A stretch of 64,000 nucleotides of DNA, from positions 1 through 64,000 of the forward strand of contig JACPGE010000092.1 in assembly GCA_016182605.1 (NCBI GenBank), read 5' to 3'. A program made the position numbers and the translations under genes. Shown here one piece after another: positions 1 through 64,000 of the stretch. The notes beneath the pieces are model-generated. The model saw only the letters and a list, made by a program, of their open reading frames with translations. It did not search any database and had not been told where the DNA came from. The stretch is from Candidatus Hydrogenedentota bacterium. GTDB lineage: Bacteria; Hydrogenedentota; Hydrogenedentia; Hydrogenedentales; JAEUWI01. The stretch's first letter is position 1, and the number at the start of each line of letters is the position of its first letter.

Positions 1-16
1 CGCATTCGGATTGGCA

Positions 17-171
17 ACGTGGTGAAATATGCTCAGCGTAACGTCGATGCTGGCGTTCACTGGGCAGGCTAAATCACGGGCTGCCTGGCGATGCCGCCGT
101 GCATGTTGTGGTAATTGTGGATGTACGAAAGAGTTACGAAACAAACGCATGGAGCCCGTGATTTATCCGGG
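17..171 (+). repeat. Fold-back dispersed repeat R1, copy 1
   Basis: About 155 bases that recur, in the same orientation and with scattered mismatches, at 52950-53104. Both copies open with ACGTGGTGAAATATGCTC and share GAGTTACG and ACAAACGCATGGAGCCC. Inside this copy a 12-base arm at 71-82 (AAATCACGGGCT) is perfectly complementary to 153-164, so the element can fold into a long-loop hairpin. No coding potential is convincing. It looks like a small non-autonomous element; the family is not one I can name. Confidence 0.75.
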
Positions 172-400
172 CTAATTCATTCTTTGATCCACGATGTTGA
201 AGGTTGGCTGGGGCGGGCTTGGTTACCGCAGTCCCAAGAAGCGCCCCGGATGGAGCATTGCCCTCGTCCTGCCGGGACTGCTACGATGCCGGAAGGTAGA
301 CCATATCTACTACCGTACCAGATCATCCTAATTTGCTCCGGTACCTATCGAAAGATGGGGGTAGGCTCAAATCTCTGGTTCAAGCCCCCTTGCAGCCCGT

Positions 401-506
401 GCTGGGCGCAATCGCTTGGCACAGGGAGGAGGGGGAACCTTGAGTAGAGGATTGATGCGGGCGGGACGCCCACACCCCTATGTGTCGCCGTCATCCCGCC
501 CTCGAT
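401..506 (+). repeat. Direct repeat R2, copy 1 (left of methyltransferase gene)
   Basis: Shares long blocks with 1598-1737 in the same orientation, including GAACCTTGAGTAGA, GCGGGCGGGACGCCCACAC and GTGTCGCCGTCATCCCGCC. The second copy has about 34 extra bases in the middle. Together the two copies bracket the methyltransferase gene at 533-1285. Confidence 0.75.
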
Positions 507-532
507 GACTTTCGAGGTGGGGGAAAGCGCCG

Positions 533-1285
533 TCAAAAGGGCCGGTATTCCTTCCAGCGGAGGTCATAGTCGCTGTCTGGCCTGTGCGCTATTTTTTTCA
601 AGACCATACATTCTTCGCGCGATTCTCTGCGCATGCGGTAGGCTGTGCTCAAGTCCAGAGGCGCTTGACGGAGTCTGTGCATGGACAGGCGAAGTAGCGT
701 GAACAAATTTGCAGGCGGGTCCATGAATGTCCTGTCGATGCTGTAGAATTCTCCATGGAGTGCCAGGCACAGGGACATTACTTTTCGCACACTTGGGAAA
801 TTCACATCATGCAGGACCAGGTGGCCTCCTGCATGTAACATTCTGTCGATGTAGAAGAAGTCGAGGAAGGTATGTTCGAAGCGGTGGTTTCCATCGATAA
901 ATGCGACGTGAAATTTCCGGTCTTCGGCCAGGAGTTGCGGCAGGGAGATGAAGGAGCGCTCTTCAATCAGTGACAGATACTCCTCCAGTCCCGCGCGTTT
1001 CACACTTTCGCGGCCAGCGCCATACCATGAGGCCTCTTGATAGGGATCGATGGCCACGTGCAGTCCGCGGCCATTTTCCTTGTGGGCTTGGCAGAAGTAC
1101 AGTGTGCTTAAGGCAAATGCCATTCCAATTTCGAGTGTATGCGCCTCCGGGCCATGTGCTCTGGTCAGATGATAGAGCATCTCTCCGTGAGTCTTCGGCA
1201 TAACACTCTCGTCCAGTGGAACCCAATCGCCATGGGGCGTCTGTGCGCGCTTTTCCGTATAGAGTGCCTCAATTACTGCATTCAT
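533..1285 (-). CDS. Class I SAM-dependent methyltransferase (Methyltransf_24-like)
   Basis: A 250-residue protein with a Rossmann-type methyltransferase layout. A glycine-poor motif I (LEIGMAFALSTLYF, about residues 50-63) is followed by an acidic turn (VAIDPY, about 77-82) and the family's AFIDGNHRFEHTFLDF segment near 128-143, then GGHLVLHDVNFPSV. This is the pattern of Methyltransf_24 proteins, often linked to sugar, lipid or secondary-metabolite methylation; the substrate cannot be read from the sequence. Start: ATG at 1285 preceded by GAGG five bases upstream. It stands alone and is bracketed by the direct repeats R2, so it may be a mobile cargo gene. Confidence 0.75.
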   Translation of the reverse strand: MNAVIEALYTEKRAQTPHGDWVPLDESVMPKTHGEMLYHLTRAHGPEAHTLEIGMAFALSTLYFCQAHKENGRGLHVAIDPYQEASWYGAGRESVKRAGLEEYLSLIEERSFISLPQLLAEDRKFHVAFIDGNHRFEHTFLDFFYIDRMLHAGGHLVLHDVNFPSVRKVMSLCLALHGEFYSIDRTFMDPPANLFTLLRLSMHRLRQAPLDLSTAYRMRRESREECMVLKKIAHRPDSDYDLRWKEYRPF

Positions 1286-1597
1286 GAATACCTCAACCCA
1301 TTCCAGACTTGTGGTTATTGCGTGTACTGATGGAAAGCTTGAAAAGCACGTGCGAGGCCGTGATTCTTATCGCCGGCGGCAAGAATCAACTGGGGTTCCA
1401 CAGTCCCAAGACTTGACTGTGGTAGCTCAGCATTCTAAAGGTTGCGGCGACAGGGATGCAACTGGAGGCGATTTTGTCCCGCCCTGAGTACGACAGAGGA
1501 CATGGTGTTAAGTGTTGGGATTCGAGTCATGCCGCGATTGTACGTTTGGGCTACTGAAGGCCGTGTCGACAGCTTGCCGCGTCGGACACACAAATGC

Positions 1598-1737
1598 GCT
1601 GGGTGCAATCGCGTGGTACCGGGAGGAGGGTGAACCTTGAGTAGAAGGTTGATGCAGGCGAAGCGGCGACCCTTCAAAACACCAACTGCGGGCGGGACGC
1701 CCACACTCCGATGTGTCGCCGTCATCCCGCCCTCGAT
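1598..1737 (+). repeat. Direct repeat R2, copy 2 (right of methyltransferase gene)
   Basis: Second copy of the repeat at 401-506, same orientation, with an extra segment of about 34 bases between the GGTTGATGC and GCGGGCGGGACG blocks. The rest of 1286-1888 has no gene that I can support; it ends with the probable promoter of the next gene. Confidence 0.75.
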
Positions 1738-1785
1738 AACCTTTGCGCCTTTGCGTGCACTCCCATTTCCCCGTCCCTCTCGCTA

Positions 1786-1816
1786 TTGACACCTGCGCTC
1801 GCTTCTACTCTATACT
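1786..1816 (+). promoter_or_regulatory. Possible sigma-70-type promoter
   Basis: TTGACA at 1786-1791 and TATACT at 1811-1816 match the vegetative -35 and -10 consensus almost perfectly. The 19-base spacer is two longer than ideal. It lies about 70 bases upstream of the ThDP enzyme start at 1889. Confidence 0.45.
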
Positions 1817-1888
1817 GGGCGGTAGGGTTCCCAGGCGCGGCAGCGGGGGAGACCCCATGGGCGAATACCACTTCAAGGAGAGACCGGC

Positions 1889-3508
1889 ATGCATGGTGGA
1901 CATCTGGTGGCGCGTACGTTGAAGGATGCGGGGGTGGAGTGCATCTTCACCCTGAGCGGCGGGCATATCATGCCCATCTATGACGGCTGCCTGGATCGGG
2001 GCATCAAAATTATCGACGTGCGCCACGAGCAGGCGGCGTCCCATGCGGCGGACGCGTGGTCGCGGGTGCGGCCGGGCTCCATCGGCGTGGCAGCGGTGAC
2101 TGCCGGCCCGGGGGTGACGGATGCGGTGACGGGGGTCGCCAATGCCTGGCGCGCAAACTCGCCCATGTTGCTCTTCGGCGGGCAGGGTCCCTTCGCGAAC
2201 CGGGGCAAGGGCTCGCTGCAGGAAATGGATCATGTGAGCCTCATGCGGCCCATCACGAAGTGGGCCGACGCCTGTTACGAGACCGAGCGCATCCCGGAAT
2301 ATATAGAGCTGGCCATCCGCCACGCCGTCTCGGGCATTCCCGGCCCGGTCTTCCTGGAACTGCCGATGGACGTGCTCATGGGCGAGGCAAGGTGGGAGGT
2401 GCCCTCCCCAAAGATTCAGACCGCCCCGCCGCGCATCAGCCCGGACCGGAACGCGGTTTCGGCGGCCCTCGAACTGCTCCAGGCCGCCAAGCAGCCCATG
2501 ATGATGGTGGGCACCAGCGTGAAGTGGTCCCAGGCCCAGGGGGCGCTGGCAGCATTTCTGGAGAAGACCGGCATTCCGGCCTATGCGAACGGCATGGGCC
2601 GTGGCATGCTCCCGAGGGATTCCAAACACCTCTTCAACCGGACCCGGCGCGCCGCCATGGAAGGCTGCGACTGCATCATTCTCGCCGGAGCCGTGCTCGA
2701 CTTCCGCCTGGCCTTCGGGCAGTCCATCCCGCAGGGCGCCAAAATCATCCAAATGGAAATGGACAACACCCTCATCGGGCAGAACCGCTCGGCGGACATC
2801 GCGCTGGTGGGGAATCTCGCCTGCTCTTTCGAGGCGCTCCTCGAAGGCATGGAGCGCGACGCCATCACCCTGAACTTCAACGATTACGCCGACAGCCTGC
2901 GCGCGCGCGAGGCCGCCGAAACGCCGAAGGACATGAGCGACGCGGTTCCCATCAAGGCGGGACGCCTCTGTCAGGAAATCGCAGATTTCGTCCATGACGA
3001 CATGATTATAATCGGGGATGGGGGAGACATTGTCGCCTCGGCGGCCAAGGTGTTGCCCATCCCGAAGAACGGCTTCTGGATGGACCCGGGCCCCCTCGGC
3101 ACCCTGGGCGTCGGTATGCCCTTTGCCCTGGCGGCCCAAGCGGCCCACCCGGACAAGCGGGTCCTCATCATCTATGGCGACGGCAGCTTCGGCCTGAACG
3201 GTTTCGAATACGACACCGCCATCCGCTTCGGTCTGCCCATCGTGGGCATCGTCGGGAACGACGCGGCATGGGGTCAGATGATGCGGCCCCAGGCCGCTTT
3301 CTACGGCCTGGACCGGCTCGTGGCCACGAAGCTCAACTACACCCGCTACGACAAGGTGGTCGAGGCCATGGGCGGGCATGGCGAATACGTGACCGAACCG
3401 GGCCAGATCCGGGGGGCGCTGGAGCGGGCTTTTGCCTCCGGGAAAGCCGCCTGCATCAACGTGGAGATTGAGCAGGACACCGCCTACCGCGGTGGTGCCT
3501 ATGTATAG
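1889..3508 (+). CDS. Acetolactate-synthase-like ThDP-dependent enzyme
   Basis: 539 residues with the three-domain fold of the acetohydroxyacid synthase / 2-hydroxyacyl-CoA lyase superfamily. The N-terminal domain has the cofactor-activating glutamate (E47 in RHEQAA); the C-terminal domain has the ThDP/Mg motif GDG...N at about 430-457. The opening FTLSGGHIMPIYDGC resembles the IlvG-type acetolactate synthase paralogues of actinobacteria. No ilvN or ilvC neighbour is present, so a role in branched-chain amino acid synthesis is not established; decarboxylation or carboligation of a 2-keto acid is the safe statement. Start: ATG 1889 with AAGGAG eight bases upstream; an in-frame upstream promoter-like pair is at 1786-1816. 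It appears monocistronic. Confidence 0.85.
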   Translation: MHGGHLVARTLKDAGVECIFTLSGGHIMPIYDGCLDRGIKIIDVRHEQAASHAADAWSRVRPGSIGVAAVTAGPGVTDAVTGVANAWRANSPMLLFGGQGPFANRGKGSLQEMDHVSLMRPITKWADACYETERIPEYIELAIRHAVSGIPGPVFLELPMDVLMGEARWEVPSPKIQTAPPRISPDRNAVSAALELLQAAKQPMMMVGTSVKWSQAQGALAAFLEKTGIPAYANGMGRGMLPRDSKHLFNRTRRAAMEGCDCIILAGAVLDFRLAFGQSIPQGAKIIQMEMDNTLIGQNRSADIALVGNLACSFEALLEGMERDAITLNFNDYADSLRAREAAETPKDMSDAVPIKAGRLCQEIADFVHDDMIIIGDGGDIVASAAKVLPIPKNGFWMDPGPLGTLGVGMPFALAAQAAHPDKRVLIIYGDGSFGLNGFEYDTAIRFGLPIVGIVGNDAAWGQMMRPQAAFYGLDRLVATKLNYTRYDKVVEAMGGHGEYVTEPGQIRGALERAFASGKAACINVEIEQDTAYRGGAYV

Positions 3509-3723
3509 GATAATGTACTCGCGCTAAAGTCTCCAGGGCCGCACACAACTCGTAGCTTTGGGAGGCGTCGATGAGAGCCCAAGAGCCCTGGGAGGCGGGT
3601 ACCGCCAAAGGTGACCCGGGTATGGCGTCGACGGGCGGCGTCCAAAGGCGGCGCATCGGTGGCGGCCCCGGCAGTAAGGTTGACATCGACCGGCGGGCTT
3701 GATAGACTTCAGATCCTCTTTGA

Positions 3724-3799
3724 GCGGGACTAACTCAGTTGGTAGAGTGCCAGCTTCCCAAGCTGGATGTCGCGGGTTCGAACCCCGTGTCCCGCTCCA
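3724..3799 (+). tRNA. tRNA-Gly (anticodon CCC)
   Basis: 76 bases fold as a full cloverleaf. The acceptor stem is GCGGGAC with GTCCCGC, the D stem ACTC/GAGT, the anticodon stem CCAGC/GCTGG around the loop TTCCCAA (anticodon CCC, reading GGG), and the T arm GCGGG-TTCGAAC-CCCGT. The discriminator T and an encoded CCA end are present. A run of nine T residues follows immediately. Confidence 0.95.
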
Positions 3800-3953
3800 T
3801 TTTTTTTGTCTCCCCAAGTCCAGGGGAGTACGGCATCCTGGCCCAGCCCAGCCACACAGGAATTTCCGCCATTGGGGAAGTGGCCGCCGCCGATGTCACG
3901 AGGCCGCCTGAGCCCGTGCCGCTCGAAGTTCTACACCAACCCACACGAAGACT

Positions 3954-3993
3954 GACCGCGCCCGGACTTTGATCCGGGCGCGGTCTTTTGTTT
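3954..3993 (+). terminator. Strong rho-independent terminator
   Basis: A perfect 12-bp stem (GACCGCGCCCGG with CCGGGCGCGGTC), an eight-base loop and a TTTTGTTT tract. It probably ends the tRNA-Gly transcript, about 150 bases downstream of the tRNA; no gene is credible in between. Confidence 0.9.
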
Positions 3994-3999
3994 CAATTC

Positions 4000-5119
4000 A
4001 GGTCACCATCGGAAAACCACTGAAAATCTGACCTGCACCCTGGAATTGATAGAAAATATTAAGAACATAACTTTATAAAATAAAACAACTTAATGTCTTA
4101 AAGCTAATGATATATGAAAGGTTAAAATATGACCATGTAGAATGTGAGGGTGCGGCTTCCTGGCTGTGATTCGGGTATCGGGCAGGAATGTGGCAGATTG
4201 AGGCAATGCCCTCGGGGTTGGATATGAAGAACATAATATATATTATCAGACATTATGCGTAGGGCAATGCCACTACTCGGGGCTGCTGCCCACCCTGCTT
4301 CCGCACGTCCAAGGACCCCTCGTTTGGATTGCTCCCGCTGCCCGCAAACGCCATGGCCCGTCCACGCGCCGCTCTCCAGTCTGGCGTCGGCATGCCCCCT
4401 TCAGCTTCGGGGAGACCCCTCGTTTCGCAGGTACCGCCATAGGGCTCCCTGGCAGGATCACGGCCAAATGATCAATTGGGCATCCCGGGAATCTGGGCTG
4501 CCTCAGCATGCGTTGCCAGGCACCTGCCTGCCGCTTCGATCGCCGAAGGACCCTCGTTTGGAATTTCAGGTGGGGGGCTCACCACATAGTTCGCGCCGGG
4601 CCCCGGCAACGGCGCTCTCCTTCCGGTGCCCGGAGCTTACGAAAAAGATACTTTACATGCTTTCGATGCGGATCCACTGCCAATCGGAGCTGCTCTGAGA
4701 CCCCAATATGGCCGGAACTTCCCTCCCACCCCTTCTCCCGCAGGCTGTCCTGGGCGGCCATGCTGATCCCCGCTCAGGGAGCAGGTGCCGTGCTATCTGC
4801 CTTCAGCAGCGCATGGCTATTGCGGGGTTTTGACGCCTGGTGTAGTCTGTTGGAGCAGCACAGTGGCGGCGTCACGAGAGGCGGAAGTGCTCAGGCAGGG
4901 TGTTCAAGAACTGCGCAGGCAACGCTTCTGTGCAGGCCAGACTTGGGAGTCTGATCCGGGATTCGCCCTGTTTCACGGTGATGCTGGTGCAGGAATCCTT
5001 GGCAGCGTAGTTGCTTATAGCGAGGCATTTTCGCGTTGGCGCCGTGCCTCTGTTCATGGCGCGATTTCAAGCTCAGTATTCTGCCGCCGGCAGGACCGGT
5101 GTGCGAAGGAGTCCGACCC
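4000..5119. other. Gene-free stretch with AT-rich block and degenerate repeats
   Basis: No open reading frame here looks like a real protein. The section 4040-4140 is strongly AT-rich against a GC-rich background, and ATAATATATATTAT near 4231 is a perfect palindrome. Three loose copies of a GACCCTCGTTT-type motif lie at about 4312-4330, 4417-4431 and 4547-4562. The stretch ends at the cytochrome operon, whose promoter must lie in its last part. It may be the remains of an old insertion. Confidence 0.5.
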
Positions 5120-6238
5120 ATGGAGACCGTCCTGTTTCCGGCTCTGGATCCTATCCCTTTACCTGCGCCAGTCTGGCTGTTCGTGGCCCTGAATACCCTG
5201 ACTTTGGCGCTCCACTTCTTCGCCGTTCATTTTCTCGTGGGCGGGCTTGCCGTCGCCTCGCTCTGGGCCTTCGTGGGCCGCTTCCGGAAGGATGACGTCC
5301 TGTGCAACGCGACCGGCTCGATAGCCCACCGGCTACCCGTGGTCATGACCTACGTGATCAACCTGGGGGTCCCTCCCCTGCTCTTTTCGCAGGTACTCTA
5401 CGGTCGAGCCCTCTACACCAGCAGTGTGCTCATCGGGGCGTGGTGGATTAGTGTCATCGCCCTGCTCATGCTCTCGTATTCCCTGCTCTACCTCATGAAC
5501 CGCAAGGGCGGGGTGAGCACGGCGACGGCGTGGTTTGGATTGGCGGCGCTCATCGTCGTGATGAAGATAGGCATGATTTACTCCACGAACATGACGCTGA
5601 TGCTGCGTCCGGAAGTCTGGCCCGAGATCTACCGGAGCGCACCGGGCGGTACAACGCTGGGCACGGGCGATCCGACGGTATTGCCGCGCTGGACCTTTAT
5701 GATGCTGGGCTCCATTGGGGTTAGCGGCCTGGGGCTCCTGGGGTTGAGCCTCCGGGGTACGCTGGCGTCGGGGGTGCCCGAATTGCTCCGCACCTGGGGC
5801 GGGCGGCTGCTCGCCGCTTTCACGGTCGTCCAGGCGCTGCTCGGGATCTGGGTGATGCGTTCCCAGCCCGATGCCGTGCAACTGGGCTTCTCCTCCGTGG
5901 CCTTCTACCGGGTATGCGCCTATGCGTGGGTCCTGACGGCGCTGCTGCTGGTCGCGATGGGGACGATGGTCTCCGTACGCAAGCACCTCTCCCTTTGGAG
6001 TTTCAGCGGCGTCGCGGCGGTGTGCCTGGTGAATATTCTCTTGATGGTGCTGGTGCGCGATGGCATCCGCTATGTGACCCTGAAGCTCGCCGGATTCAAT
6101 GTGTGGGACCGCGCGGTCCAGACCAACTGGTCGACTGTGGTCCTCTTCCTGCTGCTTCTGGTGGTCGTGGTGGTGATGCTTGGCTGGCTGGTGACCGTTC
6201 TGGCGCGGGCAAAGCCCCACCAGGAACGCTACGTATAA
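5120..6238 (+). CDS. CydA-like multi-spanning membrane protein of a respiratory complex
   Basis: 372 residues, with about nine hydrophobic segments. In the first membrane helix the motif H32-x4-H37-F-x-V-G-G is nearly identical to H24-x4-H29-F-x-V-G-G in the gene at 7820, so the two are paralogues related to cytochrome bd subunit I. A second conserved-looking stretch, NLGVPPLLFSQVLYG, follows. There is no CxxCH, so no heme c. Start: ATG 5120 with AGGAG eight bases upstream is preferred over a possible start at 5036, which would add a non-hydrophobic, Cys-rich leader. First gene of a four-gene operon with Rieske, cytochrome b and CydA-cytochrome c proteins. A heme-binding membrane partner in a quinol-oxidising complex is inferred. 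Confidence 0.7.
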   Translation: METVLFPALDPIPLPAPVWLFVALNTLTLALHFFAVHFLVGGLAVASLWAFVGRFRKDDVLCNATGSIAHRLPVVMTYVINLGVPPLLFSQVLYGRALYTSSVLIGAWWISVIALLMLSYSLLYLMNRKGGVSTATAWFGLAALIVVMKIGMIYSTNMTLMLRPEVWPEIYRSAPGGTTLGTGDPTVLPRWTFMMLGSIGVSGLGLLGLSLRGTLASGVPELLRTWGGRLLAAFTVVQALLGIWVMRSQPDAVQLGFSSVAFYRVCAYAWVLTALLLVAMGTMVSVRKHLSLWSFSGVAAVCLVNILLMVLVRDGIRYVTLKLAGFNVWDRAVQTNWSTVVLFLLLLVVVVVMLGWLVTVLARAKPHQERYV

Positions 6239-6251
6239 GGAGAGCCCTGCA

Positions 6252-6731
6252 ATGTCGAAGAAGAAGCACAAAGCGGCCCACGCGGAGGAGCCCGAACTCA
6301 CCCGTCGCGCCTTGTTTCGCACGGGCGTGGGCATCGTCGGCGCCTGTTATGTGGGGCCCATAGCCTACCCCGTCTACCGCTATCTGGCAACACCGGCAAA
6401 GCAGTCCGCGGCCCTGGCGGCCATTAAGGAGGTCTCGATTCCTCAAGAGCAGATGCCCGCGCTGGGCACGGCGCTGCGCTTTGCCTTTGGGACGCGCCCG
6501 GCGATCTTGATACACATGGAAGACGGCTCCTTCGTATGCTTCGACGCGGTATGCACGCACTTGGGCTGCACCGTGGAGTTTCAACCCGAAGAAAAGCGGA
6601 TACATTGCGCCTGTCACGGCGGGACCTATGACATGGCGACGGGGAAGAACGTGGCCGGGCCGCCGCCGAAGCCGCTGAATCAATACAAGGTGGAGGTCGC
6701 CAATGGGCAAATCACCGTCACTCGCGCGTAA
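6252..6731 (+). CDS. Rieske iron-sulfur protein
   Basis: 159 residues. The two cluster-binding motifs are complete: C101-T-H103-L-G-C106 and C119-A-C121-H122-G-G, giving the 2Cys-2His [2Fe-2S] ligands plus the two disulfide cysteines of bc1/b6f Rieske proteins. The N-terminus has a twin-arginine-like signal anchor (TRRALFRTGVGIVG, residues 17-30), which fits Tat export and membrane anchoring. The gene starts 13 bases after the preceding stop with AAGGAGAG upstream, and its end overlaps the cytochrome b start by 29 bases. It should pass electrons from quinol at the Qo site to a c-type heme, here most likely the one fused to the CydA-like protein at 7820. Confidence 0.93.
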   Translation: MSKKKHKAAHAEEPELTRRALFRTGVGIVGACYVGPIAYPVYRYLATPAKQSAALAAIKEVSIPQEQMPALGTALRFAFGTRPAILIHMEDGSFVCFDAVCTHLGCTVEFQPEEKRIHCACHGGTYDMATGKNVAGPPPKPLNQYKVEVANGQITVTRA

Positions 6732-7806
6732 GGAGCCGCAGCCAGGGCTCTACGGCTGGCTCGACGAACGGCTCGGTCTCGACGAACTGCTGGACTTCGC
6801 GCGGGCCAAAGAAGTGCCCCACCACGGCCAGAGCTTCTGGTATTACTGGGGCGGCATCTCGCTCTTTCTCTTTCTGGTGCAGCTCGTGACCGGGATTCTG
6901 CTGCTGGTCTACTACCGCCCCGGCGCTGAGGCCTATGAGTCGGTGCGCCAAATCACCTACGACATCGAGTTCGGCTGGCTGATCCGCTCGGCCCATTCCT
7001 GGTCGGCCAACCTCATGGTGCTCGCGGTCTTTGTCCACATGTTCTCCGTTTTCTTTATGAAGGCCTACCGCAAGCCCCGTGAGTTCGGGTGGTGGAGCGG
7101 GCTGGCCCTGCTCGGCCTGACCATGGTCTTCGGATTCAGCGGCTACCTCCTCCCCTTCGACGAACTCTCGTATTTCGCCACGAAGGTGGGCCTGGAGATT
7201 CCCCAGACCATTCCCGGCCTCGGCCCGGTAATCGTGACCCTGCTGCAGGGCGGAGAACAGGTCTCCGCAGTGACCATTCAGCGCTTCTTTGCGCTCCACG
7301 TCGTGGTGCTGCCACTGGCGTTTCTGGCACTGCTGGGCTTTCACCTCTGGCTCGTGCAGAAGCATGGCAATGCCGTGCCGCCCAGCGAAGAACTCAAGCC
7401 GGAAGAAAAGCGGCGGAGCATTCCCTTCTTCCCGAACTTCTTCGCGAAAGACATGGCGATGTGGCTCATTACCATGAACGTGCTCGCGATACTGGCCTCG
7501 CTCTATCCCTGGGGACTCGGGGCGCCCGCCGATCCCATCGCGCCCGCACCGGAAGGGATCCATCCCGAGTGGTATTTCATGAGCCAGTTCCAGATTCTGA
7601 AGGTCTTCGGACGCTGGTTCCCGGGAATGACGGGGGAAGTGCTCGGCATCCTGTTCTTCACCGCGGGTATCGTGCTCTGGTCGCTGATCCCGTTCTACGA
7701 CAAAGACAACACCAATGCGCGGCGTGCCCGGCATGCGTCCTGGTTTGGGCTGGCGGCCCTCACCGGACTTATCCTGCTGACGATTTGGGGTTACGCCGAG
7801 ATATAA
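6703..7806 (+). CDS. Cytochrome b (b6-type, fused with subunit IV region)
   Basis: 367 residues, containing both the heme-binding N-terminal half and the subunit-IV-like C-terminal half. The four heme ligands are H98 and H112 (HX13H) and H199 and H214 (HX14H); the 14-residue second spacing is typical of b6-type rather than mitochondrial-type cytochrome b. The Qo-site motif PEWY is at 288-291. The start overlaps the Rieske gene end by 29 bases, with GGAGG about eight bases upstream, which suggests translational coupling. With the Rieske protein it forms the core of a quinol:cytochrome c oxidoreductase. No cytochrome c1 or f gene is present, so the electron acceptor is probably the neighbouring fused cytochrome c. 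Confidence 0.93.
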   Translation: MGKSPSLARKEPQPGLYGWLDERLGLDELLDFARAKEVPHHGQSFWYYWGGISLFLFLVQLVTGILLLVYYRPGAEAYESVRQITYDIEFGWLIRSAHSWSANLMVLAVFVHMFSVFFMKAYRKPREFGWWSGLALLGLTMVFGFSGYLLPFDELSYFATKVGLEIPQTIPGLGPVIVTLLQGGEQVSAVTIQRFFALHVVVLPLAFLALLGFHLWLVQKHGNAVPPSEELKPEEKRRSIPFFPNFFAKDMAMWLITMNVLAILASLYPWGLGAPADPIAPAPEGIHPEWYFMSQFQILKVFGRWFPGMTGEVLGILFFTAGIVLWSLIPFYDKDNTNARRARHASWFGLAALTGLILLTIWGYAEI

Positions 7807-7819
7807 AGGGTATGCGGTT

Positions 7820-9304
7820 ATGAACTATCCATCCTGGGACGTGCCCATCATAGGCAGCGGCTGGGTGATCGGCATCATTGCCATCATCCACGTGCTCATC
7901 AGCCATTTTGCCGTTGGAGGCGGGCTCTATCTCCCCATGGCCGAGCACAAGGCGCTCCGGGAAGGGCGTAGCGACTGGATGCCCGTGCTGCACCGTCACG
8001 CCAAGTTCTTCCTCGTGCTCACGGGGGTCTTCGGCGCGTCCACCGGCGTGGCCATCTGGTTTGCCATCGGCCTCGCAAGCCCCGAGGGCACCAGTACGCT
8101 CATCCACAATTTCGTCTTCGGTTGGGCCATCGAATGGTGCTTCTTCTGCGTCGAGCTGAGCACGGCCGCCGTCTACTACTACACCTGGGGCCGCATCCCC
8201 GACAAATTGCACCTCGCCGTGGGCTACGTCTACGCCGCCTTCTCCTTCCTCACTTTGGTCATCATCAATGGCATCCTGACCTTCATGCTCACCCCCGGCG
8301 AAGCCTGGTTGAGCGTGGCCGGTACCGGGATGGAAGCCTCCAAGTTCTGGCACGCCTTCTTCAATCCCACCTACTTCCCAAGCCTCGGACTGCGCACCCT
8401 CATCTGCGTGAGCCTCGCGGGCATCTGGGCACTGATCACCGCAAGCCGCCTCGACGGCTTCGAGGAGCCGGAGTTAAAGAAGAGCGTGATTCAATGGTCG
8501 TCGAAGTGGCTTATTCCAGCCTTCCTCTTCATGCCCGTCTTCTTCTTCTGGTACCTGTATATGATCCCGGAAGCGCAACGCGGCCTGCTCGAAATCGGCA
8601 TCGGCAAGGTCGGCTCGGGCGTCTTCACCCAGGTCACCCGCGCGGCCCTGGTGACCGTCATGTCCTCGGCGACCATCGGGGCTGTGGTCTACTTTCTCGC
8701 CTACCGCAACCCGCGCGACTTCAGCTTTGGCCATGCCGTGGCGGTGCTGCTCCTGGCCCTTTCGGCCACCGCCTCCACGGAACAGGCCCGCGAAATGCTG
8801 CGTAAGCCCTACGTGGTGTGCCGGCACATGTTCTCCAACGGCATCCGCCTGAACACGGACGTGGAGCGCTTCAACCGTGAGGGCTACCTGGCGAAAAGTA
8901 TCTGGGTGTTCCCGGTCGAACGCGAGGCTTGGGCGCGCACCGATGCCGCCATTCCACAGCCGGGCGCCGTGGTGCCGGCCGCCCAAAGCACCATGAGCCC
9001 GGAAGATTGGCAGGCCCATATGCGCCGGGGTGAACTCATGATGCGTGGACAATGCATGGCCTGCCACACGACAGACGGGTATCGTCCGCTGCGCAAACTG
9101 CTCGGTGGCCGGGATCGGGACTCCGTGGGGAACATCCTGAAAATGCTCCACGACTACGGCGACGACTCGCCGTACAAGAAGTACATGCCCCCTCTCGTGG
9201 GCACCCCGCAGGAAATCGCGGCGCTGACGGATTACCTCGCGGTGCTCGTGGCGCCCGCGCCCAAAGCAGCACCGGAGAAGGTTGCCGACGCTGCCGGGAA
9301 ATAG
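7820..9304 (+). CDS. CydA-like membrane protein fused to a C-terminal cytochrome c domain
   Basis: 494 residues. The N-terminal part (about 1-360) is a multi-helix domain related to cytochrome bd subunit I. H29 aligns with the CydA heme b595 ligand, and E105 and E112 in AIEWCFFCVELST match by eye the paired membrane glutamates (E99/E107 of E. coli CydA). The CydA quinol loop with GRQPW is absent, and the position of the b558 histidine ligand appears to be an arginine. The C-terminal domain carries one heme c site, C412-M-A-C-H416, with M456 (YMPPLVG) as likely axial ligand. This layout resembles the divergent bd-like oxygen reductases with attached c-type domains. It probably receives electrons from the upstream Rieske/cytochrome b proteins. 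Oxygen reduction is not proven. Confidence 0.82.
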   Translation: MNYPSWDVPIIGSGWVIGIIAIIHVLISHFAVGGGLYLPMAEHKALREGRSDWMPVLHRHAKFFLVLTGVFGASTGVAIWFAIGLASPEGTSTLIHNFVFGWAIEWCFFCVELSTAAVYYYTWGRIPDKLHLAVGYVYAAFSFLTLVIINGILTFMLTPGEAWLSVAGTGMEASKFWHAFFNPTYFPSLGLRTLICVSLAGIWALITASRLDGFEEPELKKSVIQWSSKWLIPAFLFMPVFFFWYLYMIPEAQRGLLEIGIGKVGSGVFTQVTRAALVTVMSSATIGAVVYFLAYRNPRDFSFGHAVAVLLLALSATASTEQAREMLRKPYVVCRHMFSNGIRLNTDVERFNREGYLAKSIWVFPVEREAWARTDAAIPQPGAVVPAAQSTMSPEDWQAHMRRGELMMRGQCMACHTTDGYRPLRKLLGGRDRDSVGNILKMLHDYGDDSPYKKYMPPLVGTPQEIAALTDYLAVLVAPAPKAAPEKVADAAGK

Positions 9305-9340
9305 GTGGGGGTGAGGAGGAGGATTGCGCTTCGCGTTCCA

Positions 9341-9595
9341 CGGAGCACCTGGCGCGGCATAGCCGCAACCAAAGTTGCGAGGGACCAAAGCCGAGTCCAA
9401 CTCAGCGATCCCAGAGAGGGAATTCACGCAAGGCCGCAAAGCCCGGGGACAGCCCCTCGCCGGTGTAGGATTGTGCTGCGGGCGGGAAGTCTGTGGCGCC
9501 GGCGGGGACAGCCCCCTTGGGTTGAGGCGCAATTCGTTGAAATAAGCATCGACGCTTCCGAAGTGGCGCGTCGCTCGACGAGCGTCGTGATTGGC
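9341..9595 (+). repeat. Composite dispersed repeat R3, copy A
   Basis: Two modules recur elsewhere in the window. The first (about 9341-9456) has GGCATAGCCGCAACCAAAG, CAACTCAGCGATCCCAGAG and CACGCAAGG, also at 37346-37450 and 37724-37832. The second (about 9504-9595) has CAGCCCCCTTGGGTTGAG and GCATCGACGCTTCCGAAGT, also at 37452-37541. Long open reading frames through this repeat are spurious. The interval 9305-9675 holds nothing else that I can support. Confidence 0.8.
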
Positions 9596-9675
9596 GCTTC
9601 GATTTGCACCGTCTGCTGCGAACAAAAGCGCCCCCTCGAAGTGCACGGTTGCAGCGCCGGTCCGCTGTACCTGCT

Positions 9676-9876
9676 TTATAGCTTTTTGCGGCAGCCAACC
9701 CGGTACGCTTCCAGTGCCTCGCGGACCATTTCGTCAAGGCGTCCGCCTTCCGGCGTAGACTCGATCTCCCGATCCCAGTGGGCTTCGTCGAAGTTTTCGA
9801 ACCAAGTCCTGAATGCTGATAGCTCCGCCGCATTCAGTTGCAGTATGGCTTGCTCCAAGTCGTGCAATTTCGACAT
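9676..9876 (-). CDS. Small antitoxin-like protein
   Basis: 66 residues from the ATG at 9876 (MSKLHDLEQAIL...). A helical N-terminal half with LNAAELSAFRTWFENFD is followed by an acidic tail ending EALEAYRVG. This is the look of a common family of small antitoxins placed directly before RelE/ParE-type toxins. No toxin follows: within about 40 bases the sequence runs into repeat R3, so the partner has probably been lost. A longer start at 9912 adds a basic leader not typical of the family. The assignment to a toxin-antitoxin pair rests on resemblance only. Confidence 0.6.
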   Translation of the reverse strand: MSKLHDLEQAILQLNAAELSAFRTWFENFDEAHWDREIESTPEGGRLDEMVREALEAYRVGCRKKL

Positions 9877-9946
9877 ATTCCGATTCCTTGAACGCTGTTT
9901 GCCTCTGCACATCGAATCCCATTATACCTCGATGCCGCCGGACGCT

Positions 9947-10246
9947 TCAGAGTTTTTCCAGGCCCGCATTGAGAGCCTTCAGGCGGTCGCGGATGGCGTC
10001 GAGGCGGCGGATGAGTTGGGTCTCCTCCTCCCTGCTCTCGGCGCTGTCGAGGAAGGCCTCGGCGGCGAAGTCGAAGGCGGCACGCAGGGCGAAGGCCTGG
10101 GTGTCGATGCGGTCAGCGGCTTCTTCGAGGGCCTTGAGGCGCTCGGAAAGCTTGGCGGCGAGTTCGAAGGTGGTCTTCTTGTCCTTGACGATGGGCACAA
10201 CGAGCCGGGTGCCCGCGATGAGGACCTGCATGAAGTCGTCACTCAT
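9947..10246 (-). CDS. zapA: ZapA-like cell division protein
   Basis: 99 residues with the ZapA pattern: a short beta N-terminus (VLIAGTRLVVPIV), a turn, then LAAKLSERLKALEEAADRIDTQAFALRAAFDFAAE, and a C-terminal coiled coil. ZapA binds and bundles FtsZ at the division ring. In many bacteria zapA lies just after pheT, as it nearly does here, which supports the call. It is about 340 bases downstream of the coiled-coil gene that follows pheT, with palindromic repeats between. The length fits the family. Confidence 0.65.
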   Translation of the reverse strand: MSDDFMQVLIAGTRLVVPIVKDKKTTFELAAKLSERLKALEEAADRIDTQAFALRAAFDFAAEAFLDSAESREEETQLIRRLDAIRDRLKALNAGLEKL

Positions 10247-10583
10247 GGGCAGGCCGCCTGCAGTGAGGCATGGTGGGCCACATCCCCCTTAATCCCCGTT
10301 CGAAGGGAAGGCCAAAAATATTGAACTGACAATTTCGATCGCCAAGTGGACTGCCAAGGGGAGTGTACCCGCCGGCCTGCGACACCCACCCCAGCAAGAT
10401 GACCCGCACCGGTGGGGACTGTACCCGGGAACTTGGGGTATGGTCCTTCTCGTTCCCACGGTCCTCCGTGGGAATGCATATGAATTTCGCGCGCAATAGT
10501 CCCTATCCCTCGCAGAACTCGGAAAGAGGACAGTCCCCGGTGGAGTCGAGTCCCGGCCAGTCGCTGGTCTTCCGGTGTCAACC
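10247..10583. other. Gene-free interval with palindromic repeats
   Basis: No credible gene. 10451-10478 is a strong palindrome (GTTCCCACGG ... CCGTGGGAA) that recurs almost exactly at 41609-41636 inside prmC. 10267-10300 has a partial copy of the CCCCCTT...TTCGAAGGG repeat found complete at 41709-41752. The zapA promoter, if any, would be here. Confidence 0.7.
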
Positions 10584-10880
10584 TCATTGCCGCAGTTCCT
10601 CGGTGAGGGCCTTGGTGTAGGCGAGTACCCGGGAGAGGTGCTCGCGGAGGACCTGCTCCCGTTCCTCCAAGGCGGTGGCCCGCTCCTTGAGTTCCGAAAA
10701 GCCCCGGGCGGCCTCCTTCTGGATGGCGACCTCTTTTTCCTTGCCCCAGAAGTCCTTCAACAACTCGTTTCTGGAGGCCTCGACATCGGCGAGCTTTTCG
10801 GTGAGTGCGCCGGCATTGTCAGCGAGCGCGGCGAGTTCGCCGTCGATTTGGTCCAGATACGATTTAATGAGGGGGTTCAC
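10584..10880 (-). CDS. Small coiled-coil protein coupled to pheT
   Basis: 98 residues, almost entirely charged heptad-type sequence (ELAALADNAGALTEKLADVE, then ELKERATALEEREQ), so a coiled coil. The GTG start at 10880 overlaps the pheT stop (GTGA), a classic translational coupling; a longer start at 10931 inside pheT is less likely. Its place next to pheT and before a ZapA-like gene suggests a division-related factor similar in size to ZapB, but no family signature proves that. Confidence 0.65.
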   Translation of the reverse strand: MNPLIKSYLDQIDGELAALADNAGALTEKLADVEASRNELLKDFWGKEKEVAIQKEAARGFSELKERATALEEREQVLREHLSRVLAYTKALTEELRQ

Positions 10881-13276
10881 CGTAGGGTTGCCTGATAATC
10901 CGTTTGCAGTTTTTTGAGGATCTTGTCCCACTGCTTTTGCGTGTCGTTGTCGGTAAGGGTCTTGTCGTCCGCCTGGAAACTCAGGTTCAGCGCCACGCTC
11001 TTCTTACCAGCGCCCAAGCCCTCGCTCCGGTAGATGTCGAACAACTCCACCGACTTCAGGAGACTGCCGCCCGCCGCACGCGCCGCCACCGCCAGGGCGC
11101 CCGCAGGCACGGCTTCGTCCACGACCACCGCCATGTCCCGCTTGGAGGGCGGGAATGTGGGGATGGCCGAGAACTGACCGTGGGGCTTCGCTTGGGAGAG
11201 CAGGGAGTCCAGCGCGAGTTCCAGCAAGTAGAGGTTGGGATCGATGTCGAAGGCCTTGGCCACGGCGAGATGGACTTTGCCGAAGGTGCCCACGATCTGC
11301 TTGCCCACAACAATGCTGGCGTTCTGGCCGGGTTGGAAGGTGCCGGCGGTACTGGGCTCGAAGGTGGCATCGACGCCCAAGTGGCTGAGGGTGGCTTCGA
11401 GGAGTCCCTTGAGGTCGTAGAAGTCGTAGGACTTGGCCGCGCCGCTCCAGTGAGTGCCGTTGGACGGGCCATGGAGGAGCATGCCCAAGTGGAGTTCCTG
11501 GGTGGGCAGGTCATTCTTCCACACGGGTGCGTAGACCGGTCCCACCTCGAAGACCGCGAGGGAAGCCGCGCCGCGGTTAAGGTTATACGCGGCATGGTTG
11601 AGGAGGCCCGGCAGGAGCGACGAGCGCATGGTCCCCTGTTTTTCAGAGAGGGGGTTCTCCAGGGCGACCATGTCGCGCAATGCCGGTGCGAGGCCTGCCT
11701 TTTCGGCGTCCTGGGCATTGCAGAAGGTCCAATGGAAGACCTCCGTGAGGCCCTGGGCGATGAGGAAGTGCCGCAGGGCGCGCTCCGGCTGGTACTGGGG
11801 CGCGAAGACATGGGCGCTGGGTCTTACCGCGGGCAGGCTGACGTCCATACGGTCGTAACCGTGAAAACGCGCGATTTCTTCGATGAGGTCGGTTTCCATG
11901 GAGACATCATGACGGCGCGGCGGCACGTGAAAGGTGCAGGAGGCGGCATCCTCCACGAGGATGCTGAATCCGAGGCGCACAAGCACATCCTTCTGCTCCT
12001 CGGCATCGATGGGGGTGCCGAGCAGGGCATTGCAGCGTGCGTGGCGCAGAGTAACCTGCTTTCTGGGCAAGGGCAGCGGGTGCTGGTCGATAGCGCCGCG
12101 GGCGACAGTGGCGCCACAGATTTCCTGCATGAGGGCGGCGGCCCGTTCGAGGGCGTAGACGGCCATCTCCGGATCGGCGCCCCGCTGGAAACGCTGCGAC
12201 GATTCGCTGATCAATTGCAGGGCGCGCGAGGTCTTGCGGACGGAGGCCGGGTTGAACCAGGCGCTTTCGAGGAAGACCGTTGTGGTGTTTTCGCTCACTT
12301 CGCTGTGGCTGCCGCCCATGATACCGGCGACACATTGGGTCTTCGCCCCATCCGCGATGACGAGCATATCGGTGGCGAGCGGGCGTTCCTGGCCGTCGAG
12401 GGTGGTGATCTTCTCCCCCGCCTTCGCGGCGCGCACGACGATGCGGTGTTCCGCGAGGAGATCGTAGTCGAAGCCGTGGAGCGGATGTCCTGTTTCGAGG
12501 AGAACGAAGTTGGTGATGTCTACCACGTTGTTTATCGGACGCTGCCCGGCGGCCTGGAGGCGGCTTTGCAGCCACTGCGGCGAGGGACCAACCTGGACGT
12601 TCTTCATCACGCGGCCGAGATAGCGTCCGCAGAGTTCGGGGTTCTCGATGCAAACGGATGTGAGGCCTGTAATGGCTTCGGCGCTCTCGTTGAGGGGCGT
12701 TGCCGGGATGCTGAGAGGGCGGTTGTAGTAGGCCGCGAGTTCCCGCGCCACGCCGATCATGCTCGCCCAGTCGCCCCGGTTCGGGGTGACTTCGATTTCG
12801 AAGATGACATCGTCCAGGCCGAGCAGGGGCTTGGCATCCGCGCCCACGGGAAAGTCCGGCGGGAGAATAAGCAGGCCTGCGTGGTCATCGCCGAGGCCCA
12901 GTTCCTTGCCGCTGCACATCATGCCTTCCGACTCGATGCCGCGCATCTTGCGCCGGCCGATGGCGAAGCCCCCGGGGAGCGTTGCGCCCACGATGGCCGT
13001 GGGCACCTTGTCCCCCACTTTCATGTTCTTCGCGCCGCAGCAGATCTGCAGGGCTTCCGGGCCGCCCGTGTTCGTCTTGCAGACCACGATCTTGTCGGCG
13101 TCCGGATGGGGCTCGATGGAGAGGATTTCGCCCACATAGACCTGCTGGATTTCCGCGCCGGGTTCTTCGATGGCCTCAATTTCGAGGCCGAGCATGGTCA
13201 TCCGGTGCGCCAGGTCTTCCACGGAGATCCCGTCGAGGTTCACATATTCTTTAAGCCAGTTGAGAGAAACGCGCAT
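10877..13276 (-). CDS. pheT: Phenylalanine--tRNA ligase beta subunit
   Basis: 799 residues, full length. Order of domains: N-terminal segment, tRNA-binding OB fold (about 40-150, with VCKTNTGGPEALQICCGAKNM-type residues), B3/B4 editing domain (about 210-375), B5 domain (about 400-470), catalytic-like core (about 490-690) and the C-terminal FDX-ACB anticodon-binding domain. It pairs with PheS to charge tRNA-Phe and edits Tyr-tRNA-Phe. ATG 13276 lies two bases after the pheS stop, so the two are co-transcribed and probably coupled. Confidence 0.97.
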   Translation of the reverse strand: MRVSLNWLKEYVNLDGISVEDLAHRMTMLGLEIEAIEEPGAEIQQVYVGEILSIEPHPDADKIVVCKTNTGGPEALQICCGAKNMKVGDKVPTAIVGATLPGGFAIGRRKMRGIESEGMMCSGKELGLGDDHAGLLILPPDFPVGADAKPLLGLDDVIFEIEVTPNRGDWASMIGVARELAAYYNRPLSIPATPLNESAEAITGLTSVCIENPELCGRYLGRVMKNVQVGPSPQWLQSRLQAAGQRPINNVVDITNFVLLETGHPLHGFDYDLLAEHRIVVRAAKAGEKITTLDGQERPLATDMLVIADGAKTQCVAGIMGGSHSEVSENTTTVFLESAWFNPASVRKTSRALQLISESSQRFQRGADPEMAVYALERAAALMQEICGATVARGAIDQHPLPLPRKQVTLRHARCNALLGTPIDAEEQKDVLVRLGFSILVEDAASCTFHVPPRRHDVSMETDLIEEIARFHGYDRMDVSLPAVRPSAHVFAPQYQPERALRHFLIAQGLTEVFHWTFCNAQDAEKAGLAPALRDMVALENPLSEKQGTMRSSLLPGLLNHAAYNLNRGAASLAVFEVGPVYAPVWKNDLPTQELHLGMLLHGPSNGTHWSGAAKSYDFYDLKGLLEATLSHLGVDATFEPSTAGTFQPGQNASIVVGKQIVGTFGKVHLAVAKAFDIDPNLYLLELALDSLLSQAKPHGQFSAIPTFPPSKRDMAVVVDEAVPAGALAVAARAAGGSLLKSVELFDIYRSEGLGAGKKSVALNLSFQADDKTLTDNDTQKQWDKILKKLQTDYQATLR

Positions 13277-13278
13277 GA

Positions 13279-14295
13279 TTAAAACTGCTCCAGGAAGCGA
13301 AGATCATTTTCGTAGAGGTGGCCGATGCTCGAAATGGCGTGGCGCAGCATGGCGAGGCGGTCGACGCCCATGCCGAAAGCGAAGCCCGAGTATTTTTCGT
13401 AGTCGTAATTGGCGTGCTTGAAGACCTCGGGGTGGACCATGCCACAGCCGAGAACCTCCAGCCAGCCGCTGTGCTTGCAGACCCGGCATCCCGCGCCTTT
13501 ACACATGGTGCACGAGATGTCCACTTCCGCCGAGGGCTCGGTGAAGGGGAAGAAATGGGGCCGGAAACGCACCTTGTGTCCCGGGCCGAAGTAGCGCTCC
13601 AGAAAATGCATCAGCGTGCCCTTCAGATCGGCGAAGCTCACACCTTCATCCACGAGGAGCCCTTCGAACTGGTAGAACATAGGGCTGTGGCTCGCGTCGT
13701 AGTCCACGCGATAAACACGGCCCGGCACGACGACGGCCACGGGCGGCTGGACCTTTTCCATCACGCGCATCTGCACGGGTGACGTGTGGGTACGCAACAC
13801 GACGCCCGGCTTCACGAAGAAGGTATCGTGGGAATCGCGGGCCGGGTGATCGGCGGGTGTGTTGAGCGCGTCGAAGTTGTAGTATTCCGTCTCGATGTCG
13901 GGGCCGGTGGCAACCTGGAAGCCCAGTTCGCGGAAGATGTCCACGATCTCGTCCGCCACCTGGGGAATGAGGTGGGCGTGGCCCGGCCGTGGACGGCGCC
14001 CCGGCAGGGAGAGGTCCACGGCTTCCGCGGTTGTCTGCTTCTCGAAGGCCGCCGCTTCCAGCGTATCCTTCTTGGCGTCCAGGGCATCGGCGATGGCCTG
14101 CTTCACGCGGTTCGCCGCTTGGCCCATCGCGGGCCGCTCCTCCGCGGAGACGGTGGCCAGTCCGCGCAGGATGCCCGTCACCTGGCCGTTCCGGCCCAGG
14201 TACTTGACGCGGGATTCTTCCAGGATCTTGAGATCGTCAATCCCGGCGATTTCATCGAGTGCGCCGCTTTCCAGCGCCTCGAGTGCTGCTTTCAT
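13279..14295 (-). CDS. pheS: Phenylalanine--tRNA ligase alpha subunit
   Basis: 338 residues from ATG 14295 (MKAALEALESG), which matches the usual PheS length; an in-frame extension to 14553 lacks family-like sequence. It has an N-terminal coiled coil, then class II aminoacyl-tRNA synthetase motifs: HPARDSHDTFF (motif 1 region, around 190), MFYQFEGLLVDEGVSF (motif 2 region) and GFAFGMGVDRLAMLRH (motif 3, near the C-terminus). It forms the catalytic half of the alpha2-beta2 enzyme with PheT. AAGGA lies about eleven bases before the start. First gene of pheS-pheT. Confidence 0.97.
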   Translation of the reverse strand: MKAALEALESGALDEIAGIDDLKILEESRVKYLGRNGQVTGILRGLATVSAEERPAMGQAANRVKQAIADALDAKKDTLEAAAFEKQTTAEAVDLSLPGRRPRPGHAHLIPQVADEIVDIFRELGFQVATGPDIETEYYNFDALNTPADHPARDSHDTFFVKPGVVLRTHTSPVQMRVMEKVQPPVAVVVPGRVYRVDYDASHSPMFYQFEGLLVDEGVSFADLKGTLMHFLERYFGPGHKVRFRPHFFPFTEPSAEVDISCTMCKGAGCRVCKHSGWLEVLGCGMVHPEVFKHANYDYEKYSGFAFGMGVDRLAMLRHAISSIGHLYENDLRFLEQF

Positions 14296-14677
14296 GAATG
14301 GGGAATCCTTCTTCGTGCGCGAAAATGGGGTGTAAAGCGGGTATTCTAACGCATGGGGATGCGCATGCGCCACATGGGGAAGCATGCGGGGTATGAGTGC
14401 GAGGCGGTGCGGAGAATCGAGCGTGTTGGTTGCTGGAACCCCTCCGGGGTACATTGAAGGCGCGGATCGTGCACGGGGGTAGAGGAAGCCTAAGCGACCG
14501 AGCGACACTCGTGAATAGATTTTTACCCCACTCCATCCACCCTGGAGGATCAACCCTGGAGCATCAACCCAGGAGCTTGCATTGGGATATATTTTCGCGC
14601 TATAGAATTGGGTTATGTGAATCAGGAGCGAATCCGATTCAAACGGTGCCTATCTTGAACCCGGAGGGTTCATAGAT
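14296..14677. other. Gene-free interval upstream of pheS and the RAYT element
   Basis: No credible gene. It must contain the pheS promoter (minus strand). 14437-14500 is a decayed copy of the REP-type sequence seen at 14678-14723 (GGAAGCCTAAGCGACCG block), and GAACCCGGAGGGTTC near 14657-14671 is a perfect interrupted palindrome. Confidence 0.55.
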
Positions 14678-14723
14678 GGTAGCCGGGGGTTGAGGGAGCC
14701 TAAGCGACCGACACCCCCGGATC
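14678..14723 (+). repeat. REP hairpin, left of RAYT
   Basis: The tetranucleotide GTAG (14679-14682) sits directly 5' of a stem CCGGGGGT (14683-14690) that pairs with ACCCCCGG (14713-14720). A GTAG beside an imperfect hairpin is the hallmark of bacterial REP sequences recognised by TnpA-REP proteins. The 46 bases recur inverted, with one mismatch, at 15284-15329. Confidence 0.85.
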
Positions 14724-14781
14724 GGGTTTCACCACCACCTTATCGACCCCGGAGGGGTCGCAGCAATGGGAGATGTGTATC

Positions 14782-15228
14782 ATGTCGTCCACCTATGTCA
14801 GTCTGCATTTTCACCTCATCTTTTCCACCAAATACCGTACCCCAAATATCGACGCGGAATGGCGCGCCCGGTTGCATGAATATCTTGGAGGCACGGTGCA
14901 CGGATTGGATGGAGTGCCGCAATGCATTGGCGGCACCAATGACCACGTGCATTTGCTCGTAGGGTTGAAGTCCACGCATTGCATCGCAGATGTTATTCGC
15001 GAGATTAAGAAGGCGTCATCGGGGTGGGTACATGACACGATCGGTGTGCGGGATTTTGGATGGCAAATTGGCTACGCCGCGTTTACGGTGAGCCCAACGG
15101 CGTGCGGAGACGTGCGCCGATACATTGAACATCAGGAAGAACACCACAAGACGAAGACGTTCCTGGAGGAGCTGATTGAACTCCTGGAGCGCGCCGGGAT
15201 TGAGTACGATCCGAAGTATCTGGAATAG
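14782..15228 (+). CDS. REP-associated tyrosine transposase (IS200/IS605 Y1 family)
   Basis: 148 residues, the full length of a Y1 transposase. It carries the HUH motif H55-V-H57 (GTNDHVHLLVGL) and the catalytic tyrosine Y114 followed by the helix motif IEHQEEHH. These enzymes nick and join single-stranded DNA at hairpins; RAYT members act on REP sequences. The ATG at 14782 with GGGAG ten bases upstream is preferred to 14773. No tnpB accessory gene is present. The flanking inverted REP hairpins with GTAG identify the likely substrate. All catalytic residues are intact, so it may be active. Confidence 0.92.
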   Translation: MSSTYVSLHFHLIFSTKYRTPNIDAEWRARLHEYLGGTVHGLDGVPQCIGGTNDHVHLLVGLKSTHCIADVIREIKKASSGWVHDTIGVRDFGWQIGYAAFTVSPTACGDVRRYIEHQEEHHKTKTFLEELIELLERAGIEYDPKYLE

Positions 15229-15283
15229 AGAGTCGTGCGTGGGATCTGGGACCCCTCCGGGGTCCGTTTGAGGTGAGGATCGT

Positions 15284-15329
15284 GATCCGGGGGTGTCGGT
15301 CGCTCAGGCTCCCTCAACCCCCGGCTACC
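15284..15329 (-). repeat. REP hairpin, right of RAYT (inverted copy)
   Basis: Reverse complement of 14678-14723 with a single mismatch (45 of 46). On the minus strand it starts with the same GTAG beside the CCGGGGGT stem, so the two REPs face away from the gene they flank. Confidence 0.85.
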
Positions 15330-15332
15330 TTC

Positions 15333-15613
15333 TTTGACCCCTCCGGGGTCGGAAGCGGGAATTTCGATCCTTGGCCGGAGAATCGAGAGCTTGCTTTGAC
15401 CCCTCCGGGGTCGGATGCGGGAATTTCGATCCCTGGCCGGAGAATCGAAAGGTTGCTTTGACCCCTCCGGGGCCGGGAGCGGGAATTTCGATCCCTGGCC
15501 GGAGAATCGAGAGCTTACTTTGACCCCGCCGGGGGCGGGATCGGGAATTTCGATCCTTGGCCGGAGAATCGGGAGCTTGCTTTGACCCCTCCGGGGGCGG
15601 AAGCGGGAATTTC
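15333..15613 (+). repeat. 62-bp tandem array of palindromic units
   Basis: Four full units start at 15333, 15395, 15457 and 15519, and a fifth, partial unit at 15581. Each opens with TTTGACCCCTCCGGGG, a palindromic core, and continues GCGGGAATTTCGATCC and GGCCGGAGAATCG. Units differ at a few bases. There are no unique spacers, so it is not a CRISPR. 15614-15892 carries nothing further except a GCCGAGTGCAACTCGGC hairpin near 15779-15795, which is the core of repeat R3. Confidence 0.9.
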
Positions 15614-15892
15614 CGTGGTCGGCTCTTGGCCCGTTCAATTGCGCCCTCGCTTTGAAACGATACGGGGGCTGCTGGCCTCTGGCACGGATTTGCCAGGTCT
15701 TTCGCTGCGTTCAAGTGGAGGATGCTTCCTGGCGAGGACGCATATTGCGTACTGATCGGGAGTGCCTGCGCCATGAAAGCCGAGTGCAACTCGGCGATCC
15801 CAGGGAGATGATTCACAAAGTCCAGGCCGGGAAGATCGCCGCAGATGCGTGCGCAGAAGTTGCCGCGGAAGTAGCCTCCCCCCGGCTACACC

Positions 15893-16564
15893 TTACTCGA
15901 AGAGCGCGGTGCCGATACGGACCTGGGTGGCGCCTTCTTCGATGGCAATCTCGAAGTCGTGGGTCATGCCCATGGAGATCTGGTGGAGGCCGTGCTCCGT
16001 CGCGAGGGTGTGGAGGCCGCGGAAATAGCGGCGCAGATCCGTTTCGGGGGCGTCGAAAGGCGCCATGGTGAGGAGGCCGTGAACCTGTACGCGGTCGAAG
16101 GTGTGCAATACCTGGAGTGCTTGGGAGACGTCCTCTGGCCGGAATCCGTGCTTGGCCTCTTCCCCACTCACGTTGACTTCGAGGAGGATGTGCGCCGTGC
16201 AATCCAGGGTTTCGCAGCGGCGCTGGAGCGGCTCAAAGAGACTGTCTCGGTCTACGGCGTCGATGTGCTGGAAGTGTTCGAGGATTTGCGGGAGCTTGCG
16301 GCGCTGCACATTGCCGATCATGTGCCAGTGGAGCGGAAGATCGGAGAAAGCGGTGATTTTTTCCACAGCGGTCTCAATGCGGTTCTCCCCGAAGTGGGTG
16401 CAGCCTGCGCCGATGAGCGCGCGGATTTCGTCCAGGCTGGCGGCCTTGGTGACGGCCACAAGCTGCACCGCGCCGGGTGCGCGTCCGGCCCGGGCCAAAG
16501 CGCTGGCGATACGGGCCTGAACCCCGGCAAGATTGCGTTGCACGCGGTCCGTGACGGATTCCAT
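15893..16564 (-). CDS. YggS/PLPBP family pyridoxal-phosphate homeostasis protein
   Basis: 223 residues, one alanine-racemase-like TIM barrel without an enzymatic C-terminal domain. K40 (VAVTK) is the PLP Schiff-base lysine; HFGENR (about 57-62), HWHMIGNVQRRK (about 78-89) and the phosphate-binding MGMTHDFEIAIEEGAT (about 198-213) are family landmarks. These proteins buffer PLP levels; no catalytic reaction is known. The usual motif reads GMS.D, and here the serine is replaced (MGMTHDF), a mild variation. The gene is 23 bases from the TPR gene upstream, so it is likely in the same transcript. Confidence 0.93.
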   Translation of the reverse strand: MESVTDRVQRNLAGVQARIASALARAGRAPGAVQLVAVTKAASLDEIRALIGAGCTHFGENRIETAVEKITAFSDLPLHWHMIGNVQRRKLPQILEHFQHIDAVDRDSLFEPLQRRCETLDCTAHILLEVNVSGEEAKHGFRPEDVSQALQVLHTFDRVQVHGLLTMAPFDAPETDLRRYFRGLHTLATEHGLHQISMGMTHDFEIAIEEGATQVRIGTALFE

Positions 16565-16587
16565 GGGCTACCTGTATTCTGCTGGAA

Positions 16588-17979
16588 TTACTTCGAACTC
16601 TGATTCGGGGCGGGCTGGCCTTCGCAGCGATCGCCGTCCTGTTTGCGGAGTTCGGCCAGCTTTTCCGAAGTGGAGAGCGCGATACCGGCGGCATGCTTGT
16701 ACTGAATGATCAGTTCAGAGGCTTCCCAGAAGAGACCGCTGCTTTCCATACGCGCCTTTTCAAGGTACGCGATAGCTTCGCGGTAGCGGCCCTGTTCGGC
16801 AAAGGCAATGGCGTCGAGGCGCATGAGGCGGCTGTCCGAGAAGGGTTCGTTCAGATCCTTCCAGATCCTGCGCGCCTCGGCGAGGTACTTCTCGGATTCC
16901 TGCATGTGCATCTCCGCCTCGGCGGGATCGGTGGCGGCGAGTGCGGCGGCTTTCGCGGCCTCGGCTTTCTGTTCGGCGATGTGGCCATCGTTTCTGGGGA
17001 TGAAACGTTTGGCTACTTCGTGTTCGGGATAGCGCTCCAGGAACTGGGTCCACCCTGCCTTGGCTTCCTCGTACTGCTTGTTGAGTTCGAGGCAGATATA
17101 GAGCTGGCGCGGCACCCATTTTTCGTGGGGCAGGCGCGTGGCTTCGGCAAGGTAGCGCACAGCGTTCGGATAATCTTCGAGCTTGTTCTTGTAGACGGCG
17201 AAGCCGAGATCGAAGTAGAGCTTGTATTCGCGGGGATTGTTCAAGATGCCGCGCTTGAGGAAGTCGGCGGCGATGTAATAGAACGACTCTTTCTCGCCGA
17301 TGCAGGCCTGCCAGTGTTCATCCCACTTGCGCTGCGGCATGGGCGTGGCGTTCATTTTGGCGGTGACGTTGTAGGCGAGGTGCCAGGCGCCGAGGAGATA
17401 GGCGTCGATGAACTGGGGATCGAGGGTGACGCAGGTTTTCATGAGGGGGATCATGCGGTGCATCATGCCCTGGTGCCAGTAGCGGTCGACCTGGATCCAG
17501 ACAAAGTTCGCGGCCACCTTGCGGAATCCGAAATACATGCTGAAGAGCGGCACGCTGGTGCCGTCATCGGCGAGGGCGTCGGCGTACTGGATGCCGCGGG
17601 CGTATTCAAGTTCGCGCTTGGGCACAAGCTCGAAGAACTTCTCGCGCTGCGCGCGGAGCTCCTCGCCGCGGGCGAGATTGAAGATGACGTCGTCGTAGGC
17701 CGTGTTTTCCGTGAGCTGACTGAATTTGCTGATGGACTTCGCCGGATCGGCGGGCAGGTCCTTCAGGGCCGCTTCCGATGCCGTGAGGACTTCGGCATAC
17801 AGTTCGCCATCCTTGTACTCGGTGTGCGTATCCCCGAGGAGGCGCTCATTCGTGGCGGCGGCCAGCATCCAGCGGTAGAAGGCCTCTGCCTCCCGGACAT
17901 GCCCGAGGCGCCGGCCCTGGAAACTGCCGAGGGCAATTAAAACGACGAAGCAGACAATGGCAATCAGGCGATTGTTCAT
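16588..17979 (-). CDS. Membrane-anchored TPR-type protein of unknown role
   Basis: 463 residues. An N-terminal hydrophobic segment (LIAIVCFVVLIALGSF) anchors it; the rest is alpha-helical with TPR-like units, e.g. FIDAYLLGAWHLAYN, REYKLYFDLGFAVYKNK and YREAIAYLEKARMESSGLFWEA. An alanine/glutamate-rich helix (AEQKAEAAKAAALAATD) separates two repeat groups. No enzyme signature is visible. It lies five bases downstream of the ABC-2 permease gene, so it probably works with that transporter, perhaps as an assembly or regulatory partner. That link rests on gene order only. Confidence 0.7.
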   Translation of the reverse strand: MNNRLIAIVCFVVLIALGSFQGRRLGHVREAEAFYRWMLAAATNERLLGDTHTEYKDGELYAEVLTASEAALKDLPADPAKSISKFSQLTENTAYDDVIFNLARGEELRAQREKFFELVPKRELEYARGIQYADALADDGTSVPLFSMYFGFRKVAANFVWIQVDRYWHQGMMHRMIPLMKTCVTLDPQFIDAYLLGAWHLAYNVTAKMNATPMPQRKWDEHWQACIGEKESFYYIAADFLKRGILNNPREYKLYFDLGFAVYKNKLEDYPNAVRYLAEATRLPHEKWVPRQLYICLELNKQYEEAKAGWTQFLERYPEHEVAKRFIPRNDGHIAEQKAEAAKAAALAATDPAEAEMHMQESEKYLAEARRIWKDLNEPFSDSRLMRLDAIAFAEQGRYREAIAYLEKARMESSGLFWEASELIIQYKHAAGIALSTSEKLAELRKQDGDRCEGQPAPNQSSK

Positions 17980-17984
17980 GGGTA

Positions 17985-18860
17985 CTACAATTCTTTGCGC
18001 CAGAAGATCAACAACGAAAGGAGGAACCCGGAGGCGGCGTAGACGAGCCCGTAGACGATGAGGTTGGGGATGAGGACATCGGTCGGCGGGTCATTGGGGA
18101 GGCTGTTGAGGATCTGGGTCTTCAGACTGAAGTTTTGCAGGTTGGGCAGAATGTTGTAGAGGGCCTTGGCGGTGTAGCCGATGATGACGTTGACGAGATC
18201 GTCGGACTGGCCGGATCGGATGTCCACGTCTTTCAGGTATTCCGTGAGGTTGCCCACGATATAGATGAAGAGCCCGCCAATGGTGGGCAGGACCGAGGAG
18301 GTAGAAGTGCAGGAGAGGGCGAAGGTAAACGCCGAGACGATGAGAAACTCGAAGTAGGTCAGCAGAATGGACCAAAGCAGAAGCGTGGGCATGATGCCCT
18401 GGCGCACCCACAGCGCGATAAAAAAGAGCCCGCCCATGAGCACGAGGTTCATGATGACAATGCACTGCACGCCGGCGAACTTGCCGAGGAGGTATTGATA
18501 GCGGCGCACCGGCTTGGAGAGCACCGTGTAGATAACCTTGTTTTCCACTTCATTGGGCACCACCGAGGCGGAGATGAAGATGGTGATGAGCACGCCGAAG
18601 ATGGAGATAGTGCTGACGCAGATATCCTTGATGAGCTTCACGTTGATGTCGGATTCGGCATCGCCCACATAGGTCTGATCGAGGAAGCTCGACAGGAAAC
18701 TGGAGCCGAAGATGACGAGCAGGCTGAGGATCAGGAAGCCGACGAGGGATTTCTTCCGGTAGCCTTCGCGCCAGGTATAAATTGCAATGCTCAACGGACC
18801 GCGAAGGAAATCCATCGCGCCCCCTGCATTGGGGTTCTTCGCTACTGCTGCATCACTCAT
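17985..18860 (-). CDS. ABC-2 type transporter permease
   Basis: 291 residues with six predicted membrane helices; the first (SLVGFLILSLLVIFGSSFL) is followed by a periplasmic loop, as in ABC-2 family permeases (ABC2_membrane_2/5 type). The ATG at 18860 overlaps the stop of the ATPase gene by four bases (ATGA). Together they form an exporter of unknown cargo. Confidence 0.88.
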   Translation of the reverse strand: MSDAAVAKNPNAGGAMDFLRGPLSIAIYTWREGYRKKSLVGFLILSLLVIFGSSFLSSFLDQTYVGDAESDINVKLIKDICVSTISIFGVLITIFISASVVPNEVENKVIYTVLSKPVRRYQYLLGKFAGVQCIVIMNLVLMGGLFFIALWVRQGIMPTLLLWSILLTYFEFLIVSAFTFALSCTSTSSVLPTIGGLFIYIVGNLTEYLKDVDIRSGQSDDLVNVIIGYTAKALYNILPNLQNFSLKTQILNSLPNDPPTDVLIPNLIVYGLVYAASGFLLSLLIFWRKEL

Positions 18861-19810
18861 GAAACTGCACTCCGCTCTTTCGCGCGGGCTTCACCCACCA
18901 CGCGTACGAATAATTCTTCCAGGGTTTCGCGCCGGGGCGCCACATTAACGAGGGACAGTTTCGCGTCCCGGCAGAGATTGAGGGCGTCGTAGGGGTCGAT
19001 GCCCGCGGCCACGCGCAGCTTGAGTTTCTCGCCCACCCGGTCTTCCGTGACAATGCCCTTGTCCGCGAGTGTCGCGAGGGATTCGACGGTGCCGCCATTG
19101 GCTTCGATGGTCAATTCGCGATCGGTCAGCAGTTCGCTGATGGTGCCCAGGGTCTGGAGCACGCCGCCGTACAGAATGCCGGCGCGGTTACTGATCAACT
19201 CCACCTCGAGGAGTTCGTGGCTCGAGATCAGCAGGGTCTTGCCGCGGTCGCGCAGCCGCGCCAGGATGTCGCGCATTTCTTTGCGCGCAATGGGATCGAG
19301 GCCCGTGGTGGGCTCGTCGAGGATGAGGATTTGAGGATCGCTGATCAGCGCCTGGGCGAGGCCGATACGCTGGCGCATGCCCTTGGAGTAGCCGCGCATA
19401 AGGCGCTTGCGCGCGTTCGTCATGCCGACTTCTTCAAGCACGGCATCGATGCGCTTTTGCAGTTCCGCGCCGCCCAGGCCGTAGAGCTGGCCATAGTACT
19501 TGAGAATTTCTTCGCCGCGCAGGAAATCGGGGTAATACGCCCCTTCCGGCAGGTACCCGATATTGCGGCGGACGCGCGCGGACGTGATGTCGCTGGTGCC
19601 GAGGATTTCGATGGCGCCGCCGGTGGGAAAGATGAGCCCAAGCAGCATCTTGATCGTGGTCGTCTTGCCGGAACCGTTGGGTCCCAGGTAGGCGAAGATT
19701 TCCCCCGAGTTGATTGCGAGATTCAGGTCGTTAAGCGCATGAACCTCTTGCCCGCCGAAGCCACCCGCGTAAATCTTGGTCAGGTTCCGGGTTTCAATAA
19801 CGGTTGACAC
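18857..19810 (-). CDS. ABC transporter ATP-binding protein
   Basis: 317 residues. Walker A GPNGSGKTT (about 43-51), Q-loop region, signature YSKGMRQRIGLAQ (about 140-152), Walker B ILILDEPTTGLDP, and H-loop ISSHELLEVE are all intact. The C-terminal 80 residues form the extra domain common in ABC-2/gliding or multidrug-type ATPases. The gene is first in the set ATPase-permease-TPR-YggS. It powers the permease encoded next. Confidence 0.95.
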   Translation of the reverse strand: MSTVIETRNLTKIYAGGFGGQEVHALNDLNLAINSGEIFAYLGPNGSGKTTTIKMLLGLIFPTGGAIEILGTSDITSARVRRNIGYLPEGAYYPDFLRGEEILKYYGQLYGLGGAELQKRIDAVLEEVGMTNARKRLMRGYSKGMRQRIGLAQALISDPQILILDEPTTGLDPIARKEMRDILARLRDRGKTLLISSHELLEVELISNRAGILYGGVLQTLGTISELLTDRELTIEANGGTVESLATLADKGIVTEDRVGEKLKLRVAAGIDPYDALNLCRDAKLSLVNVAPRRETLEELFVRVVGEARAKERSAVS

Positions 19811-19971
19811 TATGCACTGCCTTTCTCGTACGTACGGCGGTCACTCAGCAGACCCAGGCGGCACAGGCCGGACCCGTGCCACGGGAAGCGCTGTCGAAAC
19901 ACGACCGAAAGTCAAAGCCCAGAGGCTTGTTTGATTGGGGAGGCCAGGGACTCCCTGAAAACAAGCGCGGA

Positions 19972-20000
19972 GGATAATAACAAATCCACAGGGGTGGATC
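19972..20000 (-). terminator. Possible weak terminator
   Basis: On the minus strand, a 6-bp stem (ATCCAC/GTGGAT, loop CCCT) is followed by TTTGTTATT. It lies about 45 bases after the stop of the MauE-thioredoxin gene. Confidence 0.35.
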
Positions 20001-20043
20001 AATGCACGCTTGCCGCGTAAACCCTTGACAGAAAATGAGTTTT

Positions 20044-21048
20044 TCAGGGTTGGGCCCCGCTCGCAGACAAAACTTCGTCCCGACTTGGGACTTCCTTGTC
20101 CCACGACTGTTTCGGACATCCGTCCACCACCCAAGAGAGTCTTGGGGGCGCTTGCCCGATCAGTTTGGAGAATTCCAGGAAGTTGTTCCCCATCACGTGC
20201 ATCGGGAATTGCGGAGCCGTCTCCAGGAAAAAGGTGTCCTTGCTTCCGGCCTCGGGTTCATAGGCAATGGCGACCAGCGGAGGCAGATCGGGGTCGTTTA
20301 CGAATTGATTGAGCAGAGGCACGGATTCCTTGCAGTGGTCGCAGGTCATGCTGAGCATCGCCACGAGATAGGAACCCTTGCTCAGATCGAAGACTTGGCC
20401 GAACTCATCGGTGACGGTGTAGGCCGCGAAGATGGGATCACACTGGGGCGTCTCGGGTGTGGGGGTTTCGGGTGCCGGTGAAGCCGGAACGGGCGCAGCC
20501 GGTGCTGGCGGCGTGGCGGCGATCTTCGGGCTGTAGACCCCCGTACCAGTGTAGCCCCCCGCAGCGAGGCTGAGGACGAGCGCCGCCACGAAGGGCACGC
20601 GCGGGAATGCGCCTGCCTGACCTGCGGCATCTTTGCCGCGCAGGCCCCACCATGCGGCTCCCGCAACGGCCATCATCACGAGATTTTTCAGCACGGAGAC
20701 GCTGGGCGGCATTTTGATCTTGCCGAAGCAGCCACAATCTTCGAGGCCGTGGACGGTCCAGGCGTAAAGGATAAGCGCGGTGTAGAAGACGAGCATGGCC
20801 TGCGTGGCTGCGTGGGTGGCGCCGCGGAGGCGCATGCCGAGGAGCATGGCGAGGCCGAGGAAGGCTTCGGTGGCAACGGCAACGATGGCCACCGGCCCGA
20901 GGAGTGCGGGGCTGGTGATGACCTGATACGAGTGGATTTGCCCCAGGAAGAGGTTGGGATCGAGCAGCTTCATGGCGGCGGCAAAGAGGAAGGTGGCCCC
21001 TAGTAACATTTCAAGGGGGCGCGCAATCTTGGTCAGAACATCATTCAT
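20044..21048 (-). CDS. MauE/DoxX-like membrane protein fused to a thioredoxin-like domain
   Basis: 334 residues. Residues about 10-165 hold four to five membrane helices of the MauE/DoxX type, with a cysteine pair in DCGCFG (C105, C107). A Pro/Ala-rich linker (175-203) leads to a periplasmic thioredoxin-like domain with C236-D-H-C239. The combination of a membrane CxC and a soluble CxxC suggests an electron relay across the membrane for disulfide exchange or cytochrome/metalloprotein maturation, as proposed for MauE and VKOR-like proteins. ATG 21048 is chosen over TTG 21054 because AGGA lies seven bases upstream. It stands alone, with no methylamine dehydrogenase genes nearby. Confidence 0.78.
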   Translation of the reverse strand: MNDVLTKIARPLEMLLGATFLFAAAMKLLDPNLFLGQIHSYQVITSPALLGPVAIVAVATEAFLGLAMLLGMRLRGATHAATQAMLVFYTALILYAWTVHGLEDCGCFGKIKMPPSVSVLKNLVMMAVAGAAWWGLRGKDAAGQAGAFPRVPFVAALVLSLAAGGYTGTGVYSPKIAATPPAPAAPVPASPAPETPTPETPQCDPIFAAYTVTDEFGQVFDLSKGSYLVAMLSMTCDHCKESVPLLNQFVNDPDLPPLVAIAYEPEAGSKDTFFLETAPQFPMHVMGNNFLEFSKLIGQAPPRLSWVVDGCPKQSWDKEVPSRDEVLSASGAQP

Positions 21049-21252
21049 GGGCAATTCCTAAAAACTATCGGGATGAATCTTGCACAGCGCACACCACTCT
21101 ACCGAAAGTGTGGGCTGAAATGCATTCCCGAGGCGCTGGATTGCAGGTCAGTTCTATTCCAACGCGGAAAATGTTGAACGCAGTGGAAAAGTAAGAGCGT
21201 GCCGGGATTGCTTTGAGCGGACTTCCCTGTCGTTCAGACTCATACCCGCCGG

Positions 21253-22317
21253 TCAGAATTCCACGCCGAGGCTGGCGCCGAACGAAGCGGAGAACGGGTC
21301 AAGGGCGCCGAATACGGGATCGCTTTCATATTCGATGGCGAGTTCCAGGCGCAGTTGGAGGCGCTGCGCGAGCGGCAGCGTATATGCGGTCTCGGATCGT
21401 GCCCGGAGGTCGCCAAGATCGGTGAGGCTGGGGTACAAGGTCAGGGCGGTGCTGAGTTCGGCGTTGCCATGGAGGATGCGGGCATAGCGCAGGCCCAGTT
21501 GCAGGTTCAGCGCAGACTCTTCCTTCTCCTCCCGGCGCTCGAAGCCGATATTGCGGATGGCGTCGTTGTCGTGGGATTCGTGGGCTACCTGGAGACCCGC
21601 GTGCCAATCCGTGCCGGACGCAGCGCCAGTGGCGCGCCAATGAAGCCCCAAGGCGAGGCCGGTGCGCAGGTCGAGGGCGTTGAAGGTGTTGCGCTCCGCG
21701 GTGATCTCGCCGAAGATGCCGGGAGCCCCATCGTTTTCCGCGCTGATCCGGGCTGTGCCCTCCAGGAAACTGGGGAAGTCATCGGGATCGCCGCGTTCGA
21801 CGCTCAGATTCATTTCCGCGAGGTGGTCTTTGAGACGCCGCTCGGTTTCCAGGCGCAGAAACGCGTCCACATCGTCTTTGGCATTGTCCTGCCAGCGTAT
21901 GCCGGTCTGCACCGAGGATTTCCAGGATTCCAGCGCGGATTCATAGGCTGGCGCATCCTTTGCCGGCGGGCTGGGGATGGGCATGGCCTCCTTGATGTCC
22001 GCAAGCGCAATCGGGCTCGCCGGACCATTGTCCAGCGGGTGGAACTGGTTCTCCCCGGATTCCGTGGCCAGCTTGCCGAAGAGGATGCTTTCATCGTTCA
22101 GGGTGAGGACCAGGTTGCGATCCGTGGCGATGGCCTCCACGGTGTCTGCGGGCGCCATGATCTGGCCTTCGAGGGTGGTCTTGAACTGGATGACCCCGGA
22201 ACGGATGCGCAGCAACTGCCCCTGGACCGACTCGCCACCGGACAAGGTGAGGACATCGCCGGTGGCCAAACCGGCGAAGAGACACGGGATAAGGAATCTC
22301 GCAATCCGCATGATCAT
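21253..22317 (-). CDS. DUF481 outer-membrane beta-barrel protein
   Basis: 354 residues with an N-terminal signal peptide (IARFLIPCLFAGLATG). An SH3-like N-terminal section (DVLTLSGGESVQGQLLRI ... ESILFGKL) is followed from about 130 by the alternating-hydrophobicity barrel typical of DUF481 (YdiY-like) proteins, ending in phenylalanine (LGVEF), the classic C-terminal residue of outer-membrane proteins. That implies a two-membrane cell. The function of DUF481 proteins is not known. Monocistronic, with about 200 bases upstream of the MauE fusion gene that carry nothing notable. Confidence 0.82.
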   Translation of the reverse strand: MIMRIARFLIPCLFAGLATGDVLTLSGGESVQGQLLRIRSGVIQFKTTLEGQIMAPADTVEAIATDRNLVLTLNDESILFGKLATESGENQFHPLDNGPASPIALADIKEAMPIPSPPAKDAPAYESALESWKSSVQTGIRWQDNAKDDVDAFLRLETERRLKDHLAEMNLSVERGDPDDFPSFLEGTARISAENDGAPGIFGEITAERNTFNALDLRTGLALGLHWRATGAASGTDWHAGLQVAHESHDNDAIRNIGFERREEKEESALNLQLGLRYARILHGNAELSTALTLYPSLTDLGDLRARSETAYTLPLAQRLQLRLELAIEYESDPVFGALDPFSASFGASLGVEF

Positions 22318-22438
22318 GTGGGTGAACCTGTTACACGGATCCTATCACGAACGCGGGTGATATTGCAGACCGGCGCAGATCCTGTTGGCGAATCGGTGTC
22401 CCAAGCCTATCCGGAAATCAGCACCGTTCACATGAGGT

Positions 22439-23014
22439 TCACGGGCTCTCCCCTGCTTTCGCGGCTTCTTGCAGCAGGTATTCTTCGATCGGGGTGTCCC
22501 CCAGATAGAGGCCCTCAATAACGCCTTCGCCCTTGCGCACGCGAACGACCACGTGGGCGCCTTCCTCGCTTCGTGCTTCGTTACGGTACGCGATTTCGGC
22601 CGCGGGGGCCTGAAACTCGTCCATGTAATAGCGGTCGAAAGGCAGGGTGACCTGGAGCGAGATGTCGTCGCCGCCAAAAGCGTAGGCCGTGACGCGCAGG
22701 TAGTCCCCGGAGCCGGGCTTGGTATAGCGCACGTCGGCGATCTTGGCAAAGCCCTGCTCATCCAAGCCGAGAAGGGCGTAGACCGGGCGATCCCCGTTGA
22801 AGGGCTCGCCTTTCCAGTGCTCCAGGGTGGTGTCGAGCAGGGTCAGGGCGACATAGCGGCCGCGAAAGGCGTCGTAGGGATCCACTGGACCGCAACGGAA
22901 CTTGTAGGGCGCGCCCTGGCTGAGGATTTGCTCGCGCTGGTAAATCATGGAGAAGGGCACGGCCAGTTGCGCAACGGCCATGACGGCGAAGAGGGCCCAA
23001 CGTGACATGATCAT
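22439..23014 (-). CDS. GDYXXLXY-domain protein
   Basis: 191 residues, with an N-terminal membrane segment (WALFAVMAVAQLAVPFSMI) and an extracytoplasmic domain containing VDPYDAFRGRYVALTL, which is this family's variant of its naming motif. Such proteins are nearly always encoded next to DUF2157 membrane proteins, as here, with a four-base ATGA overlap. Function unknown; probably an exported partner of the DUF2157 protein. Confidence 0.85.
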   Translation of the reverse strand: MIMSRWALFAVMAVAQLAVPFSMIYQREQILSQGAPYKFRCGPVDPYDAFRGRYVALTLLDTTLEHWKGEPFNGDRPVYALLGLDEQGFAKIADVRYTKPGSGDYLRVTAYAFGGDDISLQVTLPFDRYYMDEFQAPAAEIAYRNEARSEEGAHVVVRVRKGEGVIEGLYLGDTPIEEYLLQEAAKAGESP

Positions 23015-24333
23015 GACGGCATCTCCTTCGTGTCCCGGCTGAACTTGCGGGAGAGCCAGAGATTGGCGCCAAGGAAGCCCACGCCGAGTACAATGAATGC
23101 AATACCCCGCTCGACGAAGCCAAGATCGCTGTCGAAAAAGCGGCAGGTGAAGAGCAACGCGAGGGCGGCGAGGCCACCATTGGCTACCTTGAGCCTGCCT
23201 TCGCGAATGCCACTGCGGAGGATGATAATGCCGAGGACGAGAAGATAGAGATTAAAGATCAGCAGGGGAATATCCTCCCCGCCCTCGATATTGGCAATGA
23301 CGTAACTGACGGTGGCCAACGCCGGGAAAACGGCCCAGGGCATGGCGCCATAGTCCCGCCTGGAGGCGGCGCGCACGGCGAGGGCGGCTGCGGCGGCGAG
23401 GAAGGCCACCGTGAGCACGTAGTCCTGAATGCCGGCCCATTCGACGTAGCGTCCATTCGTGCGGTAATACGCGTAGCCGATCTCGTGCCAGCCGAAATCG
23501 AATGTGAAGACGAGCGCCAGGATGACCGTGCCCACCGCGCCAAACACGGTGAAGGGCTGTCCGGGTGTGTCCTGATAGGCGCTGCGGCCCAACAGATAAA
23601 AGCAAGTGACAAGGGCGGCATAGCCGACGATCCAGAGGCCAGGCAGAACCTTTTCAAGAACGATGCCGAAGCCCACACAGAGGTTGATGCAGAGCGCCCA
23701 GCCGAGTAGAAGGGTGCCGGGCGCGTTGCGGCGCTGTTGGTAGAGGTTTCCGAGGAAGGGCAGGACCGCGGCAAGCAGGAGCCAGTACCAGAGGGCGTGT
23801 CCGCCGTCATTCTGCGCCTGGAGAGACCAGCCGAGCATGCCGGCGAAGTAGAAAAGGGTGGCGGTGACGCTTCCAAGCAGGTAGATCAAGGGCACGCCGA
23901 GCAACAGCCAGACGAAGAGAAAATTCGCCAGGTTGCCCGGGATGTGGTAGGTCTGGCCGATGAGCGCGATGCTGGCGCCGATGGCGAGCGCGAGCAGGAT
24001 GCTACTGCCCTCCCGCCAGGGCGCGGAGCCGCTCTTGCGCCACAGGGTGAAGCCCACGAGGGCCTGGCCGGTCACCAGCGGCAGAAAGGACAGGAAGACG
24101 CGGAGCGGACGGCCAAAAAATTCCCAGTTGTGCGCCAGGAGCAGGAGCACGCCCCCGCCAATAAGGGCCGTGCCAAGCACGCTGCACAGGAGCAGGGCCA
24201 GCCGGGCAGGCGCGACGGGCTGCACGGGGCCGTAATGGTACCGGATGCGCTCCGCGGCGTCCTCCGGGATCACGCCCGCCTGAACGAGACGCGGGAGTTC
24301 GCCGTAGAGCCAGACGATGTTGCGTGGGTTCAT
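23011..24333 (-). CDS. DUF2157 multi-spanning membrane protein
   Basis: 440 residues. A short cytoplasmic N-terminus (LVQAGVIPEDAAERIRYHYG) of DUF2157 type precedes about twelve membrane helices. ATG 24333. Co-encoded with the GDYXXLXY protein, whose start overlaps its stop. No catalytic motif is visible; function unknown. Confidence 0.87.
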   Translation of the reverse strand: MNPRNIVWLYGELPRLVQAGVIPEDAAERIRYHYGPVQPVAPARLALLLCSVLGTALIGGGVLLLLAHNWEFFGRPLRVFLSFLPLVTGQALVGFTLWRKSGSAPWREGSSILLALAIGASIALIGQTYHIPGNLANFLFVWLLLGVPLIYLLGSVTATLFYFAGMLGWSLQAQNDGGHALWYWLLLAAVLPFLGNLYQQRRNAPGTLLLGWALCINLCVGFGIVLEKVLPGLWIVGYAALVTCFYLLGRSAYQDTPGQPFTVFGAVGTVILALVFTFDFGWHEIGYAYYRTNGRYVEWAGIQDYVLTVAFLAAAAALAVRAASRRDYGAMPWAVFPALATVSYVIANIEGGEDIPLLIFNLYLLVLGIIILRSGIREGRLKVANGGLAALALLFTCRFFDSDLGFVERGIAFIVLGVGFLGANLWLSRKFSRDTKEMPS

Positions 24334-24597
24334 GAAAAAGATCCTTGCGCCGGAAGCGTGCAGCTACAGCCTAACGCGAATCGAGGCGAACTTCAAGCGG
24401 GTTCCCAGTGCAGTCACTCAAGTTCCTTCGTTACCAGTCAACAACATTATCCCGTTGTCTTGAACCAGATGGGAATCGACCACGCTGCAAGCAGGATCCG
24501 ATGATGCGTCGGCGGAAAAAGGTGTCGGAAGATCGTACGAATCTCACCATTGCGGGTTGGGCTGACTCAGCAGTGGGCCTTTCTCGCCCTCTCGTGG

Positions 24598-26580
24598 CTA
24601 CCTCGGGGTGATAATGGCCGTAAAGCCGCCGCCCGGGGCCATGGAAACGGGCAGGGACATACCGGACTCAACGCGTTTCTCCTCCGCCCGGATAGCATTG
24701 GGTTCTTCCTCCGACATGGATCCGTCGACATAAAGCCTGGCGTCATAGTGTCCAGGCGCAAGAAAGTGAAGGGGAACGGACACTTCGCGGGCAGTCCAGT
24801 CCGTCATTCCACCGACGTACCACGTGCCGCCGCTACGCCGGGCCATGACGATGAAGTCGCCCGCCACTCCAGTGACAAATCGCGTTTCGTCCCATGTTGT
24901 GGGGACATTGACGATAAAGTCGAAGCCGGTCTGGCCCTCATACCTCTCGGGGGAGTCAGCGACCATGGGCATTGGATTCTCGTATACCACATACATTGCC
25001 AAGTGATGACAGCGGGTGCCGAGGACGGAGGGGCTCTCCTCTCGCGCTACAAACGCGGTGTTGGAAACCGAGTTGAAGCCCCCCAGGTGGTAGTCGAGCG
25101 GTCCCGCCAATTGCCGCACGTAGGCCGCCTCCACGTTGTGCGGGGGGGTACAGCGTTTGCTCCACTTGAGGTACTCCAGGTTCAGCACGCCCTCGCGGTT
25201 GAAGAGGTGCGGGTGGGTGCGCTGCTCGCCGCTGGGCTTGTAAGAGCCGTGAAACTGGAGGTGCAGCTTGTGGCGCGCGGCGGACTCGAGCGCCGCTTCG
25301 CAAAAATTGACGACTTCCTGATCGTCGCGGTTCAGGAAATCCACCATCAATCCACTGACGCCCCATTCCTCGTAGCGTTGGAAGGCTTCTTCGAGGTGCG
25401 GGGCCAGGGCCTCCCAGTGCAGCCACAAGCGAATGCCGACCCCCCGTTGCTTCGCATAGTTCAGGATCTCGGGCAGTTCCAGACCGGGGCGCGGGGTGAG
25501 GATGTCGGTATCCGCCTGCGGCGAGAAGCCCTTCTCCTTCTGCACGTGCCACGGATGGGCGTCCGAAATCACAGCGTGATAGGCGATCCCGTTCGTGGCG
25601 CAGAAATCGATATAGCGCCGGTGTGTTTCCAGGTTCATGCCCGGGACAAGTGCGGGGTCACGTTCCAGCGTTCCGTTCCACCAGTGCCAAGTGGTCTTGC
25701 CGGGTTTCGCCCACGTGAAATCGCCCGTGGGCGGGTCGTTGAGACACAGGAGCAAATTGGACTCCAAGAGTCCGCCGGCACTGTCGCCTAGAAAAACGGC
25801 GCGCCAAGGGCTGGCGAGGGGCGTCCTGCCCGTGACACATGCGTTGTCCTTGTGCGGAGGATGGGAGAGGCGCAGATGGAATACGTCCAGATCCGCGTCG
25901 GCTTCCAGTTCCAGATAAAGGTTCGAGAAATCCCGGACACGGGCCTCGGTCAGCCCTGCGGCCATCCCATCCGTCCAGACGGCCAGCAAAGGCAAGTCCA
26001 CCAGCGGTCCGGTGACTCCCGTCAGCGAATCCCGGTGAAATTCCGCTTCGTGGTCATTCGTGAAGCGGTCCCAGGCGGTATAATGCAGCGTGGGCACGCC
26101 TGCGAAGTTCAGATTGCCCGACTCGCCGGTGATGGTGAACTGGGTTAGCTTCTCTTGCTCTGGCAGCCGGTAGCGAAAGGCGATGCCGTCGTCGTACGCG
26201 GCCAAGTCTATGTCCCATTGCGTGCCTTGATCGCTGGTTAAGTGCACCGTGGCGCGTGCGCACCGGTTGAGGACCTCCTTCGATTTTCCCCACGGCAGCG
26301 GAAAGATTTCATCGGCCTTACTGAGTTCCACGCCGTCCAATCTTGCGGCGCCGGATAACGCGGCTCCCTCTGCAAGGTGGACCTCGAACGCCGCAAGTTC
26401 AACGATGGGGCGGCCGCCGCGGGAGACTTTGAACAGCAGTCCGTTGGCCGCATCGCCGATGCCATTCAGTTCGATCGTGTTTTTTCCATCAGGAGAACTC
26501 ACCTGTACGGGGGGCGGCGCGGCACCGGCCGGAAGCGCTGCTGCCGCACTGCAAGCGGCCGCCAGAAACAGCAGTTTCAT
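24598..26580 (-). CDS. Glycoside hydrolase family 97 protein
   Basis: 660 residues from ATG 26580, which begins a clear signal peptide (LLFLAAACSAAAALPAGA). N-terminal GH97 beta-sandwich, central TIM barrel with HWWNGTLERD, AYHAVISDAHPWH and VSGLMVDFLNRDDQ, and C-terminal beta domain (SVPLHFLAPGHYDARLYVDG). GH97 contains inverting alpha-glucosidases and retaining alpha-galactosidases; the aspartate in MVDFLNRDDQ occupies the nucleophile position of the retaining group, suggesting alpha-galactosidase-like activity. An in-frame start at 26667 would add a basic 29-residue leader. Secreted or periplasmic polysaccharide degradation is likely. No susCD-like partner is adjacent. Confidence 0.88.
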   Translation of the reverse strand: MKLLFLAAACSAAAALPAGAAPPPVQVSSPDGKNTIELNGIGDAANGLLFKVSRGGRPIVELAAFEVHLAEGAALSGAARLDGVELSKADEIFPLPWGKSKEVLNRCARATVHLTSDQGTQWDIDLAAYDDGIAFRYRLPEQEKLTQFTITGESGNLNFAGVPTLHYTAWDRFTNDHEAEFHRDSLTGVTGPLVDLPLLAVWTDGMAAGLTEARVRDFSNLYLELEADADLDVFHLRLSHPPHKDNACVTGRTPLASPWRAVFLGDSAGGLLESNLLLCLNDPPTGDFTWAKPGKTTWHWWNGTLERDPALVPGMNLETHRRYIDFCATNGIAYHAVISDAHPWHVQKEKGFSPQADTDILTPRPGLELPEILNYAKQRGVGIRLWLHWEALAPHLEEAFQRYEEWGVSGLMVDFLNRDDQEVVNFCEAALESAARHKLHLQFHGSYKPSGEQRTHPHLFNREGVLNLEYLKWSKRCTPPHNVEAAYVRQLAGPLDYHLGGFNSVSNTAFVAREESPSVLGTRCHHLAMYVVYENPMPMVADSPERYEGQTGFDFIVNVPTTWDETRFVTGVAGDFIVMARRSGGTWYVGGMTDWTAREVSVPLHFLAPGHYDARLYVDGSMSEEEPNAIRAEEKRVESGMSLPVSMAPGGGFTAIITPR

Positions 26581-26949
26581 TGTGCGCCCGATGCTCCCGG
26601 CAAAGGCAGACCGGGTCTTGGAAGGCGCCGTTTTCGGCGCGTTGCAGTGTCTCATCTTCAGTGTCATGGTGATCCATTGTCCCCGGGTTCAAGATTTGCC
26701 GCGGCTAGTACAATACTGGAATCTGCCCCCGCGCAAACACAAGAAAATTTTAAGGTCCCGCCGATTACTGCCTGCGCCCGCCTCGCCCGAAACGGGGCGC
26801 GTGCGTCGCGGCGCGTGTCACGCGGCCCCGGATCTTGCATTGGCGCGGCGTGCTCACTAGGATAGCACGGTCTTTCACGCCGGGCGTGGCGAATAGAATG
26901 AGATTTCCGGGGTATATCCCGTAGCCGTCATAGCAACAGGAATCGGTAT
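26581..26949. other. Intergenic region between divergent genes
   Basis: About 370 bases between the GH97 gene (minus) and the permease gene (plus). It must hold both promoters. I see no strong consensus boxes, repeats or hairpins. Confidence 0.5.
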
Positions 26950-28254
26950 ATGGTACAGGTTGTCTTTCGCAATCCGTGGATTCGCGCCGCGGGGCTCTTG
27001 CTGGCGCTGTGCCTGGCGGGGCTGCTCATGTACCTGCTCAGCGCCGTGCTGGTGCCCCTCTTCTTCGCCTTCCTGGTGGCCTATTCCTTTGACCCGGTCG
27101 TGGACAAGTTTGAGCGGCGGGGCCTGCCGCGGATGGCGGGGATCATGACGCTGTTGGGTATTCTGTTCCTCGTGATGATCGCCGTGCCGCTTATCGGCAT
27201 ACCCGCGTTCTTGCAAGAGACCCAGGATTTCGTGAACGCGTCGACCGATGGCGAACACGATCCGTGGGTGGGCAAGCTCGTGGAAGTGACGAAGGTGCGC
27301 ACCCTTTTGACGGCGATTCACTGGATCGAGCCCGGGGACACCACGTCGGACGTGCGCCAGGTGGTGGCCGCGAAGCTGGGCGCGATCCTGTCGGAGTTTA
27401 CACAAGAGAAGTTGCAGGCTCTGGCGTCGCCGCTCCTGGGCGTGGGCCGCACGGCGGGCAGCACCGTTGCGGGGATCCTGGGTTCGTTGAGCAGCAGTGC
27501 CGTGGGCGTGATCCTTTTTCTGGGCAATTTCGCGCTCTTCGCCTTCGTTACGATCTATTTGCTGAACGACTACGACAAGATCATAGCCTCGATCAACACC
27601 CTGATCCCCCCCCGCTTCCGTCCCACCGTGGGCCGGATCATGGGCAAGATCGACGTGCAACTGCGCGCTTTTTTGCGGGGCCAGGTGATCGTCTGCATGT
27701 CCCTCGGGGTCTTCTACGCCATCGGGCTCACCCTGTCGGGCACCAAGTTTGCCATTGCGCTGGGAATTTTTGGGGCCTTTGCGAGCTTCGTGCCCTACCT
27801 CGGGCTGGCGCTCACGATCGGGCCCGCGGTGCTGTTGACCATTCTGGATTACGGCATCAACCCGCATCTGGCGGGGGTGCTGCTGACGTTTGTCATCGCC
27901 CAGTTCCTGGAAGGGAATTTCCTCACGCCGAAGATTGTGGGATCGCAGGTGGGGCTCGGGCCCGTGTGGGTAATCCTTGCGATCATGGTGTTCAGCAGTG
28001 CGCTAGGTTTCCTGGGCCTGCTGCTGGCGGTGCCCATGGCCGCCACGCTCAAGGTGCTGGTGGAAGAGGCGCTGGTGCTCTACAAGCGTTCCGCCTTCTT
28101 TGAGGGCGAGCAAGCGGTCTTGTTGTCCACGCCGGGCACGGGCGTTTCGATGGCTGTGCCGCCCGATCGAATTGAGCCAATGGAAAGCACCCGCAAGGAA
28201 GTCTCAAGGCCCAAGGCAAAGGCGGCATCACGCCGGACGAGGCCGGGGAAGTAA
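26950..28254 (+). CDS. AI-2E family transporter (PerM/YdiK type)
   Basis: 434 residues with about eight membrane helices in the family arrangement: two N-terminal helices, a soluble segment with amphipathic helices, then the conserved block from FGAFASFVPYLGLALTIGPA through FLEGNFLTPKIVGSQVGLGP to the C-terminal helix. Members export small molecules or drive Na+/H+ exchange; the AI-2 function of the founding member cannot be assumed. A basic tail (RPKAKAASRRTRPGK) follows. ATG 26950 has AGGA eight bases upstream. Confidence 0.92.
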   Translation: MVQVVFRNPWIRAAGLLLALCLAGLLMYLLSAVLVPLFFAFLVAYSFDPVVDKFERRGLPRMAGIMTLLGILFLVMIAVPLIGIPAFLQETQDFVNASTDGEHDPWVGKLVEVTKVRTLLTAIHWIEPGDTTSDVRQVVAAKLGAILSEFTQEKLQALASPLLGVGRTAGSTVAGILGSLSSSAVGVILFLGNFALFAFVTIYLLNDYDKIIASINTLIPPRFRPTVGRIMGKIDVQLRAFLRGQVIVCMSLGVFYAIGLTLSGTKFAIALGIFGAFASFVPYLGLALTIGPAVLLTILDYGINPHLAGVLLTFVIAQFLEGNFLTPKIVGSQVGLGPVWVILAIMVFSSALGFLGLLLAVPMAATLKVLVEEALVLYKRSAFFEGEQAVLLSTPGTGVSMAVPPDRIEPMESTRKEVSRPKAKAASRRTRPGK

Positions 28255-28335
28255 AGGCCGGCCGCCGCCGATTGACGCGTGCCAGAAATCCGGGCACAAT
28301 AAGATTTGGGTGCTACCTCCCCACAAGGACGAACT

Positions 28336-28572
28336 ATGATCTCTTGGAATCTCCAGATCCGGGAAGAGACGGACCGCACTGTACGCAACTATTTGGCGGT
28401 CACCGCTGAACAGCCTGGCGACCTTTCCGAGTTCGTTGACCAAGCAGTCCGGGCTGAGGTACTGCGTCGCACCGTGCGCGAGATTCAAGACCAGAACAGT
28501 GCCCTGTCTTCCGAGGACGCGCAACAACTTGCAGACGAAGCCGTGGCTTGGGCCCGTGCGAATACTGCTTGA
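28336..28572 (+). CDS. Ribbon-helix-helix antitoxin (VapB-like)
   Basis: 78 residues. WNLQIREETDRTVRNYLA is a beta strand plus helix typical of ribbon-helix-helix DNA-binding antitoxins, followed by LSEFVDQAVRAEVLRRTV. An acidic C-terminal half would bind the toxin. ATG 28336 follows AAGGA by seven bases. Its end overlaps the start of a PIN toxin reading frame that is cut off after 15 codons, so this is one half of a broken toxin-antitoxin pair. Confidence 0.8.
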   Translation: MISWNLQIREETDRTVRNYLAVTAEQPGDLSEFVDQAVRAEVLRRTVREIQDQNSALSSEDAQQLADEAVAWARANTA

Positions 28573-28603
28573 TACAAACGTCCTTGTAATTACTCTCCTT
28601 TAG
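28556..28603 (+). pseudogene. 5' remnant of a PIN-domain (VapC-like) toxin gene
   Basis: A GTG start inside the antitoxin's end opens a frame that reads MRILLDTNVLVITLL then TAG. LLDTNVLV is the conserved N-terminus of PIN ribonucleases, with the first catalytic aspartate. All downstream PIN residues are missing: after 15 codons the sequence changes to the AT-rich island, whose TIR gene ends on the other strand within this remnant (28590). This marks one edge of the island. Confidence 0.8.
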
Positions 28604-29507
28604 TCCGCATCGTATCAATCAGACGACGTATTCCCTTGACAACGTCTGCTAACCCTTCATCTAGATTCTTCCAATACTTGCCGTTTATCGGATGGCCATC
28701 TTTGGGCAATGCTTGCAACTTGCCAAAGGGCGAGTTCTGCCAATCACAGTGCTTCAGAATTACTGGAACGACAACTGCTAAGCCTTTGTTGCTTTGCTTG
28801 AGTGCAAGTGAAACCTCTATTGATTTGCAGTAGTCGGAGGAAAGAAAGTTTGATGAGACCAAGAACAATATGACGTTTGCTTTTTTGAGATTTAAGTCAA
28901 TGTCAGAATCGAATTCTTGACCGGGAAGTATCTTGCGGTCATGCCAATCCGCGATAATTTGCTCATCTCGAAGTGTGCTAAGGTGCTTCTCAAGCTTAGA
29001 TCTAAGCTTCTCATCGTCATGCGAATATGAATAGAAAAGGTTTACCGGCAGTTCAGTCGTAATCTCTGCTCGCGAAACCGTTGTGCTCAAAGTTTCTGGA
29101 TTCAAAGTTAGTGGAGAGTTTGAATTATTTACTGCGCAAATTGCCGCCTCAGTAAACCTTTCAACAAATCGCTCTTGTTGCCCATAAACCATATAGTGCG
29201 TTGATACGATCTGAACAATTTCGGATGTTAAGTTATCGTTTCGTATTCGCAGTAGCTTCAGTGACTTTGAAATAACGTCATCAAAATCCTTCCCTAGAAG
29301 TTGCACGCTAACACAAAGGAGTACCTTGTGGAATTGAGTCGTTTCAACATTCTGAATAGGCAGGTTTTCAAGCAACGCATCTATGAAACGGGATGGATCT
29401 GCATGATTATCTTCGTCGGCCTTTTGGCGTTGATAGTAGTCGAGGGCCACAAGTCCCCATACGTCGGAATCGAGATGTCGCGATAGGTATGTAAGCCAGT
29501 CATTCAT
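28590..29507 (-). CDS. TIR-domain protein (putative NADase effector)
   Basis: 305 residues from ATG 29507, four bases after the stop of the preceding gene; an alternative start at 29606 would overlap that gene by 95 bases. The N-terminal 150 residues are helical and unfamiliar. From about 155 a TIR domain of the bacterial TIR_2 type appears: VNLFYSYSHDDEKLRSKL (about 155-172), then WHDRKILPGQEF, ILFLVSSNFLSSDYC and the helix with a glutamate (E231 in KSIEVSLAL), which is the position of the catalytic glutamate in NAD-cleaving TIRs. In bacterial immunity such domains deplete NAD or make cyclic ADP-ribose signals. Last gene of the island operon, so the likely effector. Confidence 0.85.
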   Translation of the reverse strand: MNDWLTYLSRHLDSDVWGLVALDYYQRQKADEDNHADPSRFIDALLENLPIQNVETTQFHKVLLCVSVQLLGKDFDDVISKSLKLLRIRNDNLTSEIVQIVSTHYMVYGQQERFVERFTEAAICAVNNSNSPLTLNPETLSTTVSRAEITTELPVNLFYSYSHDDEKLRSKLEKHLSTLRDEQIIADWHDRKILPGQEFDSDIDLNLKKANVILFLVSSNFLSSDYCKSIEVSLALKQSNKGLAVVVPVILKHCDWQNSPFGKLQALPKDGHPINGKYWKNLDEGLADVVKGIRRLIDTMRTKGE

Positions 29508-29511
29508 CTCT

Positions 29512-31278
29512 TCAGAGCTTTCGACATGGGCATTCGTAAGATCTTCGCGGAGGGGAAGACCAAGAATATAATGACACGTAGTGTGAGTCGTGGGCAAACT
29601 CACCAATGGACATTTCCAAATCAGTGCGATCTAAAAAAGCGATAAAGCTCAGTATTGTAGCATTAAAGTGCTCACATACAGAACGTAGTGCCGATAGTGT
29701 CTTGAAGTGATGGGCAGCTTGGTCTACAATCAACACATTTCGAAACTGTAAGTTCTTTGATTCATCTTGGTTGTAATTCAAAGTGACATACTCAATTAGG
29801 CTCTTGTCTATACTTGCACCCGCAACAGTTAAGAGTAGTCCGCGCGGGATGCTGATGACATCAGTGCTAGATAGACCCAGCGCCACTGCTATTGCGTTTC
29901 CCAGGAGTCGAGCTTCAGGCTCGTCGGGAATAACTATTCGTCTAACCCAATTGGGAAGAACGCCCTGTTTCAGTAGGCAATTACGAACTCTGAGCCCGAT
30001 GTCTTTGCTATAGACCTCGAAAATAGGTTTTGTTAAGACTCTAAAATGATAGTGATTGGGAGTCCGGTCAGAAGCCCAATGGCCTACTTGATAGAATCTT
30101 TCGTCTTGACTTATTAGTTGCCAGAAACATACTGGATCATATTTGCCAATACTATGAGCAAAATCGTCGTAACACTCTCCCTTTATTGTCTCCACAGATT
30201 GAGTGCAGTAAATACATGTCGGGTCATTTTGCTCATGGATACTTATTGGTAAGTCAATACAATTGAATATTTTGGTGTCGCCAAGTTCGCACTCAGTTAA
30301 AGTTCTTGCAACCGCATAAACAATAACTTCAACCGCTCCGGCTTGGTGCAATCCAGTTACAATATCCTGTAAGAGATAACACGGAGCCAGTAAATCGCAT
30401 AGAACAACTACCTTTCGACCCCGCGTGTGAGCCAACTCGGAGCGGGCTATCAATGACTTGGCATTTCCGTCGACAAGGGCGATGCCGAGTTCTCTCAGGC
30501 CACCCAGCGGCATGCCGACTGGCAACACTTGAAAACTTGGATCCGAGAAATGTTCCGTAATTTCTTCTCGCAATTGCTCTATGAAAATATGGTTAGAAGC
30601 TAGCGCTCGAACATCAATGATTCCCGTAAAATGAGATGGTTTCTCAGCTACCGAAAGCTCAAAATGACCATTTAGTACCTGCACAAGCATTCGAATTTCG
30701 TCAGTCGAAATACGATTTGGGGTTGGTTCTGGAGTCAGGCGAATTGCCTCAAGCGAAGGTAGTGCAGTAGAGACTGATGCTGGATCGCAAGTGACCAACA
30801 ACTCTGGTTTGTTAGTAGGGTTGTCACACACAAGCAAGAGGGTAATCATCTTCTTTTGACACAGTGGACGCAATCTCCTTTGAAAGAAGACGGACTCCTT
30901 AAAAACTGCAGGATGAGATACGGCAAGCACAATGCAGAATGGCAACGAAGCCCTTTCTATGTTCAGGGCCAGGGCTATCGCGTTCGTAAAATCATCATAG
31001 ATGTCGACGTCCACATTCCGATCTAGGAACTCTACGATGAGACACCGACGGGGATTCTCGGGGAGACCACTTACCACGTCTGTTAGCGCGTTTACAAAAG
31101 GTACGATGTCTTTGGATAGTGTTATCTTCAAGGGTTCTCGAAAATGCAGTCGCTTGGGAAGATCGGGTATCGCATCGAATAGAGTTTTATAACTTTCTGT
31201 ACTTATAGCAGAGTACTCAACCGTATTGGTGCGTTGAGTTCTAAGTAAAAAAACTGGAGATTCCTGCTTTTCGGTCAT
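29512..31278 (-). CDS. Double phosphoribosyltransferase-like protein (orotate PRTase-related)
   Basis: 588 residues. Residues about 203-225 (GHFELSVAEKPSHF ... IDVRAL) resemble the N-terminal hood of orotate phosphoribosyltransferase. A PRPP-loop-like region follows (RKVVVLCDLLAPCYLLQDI, about 288-306), then a CxxC (CIYC, near 356), then a second such half with IPDEPEARLLGNAIAVALG and NVLIVDQAAHHFKTLSALR near the C-terminus. Both PRPP loops are degenerate: the usual acidic pair plus TTG is CDLLAPC in one and VDQAAHH in the other. The protein may therefore bind rather than convert PRPP-type ligands. The ATG overlaps the stop of the GHKL gene (ATGA). Function inferred only from fold signatures. 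Confidence 0.65.
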   Translation of the reverse strand: MTEKQESPVFLLRTQRTNTVEYSAISTESYKTLFDAIPDLPKRLHFREPLKITLSKDIVPFVNALTDVVSGLPENPRRCLIVEFLDRNVDVDIYDDFTNAIALALNIERASLPFCIVLAVSHPAVFKESVFFQRRLRPLCQKKMITLLLVCDNPTNKPELLVTCDPASVSTALPSLEAIRLTPEPTPNRISTDEIRMLVQVLNGHFELSVAEKPSHFTGIIDVRALASNHIFIEQLREEITEHFSDPSFQVLPVGMPLGGLRELGIALVDGNAKSLIARSELAHTRGRKVVVLCDLLAPCYLLQDIVTGLHQAGAVEVIVYAVARTLTECELGDTKIFNCIDLPISIHEQNDPTCIYCTQSVETIKGECYDDFAHSIGKYDPVCFWQLISQDERFYQVGHWASDRTPNHYHFRVLTKPIFEVYSKDIGLRVRNCLLKQGVLPNWVRRIVIPDEPEARLLGNAIAVALGLSSTDVISIPRGLLLTVAGASIDKSLIEYVTLNYNQDESKNLQFRNVLIVDQAAHHFKTLSALRSVCEHFNATILSFIAFLDRTDLEMSIGEFAHDSHYVSLYSWSSPPRRSYECPCRKL

Positions 31279-32381
31279 CCCTTCCCCCTAAGTGGAGTCT
31301 GAATGCGAATGAGCGTGCCGGGTGAATCAAGAAGGCTATCGCGTGAGAGAGCGTGACTACCGACAAAGTCTACGCACGCTCTTCCCGAACGAATTCGAAC
31401 CTCTCCACCTTCTCGCAAGACGTGAGTCTTCAAGTAATACAATCCGACGCCGGCCCGACTTGGCTGGGATGTTACATTCTCTTCTGTCGAGAACGTAATG
31501 AGTCTTGAGTCCAATATTATTTCTGGTTCAGTAAAATATTTTATTAGTTCTGCATCGCTTGATTTTGAAAATCTTTCTTTATCGGCTTCGTTTGACGACT
31601 TAAAGGCAGTTCGGAGGACATGTGGAATCCCTGTGCCGTTGTCGGCAATCGCGAGTGTCAAATTCTTCTTGTCAATCCTTAGTGCAAAATTGACAAACGT
31701 TCCATTGGCGTGAAGTAAAGAATTGCAGATCCCTTCTCGCAATACTCGCTGCATGAATGTGCGTGTGGCCTGAAGATCCCAACCACATAATTGACTGAGA
31801 GCACCCACAATGATTCGTCCCTCAAGTCTATCAAATTCTTGAAGTTGTTTTGCCAGGTCATTAGCCTCGATAGATTGGGTATTACCTGCTTCTGTCGATT
31901 GTGCAAGGACGGTCTTGATTTCTAGTATGCGAAGAGTGTGAAGTACAGTTTCTTGGCCAAATTCGTCTTTTGCACTAGCCTTGGAATATTGGGAGTCCCG
32001 TCTGCGGTGCAATAATTGAGATGGCTGGAGTAGATTTGCCGGCTGATCGACACATTGCGATAGGGCATCAAAGAACTGCCAACGAATGAGAAAATCCCAG
32101 AGCTTTTCACCATAACTGTCACTCGGCTCCGGGAAAACTAGCTGAACTTCATTTCGTTGGGACTTTAGGCGATGAAGTAAAGCGATAAGCCAAAGTAGTG
32201 CTCCCAGATCGTACCAGTATGACTCGGACAAATCGAATACGATGTATCTGGATCGGGTATCTGCTATGTTAAGAATGCCACAATCGACTAAAGCGTCGCG
32301 TAACGAATCCTCGAGTGATGTTTGCTTCAGTACGGAAGGTGTGCGTACTGTAATTGGTTTCGAGTCTGATATATTCAACAC
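31275..32381 (-). CDS. GHKL ATPase (STAS-like N-terminus plus HATPase_c)
   Basis: 368 residues. The N-terminal part (ESYWYDLGALLWLIALLHRL ... LIRWQFFDAL) has the look of STAS-like segments found before HATPase domains. The ATPase has an N-box (REGICNSLLHANG, about 216-228), G1 DNGTGIP (about 247-253) and G2 RAGVGLYYLKTH, so ATP binding is intact. No phospho-acceptor histidine domain or membrane segment is present, so it is not a typical sensor kinase. Start: GTG 32381 with GGAG seven bases before; TTG 32384 is also possible. It lies 18 bases after the OMPDC-like gene and is coupled to the PRTase-like gene. A sensing or switch role in the island operon is inferred. Confidence 0.82.
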   Translation of the reverse strand: MLNISDSKPITVRTPSVLKQTSLEDSLRDALVDCGILNIADTRSRYIVFDLSESYWYDLGALLWLIALLHRLKSQRNEVQLVFPEPSDSYGEKLWDFLIRWQFFDALSQCVDQPANLLQPSQLLHRRRDSQYSKASAKDEFGQETVLHTLRILEIKTVLAQSTEAGNTQSIEANDLAKQLQEFDRLEGRIIVGALSQLCGWDLQATRTFMQRVLREGICNSLLHANGTFVNFALRIDKKNLTLAIADNGTGIPHVLRTAFKSSNEADKERFSKSSDAELIKYFTEPEIILDSRLITFSTEENVTSQPSRAGVGLYYLKTHVLREGGEVRIRSGRACVDFVGSHALSRDSLLDSPGTLIRIQTPLRGKG

Positions 32382-32399
32382 CAATTCGCTCCATATATC

Positions 32400-33101
32400 T
32401 TAGAGATGACTTGCGAGGGATAATGCAGCTTTTTGCATGTCTTGTGCTTCGTAAATGGCACGTCCAACTATTGCGTGCCAGCGAGCACCTGCCGCCAACG
32501 CTGCATCACTAATGTTTCCACCTTGTGCGATGAATCCTGGCGCGTAGAATACTGGATCAATTCGATGAGAAAGCAGGAGTTCCTTCAGGTGTCTAATTGC
32601 ATCTGGTTTGTTGCCCGGCACTACATAGTCAACCACGCCTTCATAGGCAGCATTTGCAAAAATCTTGTCTACAGCTTGGTCATCGACATATCCACCATCA
32701 CGGGAGAGAAATCGCTCATGCGTCATATGCCCACCAACAATCACGGACAATTCTTCTGCTCTTGCGGATTGTATCCATGCAGTTTGAGTTGCAGGACCAG
32801 TAAGCGGGAAAAAGATGAGAGCATCGATGCCACTCGCTTTTACGGCACGGACAAATTCAGTACCCGTGTCGGGAATGTCCGTACATGCCTTCTGATGATC
32901 GTAGATCAATGGTTTGCTTGTGTATTTCCTCGCCGTTTCGACCAGGCTCGGCAGTCCAGTAGTAAGCGCGAGTGCGGCACCAATCTTGTATGCGCCAATC
33001 TTATCGAGGGCGCACGTTTCTCTAATCAGGTCCTCGAAACGTTCAAGGGAAACGTCGCACGCCGGAATTATACTCCTATCGACGGGTATTATGGACTTCA
33101 T
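32400..33101 (-). CDS. Orotidine-5'-phosphate-decarboxylase-like protein
   Basis: 233 residues from ATG 33101, which has GGAGG six bases upstream; a longer frame to 33239 lacks family sequence. The barrel follows the OMP decarboxylase/HUMPS pattern: IIPACDV (strand 1), YKIGAALAL, the active-site stretch IYDHQKACTDIPDTG with the D, K and D-I-P residues, VIVGGHM, YVVPGN and a phosphate-binding end FYAPGFIAQGGNIS ... ARWHAIVGRAIYEA. The active-site residues look intact, though the lysine-to-aspartate spacing is one longer than in standard PyrF. First gene of the island operon, next to an orotate-PRTase relative: homologues of both enzymes of UMP synthesis sit in one putative defence operon. Confidence 0.85.
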   Translation of the reverse strand: MKSIIPVDRSIIPACDVSLERFEDLIRETCALDKIGAYKIGAALALTTGLPSLVETARKYTSKPLIYDHQKACTDIPDTGTEFVRAVKASGIDALIFFPLTGPATQTAWIQSARAEELSVIVGGHMTHERFLSRDGGYVDDQAVDKIFANAAYEGVVDYVVPGNKPDAIRHLKELLLSHRIDPVFYAPGFIAQGGNISDAALAAGARWHAIVGRAIYEAQDMQKAALSLASHL

Positions 33102-33561
33102 CTGTCGCCTCCAAGTTTGGAATCGCTCATTTCCAATGTAAGAATCTTCAAATCCCTTACAAGAATCCCAGGTAATATTCGCGTACGCCGTGGAGCGGAT
33201 ATTTAAGTGTTGAATTACAAAGGGGCACATACGAATCATCGCAATGCTAACGGGAAAATACGGAAGCTTTCAGTGCGTAAATGAAGAGACAGCCGTAAGA
33301 ACAAGAATTGTAACTAATTTCTAGGCCCGTGTACCAATTGACCTCTACGTCGAGTTCAACGAAGTACCCAGTACCCAGATCCTCACAATCTCATTCGGAC
33401 GGGAAAAATACCCAAACGGGAAGATCGTACTCCATTACTAATTTCGATAATCGAAGTGAGAAAATCAATAATATCGATTTGTTCGGAAAAATCCACAAAA
33501 GATACCCGGGAACATCCAGGAATATTTTTCGCTAATGCTGGATTTTTTGTTGTGTCACCTT
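33102..33561. other. AT-rich intergenic region at the right edge of the island
   Basis: No credible gene. It should hold the island operon's promoter (minus strand, upstream of 33101), although I see no strong consensus. Base composition stays AT-rich until about 33540 and turns GC-rich with pssA. No match to the lost part of the PIN toxin gene is visible. Confidence 0.5.
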
Positions 33562-34470
33562 TCAGTTCTTCGAATGAATCACGTCCGCGGGGTCGTGGGG
33601 CACCTCGGTGGTGAGTAGTCCGGTGGGGTGATCTTGGTGGAGTTCATGCCGGCGGAAGAAGCGCAAGTAGAGGGTTTCCACGATGCCGAACATGACGTAG
33701 GCGGCGCCGAGGGGGAAAAGCACGAGATAGGGGGAGCTGGTAAGCGCGTAATGCACGATGGCGATGATGAAGGCATAGGTGCCCAGGGCGAAAAAGGCAC
33801 GGCGCGGCACCAGGATGAAGGATTTGAAACGGTTCTTGGGATAGCGGACCGTGCTCACCATGAGGAAGGCGAGCGAGATCGCCATGGGCCCAAGCAGATA
33901 GTAGGCCCAGGGTCCGAGCGTGAGGTTTTCGAGGCGGGGCTCCACATACTGCAAGAAGAGCACGAAGGCCGCCAGGGAGCCGCCTGCCGCCGGGGAGGGC
34001 AGGCCCGTGAAGTTGTCCTTTTGCTCGGTCTGGTAGGTGTTATACCGCGCGAGGCGCAACGCCGTGCATATGATGTATATGATGGCCATGTACGACCCGG
34101 TTTTCCCGACGATGGACTGGGTGCGCGCGGACAGATCGAGGACGAGGTGTTCGGCGCTGGGCAGGTACGAGGTGAATACCAGCACCCCCGGCGCGAGGCC
34201 AAAGGTGACGATGTCGCAGAGGCTGTCCAACTCCTTGCCGAATTCGCTCGTGCTGTTCGTCACGCGGGCGACAAAGCCGTCGAGGGCGTCGAAAACGATA
34301 CCCGCGAGAATGTAGAGCGCGGCGTGTTCGAATTCGAGGCCGATGCTGGCGAAGACACTCGCGATGCCGCAGTAGAGGTTCATGGTGGTGAATACGCTGG
34401 CGAGCACGTTGATGGGCTTGCGGCGGGCGGCGTATTTGAGGCGGCGTTTGCTGAAATGCTTGATCTTCAT
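33562..34470 (-). CDS. pssA: CDP-diacylglycerol--serine O-phosphatidyltransferase
   Basis: 302 residues, about eight membrane helices. The CDP-alcohol phosphotransferase signature is complete: D61-x2-D64-G65-x2-A68-R69-x8-G78-x3-D82-x3-D86. It makes phosphatidylserine from CDP-diacylglycerol and serine at the cytoplasmic membrane. The start overlaps the psd stop by four bases, so the two steps to phosphatidylethanolamine are co-translated. Confidence 0.95.
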   Translation of the reverse strand: MKIKHFSKRRLKYAARRKPINVLASVFTTMNLYCGIASVFASIGLEFEHAALYILAGIVFDALDGFVARVTNSTSEFGKELDSLCDIVTFGLAPGVLVFTSYLPSAEHLVLDLSARTQSIVGKTGSYMAIIYIICTALRLARYNTYQTEQKDNFTGLPSPAAGGSLAAFVLFLQYVEPRLENLTLGPWAYYLLGPMAISLAFLMVSTVRYPKNRFKSFILVPRRAFFALGTYAFIIAIVHYALTSSPYLVLFPLGAAYVMFGIVETLYLRFFRRHELHQDHPTGLLTTEVPHDPADVIHSKN

Positions 34471-35114
34471 GAAAAGCGGGCCACGATGGTGGTGCCGGCA
34501 TAGACCTTGTCGCCGTTGGCGATAAGGACCTCGGTGCCAGGCGGGAGATAGAGTTCGGTGCGGGATCCAAAGCGTATCATACCAAATTTCTCGCCTTTTG
34601 TAAGCCTGGTGCCCTCGGTCACCGGGCAGACGATGCGGCGGGCGACCGCGCCGGAGATCTGGCGGACGGTCACGGGGCCCTTGGCGGTCTCCATCCAGAC
34701 GGCGTTGGATTCGTTGATTTTGGAGGTTTCGGGAAGGCGCGCATCCTTGAACTGGCCGGAGGCGTATTTCACGCCGCTCACCTCGCCATCGAAGGGGGCG
34801 CGGTTCAGGTGGGCGTTGAAAACGGAGAGAAAAATGGAAATTCTGCGGGAGGGGCCGCTGTAGTGGGGCGATTCATCGAGATCTTCAATGGCCACAATCG
34901 TGCCATCCGCAGGAGAAACGACCTCATCGGGGGCCGCCGTGATTGTACGCGGGAAGTCCCGGAAGAAGGCCGCCACACAGAAGGCCACCAGCAGGAGGAA
35001 GGCCCCGGCGCCGTTCCACGGGGTTGGGGCCAGGGCGGCCAGCAGGATTCCGGGTATCAGCACCGGGAGATAAAACCGGGCGCCTTCTCTCCATCCACTA
35101 AACGGTTTGGTCAC
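34467..35114 (-). CDS. psd: Phosphatidylserine decarboxylase proenzyme
   Basis: 215 residues, the short form. Two N-terminal membrane segments, then SPADGTIVAIEDLD (about 67-80), FLSVFNAHLNRAPFDG (about 95-110) and the self-cleavage site RFGSRTEL with G183-S184, where the pyruvoyl group is made. It converts phosphatidylserine to phosphatidylethanolamine. Start: GTG 35114, which overlaps the radC stop (GTGA). Genes radC, psd and pssA form one chain of overlapping genes. Confidence 0.95.
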   Translation of the reverse strand: MTKPFSGWREGARFYLPVLIPGILLAALAPTPWNGAGAFLLLVAFCVAAFFRDFPRTITAAPDEVVSPADGTIVAIEDLDESPHYSGPSRRISIFLSVFNAHLNRAPFDGEVSGVKYASGQFKDARLPETSKINESNAVWMETAKGPVTVRQISGAVARRIVCPVTEGTRLTKGEKFGMIRFGSRTELYLPPGTEVLIANGDKVYAGTTIVARFS

Positions 35115-35809
35115 ATTAACTGCCTTTCTTTGAGGGACACGAAGCTATTGTCTCCAAATACGACATGGTCGAGCAAGCGAATGCCCATGATTTCTCCCGC
35201 CTCCAGGAGGCGCTTGGTCAGTTCCACGTCCTGGCGGCTCGGTTCGGGGTCGCCACTGGGGTGGTTATGGGCCACGATAATGGCGGTGGCGCCCTCGCGC
35301 ACGGCCTGCCGGAAGACATCGCCGGGATTGGCGAGGGTCTCGTTGATGCTGCCCTGAGAGACCTGCACCGACTTGAGGACCTCGTTCTTCTGGTTGAGGA
35401 GCAGGCTGAAGAAGTGCTCCGTTTCCATGACCTTGAAGCCGGGCTGGAGCAGTTCATAGACATCCTGCGCAGAGCGGATGCGCGGACGCTGGGGCCCGCG
35501 CAGGCGGATGAGGCGCGTGCCCAGTTCCAGCGCGGCCTTGACCTCGATGGCTTTCACCCGGCCGATGCCCTTGACCTGCTGCATCTCTTCCACCGAGGCG
35601 CGGGCCAGCCCGTTGATGCCTTCGAACTGTTTCAGGAGCCGCTCGGCCAGGGCGACGGCCCCTTCCTCCCGCGTGCCCGTGCGCAGGAGCACCGCGACCA
35701 GTTCCGCATCGCGCAGGGCCTCTGCGCCTATGCGCTCCAGGCGCTCGCGGGGCCGGTCTTCTTCGGGCATTTCACGCACGGCAGAGGTGTATTGCCGGGG
35801 GGCATCCAT
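35111..35809 (-). CDS. radC: RadC family DNA repair-associated protein
   Basis: 232 residues from ATG 35809 with GGAG nine bases upstream; the frame extends to 36007 but only with sequence derived from a palindromic repeat. N-terminal helix-hairpin-helix (VKGIGRVKAIEVKAALELG) and C-terminal JAB/MPN metalloprotease-like domain with HNHPSGDPEPSRQD, in which the zinc-binding H-x-H-x10-D pattern is intact. The exact role of RadC is debated. First gene of the radC-psd-pssA operon. Confidence 0.95.
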   Translation of the reverse strand: MDAPRQYTSAVREMPEEDRPRERLERIGAEALRDAELVAVLLRTGTREEGAVALAERLLKQFEGINGLARASVEEMQQVKGIGRVKAIEVKAALELGTRLIRLRGPQRPRIRSAQDVYELLQPGFKVMETEHFFSLLLNQKNEVLKSVQVSQGSINETLANPGDVFRQAVREGATAIIVAHNHPSGDPEPSRQDVELTKRLLEAGEIMGIRLLDHVVFGDNSFVSLKERQLM

Positions 35810-35956
35810 GGGTGTCCACTCCAGGGTTAATGGTGAAGTTTCCGGTGTATTACACCACGAATGAACGCCACTATACACGAATAAGGCGTTGCTGGAGAAC
35901 AGGAAAAAGATTGTGCGGGAAGCGGTGGGCGCGGGCTGGATCGGGGAATACCTTCC

Positions 35957-36019
35957 GGGATCGCCGGGTTGTACTCGGCTTTCTCCGCTCGAAGATGCCG
36001 AGTACAACGCGGCGATCCC
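35957..36019. repeat. 23-bp inverted repeat, strong hairpin
   Basis: Arms at 35957-35979 and 35997-36019 match at 22 of 23 positions around a 17-base loop. The core GCCGAGT-AC-AAC-GCGATCCC is the same as in repeat R3. It lies just beyond the stop of the ATPase gene (minus), 148 bases upstream of radC, and may end the ATPase transcript although no T tract follows. Confidence 0.85.
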
Positions 36020-36039
36020 AGGGGGGGCACACGTTACAG

Positions 36040-37158
36040 CTATTTCCGCGGCAAGCGCAGGAGGCCCTGTCCTTGGATTCGGGTTTCGCCCTGGACCTGT
36101 TCAAGGGTGATCGTCGCTTCGCCACTGTACTTCGCAATGTACTCCGCGAGAGGGGCTGCGTGGGTCGTGACCCAGACCTGCGTGCGCTGGCCCGCGCTGG
36201 CGATGAGTTCCGCGAGCGGTTCGAGCAGGCTGGGGTGCAGGCTGGGGTGCAGGCTGGTCTCGGGTTCGTTGAGCGCGAGCAGGGTTGGCGGGTGCTGGCT
36301 GAGTAGCGCCGCGAGCAGGCACAGGTAACGCAGCGTGCCGTCGGACAGTTCGTGGGCCAGCAGTGGCCGGAGTACGCCAGGCATCTCCAGGCCCGCCACA
36401 AGGGTGCGCGGGTCGCCATCGATCACCAGCTTTGCTCCGGGAAAGGCCCGCTGTATGGCCGCGTTCATCGCCGCGTGATTGCCGTAGAATTGAATCGTGA
36501 TCAGCGCCGCGGCGAGGTCCGCCCCATCGTGACCGAGGATGGGGGTTTGCATGGATGCTCTGGGTCGGCGCAGCGGCGACTGGTCGTCGGTGCGAAACTG
36601 GTGGTAGAAACGCCACGCGAGGAGCCGTTCGCGCATGGCGGAAAGTTCTGGGAATTGGTGCGGGTCGCGAATGGTGGAGAGCGCCGTTTCGTTGGGGTTG
36701 AGTTGCCCGCGGTAGCTCGCCATTCGGCCCGACTCATCGCGCACGGACACGCTGGAATAGTCACGATCGAGGAACACGATGCGTGAGCGCCCTCCTTCCC
36801 GAAAATGCAGTTGTTCGCGTTTGATCGCCGGATCGAGGATGAAGAAGGGATTGGCGTCCGCCGGAGCCGACGCCCCAAATTCCAGATCATAGTCCCAGCC
36901 GTCCACCGTCACCCCGAGCCGGACGCGCTGCGTGCCCTTTTTGCGCGAGCCCGCCCACATGACCGACGGGATGCCGCCCTCTTCCGTGATGGCCTGGGCG
37001 AGGGTACCGTCCGCCGCTTTCGCGAGAAGGTGAAGCGCGCGGTAGAGGTTGGACTTGCCGGAACCGTTGGGGCCCGTGATGACGTTAACCTGACCGAGAT
37101 CGAGAAGCACATCGCGAATGGAGCGGTATCCCGACAGGCGGAGTTCGGTGATGGGCAT
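36040..37158 (-). CDS. RecF/SMC-like AAA ATPase
   Basis: 372 residues from ATG 37158 (MPITELRLSGYRSIRDV). Walker A GPNGSGKSN (29-37), an ABC-type signature region ELSDGTLRYLCLLAAL, and Walker B TLLALNEPETSLHPS followed by a helix and a D-loop/H-loop-like WVTTHAAPLAEYI. This is the AAA_21/RecF-type ATPase family, often annotated as a predicted ATPase; some are halves of defence pairs, but no nuclease partner follows here. A 12-base duplication in the gene (36226-36249) repeats SLHP just after Walker B, where relatives have one copy. Confidence 0.85.
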   Translation of the reverse strand: MPITELRLSGYRSIRDVLLDLGQVNVITGPNGSGKSNLYRALHLLAKAADGTLAQAITEEGGIPSVMWAGSRKKGTQRVRLGVTVDGWDYDLEFGASAPADANPFFILDPAIKREQLHFREGGRSRIVFLDRDYSSVSVRDESGRMASYRGQLNPNETALSTIRDPHQFPELSAMRERLLAWRFYHQFRTDDQSPLRRPRASMQTPILGHDGADLAAALITIQFYGNHAAMNAAIQRAFPGAKLVIDGDPRTLVAGLEMPGVLRPLLAHELSDGTLRYLCLLAALLSQHPPTLLALNEPETSLHPSLHPSLLEPLAELIASAGQRTQVWVTTHAAPLAEYIAKYSGEATITLEQVQGETRIQGQGLLRLPRK

Positions 37159-37345
37159 GGCGCAACCTCTGGCAACGGGCATTCGGATTGAACGGCAACA
37201 GCAACTATAACGGAAAGGAGGTGGACGGGTCATCTGGAGTTTGGCGCACTTCCCGGTAATTTTTGCGCCAAAGGCGGCAGTTCCCCTTAACTTCATCCAT
37301 GTGTATCCGTGTCCATCCGTGGTTATATTTTTCTACCACAAAGAT

Positions 37346-37541
37346 CCTGGCGCGGCGTAGCCGCAACCAAAGCAAAGCCGAGTGAAACTCAGCGATCCCA
37401 GAGCGGGAACTCACGCAAGGACGCCAAGCCACAAAGCCCACAAAGCCCGGGGACAGCCCCCTTGGGTTGAGAGGGAGTTCGTTGAAGTAAGCATCGACGC
37501 TTCCGAAGTAGCACGTCGCTCGACGAGCGTCGTGATTGGCC
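37346..37541 (+). repeat. Composite dispersed repeat R3, copy B
   Basis: Carries both R3 modules, without the spacer present in copy A at 9341-9595. Shared blocks include GTAGCCGCAACCAAAG, GCGATCCCAGAG, AAAGCCCGGGGACAGCCCCC and CGTCGCTCGACGAGCGTCGT, the last being itself palindromic around TCGACGA. Confidence 0.8.
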
Positions 37542-37723
37542 CTTCAACGCGTTCGATCTGTTGTGAACAGAAGCGGCCCCGGGGGGGAAGTGGATTCGAC
37601 TGTTCAAGATATTGCTGTTGGGTGACCCCGTGCGTGTAAGTGAGCTGTTCGGGGGCTTCGACGGGCAATCCCTACGCTCATCGAGCGAAGGGCTACTTTG
37701 GGCGATTCGCGTACCACGGACCA

Positions 37724-37832
37724 CACGGAGCACCTGGCGTGGCATAGCCGCAACCAAAGTTGTGAGGGATCGGAGCCGAGTGCAACTCGGCGATCCCAGG
37801 AAGGGGATTCACGCAAGGACGCCAAGCCGCAA
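37724..37832 (+). repeat. Dispersed repeat R3, copy C (first module only)
   Basis: Begins CACGGAGCACCTGGCGTGG and includes GCCGAGTGCAACTCGGC, a perfect 6-bp hairpin, then GATCCCAGGAAGGGGATTC. It lacks the second module. Confidence 0.8.
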
Positions 37833-38049
37833 CCTTCGGAAGGGGACCAAGGGGGATGTTCCTTGATTGTTGGTGTAGTATGGGCGGGATCGTTGTTGGT
37901 TCGGGTGTCGTTGGGGAATGGCGCTGTTCAGCTTTTCCCTCCTTGAGGAGTGAAAGGAATCGTCCGAGCATGTGTAGCTGCGGTGCATGTATCCTTGATC
38001 AAGATGCCATCGGAAACTGTAGCGCAAAATGAGAGTCAGGAGTGTTTAG

Positions 38050-39213
38050 ATGGCCCGTATAGGTTTAGTGTCGTGTGTCAGCGAAAAGCGTCCGATTGCC
38101 TCCTTGGCGAAGGATCTGTACGACTCCGCGCTATTTGGCAAATCGAGGGCATACGTCGAGAGGCATTGCGACAAGTGGTACCTGCTTTCATCCAAATACG
38201 GACTGGTTGATCCAGAAACAGTAATCGCGTCCTATGACGACACGCTAAACTCCAAACCGCGCGCTGAGCGCGCAAGATGGGCAGAGCAAGTATGGTCCGC
38301 CCTTCAGCCAAAGATCAGTTCCAACGATCAGATTACTATCCTGGCTGGGGAGAAGTACCGGGAATTCCTCGCAGGCAGGCTTTCCGAGTATGGCTGTGAA
38401 GTTTGTGTTCCGTTGAAAGGCCTTAAGATTGGTTATCAGTTGCAGTGGCTGTCCCAGCGACTGGCGTCTTCCAACAGGGGGCAAGATGTCGAACGGTTGT
38501 ATGGCATCCTTCGTCGACTGGAATCTGGTTTAGGAGGAAAACGCCTGATGCGCGATTGCGGTGGCCACCTGGCGTGGCCCCGGAGCGGGATGTATTTCTT
38601 CTTTGAACCTGGCGAGCATCGGCAGGACACTGGGGAATCCAGGGTTGTTCGGGTTGGTACTCATGGCGTAAGCCGCGGTTCAAGCTCGACTCTTTGGAAA
38701 CGACTCTACGCTCATAGAGGATACGGGGATGGACGGGGAAATCACCGGGGGTCCATATTTCGACTTCATGTTGGCGCGGCCATTGCAAACAAGGAACGGA
38801 AGGCGGCAGTCCAGTCCTGGAGCATTGGCCAATCTGCAAGCGCTGAAATCCGAGCGGCAGAGGTCGAACTGGAGCGGCGTGTATCCATCCACCTTGGGCC
38901 GATGGGCCTCCTGTGGCTGGCCATCGAGGACAGCGCTTCGCCTGGGAGTGATCGCGCATACCTTGAGCGCAATGTTGTTGGGATGCTGGCAGGAAAGACA
39001 GGCCCGTTAGACCCTCCATCACCCGAGTGGTTGGGGGCCTACAGTCCTGAAGAACGAATACGTAATTCGGGGCTTTGGAACCTCAATCATTTGTCTGTTG
39101 ACTACCGGGCAGAGTGTTTGGACATTCTGGACGAGTATGTTTCCATAACCTTGGGGACAACCCCGAAGCCTCAACAGTCGCTGGCTCCGGAGGGATGGCA
39201 CACGCGCGTTTAG
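38050..39213 (+). CDS. DUF6884 domain protein with GIY-YIG-like C-terminal domain
   Basis: 387 residues. Residues 1-115 (IGLVSCVSEKRPIASLAKDLYDSALF ... ASYDDTLN ... ILAGEKYREFL) match the DUF6884 pattern, a small domain distantly like YaaA. A second part from about 175 reads SGMYFFFEPGE, VVRVGTHGVS, STLWKRLYAHRG and GNHRGSIFRLHVG, which fits a GIY-YIG-like nuclease fold with the second tyrosine replaced. A glutamate follows in AEVELERRVS. Nuclease activity is possible but unproven. ATG 38050 has AGGAG seven bases upstream. It stands alone beside repeat-rich DNA and could be an imported defence or nucleic-acid-modifying gene. Confidence 0.72.
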   Translation: MARIGLVSCVSEKRPIASLAKDLYDSALFGKSRAYVERHCDKWYLLSSKYGLVDPETVIASYDDTLNSKPRAERARWAEQVWSALQPKISSNDQITILAGEKYREFLAGRLSEYGCEVCVPLKGLKIGYQLQWLSQRLASSNRGQDVERLYGILRRLESGLGGKRLMRDCGGHLAWPRSGMYFFFEPGEHRQDTGESRVVRVGTHGVSRGSSSTLWKRLYAHRGYGDGRGNHRGSIFRLHVGAAIANKERKAAVQSWSIGQSASAEIRAAEVELERRVSIHLGPMGLLWLAIEDSASPGSDRAYLERNVVGMLAGKTGPLDPPSPEWLGAYSPEERIRNSGLWNLNHLSVDYRAECLDILDEYVSITLGTTPKPQQSLAPEGWHTRV

Positions 39214-39304
39214 ATGCGTACAGTCGGCAAGTTGGCACTCGCCTGTGCTATGTTGTGGACGTGGCCGAGAAAAAGCCGTTCTCACGGAACAGGAGTACAT
39301 CGCT

Positions 39305-40813
39305 GTGGATCGACGCGCCTTTTTGACGACGGGTACGCAGGCGGCGCTTGCGGGCGGGCTGTTGGGCGGGGTGGCCTTCCCCGCAGCCGGAGTGGAGGTG
39401 GACTCCGCTATCCATGGCGGGCCGTTGCATGCGCTCTTGCGCGAGTACACGGCGGAAGATCACCGGCGGCGCCTCGCGAACATCGCCGTGTGCACGCAAT
39501 CGATCCGCGCCTGCATGCGCCAGCACCTCATTACGGAGTATATGCCCGGCCAGTGCTGTTACAACCTGGGTGAATACCCCAGCACGAAGCCGTGGGTCGT
39601 GGACGAGTACGACGAGCAGGAACTGGACCGGCTACGCGATGATGGGATACAAGTCTTGCAGGTCTTCGACGACTGGAACGATTCGCTGCGCCTCTTCGGC
39701 GGGGACAAGTATTCCGCGGTCAATCCCGAGGGCTACCGCCGCTTTATCGAGATGGCGCACCGGCGCGGCATGAAGGTGCTGACCTATACCTCGCCATGCT
39801 TCATCCAGCGCACGGACCCCGACTTCCAGCAGGCCTGGAGCCGCGAAGGGGATTTCCTCGTTGTGGGCTATTGGAACATGGCGCGGTGTTCTCCGGCGAG
39901 CCCCGGCTGGCGCGCCTTTCTATTGCAGAAGTATGCCCAAATCATGGACGAGTACGGCGCGGACGGGCTCTATGTGGATGGCGGTTATCTCGCGAACCGG
40001 CACGCCATCAAGCACACCATGCCCATGGCGCCAGACGAGATCGTGGCGTTTGAAGAGACACCTGAACACGACGGTGCCTTTGCGGATCTGCTGGCGCTCA
40101 TCTACGCCGGGGTCAAGCAGCGTGGCGGCATCCTGAAGCTCCACGTGAACGCCGCCGAAGCGCCCATGGCGGGAGCATTGAAGACCTACGATTACCTGTG
40201 GGTGGGCGAAGGCGTGGCATCAGCGGATCCCCTGCGCGAAACAGTGAAGAACTACGTGCCCTATATTGTGCCCTGTCTCGACATGGGCTTCACCACCCTG
40301 GAAACAGAGGACGAACCCTACCTCCACGCCATTCCCTACATGCAGTTTCCCGTGACGGCGGGCGGGCGCATCTTCACGGGCGAGCGCGGCTTCGTGCCGG
40401 GCATAAAATACAACGACGATTTCTGGATGCAGCGCTGCCGCGACGCGTGGAAGCAGTACCAGGAGGATCCGTCGAAGCTGTACACCCACAGCGCTTGGGA
40501 CGCGGTGCCGGGGAACCCCAATGCGCGGGCCCTTCATGGGCGTTGGCTCAAGCGCTATCTGCCGATGGTCGAAGCGGGCACGTGGGCCTGGCTGGAGGTG
40601 AAGGACTCAACGTTGTTTGCGACGCCCTTGCCCGAGGGGGTAGTGGCGTCGGCCTTCGCGAACCGCGACCTGCACCTCGTGGTGGCGAATTACGGGCGGG
40701 AGGCCGTGGAGGTGTCTACAGCGGCAAACTATGTGGATACGCGGACGGAGGTGGCGTCCACGACGTGGAAGGTGGCTGCGCGGTCGCTGGTGATCCTGCG
40801 CCGGGAGGCGTGA
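39305..40813 (+). CDS. Tat-exported TIM-barrel glycoside-hydrolase-like protein
   Basis: 502 residues from GTG 39305, which has AGGAG nine bases upstream. The N-terminus VDRRAFLTTGTQAALAGG is a twin-arginine signal. The body reads as a beta/alpha barrel: VLQVFDDWND, GMKVLTYTSP, the block YGADGLYVDGGYL with a candidate catalytic aspartate, and LKLHVNAAEA; a beta-rich C-terminal domain follows (LHLVVANYGREAVEV). It resembles hydrolases of clans with GH36/GH31-type barrels, but I cannot name a family. Export of a folded protein implies a periplasmic or secreted enzyme. Confidence 0.68.
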   Translation: MDRRAFLTTGTQAALAGGLLGGVAFPAAGVEVDSAIHGGPLHALLREYTAEDHRRRLANIAVCTQSIRACMRQHLITEYMPGQCCYNLGEYPSTKPWVVDEYDEQELDRLRDDGIQVLQVFDDWNDSLRLFGGDKYSAVNPEGYRRFIEMAHRRGMKVLTYTSPCFIQRTDPDFQQAWSREGDFLVVGYWNMARCSPASPGWRAFLLQKYAQIMDEYGADGLYVDGGYLANRHAIKHTMPMAPDEIVAFEETPEHDGAFADLLALIYAGVKQRGGILKLHVNAAEAPMAGALKTYDYLWVGEGVASADPLRETVKNYVPYIVPCLDMGFTTLETEDEPYLHAIPYMQFPVTAGGRIFTGERGFVPGIKYNDDFWMQRCRDAWKQYQEDPSKLYTHSAWDAVPGNPNARALHGRWLKRYLPMVEAGTWAWLEVKDSTLFATPLPEGVVASAFANRDLHLVVANYGREAVEVSTAANYVDTRTEVASTTWKVAARSLVILRREA

Positions 40814-40899
40814 GGAGTAGTCAAACCACGGAAAGAGACTCTCGTCGTGCGAGTAGCTCGCAGTCTATTCAGAAGACGTGAGGAACGGAGACAGGGATA

Positions 40900-40998
40900 C
40901 CCATGAGGAGCACGGGCGTCTCGCCCGTATCGACGATTCCCCATTGTTTCACAAGGATAAAGGTCTTCGACGGGCGAGACGCCCGTACCCCTCATGGG
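40900..40998. repeat. Long inverted repeat between convergent genes
   Basis: Arms at about 40900-40930 and 40968-40998 match at nearly all positions (CCCATGAGG ... ACGGGCGTCTCGCCCGT). Each arm contains a smaller perfect palindrome, ACGGGCG-TCT-CGCCCGT. It lies between the convergent hydrolase (plus) and prmC (minus) genes, so a two-way transcription stop is possible, though there are no T tracts. Confidence 0.8.
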
Positions 40999-41089
40999 AT
41001 GGATGCTCTTTTTCTCGACGTAACGAGCAGGGAATCGGATCACGCGAAAGCCACAGTGGGTCTGCTATCCCGGCCAGTAACGGAGAGAA

Positions 41090-42169
41090 TTAGTCCGGCC
41101 AGACCGCGTGGGCGATGCGGTCGATGCCGGCGAGGTCTTTCTTGACGCCGATGTCCGTGTAGCCCGCGGTCTGGAAGAGGGCGAGGACGGCGGGCCAGTG
41201 GGCCTCCCCCATTTCCAGGGCGAGGAGACCGCCGGGGTGGAGGTGGGCCGGAGCCTGCGCGATGATCCGGCGGATGATGTCGAGGCCGTCTTCGCCCGCG
41301 ATGAGGGCGTTGCGATCTTCGTAGCGCGTGATGTCGGGGGCGAGTCCCTCCCACGCTGCGGCTTCGACGTAGGGCGGGTTGGAGACGATGATGTGAAAGG
41401 GGCCGTCGCCGGGTTGGAGCGCGTGGAAGAGGTTGCCGAGCCGGGTGGTGACGGGGAGGTGGTGGCGGGCGGCGTTGGCTTCGGTGGTGGCGATGGCGAG
41501 GGGGAGAATGTCGGAGGAGGTGAGGTATGAGTTTTGAGGGATGAGTGGTGAGGATGAAGAAGAGTCGGGAGTCCGCAGTCGGGAGCCGGGAGTCTGGTCC
41601 GTTTCGCTCGTTCCCACGGTCCCCCGTGGGAATGCAGATGGGTCCGGGCCGTATTCTACGTTGACGGGCATATCGTCAGTATCGTGCTTAGACTTGCAAT
41701 CAATACCCACATCCCCCTTTATCCCCCTTCGAAGGGGGACCAAGGGGGATGTGGGCTCTGACGCGACGAATGCCTTTGGCGCATTGGCGAGGATGGCAAT
41801 GCCGACGCAGCCGGTGCCACAGCAGAGGTCGAGGATGTGTGCGCCGGGCTGGAGGTGCTTCAGGGCGACTTCTACCAGGTGTTCGGTTTCGGGCCGGGGT
41901 ACGAGCAGGGGCCGGGGCACGGCAAGTTCGAGGGAGTAGAACTCCCATTCGCCGAGGATGTAGGCGACGGGCTCGCGGTTGAGGCGGCGCGCGAAGTAGT
42001 CCTCGAAGGCTTTGTTCTGGGGCAGTTCCTCGTGGAGCCGGCGCAACAGCGCGCTGCGGGTGCAGCCCATCGCGTGGGCCAGAAGGTATTCCGCGTCGAG
42101 GCGCGGGGTCTCCGAGACGAGTTCGAGAAGGGAGGCCGCCTTGGCGAGGGTCTCGGCGGCGGTGCTCAT
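41090..42169 (-). CDS. prmC: Release factor glutamine methyltransferase with an in-frame repeat insertion
   Basis: 359 residues, about 80 longer than usual. N-terminal helical domain, SAM-binding motif [16 protein letters not shown] (111-126), catalytic NPPY (264-267), and a normal C-terminus. PrmC methylates the glutamine of the GGQ motif of release factors and is encoded right after prfA with a four-base overlap. Residues 138-219 are foreign: removing them joins FVAS to [14 protein letters not shown], which restores the standard motif II region. The insertion (41513-41758) is built from palindromic repeats. It lies at a surface loop after strand beta-2, so the enzyme may still work. Confidence 0.93.
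41513..41758. repeat. 246-bp palindromic repeat insertion inside prmC
   Basis: Length is a multiple of three and leaves the frame open. It contains two palindromes known elsewhere in the window: GTTCCCACGGT ... CCGTGGGAATGC (41609-41636, copy at 10451-10478) and CATCCCCCTTTATCCCCC with its inverted partner (41709-41752, partial copies near 10267 and 37845). The encoded segment is of low complexity (SSSSS) with no fold signature. The arrangement recalls the protein-coding palindromic elements of Rickettsia. Confidence 0.85.
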
Positions 42170-43248
42170 TCGTCGGTGGCGGCGAGCTTCGCGGCGCGGT
42201 CCGCCCCGTTGAGCGCGTCGAAGATGCCCTGGATGTCGCCTTCCATGACGCGGTCTAGGCTGTTCAGGGTGAGCTTGATGCGGTGATCCGTGAGGCGGTT
42301 CTGCGGGAAGTTGTAGGTGCGGATGCGCTCGCTGCGGTCGCCACTGCCGACCTGGCTTTTGCGGTTCGAGGAGCGCGTGGCGGCTTCTTCCTCTTCCTTC
42401 AGGGCGAGGAGGCGCGATCGCAGCACGCGGAGGGCCTTGGCCTTGTTCTTGTGCTGGGACTTTTCGTCCTGGCAGGTCACCACGAGGCCCGTGGGCTTGT
42501 GGGTGACGCGGACGGCGGAGTCGGTGGTGTTTACGCTCTGGCCGCCGGGGCCGGAGGAGCGGTAGACGTCGAACTGGAGTTCATTCTCGTTGATCTGGAT
42601 TTCGACTTCTTCGGCCTCGGGCAGCACGGCGACGGTGACTGCGGAAGTGTGAATGCGGCCTTGGGTCTCCGTGTCGGGCACGCGCTGCACGCGGTGTACG
42701 CCGCCCTCGAACTTGAACTGGCTGTAGACCTGGTCGCCCGAGATCTGGAAGGTGATTTCCTTGTAGCCGCCGAGTTCGGTGAGGTTGGAATTCATGACCT
42801 CGATGCGCCAGCCGCGGGTTTCGCAGTAGCGCGTGTACATGCGGAAGAGATCGGCGCAGAACAGGGCGGCTTCATCGCCCCCCGTTCCCGCGCGGATTTC
42901 CACAATGATGTCTTTGTCGTCGTTCGGATCGCGGGGCACGAGCAGGAGTTTCAGCTCGGTCTCCAGATCCTGTAGGGCGGCGCGGTTGGTCTGCTCCTCT
43001 TCCTGGGCAAAGGCCAGCATGTCGGCGTCCGACTCTTCCGCGAGCATGGTGCGGGCTTCCTGCAGGCCCTTTTCGGCTGCAAGATACTTCCGGAAGCACG
43101 CCACCACGCTGGCCATTTCCGCATGCTTCTGGGCATGTTTCCGGTAGGCCTCCGGATTGGTGGCGATCTCCTGGGTGCCCATGGCCGCCCCAAGCCGCTC
43201 CGACTCCTCACACACGGTGAGGAGTTTTGCCCGCATGACAGAATCCAT
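42166..43248 (-). CDS. prfA: Peptide chain release factor 1
   Basis: 360 residues, standard length. N-terminal coiled coil, [12 protein letters not shown] (about 119-130), the stop-codon reading tripeptide PDT in [15 protein letters not shown] (PxT class, so UAA/UAG), and the peptidyl-hydrolysis motif GGQ in [11 protein letters not shown] (about residue 235). The second gene of rpmE-prfA-prmC: it starts six bases after rpmE and overlaps prmC by four. GGQ is the target of PrmC. Confidence 0.97.
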
Positions 43249-43254
43249 TCAGAT

Positions 43255-43467
43255 TCAGGTGGTCTTCATGGAAGTGGCGTACTTCTTCTGGAAGCGTTCC
43301 ACGCGGCCTTCGCTGTCGACAAACTTCTGTTTGCCCGTGTAGAACGGGTGGCAGGCGCCGCAGATTTCCACGTTGATCTTGGTCAGGGTGGAGCGGGTGG
43401 TGAAGGTGTTGCCACAGGCGCAGTGCACGGGGCACTCGTTGTATTTCGGATGGCCTTCTTTTTTCAC
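43255..43467 (-). CDS. rpmE: 50S ribosomal protein L31
   Basis: 70 residues from GTG 43467 with GGGAG seven bases upstream. It keeps the family sequence HPKY ... CACGNTF ... [18 protein letters not shown]. Four cysteines (16, 18, 37, 40) make it the zinc-binding form. The frame continues upstream to 44037, but only as a shadow of the kinase gene. First gene of the rpmE-prfA-prmC operon, an arrangement common in bacteria. Confidence 0.95.
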
Positions 43468-43747
43468 GGTGAATCTCCCAATGGACGCGATGGCGTTTAG
43501 ACTTAGAACGCCGCCCGGCCGGTATGCCGGCGAGCGGCGAGACTGGTACACCTGTACAGCCCGAGAGCATACCACACAATCCCTTGTGTCTTCAAATTGC
43601 GATTGCCCGCGGCAACAGGCAACGGCGGTGGGGACTGCGGCAGATTCCGGGGGGATCGTCCTTGCGCTCTTCTCGATGCCGGAAAGGAAGGCGGCATGAC
43701 TCCCTCCCCCGGAGGCATGCCGCACGGGCAGCCTGCCTGGCCGTTCC

Positions 43748-45583
43748 TCAAGGGGCGTCCAACGCGGGGAGGTAAACGCGGAATGTGGAACCCGCGGAGG
43801 GGGCGGAATCGATTTCCAAAAATCCTTCGTGTTGCTCGATGATGCCATAGGCAATGGCGAGCCCCATGCCGGTGCCTTTGCCGGGGGGCTTGGTGGTGAA
43901 GAAGGGCTCCAGGATGCGTTGAAGCAACTCCGGTTCCATTCCCATGCCCTGATCCTGTACGGCGAGTTGCACATAGGCGCCCATCTTGGCGCGCGGATGC
44001 CGTGCCACGTGGGTCTCATTAAGTTGTATGTTTTCAATCTGTATTGTAATCGCCCCGCCGTCTTCCATGGCGTCGCGCGCGTTGATACAGAAATTGGCCA
44101 GCAATTGTTCGATCTGATTGGGCGCGGCCAGAACGGGGAGGTCGTCTTCCGCGCAATTGAGGATCAACTCCACATCGTTGCCAGTCATGCGTTGGAGCAT
44201 GTCCGCAAAATCGAGGAGGATGGCGGAAAGCTTGGCGGGAATCCGCACGGTGTCGCTGCGCCGTCCAAAGGTCAGGAGTTGATTCGATAGTGTGCTGCCG
44301 CGTTCGATACAGGATTCTATTTTCTCCATGTGCTGGCAGCTTTCGGCATTTTCTTCCGCCTCGATTTTTGCCAGGGAGACGTAGCCGCTCATGGCATGCA
44401 ACAGGTTGTTGAAGTCGTGGGCAATACTGGCGGACAAGTGTCCGAGGGCTTCCATTTTTTGGGACTGCCGCAGTTGCTCTTCGAGGGCGCCCCGGTTCTT
44501 CTTGGCCAGTAGCTGTTCTTCCTGGTGCTCCAGGGCATGGGCGATTACCCCAAACACGCGTTCGTAGTGTCCGCTGGCGGGAGCGCCCGCCGCCCGATCG
44601 GCGAGCAGTATTCCCATCACCATGCCATGGCGCTGAACGCCCCGCCCGATGACGCGCTGTCCCGCGCGTTCGTCAAGGCCGGCGGCCAGAGGGAGATCCG
44701 ACAGGTGAAAAACGCGATCTTGTGTGGCGATGCTGGAACTGCGGCCGGAAAAGATCTCGTTCAGGAAGGGATTGAGGGCTCTTTCCCAGGCGGCAAAATT
44801 GTCCGCTTGGCCCGGGTTGTGGCATTGAATGGGGGCGTGCCCATCATTGCGCACGTAGACCGCCCAATCGCATTCCAGGAGCGTTACGGCGAGGCGAATC
44901 AAGGCCGCCATATTCTCTTCGGGAAGGTCGCCAAAACCCAAGAGGGTTTCATTGAGCCGGGCCAGGGCCTCTTCTGCTTTCCTTCGCTCAACGACTTCCA
45001 CTTCGAGGCGATTGTTTGCGGCGCGCAATTGAAAGGTTTGAGCATCGATCGCCGCGGACAGATCGATCATTCGGAGAAGGTTTTGCTGGGTCAGGTGCCA
45101 TTTTTGGCTCAACGCGCAGGCGAGTTGAGCGACTTCTTCGATGTCAAAAGGTTTCTTCAAGATGAGCAGGCCGTCCCTGCGGCCCAGGCGATTTATGATT
45201 TCTTCCCAGTTGCAGTCGGCGTAGGCGGTACAGAGCACGCATTGAACGCGCGGGTCGTGTTCCCAGATGCGGGCAATGGTCTCCAAGCCATCGATTCCCG
45301 GGGGCATCCGCATGTCGACGAAAGCGACTGCGAATGGGCGCTTGGCCAGGGTGTCACGTCTCACGAGTTCGACGGCCTCAATGCCCTGCGAGGCGCAACT
45401 CACCGAATAGGCGGCCGGTTGGGCGTAAACACGAGGGGGCCGCCCGAATATTTCCGATTCCAGTAAATCCAGCCGCTCCGTGCTCCCCGAAGGCGGGGAG
45501 AGCACGGTGATAAAGTCCATGTGGATTTGCGGGTTGTCGTCGACAATGAGAATTCTTGGGGTTTCAACTTCGAAACTCGTCAT
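43748..45583 (-). CDS. Hybrid receiver-histidine kinase
   Basis: 611 residues. N-terminal REC domain ([11 protein letters not shown], then [14 protein letters not shown] with the phospho-acceptor aspartate, and LKKPFD), a coiled coil, a GAF-like segment (about 210-350), a HisKA dimerisation helix with the acceptor histidine in [10 protein letters not shown], and an HATPase with [29 protein letters not shown]. No membrane segment. The REC domain is closely similar to that of the GGDEF protein at 45629, including a 25-residue insertion after DD. Third gene in an operon with that protein and a CHASE4 kinase. Input is unknown. Confidence 0.9.
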
Positions 45584-45628
45584 GACATAGACTCTTGCGA
45601 TTCCTGTGACGCGGCACGCCGCATGGAT

Positions 45629-46807
45629 TTAGGGTTTCCCGGAAGATGTCTGGCCGGGCGGCGGGGATTGCTCCTGGGCGCAGGCGCAATTCTTGCCCGC
45701 TTTCTTGGCGGCATAGAGCGCGGTATCGGCCTGAACAATCAGGCTGGAGATGGAATCCTCGGCCGTGGGCACGAGCGAGGCGACTCCCGCGCAAATGGTA
45801 ACCACGCCCGCGGGGAGGGAGCAGGCGTGCGGAATGGCGAGCGCTTCTATGGCGGCAACGACGCGCCGGGCCACGGCAAGGGCGCCCTGAGTATCGGTCT
45901 GGGGAAAGATCATGATGAATTCTTCGCCGCCATACCTTGCGAAGAGATTCCGGGGGCGTTTTGGAAATTGCGCCAGGGCAGTGGCGACCTGGCACAGGCA
46001 GGCATCGCCGGCGACATGGCCATAGTGATCGTTGTAGGCCTTGAAACTATCCAGATCGAGCATGACGACGGCGAGAGGGTGCCCGAGGCATGTCGCAAGT
46101 TCCCATTCCTGCCGCAGGAACTCATCGAAAACGCGCCGGTTGGGCACGCCCGTGAGCCCATCCAGGCGGGAGAGGAGTTCGAGCCTTTCTTCCGCCTTTC
46201 GCCGCAGGTCCACTTCCTCAAGAAGCTGGCGATTGGCTTGCTCCAATTCGACGGTGCGCGTTTTCACCAGTTCCCGGAGTTCGCTCATTTTCATGTTGGC
46301 CTGCTTGGCCAAGATCCATTTTTCGGTGAGGGCGTTGGCCAACTGCAGGATTTCGATCGGGTCGAAAGGCTTCTTTAGAATGATAAGGCTGTCGGTGCTT
46401 CGGAAGTGGCCGTTGAATTCTTCCGCGGAATAGTCGCTGTATGCCGTGCAAATGACGATTTGAATCTTTGGGTCGATCTCCCAAATGCGGCGCGCCGTTT
46501 CGACGCCATCCCATCCGGGGGGCATGCGCATGTCGATGAAGGCGAGGGCAAACGGAGTGTCCTCCTCCGAGGCCTGCGCAATCTTGGCGGCGCCTTCCTC
46601 TCCTTGAAGCGCGCACTCCAATTCGAAGTGATGCACAAGGCTCCTGGGGCTTGGTTTTGGATCGTCGCCGCCGAAGAGTTCCGATTCGAGATTGTCCAAG
46701 GCGCCGGAAGTGGATCTCGGTATCAAGATGGAGCGGAAGTCGGCGTGAATGTCCTTGTTGTCGTCAATCGTAATGATGCGTCTTCGCCAAAGGTTTTGCT
46801 CGTTCAT
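45629..46807 (-). CDS. Response regulator with GGDEF domain (diguanylate cyclase)
   Basis: 392 residues. REC domain (IITIDDNKDIH, FIDMRMPPGWDG, LKKPFD), a coiled-coil linker (about 165-205), then a GGDEF domain with DGLTGVPNRR, LDLDSFKAYND and the signature RYGGEEF, so active-site residues are intact for c-di-GMP synthesis. The start overlaps the sensor kinase stop by four bases, which suggests that this kinase phosphorylates it. Confidence 0.93.
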   Translation of the reverse strand: MNEQNLWRRRIITIDDNKDIHADFRSILIPRSTSGALDNLESELFGGDDPKPSPRSLVHHFELECALQGEEGAAKIAQASEEDTPFALAFIDMRMPPGWDGVETARRIWEIDPKIQIVICTAYSDYSAEEFNGHFRSTDSLIILKKPFDPIEILQLANALTEKWILAKQANMKMSELRELVKTRTVELEQANRQLLEEVDLRRKAEERLELLSRLDGLTGVPNRRVFDEFLRQEWELATCLGHPLAVVMLDLDSFKAYNDHYGHVAGDACLCQVATALAQFPKRPRNLFARYGGEEFIMIFPQTDTQGALAVARRVVAAIEALAIPHACSLPAGVVTICAGVASLVPTAEDSISSLIVQADTALYAAKKAGKNCACAQEQSPPPGQTSSGKP

Positions 46808-48738
46808 GTCCCGGAGACTTTCGGCCGGCAGGGCAGTTCAAGGAAAAAGGCCGCGCCGAGGCCCGGCCCATCGCTTTGGGCATACAACGAGCCGCCCAAT
46901 TCCTTGGCGGTGAGGGCGGCGGCGTGCAGGCCAAATCCGTGGCCATTTTTTCGGGTGGTAAATCCGAAGGCGAAGATGGTTTTCAGGTTTTCCGGCGCGA
47001 TACCGATTCCGGTGTCGCGCACTTCGATGCATACCCTTGTCTCATCGGGCTGGCTGAGCCGGACGGTAACGCGCTTCACGGGATTCTCCGCCGCGCTTAC
47101 GGCATATTTGGCGTTCGAGATAAGATTGACCAGAATTTGCAGTACGCGATGCCGGTCGGAGGGAATCGGGGGCAGGGCTTCGATTTCCCGGATCCATTCG
47201 ACGCCATGACGGTTCAGGGCGGCGGAGTTGATGTTCAAGGCATCTTCGATGACTTCCTCGAAAGAGATGGGTTCGATCATGCTGCCGGCATGGGTGTATT
47301 CCTGCTGCAGGGAAATCAGCTCAATGGTGTGCTGAATGTGATTTTTCAGGTTGTCCGCTATTTTCAGGGCATCCCCATGTTCTTCCAGCAGGTGGCGGGA
47401 AAGGCCGATCAGATAGGGCGGGAGTTTTTTCCCGCGCTCGTCGGAGCTGAGAAAGGCTGCCAGGCCGTCTTCGTGCTCGCGTATGAGGCCCATGGCTTTT
47501 TCGAGGTTGGGGAGCTTTGAAGCGGTGAGGAGGCCCCTAAGAGAGGCCGCGCCGACATTGACGCTGTTCAGGACATTTCCCACGTTGTGCAGGACACCGC
47601 TGGCGACTTCCGACATGCCGGCCAGCCGCGCCGTTTCGACGAGACGGCGGTTGGCCATCCCCAATTCCTCCTGGGCGCTCTGGAGGCTTCCAACCATATC
47701 GTTGAATCCCGTGGCGAGGGCGCCCAATTCATCGGCAGAGCGCGGCTGGATACGCACGGAAAGGTCCTGATCGGACTGAATGCGCTTCAGGTGGTTTCTC
47801 AGCTCACCCACCGGGCGAATGACGATGAGTTCCAGCGCAAAGAGCAACATGATGATGACGATCAAGCCCACAATGAGCGACAGGCCACCGAAGGCGCGCA
47901 TGGTTACCACGCCTTGTCTCATGATGGATCGGGGGGTGTCGATGGCCATCACGGCGAGCGGCAACCCGTCGATATCGCGCAGGGTGGAAAATCCCGTAAT
48001 GGTATCCATGGCCTGCTTTTCGATGGCGATCTCGCGGGAACCCGCTGGATTCTCCTCGGTGAGTATAGAGCGTGAGGGCGCTGGGGGCATGCTCAGGGCG
48101 AGCATACGAATGGTCAGGTGGGTTTGGGCCTGGAGCTGTTGCAGTTGTGCCTCGCCCAAATACCTGCCCAAGATGAGCGTGCCCGAAAAGTGCCGGGACT
48201 TCTCGCTGTCGGATATGGGGGCTGCGGCGAGGAGCACGATCCCTTCTCCCGTTCCCAGGAGGCCGGTCTGGACTCTGTTGTCCGGGTCGACGTCGAAGAG
48301 GGTCGGTTTTCCGTGGAAGATCTCGATGAGCCCCTCCCGAAGCGGCTCGACTTCGCCGCTCTCCAGATTGATGCAGCTAACCAGAAGCAACTCCCGGGAA
48401 GCGCTGTAAAAGGCCATGAAGTTGACGCGCAGGGTCACCATGGATTCGGGGTTAAGGTTGGCTTCGGCAAATCCTGGATTGACGCCCAGGACGAAGTCTC
48501 TTGAATCGTTCCAACCGGCCCAATCTCCGCAGGTCGCGCCGAGTGCCACGAGATCTTGCGCAATCGCATCTTCGCCCCGCCTCACGTTTACTCGAATAGA
48601 TTCCGATTCAAGGTTCTCGAAGCCACCCAGCAGGACGTGCGTACCCGCGATATAGAGTATCGTTCCGCAGAAAAGGGTAGCGATGGCCACGCTGAAGAGG
48701 ATTTTGCTGCGCAGGCTCAATAAGGTGTTGAACTCCAT
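46804..48738 (-). CDS. Membrane sensor histidine kinase with CHASE4-like domain
   Basis: 644 residues from ATG 48738. A membrane helix near 12-34, a periplasmic CHASE4-like domain with DWAGWNDSRDF (about 75-85), a second helix near 300, a HAMP domain (IRPVGELRNHLKRI), then a dimerisation helix of the less common HNVGN type (ASGVLHNVGNVLNSV) and an HATPase with NLISNAKYAV, DTGIGI and TTRKNGHGFGLH. Extracytoplasmic signal unknown. First gene of the three-gene signalling operon. Confidence 0.9.
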   Translation of the reverse strand: MEFNTLLSLRSKILFSVAIATLFCGTILYIAGTHVLLGGFENLESESIRVNVRRGEDAIAQDLVALGATCGDWAGWNDSRDFVLGVNPGFAEANLNPESMVTLRVNFMAFYSASRELLLVSCINLESGEVEPLREGLIEIFHGKPTLFDVDPDNRVQTGLLGTGEGIVLLAAAPISDSEKSRHFSGTLILGRYLGEAQLQQLQAQTHLTIRMLALSMPPAPSRSILTEENPAGSREIAIEKQAMDTITGFSTLRDIDGLPLAVMAIDTPRSIMRQGVVTMRAFGGLSLIVGLIVIIMLLFALELIVIRPVGELRNHLKRIQSDQDLSVRIQPRSADELGALATGFNDMVGSLQSAQEELGMANRRLVETARLAGMSEVASGVLHNVGNVLNSVNVGAASLRGLLTASKLPNLEKAMGLIREHEDGLAAFLSSDERGKKLPPYLIGLSRHLLEEHGDALKIADNLKNHIQHTIELISLQQEYTHAGSMIEPISFEEVIEDALNINSAALNRHGVEWIREIEALPPIPSDRHRVLQILVNLISNAKYAVSAAENPVKRVTVRLSQPDETRVCIEVRDTGIGIAPENLKTIFAFGFTTRKNGHGFGLHAAALTAKELGGSLYAQSDGPGLGAAFFLELPCRPKVSGT

Positions 48739-48886
48739 TGGCGGACGCAACTGGCGTCAAGCGCCGGCAATACAAAAAACGCCTGGAAGCAGGCCTCGAA
48801 AATACGCGCCCGGAAAATCGGCAAGTATACGCGCAGCGATTCTGTCATGAATGGGCGGGAAAATCAAGAAGACGATTCGGCGTTCT

Positions 48887-50434
48887 TCACGGCACTTGAG
48901 CGATTTGGATTGCCGGATGTTCCATTGAGCCTTGCGCAAGGGCCAGGTATTTGTTGGCGGCATTGACGTAGGCCTGTACCGCCGCCTCGATGATGTCCGT
49001 GCTCGCGCCGTTGCCCTTGTAGGACTTGCCGCCGAAATCGACGCGGACATAGGCCTCGCCGAGGGCGTCTTTGCCGGGGGTGGTGGCCCGGATGTCGAAC
49101 TGCTCAAGTTTGCCCGCAATGCCGATGATGCGCTCCACCGCCATGAAGGCGGCGTGCACGGGGCCGTCGCCCGTGGCCGTGTCCATGTACTCCGCCTCCC
49201 CTTTCCGGAGCTTGACGAGGGCCATGGCGGGGTCGTCGCCCGAGGTGCGGACCTGGGTGAGGTGGTAGGTCTCGAAGCTTTCGTTGTGCATGGAGACGAT
49301 GAGCATGCGGAGGTCGTCGTCGTAGACTTCTTTTTTCTTGTCGGCGAGGGCGATGAATTTTTCGTAGAGCTGGGCGAGTTCCTCGGCGTTGAGTTCGTAG
49401 CCGAGTTCCTTGCTGCGGTTGGCGAGGCCGGCGCGGCCGCTGTGCTTGCCGAGGACGAGTTCGCTGCGTTTGCGGCCCACGGATTCGGGCGTCATGATTT
49501 CGTAGGTGAGGGCGTTGGCGATCATGCCGTGCTGGTGGATGCCGGATTCATGGGCGAAGGCGTTGCGCCCCACGATGGGCTTGTTGTAGGGGATGGTGAG
49601 CCCGGTGATCTTGCTGAGGAGGGTGCTGGAGGGCACAAGTTCGCGCGAGTGGATCGTGCAGTCGTAGGGGTAGATTTCCTGGCGCGTGCGCATGGCCATG
49701 ACCACTTCTTCGAGGGCCGTGTTGCCCGCGCGCTCGCCGATGCCGCTCACGGTGCATTCGATCTGGCGGGCGCCGCCCTGCACGGCGGCGAGGGCGTTGG
49801 CCACGGCGAGGCCAAGGTCGTTGTGGTTGTGGGAAGAAAAGACGATTTTTTCCGAACCGGGCACATTGGCAATGATATATTCGAACATGTGGCGGATCTC
49901 GGCGGGCGTGGTGTAGCCCACGGTGTCCGGGAGATTCACGACGTCGGCCCCGGCGGCCACGACGACCTTGGTAATGGCCACGAGGTAATCGAGGTCGGAA
50001 CGGGTGGCGTCCTCGGCGGAGAATTCCACGCGCGGCACGAGGCGCTTGGCGAGGCTCACGGCGTTGTGGGCGGCTTCGAGCACCTGCTCGCGGGACATCT
50101 TGAGCTTGTGCTCGAGGTGGATGTCGGAGGTGGCAATGAAGGTGTGGAGCACGGGCGACACGGCCGGTTCCAGGGCGGCGGCGGCCCGCTCGATGTCCCC
50201 CGGGACAGACCGGGCGAGGGCGGCGACGCGGCATTCCTTGATGGCTTCGGCCACCTTCCGGACGCCCTCGAATTCCTGGTTCGACGCGATGGGGAAACCC
50301 GCTTCGATGATGTTCACGCCGAGGCGCTCCAATTGGAGGGCCATCTGGATTTTCTCGTGTTCGTCCATGCTCGCGCCAGGGGATTGTTCCCCGTCGCGGA
50401 GGGTGGTGTCGAAAATTTCTACGTGCTGCGTCAT
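48887..50434 (-). CDS. leuA: 2-isopropylmalate synthase
   Basis: 515 residues from ATG 50434 with AGGA seven bases upstream. The catalytic barrel starts with [15 protein letters not shown] (metal- and keto-acid-binding residues), includes [17 protein letters not shown] with the metal-binding histidine pair, and the C-terminal half has the LeuA allosteric dimer domain with the [15 protein letters not shown] segment. It condenses acetyl-CoA with 2-oxoisovalerate in the first step of leucine synthesis, with leucine feedback expected. No leuBCD genes are adjacent. Confidence 0.96.
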
Positions 50435-50738
50435 AAGGGGTTCCTGTTTCAGGGCGTTAGGTCGGATTGAGCGGGCCGGTCTCCAGCCTGCTCTATTATA
50501 GGGGCTATGCCCATTGGCGTGCAATCGGGGTGGGAAGCGCGGCGCGATCATAAGTTCCGCATACCTTGCCGGGATACGGCGCAAGCTCCACGTTTATGGT
50601 CGAGCGTTGCCCTACCCAGTGGAGAAGGGTGTGCGAAACGAGGGGGAATTACCGTACAAAACTACGAATTTTGCCGGCGATATGCGTGGCCCCGACGGGA
50701 CTCCGATCTTGAACGATCAAAGCTTTTCGAGTTGGGCG
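50435..50738. other. Intergenic region upstream of leuA
   Basis: About 300 bases that must hold the leuA promoter. I see no T-box, leader peptide or terminator-antiterminator pair. Confidence 0.45.
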
Positions 50739-52868
50739 TTATGGTTTCCTTGCTGGTTTGGCCATGCCCAGAAGCGTCGAGAGTGCCAGCCCAAGTATCA
50801 GTGCGTCGCCGAACCAGGAACGGGTCTGTTCTTGCACCAGAGACTTTACGAGCATGCAGCCACGAGGGGGTGGATTCAGAAATTCGTTCAGTTGGGATTG
50901 CGTCAACCCATCGAGAAGCGATCCACCCAGCGCGATGAACTGATCCGTGGTGAGGCCGGGCACGAATGCGGCCGCCTCCGCGTAACTCAGTCTTCCATTC
51001 AGGTCGGTATCGGCCGCAATGAAGCTGGCGTTGAGGGATTGGGCCGCCTGATCAATATTGGGTTCGCCTTCGCCTTCGCCCTCACCTTCGCCCTCACCCT
51101 CACCCTCACCCTCACCCTCGCCCTCACCCTCACCCTCGCCCTCGCCCTCACCCTCACCTTCACCTTCACCTTCGCCCTCGCCGCCTGCGGCGAAGGCGGC
51201 GTTGTCCAGTACGGCTGCCGCACCGGGCAGTACTTCATACATGCGCACTTCCCCACTCACCGTATCGGTCACGGTTGCCTGGAGGGTGGCGTCGGAGGCG
51301 GCGGCGGCGAAGACCCAGAAACTGCCGTTGGCACTGGCGCCGTCCACGATATTGATAATCGCCTCGACATTGCCCGGCTCGTCGAGTTCAAAGACGCCTG
51401 TGCCTTCGCTGATCTTGCTTCCGGCGCCGGCGCCCGTGTTTTCACCGTTCTCCCACGACACGTCTACCCGGAAGCGCCCTTCCATGAGGCAAAGACCGGA
51501 GCCACCCTCCACGCACGCGCCTTTGTCCACAGGGGCCATTGCTTCGATGGGCGCCCCTTGTATGGATTGCTTCGGGCAGGTGGCGAACGCGCCGGTATCG
51601 ATGACCGCAAGTGCGGGGCTTCCCAGATTGTTCGTATACGTTTTTCTGGAGTTTTCCTGGGTGTCGGTCACCGTCAAGGTGTAGGCGGCATTGGTGGTTG
51701 CAGCGGCGAAGATCCAATAGTTCGAATTGGTTCCACAGCCGTTGAGCACCTTTACGAGCATTTCCCAGTTGTCCGGGGCAAAAAAGTAGAAGAGGCCAGT
51801 GTCCTCATCGAGGAGCTGTCCGGTTCCCATTCCGGAGATATCGCCCGGGTTCGGTGTAAATTCGTTGCCGGCGAAGTCCGTCCATTCGACCTCGACTTTG
51901 AAGCGGCCCTTGTTCAGACAGAGTGTGTAGTCGCCCGGCGTGCATCCGTTCGCGCCTTCACACACGTCGCCAATGCCGTTGGAATCGGCGTCGTCCTGAT
52001 CGACATTCGAAGCCGCCGGGCAATTGTCGCAAAAGTCCGGCAGGCCGTCTCCATCGAGATCGGCGAAATCCGCCGGGCGCGCGGGCACATGAACTTGTAT
52101 GATGCCGGATTGAAAGTCGCTGAATCCGCGCCCGCAGATAGAGACTTCGGGAGTGCGATCGAAAAAAATATCGCTGAAGAAATTGGGCGTGGTGGGCGGA
52201 ATCGTGGCGCCCGAGTTGAGCGCGATGCTCTCCTCAAGTTGCAGGCGGTGCGGGTCTGGGTTGGTGAAGGAGAACGGAAAACTCAGGAAGAGCGAGGAAC
52301 TCACATCCAGGCTTCGGAAGGTGAAGGGGCCGCCCGTGCGTACGAAGAAGGCCGTCGCATTGACCGGCAGCGTGCCATTGAAGAAGCCGCCGTGTTCGTC
52401 CACTTGAAGGATATTGCCCACGCCCTGCGTCTGGGCGCCGCCAACCGGCGTCTGGATTTCGACGTTCCACTGGGTTGGGGCGCCATCAATCATCACCGTG
52501 ATGGGTGCTATCGACTGGAGACTGAGCGCGACGATTTCAATGGGCACCATCGCCGGCACGTTCGGGCCCGGGATCGTCACGCCGGTCACGCGGCGGATGA
52601 CGGTGTCGGTCGAGCCGAGGTTTTCCCCCATCGTGGGGGCGAGTCCGGGATTGTCGCTGAGCGGCAGCCCGATCAACGATATGTCTCCAACAAACACGTC
52701 CGAGCCGGGGCCAAAGAAATCCGCCGGCAGAATCGCGTTGAATCGAGAGAGCGCGTCGTCGCCGCCAATGGTGGCAAAGAGATCGGAACCTGCGGGCACC
52801 TCGATCTGGGCCCCGGCGTTCGAAACGGCAATGGCGATGGCCAAGAGAGCTGCGATGCTATATTTCAT
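50739..52868 (-). CDS. Secreted multidomain protein with TSP3, Gly-Glu linker, EF-hand and C-terminal anchor
   Basis: 709 residues from ATG 52868, opening with a signal peptide (MKYSIAALLAIAIAVSNAGA). A beta-rich first third is followed by a thrombospondin type 3 calcium-binding segment (DLDGDGLPDFCDNCP and DADSNGIGDVC), two related beta domains with CLNKGRFKVEV and CLMEGRFRVDV, a linker of about 20 Gly-Glu repeats, an EF-hand loop (DTDLNGRLSYAE), and a C-terminus with a cysteine, a hydrophobic helix (ALILGLALSTLLGM) and basic residues, as in sorting tails. It is probably a calcium-stabilised surface protein. The two internal domains are tandem duplicates. Confidence 0.8.
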   Translation of the reverse strand: MKYSIAALLAIAIAVSNAGAQIEVPAGSDLFATIGGDDALSRFNAILPADFFGPGSDVFVGDISLIGLPLSDNPGLAPTMGENLGSTDTVIRRVTGVTIPGPNVPAMVPIEIVALSLQSIAPITVMIDGAPTQWNVEIQTPVGGAQTQGVGNILQVDEHGGFFNGTLPVNATAFFVRTGGPFTFRSLDVSSSLFLSFPFSFTNPDPHRLQLEESIALNSGATIPPTTPNFFSDIFFDRTPEVSICGRGFSDFQSGIIQVHVPARPADFADLDGDGLPDFCDNCPAASNVDQDDADSNGIGDVCEGANGCTPGDYTLCLNKGRFKVEVEWTDFAGNEFTPNPGDISGMGTGQLLDEDTGLFYFFAPDNWEMLVKVLNGCGTNSNYWIFAAATTNAAYTLTVTDTQENSRKTYTNNLGSPALAVIDTGAFATCPKQSIQGAPIEAMAPVDKGACVEGGSGLCLMEGRFRVDVSWENGENTGAGAGSKISEGTGVFELDEPGNVEAIINIVDGASANGSFWVFAAAASDATLQATVTDTVSGEVRMYEVLPGAAAVLDNAAFAAGGEGEGEGEGEGEGEGEGEGEGEGEGEGEGEGEGEGEGEGEPNIDQAAQSLNASFIAADTDLNGRLSYAEAAAFVPGLTTDQFIALGGSLLDGLTQSQLNEFLNPPPRGCMLVKSLVQEQTRSWFGDALILGLALSTLLGMAKPARKP
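51063..51182 (-). repeat. Hexanucleotide microsatellite coding for Gly-Glu
   Basis: About 20 tandem copies of a GGTGAG/GGCGAG/GGCGAA-type hexamer, all in frame and differing only at the wobble position. It encodes a flexible acidic linker and could change length by slippage without a frameshift. Confidence 0.9.
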
Positions 52869-52949
52869 GACGAGCGATCCTTCCAGTGCATAGTGATATC
52901 CCGCATATTTCACCACTTCAAGGCTTTCTTACAACACGCTCCTCTTGAG

Positions 52950-53104
52950 ACGTGGTGAAATATGCTCGGCGTGACAATGGTGCTGGCGTTCAACCGGGAG
53001 GCTAAATCACGGGCTGTCTGACGATACCGCCGTGCTTGTAGTGGCCATTGTGGGTCCAAAAAGGAGTTACGGAACAAACGCATGGAGCCCATGATTTATC
53101 CAGG
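52950..53104 (+). repeat. Fold-back dispersed repeat R1, copy 2
   Basis: Second copy of the element at 17-171, same orientation. Its arms at 53004-53015 and 53086-53097 pair with one mismatch. It lies in the 406-base interval 52869-53274 between divergent genes, which holds no gene. Confidence 0.75.
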
Positions 53105-53274
53105 ATAGCAGTATGAAGTAGTGGCACGAAATGGTCAACGGTAAAAAATGAGAAAAATGCCATCTCTCCCTGCGATGTTGCGCCGCCCCGGGAATCGGAT
53201 TGGAGCGGAGACACGCGGATCTTCGGAACGGTGCGATGGTGAAACTGGAGCTCGGGCTGTGCTAGCGTTTGCGC

Positions 53275-53847
53275 ATGGCGAAAAGTACTTCGAAAGCATC
53301 CCCTCTCCCCCACGTTGCGTTCCTGCGGGGCATCAACGTGGGAGGAAAGCACAAAGTGAAGATGGAAGATCTGAAGCGGGTCTTCCAGGGATTGGGTTAT
53401 CCGGAGGTAAAGACGCTGCTGGCGAGCGGGAATGTGGTGTTCTCAGCGCCGGCCAAGACGGGTTTGGTGCTTGCTGAATCGATCGAGCGCGCGTTGGAAG
53501 AGGCATTCGGGTTCAAGATGGGTGTGGTGTTGCGCACGATTCCGGAGATAAAGACCCTCGTCGACGCCAACCCCTTCAAGGGGGTGAAGGTGACGCCGCA
53601 GACCCGGCTGTATGTCACGTTCCTTACGCAGGCCCCCAAGGCGTCTTTCAAACTGCCCTACGCCTCACCGGACGAGAATTTCCGGATCCTGCGCGCGGTG
53701 GGCAGGGATCTGTGCAGCGTGCTCACGGTATCGGAGACGGGGCGCACCGTGGACCTGATGAAGGTGCTCGACCAGGAATTCGGGAAGACCGTGACCACGC
53801 GCAATTGGAACACCGTGGAGAAGGTGCTCAAGAGCGCGCAACCCTGA
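53275..53847 (+). CDS. DUF1697 family protein
   Basis: 190 residues from ATG 53275. It has the family opening HVAFLRGINVGGKHKVKMEDL and TLLASGNVVF, then LYVTFL and the terminal TTRNWNTVEKV. DUF1697 proteins are common, soluble and of unknown function. Convergent with the exported protein at 53888. Confidence 0.9.
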   Translation: MAKSTSKASPLPHVAFLRGINVGGKHKVKMEDLKRVFQGLGYPEVKTLLASGNVVFSAPAKTGLVLAESIERALEEAFGFKMGVVLRTIPEIKTLVDANPFKGVKVTPQTRLYVTFLTQAPKASFKLPYASPDENFRILRAVGRDLCSVLTVSETGRTVDLMKVLDQEFGKTVTTRNWNTVEKVLKSAQP

Positions 53848-53887
53848 AGACTTTGGCGCCGGGCAGGTCTCTCCTCGTGCTGGCGGC

Positions 53888-54400
53888 TCAGGGCGTGGCG
53901 GGTTTTGTCTTCTTCTTGGGTGCAGCGGGAGGCGCGGGCGCATCAACTGCTTTTTCCGGAGCGGCCTCCTTGATTTCGCTGAGGATGGCCGTCTTGCCAT
54001 TGAATATGTCGCCTTTGGCTTGAACGGTTTTTCCGTCAAGTTTTGCCGCAGCCTCTTGGGGACCATCGACTTTCAATTCGACGCCGGCCAGGGCGGGTAT
54101 GGGCTCGCCTTTGAGGTTCTTGGCTTCCGTGACGATGAAGAAGGTCTGCGTTTGCTCCTTCCCCTTCACATGCTGTTTCTTCACGGCTATGGCGCCGCTC
54201 AACTCCGCGGACTGCATCCGGATCCCATCCCACGTGCGATCCTTGTGAACCATTCTGGTCTTCACTTTCACCGCGGGGGTACTCGGCGCTGCGATCCGCG
54301 CCGGAGCGGTGGTGCGTTTTGGGGGTGTATTCGCATCCTCGGCCAGGGCATGGCCGGTCAGGGCGAGTGCAAGAATGGCGGCGAGGAAACTTCGAGTCAT
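53888..54400 (-). CDS. Small exported protein of unknown function
   Basis: 170 residues from ATG 54400 with GGAG eleven bases upstream. Signal peptide MTRSFLAAILALALTGHALA, a Pro/Thr/Ala-rich stretch, a central beta-like segment (KEQTQTFFIVTEAKNLKGEP), and an Ala/Pro/Lys tail. I do not recognise a family. The mature protein is basic and probably periplasmic. Confidence 0.65.
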   Translation of the reverse strand: MTRSFLAAILALALTGHALAEDANTPPKRTTAPARIAAPSTPAVKVKTRMVHKDRTWDGIRMQSAELSGAIAVKKQHVKGKEQTQTFFIVTEAKNLKGEPIPALAGVELKVDGPQEAAAKLDGKTVQAKGDIFNGKTAILSEIKEAAPEKAVDAPAPPAAPKKKTKPATP

Positions 54401-54591
54401 GGGATTGTTCACTCCAGTGAGCTTGCTGCGCGTCGCGTAATGCTGGTGACAGCCCAGTGTGCGCCTCATTCAGCCTAATCGGGATCGGCGCCTATGTCAA
54501 GCATTTGCCGTGCGATGTCATGGGCGTTGCCGCACGGCCGGGGCGTGTGGAAATGGGCGGCAGCGGCGGAGCGGTGCTATACTTCGCGCGT

Positions 54592-55158
54592 ATGGAAAGT
54601 AAATCCCCGAAAGCGATGCGGCGTCAGCTCTTGCTGCGCCTCTATGAAAACTACATGCGGAACCCGATGGAACTGCTGACTCCGGGCGATCTGTATGCGG
54701 TGGGCTTCAGCCGGGAAGACCTGCTGCTGAACATGCACTATCTGGGCGATCGGCGGCTGGTGGAACTGATGCATGGCCCCATTTCACCCTTCTTTACGAG
54801 CGCGCGGATTACGGCGGACGGTATCGATCTGGTGGAGCGCCCCTTTGAGTTTGGGCTGCGCTTTCCGCCCGACCCCGATTTGGCGCATCCCGGCGTGGCG
54901 GAATTGCCCCGCCTCTTGGAGCGCCTGGTGGACGAAGTGGAGTTTTGTCCGCTGAACGGGGAGCGGCGCCGGGCCTTGCAGCGGGATGTGAATTACGTGC
55001 GCGACGAGATCGCGCGGCCCATGGCGGCGTGGCGGCGGCCGGTGATTTTGGCGGTGCTGGGCTGGATGGAGGAGGCGGTTCAGGGAGTGGAAGAAGGGCT
55101 GCCCAGCCTGGAGCGAATCCGCGCGATACTGGCCGCGCCGGGGGATCTCAATCGCTAG
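54592..55158 (+). CDS. Hypothetical protein, possibly winged-helix
   Basis: 188 residues from ATG 54592. The first 90 residues (MRRQLLLRLYENYMRNP ... LTPGDLYAVGFSREDLLLNMHYLGDRRLVEL ... ITADGIDLVE) have the helix and wing pattern of winged-helix proteins; the rest is helical with a tryptophan-rich stretch. It overlaps the convergent HDOD gene by eleven bases. No ligand or partner can be named. Confidence 0.6.
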   Translation: MESKSPKAMRRQLLLRLYENYMRNPMELLTPGDLYAVGFSREDLLLNMHYLGDRRLVELMHGPISPFFTSARITADGIDLVERPFEFGLRFPPDPDLAHPGVAELPRLLERLVDEVEFCPLNGERRRALQRDVNYVRDEIARPMAAWRRPVILAVLGWMEEAVQGVEEGLPSLERIRAILAAPGDLNR

Positions 55159-56008
55159 CGAGCATGCCGAGCAGTTCGTCGATGCGGTCGCGCTCTTTCA
55201 CGAGGGCGTCGACGACCGTGGCGAGTTGTTCGCCGGTCAGGCCGGTGTTTCTTGCCATGGCCTGCAGCATGCCGGCGCCCGAGCCGGTTTCCCGTTCGCC
55301 GAGCTGGGCGGCGTAGGCGATTTCATTGGCCAAGGCGATGAGCTGCGTGAGGCTGGGGTCGATGGTGGCGCTTTGCGGCGCGTGGTGACATCGGATGGCC
55401 TCCACGACGGATTCGGGGAGGTGCCAGTGTTCGGCGAGCACGCCGCCGACCTGGGTGTGGTTGAATCCGAATTCGGTTTCTTCCGCGGCGCAGGACGAGG
55501 CCTCGCCCGCGGCGGCGGCATTGTAGGCGGCGATGAAGGCGTCGTGAAAGAGGACGTCCAGGGCCACCTTGCCGATGTCGTGCAGGAGGCCGGCCTCGAA
55601 GGTGCCTTCCAGGTCATAGTCCAGGTGCTTGGCACACATCTCCGCGGCAAAGGCGGTGCCCAGGGCGTGACGCCACAGGGCGCTGCGGTAGTGGGAGTTG
55701 CCCGGCGTGCGCAGGGCCTTGAACGCGGTGGCTGCGAGGGTGAGATTGCGCACTTCGAGGAAACCGAGCACGACGATGGCTTGGGTCACGGTGCGGATCT
55801 GGCGGTAAAAGCCGTAATACGGTGAGTTGACAAGCTTGAGAATGGTTGCGGAGAGGGTTTGATCCGCGGCAATATGCTGTCCCAGATCGATGGCCGAGGC
55901 ATCGGGGTCGGCTGCGGTGGCGAGGATTTTGCCCAGTACGGAGGGCAGGGTGGGAAGCTCCTGGATCTTCTGGATGGTATATTCGAGGTTCAGGGCTTTG
56001 GGGGGCAT
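55148..56008 (-). CDS. HDOD domain protein
   Basis: 286 residues from ATG 56008. It opens with IQELPTLPSVLGKILATAADPDASAIDLG and continues through LSATILKLVNSPYYGF, the hallmark of HDOD domains, which are HD-domain relatives that usually lack catalysis and act in signalling. HDIGKVALD and LLHDIG keep some HD residues. It fits the cyclic-di-GMP theme of the neighbouring GGDEF genes, but a direct link is not shown. Confidence 0.9.
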   Translation of the reverse strand: MPPKALNLEYTIQKIQELPTLPSVLGKILATAADPDASAIDLGQHIAADQTLSATILKLVNSPYYGFYRQIRTVTQAIVVLGFLEVRNLTLAATAFKALRTPGNSHYRSALWRHALGTAFAAEMCAKHLDYDLEGTFEAGLLHDIGKVALDVLFHDAFIAAYNAAAAGEASSCAAEETEFGFNHTQVGGVLAEHWHLPESVVEAIRCHHAPQSATIDPSLTQLIALANEIAYAAQLGERETGSGAGMLQAMARNTGLTGEQLATVVDALVKERDRIDELLGMLASD

Positions 56009-56114
56009 GAAACTTCTCCGCCACAGGTTTAGGAGAGGCCATTCTACGGTACGGCCACGTAGAGCGCAAGAAAAACACGCCCGCACGCACCTTGGGCCCG
56101 AAAGGAAATGATAG

Positions 56115-56594
56115 ATGACACAGGAAACGGCCCTGCCGGCGGTGGGCCAGGTGGCCCCGGCATTTGCACTGCGAGCCCACACATCGGTGGAGGTCGCGCT
56201 TTCGGACCTGAAAGGAAAGCGGGTGGTGCTGTATTTCTATCCGAAGGACGCCACGCCAGGTTGCACGGTGGAGGCCCAGGAGTTCCGGGATCGTCAGGCG
56301 GCCTTTGAAGCCGCGAACACGGTGGTGATCGGGGTCAGCCCGGACTCGGTGGCATCGCACTGCAGGTTCGTGGAGAAGCAGGGGTTGAATTTTTTGTTGC
56401 TTGCGGACACGGAGCAGGCCGCGGCCCGCGCCTATGGCGTGTGGGGGGAGAAGAGCATGTATGGGCGGAAATACATGGGCGTGCGGCGCGCGACGTTTCT
56501 CATCGACGAGGACGGCGCGATCGCGGCGGTTTGGCCCAAGGCGCAGGCCAAAGGGCACGCGGCGGAGGTGCTGGAAACCCTCGCCCGGATCTGA
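56115..56594 (+). CDS. bcp: Bcp/PrxQ-type peroxiredoxin
   Basis: 159 residues. The peroxidatic site is YPKDATPGCTVEAQEFRD with C50; the usual resolving cysteine five residues later is Q55, so it acts as a one-cysteine enzyme or uses another partner. C-terminal signature YMGVRRATFLIDEDGAI. It reduces hydroperoxides in the cytoplasm. AAAGGAAATGATAG precedes ATG 56115. Confidence 0.93.
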   Translation: MTQETALPAVGQVAPAFALRAHTSVEVALSDLKGKRVVLYFYPKDATPGCTVEAQEFRDRQAAFEAANTVVIGVSPDSVASHCRFVEKQGLNFLLLADTEQAAARAYGVWGEKSMYGRKYMGVRRATFLIDEDGAIAAVWPKAQAKGHAAEVLETLARI

Positions 56595-57149
56595 TCAGGA
56601 CGGGGAGGGCGCCGTTTCGCGTTTGTGTTCCGGCTTGAGGTGCTGGAGGCGGGCGCGGAAAAACGAATCCTGTACGGCCGAAAGGCTGCGTGGCGGGAAG
56701 TTGCTCGCTTTCACGATGCCCTCGTAGATGGTCCAGCGGTTCTGGTTTTCACTGTAGACCACCAAGGCATTGCGGTCGCGTTCCCGCTTGTTGGTGGCCT
56801 TGGCGTAGGTGCTGCCGGTTTGCAGGGCGATCATGCCCGAGGCCATCTCGGAGGCGTGACCCGCGTCGAGCAGCCCCACCACGAGAGCGCGGCGCGCGGC
56901 GCGCTGGCGGATGGCCTGGCGGATGGCTTCGCTGCCGGCAGTGACGCCGTCCTGATTGACGGGGACGTAGTCCCGGTCTTCCTGGGCGACGGCGGTTTCG
57001 ATGCCTTCAGCAAGCGTTTGAAGCGCCGCGGCGGGCAATTCGGAGTAGTCCGGCGCAAGGCGCATGAAGGGGATGGAGGTGGAGGCGCAGCCCGCGAAGA
57101 GCAGCATGGCGGTTGCGATCGTGGCGGCGGCGCGCATGGCGCAGTTCAT
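56595..57149 (-). CDS. Small lipoprotein of unknown function
   Basis: 184 residues from ATG 57149, which overlaps the GGDEF gene's stop (ATGA). N-terminus has a lipobox (LLFAGC), so it is probably lipid-anchored. The body has NALVVYSENQNRWTIYEGIV and a helix-rich first half. I do not recognise a family. A start at 57161 is also possible. Its coupling to the diguanylate cyclase may mean a linked role. Confidence 0.65.
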   Translation of the reverse strand: MNCAMRAAATIATAMLLFAGCASTSIPFMRLAPDYSELPAAALQTLAEGIETAVAQEDRDYVPVNQDGVTAGSEAIRQAIRQRAARRALVVGLLDAGHASEMASGMIALQTGSTYAKATNKRERDRNALVVYSENQNRWTIYEGIVKASNFPPRSLSAVQDSFFRARLQHLKPEHKRETAPSPS

Positions 57150-58765
57150 GTGGTTTGACATATGACGCGGTTTTTCCCCTGCCGTTTCGCCTCGTAGAGG
57201 GCGTTGTCGGCGGCTTTGATGAGTTCGTCCACACTTTGCATGACGGCGTGATCGAGGATGCCCACGCCGATGGATACGGTAACGGTAACTTTGGCGGGAA
57301 CATCGCGGAAGGGCCGCCCCGACACCATTTCCCGGATGCGCTCGCCCTCGACGAGGGCGCCGGCAACGCCGGTCTGCGGGAGAATGACGGCGAATTCTTC
57401 GCCGCCGTAGCGGGCAATCAGATCGCTCTTCCGCACGAGATGGGCGCTGCGCTCGGCGAGTTCACGCAGCACGCTGTCGCCGACGAGGTGTCCGTAGGTG
57501 TCGTTGAAGCTCTTGAAATTGTCGATGTCCAGAATGAGGATGGAAAGTGGAACGGCGTAGCGTTTTGCGCGCACGAACTCGCTCTCGATGGCTTCCTTGA
57601 AGTGGCGGTAATTGTAGAGGCCGGTGAGCCCGTCGGTGATGGCAAGCCGTTCCAGGCGCTGGTTCGCGATCTGGATGCTTTCAAAGAGGTGGGCGCGTTC
57701 GAGGGCGTTGGAGGCGGCTTCGGCGACAATTTCGAGGAAGCTGATTTCGCGCAGGGTGAAGTGGCCTTTTTTGCGGAGCGCCCGGAGAAAGAGCGAGCCC
57801 ACGTTCGCGTCAAAGAGCACGATGGGTATGACGAGGAGCGCATCGATCCCCACGGACTTGAGGGCGGCGACAATGGCCGGTGCGGCATTGCGGGAGTTTT
57901 CCCCATTGATCGCCACCTTTTCGCGGGTGCTCATGGCGTGGTTCAACTCGGGGTACTTGGCCAGTTCGATATCGCGATCGTTGATGGTTTCGTCTTCGTG
58001 GCTGGCCAGAACGCTGCCATACTGGTTGTTGGACCAGATGCGGACGACGGAGCAGCGGTCGGATTTCACAATGCTGGCGATCTGCTCGACGAATACGAAG
58101 AGAATGTCGTGGGTGCGGCGTTTTGCGGAGATGGCCTTGAGAATGTTGAGGACGGACGCGAGATCGTCTTTGTCTTGGGCGGCGTTGAGGCTGAACTCGA
58201 AGATGGAGTCGTGCTGGGCCTGGCTCATGAGGCAATTGAGGGCGTGGATGTTGGCCATGGGCTCGGTGGAGGCCTCGGGAAAGAGCGAGGCAGGGTCCCG
58301 GTCCGGCAAGAGTTCGGCGAGGAGCCCATCGACGGTCGCGGGATGGGTGGACCAGAAGCCGGCGGCGGCCTCCCCGGTGGATTGCGGCTGGGGTGCGACA
58401 ACGGCGAGCGAGAGGGTGGACGAGCGGAAGATGAGGCAGGGGCGGTCGTTCCAGGGCGGCGGTGCTTCGATTTGATCGACGCCTGCGTAGGCGCGCGTGA
58501 AGACGCCGCGGCCATCCAGGATGAGCATGGCGGCGACGGACGAGGATTTCAGGATGCTGTCGGGAATGGAGAGGGCGGTTTCTTCATCGGAGAGCATGAG
58601 GCCCGCCTGGGGCTTGAAGTGGCCGATAAACTGGCTCGCCGTGGACGCGAGATGGGCGTAGATACCGGCGCTTTCGATGGGAACCCTGAACGAGGCTGCA
58701 GGTTTGGTTGGTCGCTTGCTTTTGTTCATAGGGCTATTGGGGGCACTCGCGGGATAGTCTTCCAT
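57146..58765 (-). CDS. GAF-GGDEF diguanylate cyclase
   Basis: 539 residues. An N-terminal segment of unknown type (about 25-200), a GAF domain (about 215-360, with DRCSVVRIWSNNQYG), a short coiled coil, and a C-terminal GGDEF domain with DGLTGLYNYRHF, LDIDNFKSFND and RYGGEEF, so active. No membrane segment. The start may be 58765 or the ATG at 58729 (MNKSKRPTK). It makes c-di-GMP in response to a ligand of the GAF domain. Confidence 0.9.
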   Translation of the reverse strand: MEDYPASAPNSPMNKSKRPTKPAASFRVPIESAGIYAHLASTASQFIGHFKPQAGLMLSDEETALSIPDSILKSSSVAAMLILDGRGVFTRAYAGVDQIEAPPPWNDRPCLIFRSSTLSLAVVAPQPQSTGEAAAGFWSTHPATVDGLLAELLPDRDPASLFPEASTEPMANIHALNCLMSQAQHDSIFEFSLNAAQDKDDLASVLNILKAISAKRRTHDILFVFVEQIASIVKSDRCSVVRIWSNNQYGSVLASHEDETINDRDIELAKYPELNHAMSTREKVAINGENSRNAAPAIVAALKSVGIDALLVIPIVLFDANVGSLFLRALRKKGHFTLREISFLEIVAEAASNALERAHLFESIQIANQRLERLAITDGLTGLYNYRHFKEAIESEFVRAKRYAVPLSILILDIDNFKSFNDTYGHLVGDSVLRELAERSAHLVRKSDLIARYGGEEFAVILPQTGVAGALVEGERIREMVSGRPFRDVPAKVTVTVSIGVGILDHAVMQSVDELIKAADNALYEAKRQGKNRVICQTT

Positions 58766-58848
58766 TCATTCCGGCGCGCAAACGGATTGCCGTGTACGGG
58801 CGCGGAGGCATTATACCGATCGATGCGCGGAGGTACAAACCCGGCGGG

Positions 58849-60129
58849 TTATTCCGCGGCAGGCGCGGGCTGGGGCAGTCCCCGGATGAGCCGCTTGTGA
58901 TCCTCGGTGAGCGCGCCGGCGATTTCCACCGGGGTGGAACGGACGACGAGGTCGTAGAGTTCTTCCACGTCTTCCCTGCGCAGGCGCGGACAGCCGTGGG
59001 ACATGTACTGGCCGATGGTTTCGGGGGCGATGGTGCCGTGGATGCCGAGATCGGTGGGCAGGCCGGCCTCCATGGGGATCAGGGGCATCCAGCGGGTGCC
59101 GAGTTCGTTGGCGGGATCGTTGGGGGGCACGGGTCCGGAGCCAGGCTTGAACCAGGTGGGATCTTTTTCCTTGTTGCCGATGTGGTAGGCGCCGAGCGTG
59201 GTTTCGTAGCCGGGCATGCCAAGCCCGGTGTGGTAGCGCTTGAAGAGGCCGTCGTTGTCCACGAGGTAAAGCAGGCAGGTGGAGCGCTCGATAATGATCT
59301 TGAAGTCTTTAGGGGTGTACTTGAGGCGCTGCCCCACATTGAGCGTGGATTCTTCGGTCAGGCCGTTGGCCCGCAGGAGCAGCCCCTGGGTGGTGTTGAG
59401 TTTGATGCCGATGCGGGTCAGGCTGTCCCCTTTCTCGACGGCGTAGAATTTCGATTCCGGCGTCTCTTCCGCGGAGAAAACGAGGGCCACATTGGCCTCG
59501 CCGAAGAGGTCGATCGCGCCGTTCCACGTAGCGCTGCCTTCGGGCGCGTCTTTCAACGCCGCGCGCAGCATGTCGCGGGCTTCGATGCGTTTGTTCTGGC
59601 TGACGGCGTCGCGGGCGAGTTCGAGCAATACGCCGGCGCGGGTGTCGGGCGGGGCAGTCTCGCGCAGGGTGTTGAGCCTCGCGAGGCCCTCTTCGCGTTG
59701 CCCCGAGGCAAGGAGCACGTGCGCCAACTGGAGGGCCATGGCAGGCTGGGCGGGATGCCCGGGGAAGAGTTGTTGCAATTCCTGATAGCGCGCGATGCTT
59801 TCGGCGGTGCGTCCGCGCTGAAAGTCCGTTTCGGCAGCCAGGGCCAGGAGGTCGAAGCGAAGGGGATCGGCGGCGTCCATACGCTGGAGGGCGGCTTCAA
59901 TCAGGGCGCCGGCCTCTTCCCACTTGCCTTCGGCGGTGAGCTTCTTGCCGTCCTCCAGAACCTGGGCGGATTCGGAGGCGGCGGGTGCGGTCCAGGCAGG
60001 AAGGGTGGCGCGGCCCTTGAAGTAGAAGATGCCCAAGGCGGCGCATGCGAGGAGAAGGAGCAGGGCGAGCGCCGGTCTGAGGAGGGGGTTTCCAGGCCGG
60101 GAGCGTTTCGAGAAATAGCGTTTAGTCAT
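58849..60129 (-). CDS. L,D-transpeptidase with TPR and LysM-like domains
   Basis: 426 residues. Membrane anchor (LLRPALALLLLLACAALGIFY), TPR-like helices (about 60-200), a LysM-type domain (YAVEKGDSLTRIGIKLN ... NVGQRLKY), and a C-terminal YkuD domain with IHGT and SHGCPRL, in which C380 is the catalytic cysteine. It forms 3-3 cross-links or attaches proteins to peptidoglycan in the periplasm. The next gene upstream, a Ser/Thr kinase, is nine bases away. Confidence 0.92.
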   Translation of the reverse strand: MTKRYFSKRSRPGNPLLRPALALLLLLACAALGIFYFKGRATLPAWTAPAASESAQVLEDGKKLTAEGKWEEAGALIEAALQRMDAADPLRFDLLALAAETDFQRGRTAESIARYQELQQLFPGHPAQPAMALQLAHVLLASGQREEGLARLNTLRETAPPDTRAGVLLELARDAVSQNKRIEARDMLRAALKDAPEGSATWNGAIDLFGEANVALVFSAEETPESKFYAVEKGDSLTRIGIKLNTTQGLLLRANGLTEESTLNVGQRLKYTPKDFKIIIERSTCLLYLVDNDGLFKRYHTGLGMPGYETTLGAYHIGNKEKDPTWFKPGSGPVPPNDPANELGTRWMPLIPMEAGLPTDLGIHGTIAPETIGQYMSHGCPRLRREDVEELYDLVVRSTPVEIAGALTEDHKRLIRGLPQPAPAAE

Positions 60130-60137
60130 GGGCCCAA

Positions 60138-61091
60138 TCAGATTCTGGACTGTGCGAGGCGGGACATGTCCATGAGCATTTCGGTCATGGACTGGTAGCG
60201 GCGGTCGATCTTCCGGCGCAAGGCCTTGAGCACAATCTTGTCGAGTTGCGGGGGTACTTCTTTGTTGTGTTTGGAGGGCGGTTCCCAGCGGTAGCTTGCG
60301 CTGCAGATCTGTTTTTGAATGAGGCGCGCGTCGCCGCCGTTGCAGGGGTGGCGGCCGGCGAAGAGTTCGTACATGGTGATGCCGAAGGAGAAGATGTCGG
60401 AGCGCGGGTCGAGCTTGCGTTTATAGAGCTGCTCGGGGGACATGTAGAGGCGGGTGCCGCCAGATTCCTTCATCCAGCGGGTGCGCCAGCTCGCGCTGGA
60501 CTTGGAAAGGCCGAAGTCCACGATTTTGACCTGGCGGCCGTCGCGGGAGAAGAGGAAGTTGCCGGGTTTGACGTCGCGGTGGACGATGTTGTTCTGGTGG
60601 AGGAAATCGAGGCCCTCGCAGAGTTTCATGCAGAGGTCGATCATTTGTTTGAGAGAGAGATCGCGATCCTGGATATGCTTCTTGAGGTTGTAGCCGTCAA
60701 TGTATTCCATGAGGAGGCAGCGGCGTTTGTTGCCGAGGCGATCCTCCTGCACGACGATTTCGTTGTGCATTTTGATGATGATCGGGTGGTTCAACGAGGC
60801 GGCGATGAGCACTTCGCGGCCGAGGTAGTCGCGCTTGCGGCGCTTGGGGTCCAAATCGTACTGGCGGTCGAGGACCTTGATGGCGATGGTCTTGTCGTTG
60901 GCGCGGTCGATGGCCTTGTACACGGTGCCCATGCCGCCGCTCCCGATGGGGGCGACGATTTCGTAGGGGCCGACGTGGGTCAGCTCGAACTGATGCTCGT
61001 CGTCGACGTCGCGTGTGCCGCCGACGTCATCGCCGGAGTCCTTATTGGCGACCTTGGCGAGGTTCCGGCTCTTTCTGAACAATCTCATCAT
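60138..61091 (-). CDS. Cytosolic Ser/Thr protein kinase (PknB-type, no membrane domain)
   Basis: 317 residues. Glycine loop GSGGMGTVYKA (about 52-62), the ATP lysine in IAIKVLD, HRDVKPGN catalytic loop, DFGLSK, activation segment GTRLYMSPEQ, and APE-like region, so catalytic residues are all present. It lacks a membrane segment and PASTA domains. Nine bases before the L,D-transpeptidase gene, so it may regulate cell-wall cross-linking, which is a known target area of such kinases. Confidence 0.93.
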   Translation of the reverse strand: MMRLFRKSRNLAKVANKDSGDDVGGTRDVDDEHQFELTHVGPYEIVAPIGSGGMGTVYKAIDRANDKTIAIKVLDRQYDLDPKRRKRDYLGREVLIAASLNHPIIIKMHNEIVVQEDRLGNKRRCLLMEYIDGYNLKKHIQDRDLSLKQMIDLCMKLCEGLDFLHQNNIVHRDVKPGNFLFSRDGRQVKIVDFGLSKSSASWRTRWMKESGGTRLYMSPEQLYKRKLDPRSDIFSFGITMYELFAGRHPCNGGDARLIQKQICSASYRWEPPSKHNKEVPPQLDKIVLKALRRKIDRRYQSMTEMLMDMSRLAQSRI

Positions 61092-61145
61092 AGCGAAGGG
61101 GCCCCACAGCGTTCCGCCCGTTGGAGTCGAAAGTGCACAATCATC

Positions 61146-62105
61146 TTATGCCTGCCGCCAATTGCTTTCGCCCGCGGGCACGGCAACTTCCTTGAGTATA
61201 TCACGAAGGACACTGGCGCTGGTGACCCGGCGCAGCCGGCTCTCCGGGTTGAGGATGAGCCGGTGCTCCAGCACGGGGTGCGCGAGCGCCTTGATGTCGT
61301 CTGGAATCACGTATCCCCTGCCCTGAACGGCCGCGTACGACTGGGCGGCGCGGAAGAGCATCATGGAGGCGCGCGGGCTGGCGCCGAGGGCGAGGTGCGT
61401 GGAGTCGCGCGTGCGGTTCACGAGGCGGAGGATGTAGTCGCGCACCTTTTCATGGACAAAAATTTCGCGGATCGAGGCCTGCATGCGCATGATGGTCTGG
61501 CCGTCCGTCACGGCGCGGATGGCATCGACCGGGTGGCTGGTGCGGGTGCGTTCGAGCATTTCCGCCTCGGCCACGATGTTGGGGTAGCCCACGGAAAGGC
61601 GCATCATGAAGCGGTCGAGCTGGGCTTCGGGCAGGGGGAAGGTGCCTTCGTGTTCCACCGGATTCTGGGTGGCGTAGACGGCGAAGGGCGGCTCCAGTTT
61701 GTAGGTGTGTCCATCCACGGTGACCTGGGCTTCGGCCATGGCTTCGAGCAAGGCGGACTGGGTGCGCGGCGTGGCGCGGTTGATTTCGTCGGCCACGACG
61801 ACCTGGGAAAAGATGGGGCCCTTGCGGAACTCGAACTCTTGTGTTTTCTGGTTGTAGATGGAGACGCCGCTCACGTCGGTGGGCAGGAGATCGGGGGTGC
61901 ACTGTATGCGCGTGAAGGAGCAGCCGCTGGTGATGGCCAGGGCGCGCACGAGCATGGTTTTGGCGACACCGGGGACGTCTTCGAGGAGGACGTGGCCGCC
62001 GGCGAGAAAGGCCGCGAGCGCGGCGCGGATCACGTGGGGTTTGTCCAAGACCACGGACTCCACATTCTTGGTGATATCCTTGACAACCTGCCTGAATTCG
62101 CCCAC
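61146..62105 (-). CDS. MoxR family AAA+ ATPase
   Basis: 319 residues from GTG 62105 with GAGG six bases upstream; a frame to 62171 continues without family sequence. Walker A LEDVPGVAKT (the GVAKT variant found in some MoxR proteins), Walker B VVVADEINRATPRTQ, sensor 1 YATQNPVE, arginine finger region LDRFMMRL. MoxR proteins act as chaperones, often beside DUF58 and VWA genes, which are not visible here. Confidence 0.93.
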   Translation of the reverse strand: MGEFRQVVKDITKNVESVVLDKPHVIRAALAAFLAGGHVLLEDVPGVAKTMLVRALAITSGCSFTRIQCTPDLLPTDVSGVSIYNQKTQEFEFRKGPIFSQVVVADEINRATPRTQSALLEAMAEAQVTVDGHTYKLEPPFAVYATQNPVEHEGTFPLPEAQLDRFMMRLSVGYPNIVAEAEMLERTRTSHPVDAIRAVTDGQTIMRMQASIREIFVHEKVRDYILRLVNRTRDSTHLALGASPRASMMLFRAAQSYAAVQGRGYVIPDDIKALAHPVLEHRLILNPESRLRRVTSASVLRDILKEVAVPAGESNWRQA

Positions 62106-62257
62106 GGATCGCCTCGTTTCTAAGCGCAACGTCTGAAAGCAGATAATACCCAGCGTGCGCCGGTGACGCAAGTTTGTCTGGCGCAGAATTCACACTCTCC
62201 GGCCATTGCCACGACGCCGGATTGGTGCTATATTGAGGGCAGGAGGCACGGCGTGCC

Positions 62258-62938
62258 ATGAAACCCTATCCACGCTTCGCAATGGCGGGCCTTTTGCTGC
62301 CCGTCCTGGCGTATATGATGCCGATTGGGGCCGATTCGATCGCCGTGAACGGAGAACGCTTCGACGGGGTCTACGTGCGCGAGACGACGCGCAACTACTA
62401 CGTTCAATTCCCGGAAACCGGCACGGTGCGTTCCTTTCCCCGATCACAGGTGGCGCCGGAGCAGGTGGTTTTGACGGGAGATGCGCAGGAGCGCGATGCC
62501 CTGCTCGCCCGGTGGACGGCACAATCCCGTGCGGCCACCCAGACTCCCAAGGATACCGCGGCACCGGTCCTCTCCCCCGCGCCCGAAGCATCCCCCACGC
62601 CGGCGCCGCCCGTGGCCGCACGGGAGCGCCGTGAAGCGCCGCGGCCATCGGGAGCGGGCGGGGCGATCTTGCCGGAGGACGATCCGGCCCACGCGATCCG
62701 GAACCTGCAATTGCAGGGGGTGCCGCTGGGTACGGCGCTGAAGGCAATCCTGCGCTCCGTGAACCTGGATTATGAGATTTACGACGGCATCATCTATGTC
62801 AGCGATCCGGCAACCCTGCGCCGCGAGTCCTTTGAGGACGTGGAAGTGCGCAGCTATGAACTGAAAGACGCGGGCGCGGAGACGCTGCCGAAGATCGTGG
62901 TGAACCATACCGGGCTGGGAAGCGATTCGCGATTCTAG
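62258..62938 (+). CDS. Exported protein with a secretin-N/STN-like domain
   Basis: 226 residues from ATG 62258, eleven bases after AGGAGG. Signal peptide (AMAGLLLPVLAYMMPIGA), a beta-rich first section, a Pro/Ala-rich linker, then LQGVPLGTALKAILRSVNLDYEIYDGIIYVSDP and VRSYELKD, the pattern of the short STN/secretin-N domain. Such domains occur in secretins and TonB-dependent receptors; here it stands alone. Confidence 0.7.
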   Translation: MKPYPRFAMAGLLLPVLAYMMPIGADSIAVNGERFDGVYVRETTRNYYVQFPETGTVRSFPRSQVAPEQVVLTGDAQERDALLARWTAQSRAATQTPKDTAAPVLSPAPEASPTPAPPVAARERREAPRPSGAGGAILPEDDPAHAIRNLQLQGVPLGTALKAILRSVNLDYEIYDGIIYVSDPATLRRESFEDVEVRSYELKDAGAETLPKIVVNHTGLGSDSRF

Positions 62939-62988
62939 AACAGGTCTTATAAGTCATATAGAATCTATATTTCTATAAATATGTACTG

Positions 62989-63969
62989 TTACCAGCCGCG
63001 GGTGCGCATGGCCGCCATGGGTTCGCGGTCGGTGGCAAGCGGGGGATCCACCGAGAGCGCGGTGATGGCCGCGCGCTCTTCCGGGCTGAGGCGCAGTTCG
63101 AGGCAGGCGAGGGTGTTGTTGAACTGATCGACGGTGCGCGCGCCGGCGATGGGGGCCGCGATCGCGGGATGGCTCATGACCCAGGCCACCGCGAGGGCTG
63201 CCGGGCTGACGCCGCGTTCGTGGGCATGCGCCACAAAGCGGCGGGTCGTTTCCACGTATTGGGGGTTGTCGTAGCGCTGGCGGTACATCTCGGTCTCGGT
63301 GAGGCGTCCGGTCTGTCCTTCGAGGTATTTTCCGGTGAGGAGTCCCGCACCGAGGGCATTATAGGGTACCACGGCGAGGCCTTCGTACGCGGCCATGGGC
63401 AGGATTTCCACTTCGGCCTGGCGCTTCACGAGGCTGTACATGGGCTGGCAGCAGACGAGCGGATGGTAGCCGCGTTCGCGGGCGGTGCGATTCGCCGCCA
63501 TGGTCTGCCAGGCGGAGAAATTGGAGACCCCCGCATAGTGGACCTTTCCCGATTCGATGAGGGTGTTCAGCGCGCCCATGGCCTGGGCGATGTCCGTGGT
63601 GTCGTCCCAGTGGTGGAGGTAGACGATGTCGATGTACTCGGTCTTCATGCGCGCGAGCGATTTTTCCACCGAGCGCAGGATGTTGCGGCGGGAGAGGCGT
63701 TCGTCGTTGCGGCCGCCACCGGAGGGGAAGTAGACCTTGGAGGTGAGGATGATCCGGTCACGGTGGGCGCCCATGATGCGGCCCAGGATCTCCTCGGTGG
63801 CGCCCTTGTTGTAGTTGTGCGCGCTGTCGAAGAAATTGATGCCGGTTTCCAAGGCGCGCTCGAAGAGGGCCTGGGAGGTCTTTTCATCGGCCTCGTTGCC
63901 AAAGGTCATGGTGCCGAAACAGAGTTCCGAGACCTGGAGGCCGGTCTTTCCAAGGGGGACGTATTCCAT
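62989..63969 (-). CDS. Aldo/keto reductase
   Basis: 326 residues. The catalytic tetrad is visible: D48, Y53, K78 and the histidine of LHHWD at 119/120. NADPH-binding ends with PIAGARTVDQFNN. This is the Tas/YajO-like group that reduces carbonyl compounds. The 50 bases upstream of the adjacent stop (62939-62988) are AT-rich. Confidence 0.95.
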   Translation of the reverse strand: MEYVPLGKTGLQVSELCFGTMTFGNEADEKTSQALFERALETGINFFDSAHNYNKGATEEILGRIMGAHRDRIILTSKVYFPSGGGRNDERLSRRNILRSVEKSLARMKTEYIDIVYLHHWDDTTDIAQAMGALNTLIESGKVHYAGVSNFSAWQTMAANRTARERGYHPLVCCQPMYSLVKRQAEVEILPMAAYEGLAVVPYNALGAGLLTGKYLEGQTGRLTETEMYRQRYDNPQYVETTRRFVAHAHERGVSPAALAVAWVMSHPAIAAPIAGARTVDQFNNTLACLELRLSPEERAAITALSVDPPLATDREPMAAMRTRGW

Positions 63970-64000
63970 GAGGGGGTACTGCTCCTGAGGCTGCGTTGAA

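Follow-up and report, generated by a model that had tools for sequence, protein, structure and literature searches.

The window, the 64,000-nt stretch of DNA analysed here, comes from a Candidatus Hydrogenedentota bacterium (GCA_016182605.1, contig JACPGE010000092.1, positions 1-64,000, forward strand). At 14657-15613 it holds a transposase gene, tnpA, with hairpins placed symmetrically on its two sides and a tandem array at its right end (Table 1).

Table 1. Features of the tnpA unit and its surroundings, in window coordinates.
Feature	Position	Strand	Evidence
Degenerate chimeric copy: right-end P and spacer joined to forward H loop	14433..14510	+	similarity; fold z = 0.2
P_out left, outer mini-hairpin GAACCC-GGA-GGGTTC, GNA loop	14657..14671	+	sequence, DNA fold, spacing kept in relatives
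Foot tetranucleotide GTAG left (consensus DTAG)	14679..14682	+	sequence; TAG invariant in 27 aligned ends
Hairpin H left, stem CCGGGGGT / ACCCCCGG, 22-nt loop	14683..14720	+	inverted-repeat match, fold, covariation in relatives
P_in left, inner mini-hairpin GACCCC-GGA-GGGGTC	14745..14759	+	sequence, fold
Likely Shine-Dalgarno GGGAG, 9 nt ahead of ATG 14782	14768..14772	+	sequence; inferred
tnpA (start ATG 14782, stop 15226-15228), 148 aa, HUH/Y1 transposase, assigned to TnpAY1 subclass 1.2	14782..15228	+	Pfam Y1_Tnp, motifs, AlphaFold model
P_in right, inner mini-hairpin	15250..15264	-	sequence, fold
Hairpin H right, inverted	15287..15324	-	45/46 match to left copy; fold
Foot GTAG right	15325..15328	-	sequence
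P_out right, outer mini-hairpin; doubles as first palindrome of the array	15336..15350	-	sequence, spacing in relatives
Tandem array, 62 bp x 4.5	15333..15613	-	TRF, fold, unit sequences

The two copies of hairpin H are inverted (14678-14723 on the plus strand, 15284-15329 on the minus strand) and align over 46 nt with 98% identity. The first-pass annotation had described hairpins identical in 45 of 46 bases, with GTAG at the foot of both stems and a symmetric pair of 15-base palindromes inside, and all of this is borne out; the inner palindromes are identical 15-mers (GACCCCGGAGGGGTC on the left, its inverse on the right). The inverted similarity is in fact longer, 67 nt at 93% identity (14657-14723 and 15284-15350), because there is a further, outer palindrome on each side. 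These outer palindromes had been missed, as had the degenerate copy. Read from the outside in, each side has the order P_out, GTAG, H, P_in, with 13 nt between the P_out loop and GTAG.

The palindrome has 23 matches in the window (at most three mismatches), a number equalled by none of 100 shuffles, and nearly all of the close matches lie at 14.4-15.6 kb. When folded as DNA the left end is clearly structured (z = -3.5) and the right end less so (z = -1.3). In the degenerate copy H can no longer fold; its chimeric make-up would fit a flip of the H loop between the two palindromic arms of the stem.

The array had been described as five 62-bp units that start with the same palindrome. The unit length and the palindrome at the start of each unit hold, while the count is about 4.5, and units 3-5 carry variants. 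On the minus strand a full unit reads P, 17 nt and an 8-bp hairpin (TCGATTCT/AGGATCGA). The distance from P to this hairpin equals that from P to the H stem, and GCTC/CCTT replaces GTAG at the foot. We read the array as a P-H unit that has diverged and been amplified locally. Other tnpA relatives, too, have neighbouring arrays whose units contain P or P-H (L032, 75 bp x 4.1; L042, 75 x 4.3; L052, 72 x 5.7; L059, 54 x 2.6; L066, 71 x 3.5; L078, 58 x 9.7; L045, 25 x 4), so the 62-bp array is typical.

Classification of the transposase

The protein matches Pfam Y1_Tnp with an E-value of 2.7e-19. That the catalytic residues are present, as the annotation stated, is confirmed by an alignment of 32 sequences, in which the HUH histidines H55 and H57, W94-Q95, Y114, Q118, H121 and H122 are all invariant. 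The same annotation called the protein a RAYT, and here the outcome is different. On the NCBI model for REP-associated tyrosine transposases (NF047646) it obtains 13.5 bits and fails the cut-off of 80. On the IS200/IS605 model (NF033573) it scores 54.9 bits against a cut-off of 55; three of the five relatives tested on this model pass at >56 bits and one more at 67.

The sequence motifs point in the same direction. A length of 148 aa together with DH[IV]H (DHVH in the window), WQ and Y---Q--HH is the signature of TnpAY1 subclass 1.2, and the tyrosine motif is Y---Q--HH in both the window protein and its relatives, not the Y---NP of class 2 (class definitions from PMC6006769). By this published motif and length signature we assign TnpA to class 1 (IS200-like), subclass 1.2; strictly speaking, it falls outside the RAYTs. 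In the table of Quentin et al. 2018 the subclass has the entry 'no' for REP, which is a published description and not a defining residue, and occurs mostly in Cyanobacteria and Bacteroidetes; it is further described as being without IS properties (PMC6006769).

The AlphaFold model of TnpA (pLDDT 90) has its closest fold match in the TnpA of ISDra2/IS608 (E about 1e-8), with E. coli RAYT more distant (E 2e-5). In a tree, E. coli RayT and eight class-2 proteins encoded in the same genome stand on one side of a split with support 100/96, and the window protein stands on the other; the deep branches of this tree are long, and two Deinococcus IS200-type rows have no settled place among the remainder. 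These eight further Y1 proteins are RAYT-like and lie on contigs C110, C45, C83, C89, C126, C72, C59 and C77 (loci L157-L164). One of them passes the RAYT cut-off, and the peak of P 13 nt before DTAG, described below, is absent at their loci.

The locus could instead be a canonical class-2 RAYT, or REPtron, of the E. coli or Stenotrophomonas type that was domesticated and whose REP population has decayed. Such an origin would agree with the GTAG foot, the inverted hairpins and the single tnpA copy per genome. However, family score, tree and Y---Q motif together refute the RAYT identity of the protein, and neither the E. coli rayT locus nor the class-2 loci of the same genome have P at a fixed spacing. 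We regard this origin as quite unlikely.

Composite ends beside related tnpA genes

Inverted flanking repeats are common beside related genes: they beat every shuffle in 42 of the 50 tnpA loci that have both flanks. The relatives have a common plan for the end, with the mini-hairpin P followed by 13-14 nt, DTAG and the hairpin H, and with the two flanks inverted. An initial scan for perfect stems was too strict and is superseded by two others, one for H with a DTAG foot and one for the distance to TAG independently of H. In the first of these H is found upstream in 35, downstream in 32 and on both sides in 27 of the 50 loci. The foot is DTAG, where D is G, T or A, and CTAG occurs only once. 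P accompanies 57 of the 67 H's, always 6-10 nt before DTAG. In the reversed sequence P is found at 7 of 44, at scattered distances, and on the opposite strand at 10 of 21.

When H is not required, TAG follows the P loop 58, 33 and 17 times at 13, 14 and 15 nt, compared with about 4 at other distances, where the raw counts are inflated by tandem arrays, the loci are related by descent, and the motif was discovered in the same loci in which it is counted. None of five other trinucleotides shows a peak at 13-15 nt, that is, the spacing is specific to TAG. The peak is found in 43 of 56 tnpA loci, from several phyla. It is absent from the class-2 loci of the same genome, the E. coli rayT locus, other loci and the remainder of the window. 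REP-like ends occur in Verrucomicrobiota, Acidobacteriota, Armatimonadota, Planctomycetota and the window's own order. The loops of P are mostly GNA or GNNA (GAA, GGA, GTA, GCA, GTCA, GTTA), and DNA mini-hairpins with such loops are known to be very stable.

Further, 27 ends could be aligned in register, after exclusion of rows that were out of register or had no P. TAGCC is invariant in them. Of all cells, 96.9% are paired, compared with 38-56% in slid controls; for H, which was chosen for its complementarity, this percentage is partly built in, and P was taken at a fixed distance. The changes are compensatory, with 11 of 13 stem pairs varying on both sides.

In principle, the whole arrangement could consist of chance palindromes in G+C-rich DNA next to a local minisatellite. 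The base composition would suit this, and so would the 62-bp unit being found nowhere else in the genome, but the shuffled, reversed and slid controls, the recurrence in several phyla and the P or P-H arrays beside other tnpA relatives all oppose it. The relatives refute this explanation, and we hold it to be highly improbable.

In an Acidobacteria MAG (L059, 2001-2436) a broken tnpA with 8 stops in the matched frame retains intact P-H ends; it sits 9 kb from an intact relative (L056). In Bacteroidota (L066-L076) most loci are without a G+C-rich H, and several retain P and TAG at the usual distance. That H is mostly lacking in this group is consistent with the published 'no REP' for subclass 1.2.

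Dispersal of ends and units

The window's own genome (G000; 6.76 Mb in 130 contigs, 98% complete) contains a single tnpA of the subclass 1.2 type. The annotation had named a genome-wide count of REP and of the 62-bp unit as a check, and the absence of further REP copies as an outcome that would speak against it. Apart from the two copies at tnpA and the wreck at 14433-14510, a search for H across the contigs finds one intact copy, which stands alone in an intergenic gap (C29:135239), has P on both sides (P-H-P) and keeps the 13-nt spacing. The adverse outcome is thus only narrowly avoided, and the 62-bp unit has no copy elsewhere in this genome. The same search finds no genome-wide REP population, nor any inverted hairpin doublet besides the unit itself. 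Of the 'complete REPtron' that had been proposed, the layout therefore stands, being conserved beside related tnpA genes in several phyla, and the REP population does not stand for this genome, though it does for related ones. The unit in this genome is a low-copy and possibly resting example.

In related genomes the ends are more numerous. The pattern TAGCCGGKGG...CCMCCGG has 32 copies each in G016 and G014, 23 in G009, 22 in G036, 17 in G059 and 16 in G022, with 0-2 for the reversed pattern. P-TAGCC, which is independent of the stem, has 678 matches in 40 genomes with a tnpA relative and 39 in 20 genomes without one, with 29 for the reversed pattern over all genomes. The co-occurrence with tnpA has a Fisher p-value of 2e-5, to be read only as a guide since the genomes share ancestry, vary in size and are partly incomplete. 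The highest count is in G004 (168 copies, control 0). Many copies lie at contig ends, so all these counts are lower bounds.

The dispersed copies often take the form of inverted doublets of H, which occur at differing sites in G016, G059, G022, G009 and G014, and one in G014 encloses a piece that can be read as the C-terminus of a subclass 1.2-like TnpA. In the G016 doublets conservation continues for about 100 nt or more past P_out on both sides, which indicates that the repeat unit there is longer than P-H...H-P. We compared the flanks of five G016 doublets with G059: at one locus both flanks were found, on different contigs, at another only the left flank, and the remaining loci gave no usable pair, so that no clean empty site was seen among the five. 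A second family of palindromic repeats (GTCATTGCGAAGGCGCGCAGCGCCTGAAGCAATCC) is scattered near these elements in G016 and G059, for instance in the flank of L121.

Alternatively, P and H could be RNA or regulatory stems of tnpA, such as terminators, attenuators or translational blocks, and not substrates of the transposase. IS200 tnpA is known to be silenced by hairpins of this kind, and at many loci P_in is found a short way ahead of the start. Regulatory stems would not be expected as the same motif, inverted, on both sides of the gene and without a T-run, nor as copies and doublets dispersed without tnpA, nor in co-occurrence with tnpA across genomes, nor with species-specific stems that agree between the two ends. 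We consider this possibility very unlikely.

In G004 there are six dispersed copies (L214-L219) of a tnpA unit with an internal deletion, in which the start of tnpA (MGSSYCNLIYHMVFSTKGR...) runs directly into its end (...EEHHKEMTFQEEFIGLLEKHSVEYDERYLW), flanked by inverted P...H ends. The copies are 83-98% identical over the matched stretches and their flanks differ. In L219 the match to the other copies begins 6 nt ahead of the left P_out and stops 3 nt past the right P_out, whereas four other copies have longer flanks in common, implying that some members of the family spread within a larger repeated segment. As judged from their sequences, these deleted units are the best evidence that the unit and its ends have moved as one. 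For the intact unit no recent movement was seen; the two full G004 tnpA copies compared are diverged, with short stretches in common.

The foot of the deleted units is TAAAG in place of TAG. Because of this foot, a strict P-H search around the six derivatives gave no match, and their ends were recognised by reading the sequences. The changed guide could imply an altered cut or target site. At about 1230-1345 of L219 a nested insertion with inverted ends, CGG(T/C)CCCGACAAAAGTC...GACTTTTGTCGGGGCCG, splits the tnpA remnant; a similar end lies near the unit in L214. The insertion looks like an unrelated miniature element.

The deleted units resemble miniature elements derived from insertion sequences, and the protein and its fold are closest to IS200/IS605 TnpA, both as expected if the locus were an ordinary IS200/IS605 insertion sequence (subclass 1.1) with sub-terminal hairpins. 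Its ends are inverted, however, and the direct-repeat score of the window flanks (54) is less than half the inverted one (123). The copy number is low, and the Y---Q--HH signature is that of subclass 1.2, published as lacking IS properties (PMC6006769). An ordinary insertion sequence is therefore unlikely.

A probable mobile or once-mobile unit with REPtron-like ends and its relation to known systems

We interpret the locus as a REPtron-like, single-strand-transposing unit, mobile or once mobile, in which a subclass 1.2 TnpA lies between inverted composite ends and which is low in copy number here. We give this reading a probability of about 0.78. It builds on what was computed: the anatomy, the conserved spacing, the compensatory stem changes, the co-occurrence with tnpA, the dispersed solo ends, the doublets and, in one relative, the deleted units. 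Binding, the position of cleavage, the role of P, the single-stranded route, present activity and movement we infer from work on IS608/ISDra2 and on TnpAREP.

REP hairpins are cut as single strands, and GTAG helps to choose the cut (PMC8266576). By analogy, a TnpA dimer would bind H as a single strand, for example on the lagging-strand template, with DTAG as the guide for the cut. Y114 would cut near P_out, followed by rejoining. P lies within the conserved motif and may help to hold or expose the end; its contact with TnpA is putative. Solo ends, inverted doublets and units with a deleted tnpA could have been moved in trans, which would yield the REP- and REPIN-like populations of related genomes. 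The inverted ends do not fit the IS608 scheme, in which a single strand is read at both ends, and the unit might leave through a long, REPIN-like hairpin instead. Also against our reading are the presence of only one intact extra copy in the own genome and the TAAAG foot of the G004 derivatives.

How IS200-type transposons became REP repeats and RAYTs is an open question in the field, since movement of REPtrons as units has not been observed and subclass 1.2 was believed to lack repeats. In our case a class-1 protein has REPtron-like ends, and all stages can be found among related genomes, namely the full and the internally deleted unit, the inverted doublet, the solo end and the tandem array. 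The recurrence of the layout across phyla, together with the dispersal, suggests that mobile hairpin elements form a family midway between simple insertion sequences and REP repeats. Tentatively, and at slightly less than even odds, we propose that the end recognised by subclass 1.2 TnpA consists of two hairpins, with a GNA mini-hairpin, a fixed 13-nt arm and the DTAG guide ahead of the second hairpin, and that this TnpA moves solo ends and inverted-ended units alike. It would then be an intermediate, still in existence, between IS200 elements and REPtrons, and would illustrate how the ends of a transposable element give rise to REP populations across a genome. The fixed 13-nt spacing from P to TAG provides a sharp and cheap biochemical prediction on how the end is recognised.

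The published subclass 1.2 (PMC6006769) has the same length of 148 aa, the same DH[IV]H, WQ and Y---Q--HH motifs and a low copy number. Different here are the REP-like ends (43 of 56 loci), seen in the phyla listed above, whereas the published range is mostly Cyanobacteria and Bacteroidetes. No report of REPs for this subclass was found in the open-access literature, and among the papers listed by a literature search with the hairpin sequence all were unrelated.

IS200/IS605 elements (IS608, ISDra2) share the fold, the catalytic residues and a hairpin with a 5' tetranucleotide guide, but here the ends are inverted and composite (P plus H), the copy number is low and no tnpB is seen. REPINs (Bertels & Rainey 2011, PMC3116915) are likewise inverted hairpin doublets between genes, as in G016, G022 and others; the doublets described here differ in that they span about 190-260 nt between the outer H ends and include P_in and sometimes a tnpA remnant. 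The GTAG repeats of the PVC superphylum (Di Nocera 2013, PMC3733652) are also GTAG-tagged palindromes, in O. terrae and R. baltica. They are attributed to RAYTs, and the main text of that paper describes neither a P hairpin nor a fixed spacing; these repeats may overlap with those described here.

The closest parallel in layout is the REPtron, or TnpAREP (RAYT), of E. coli (Ec), Stenotrophomonas (Sm) and Marinomonas (Ma/Mb) (PMC8266576). It likewise has a tyrosine HUH transposase, inverted hairpins and a GTAG-like foot, as well as dispersed solos, doublets and local clusters, which in our case are seen in related genomes. Here, by contrast, the protein is of class 1, the foot is DTAG, an extra P lies 13 nt before it and copies are few in the own genome. 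Finally, here a whole unit is dispersed in a relative, whereas REPtrons reportedly do not move as units (PMC6006769).
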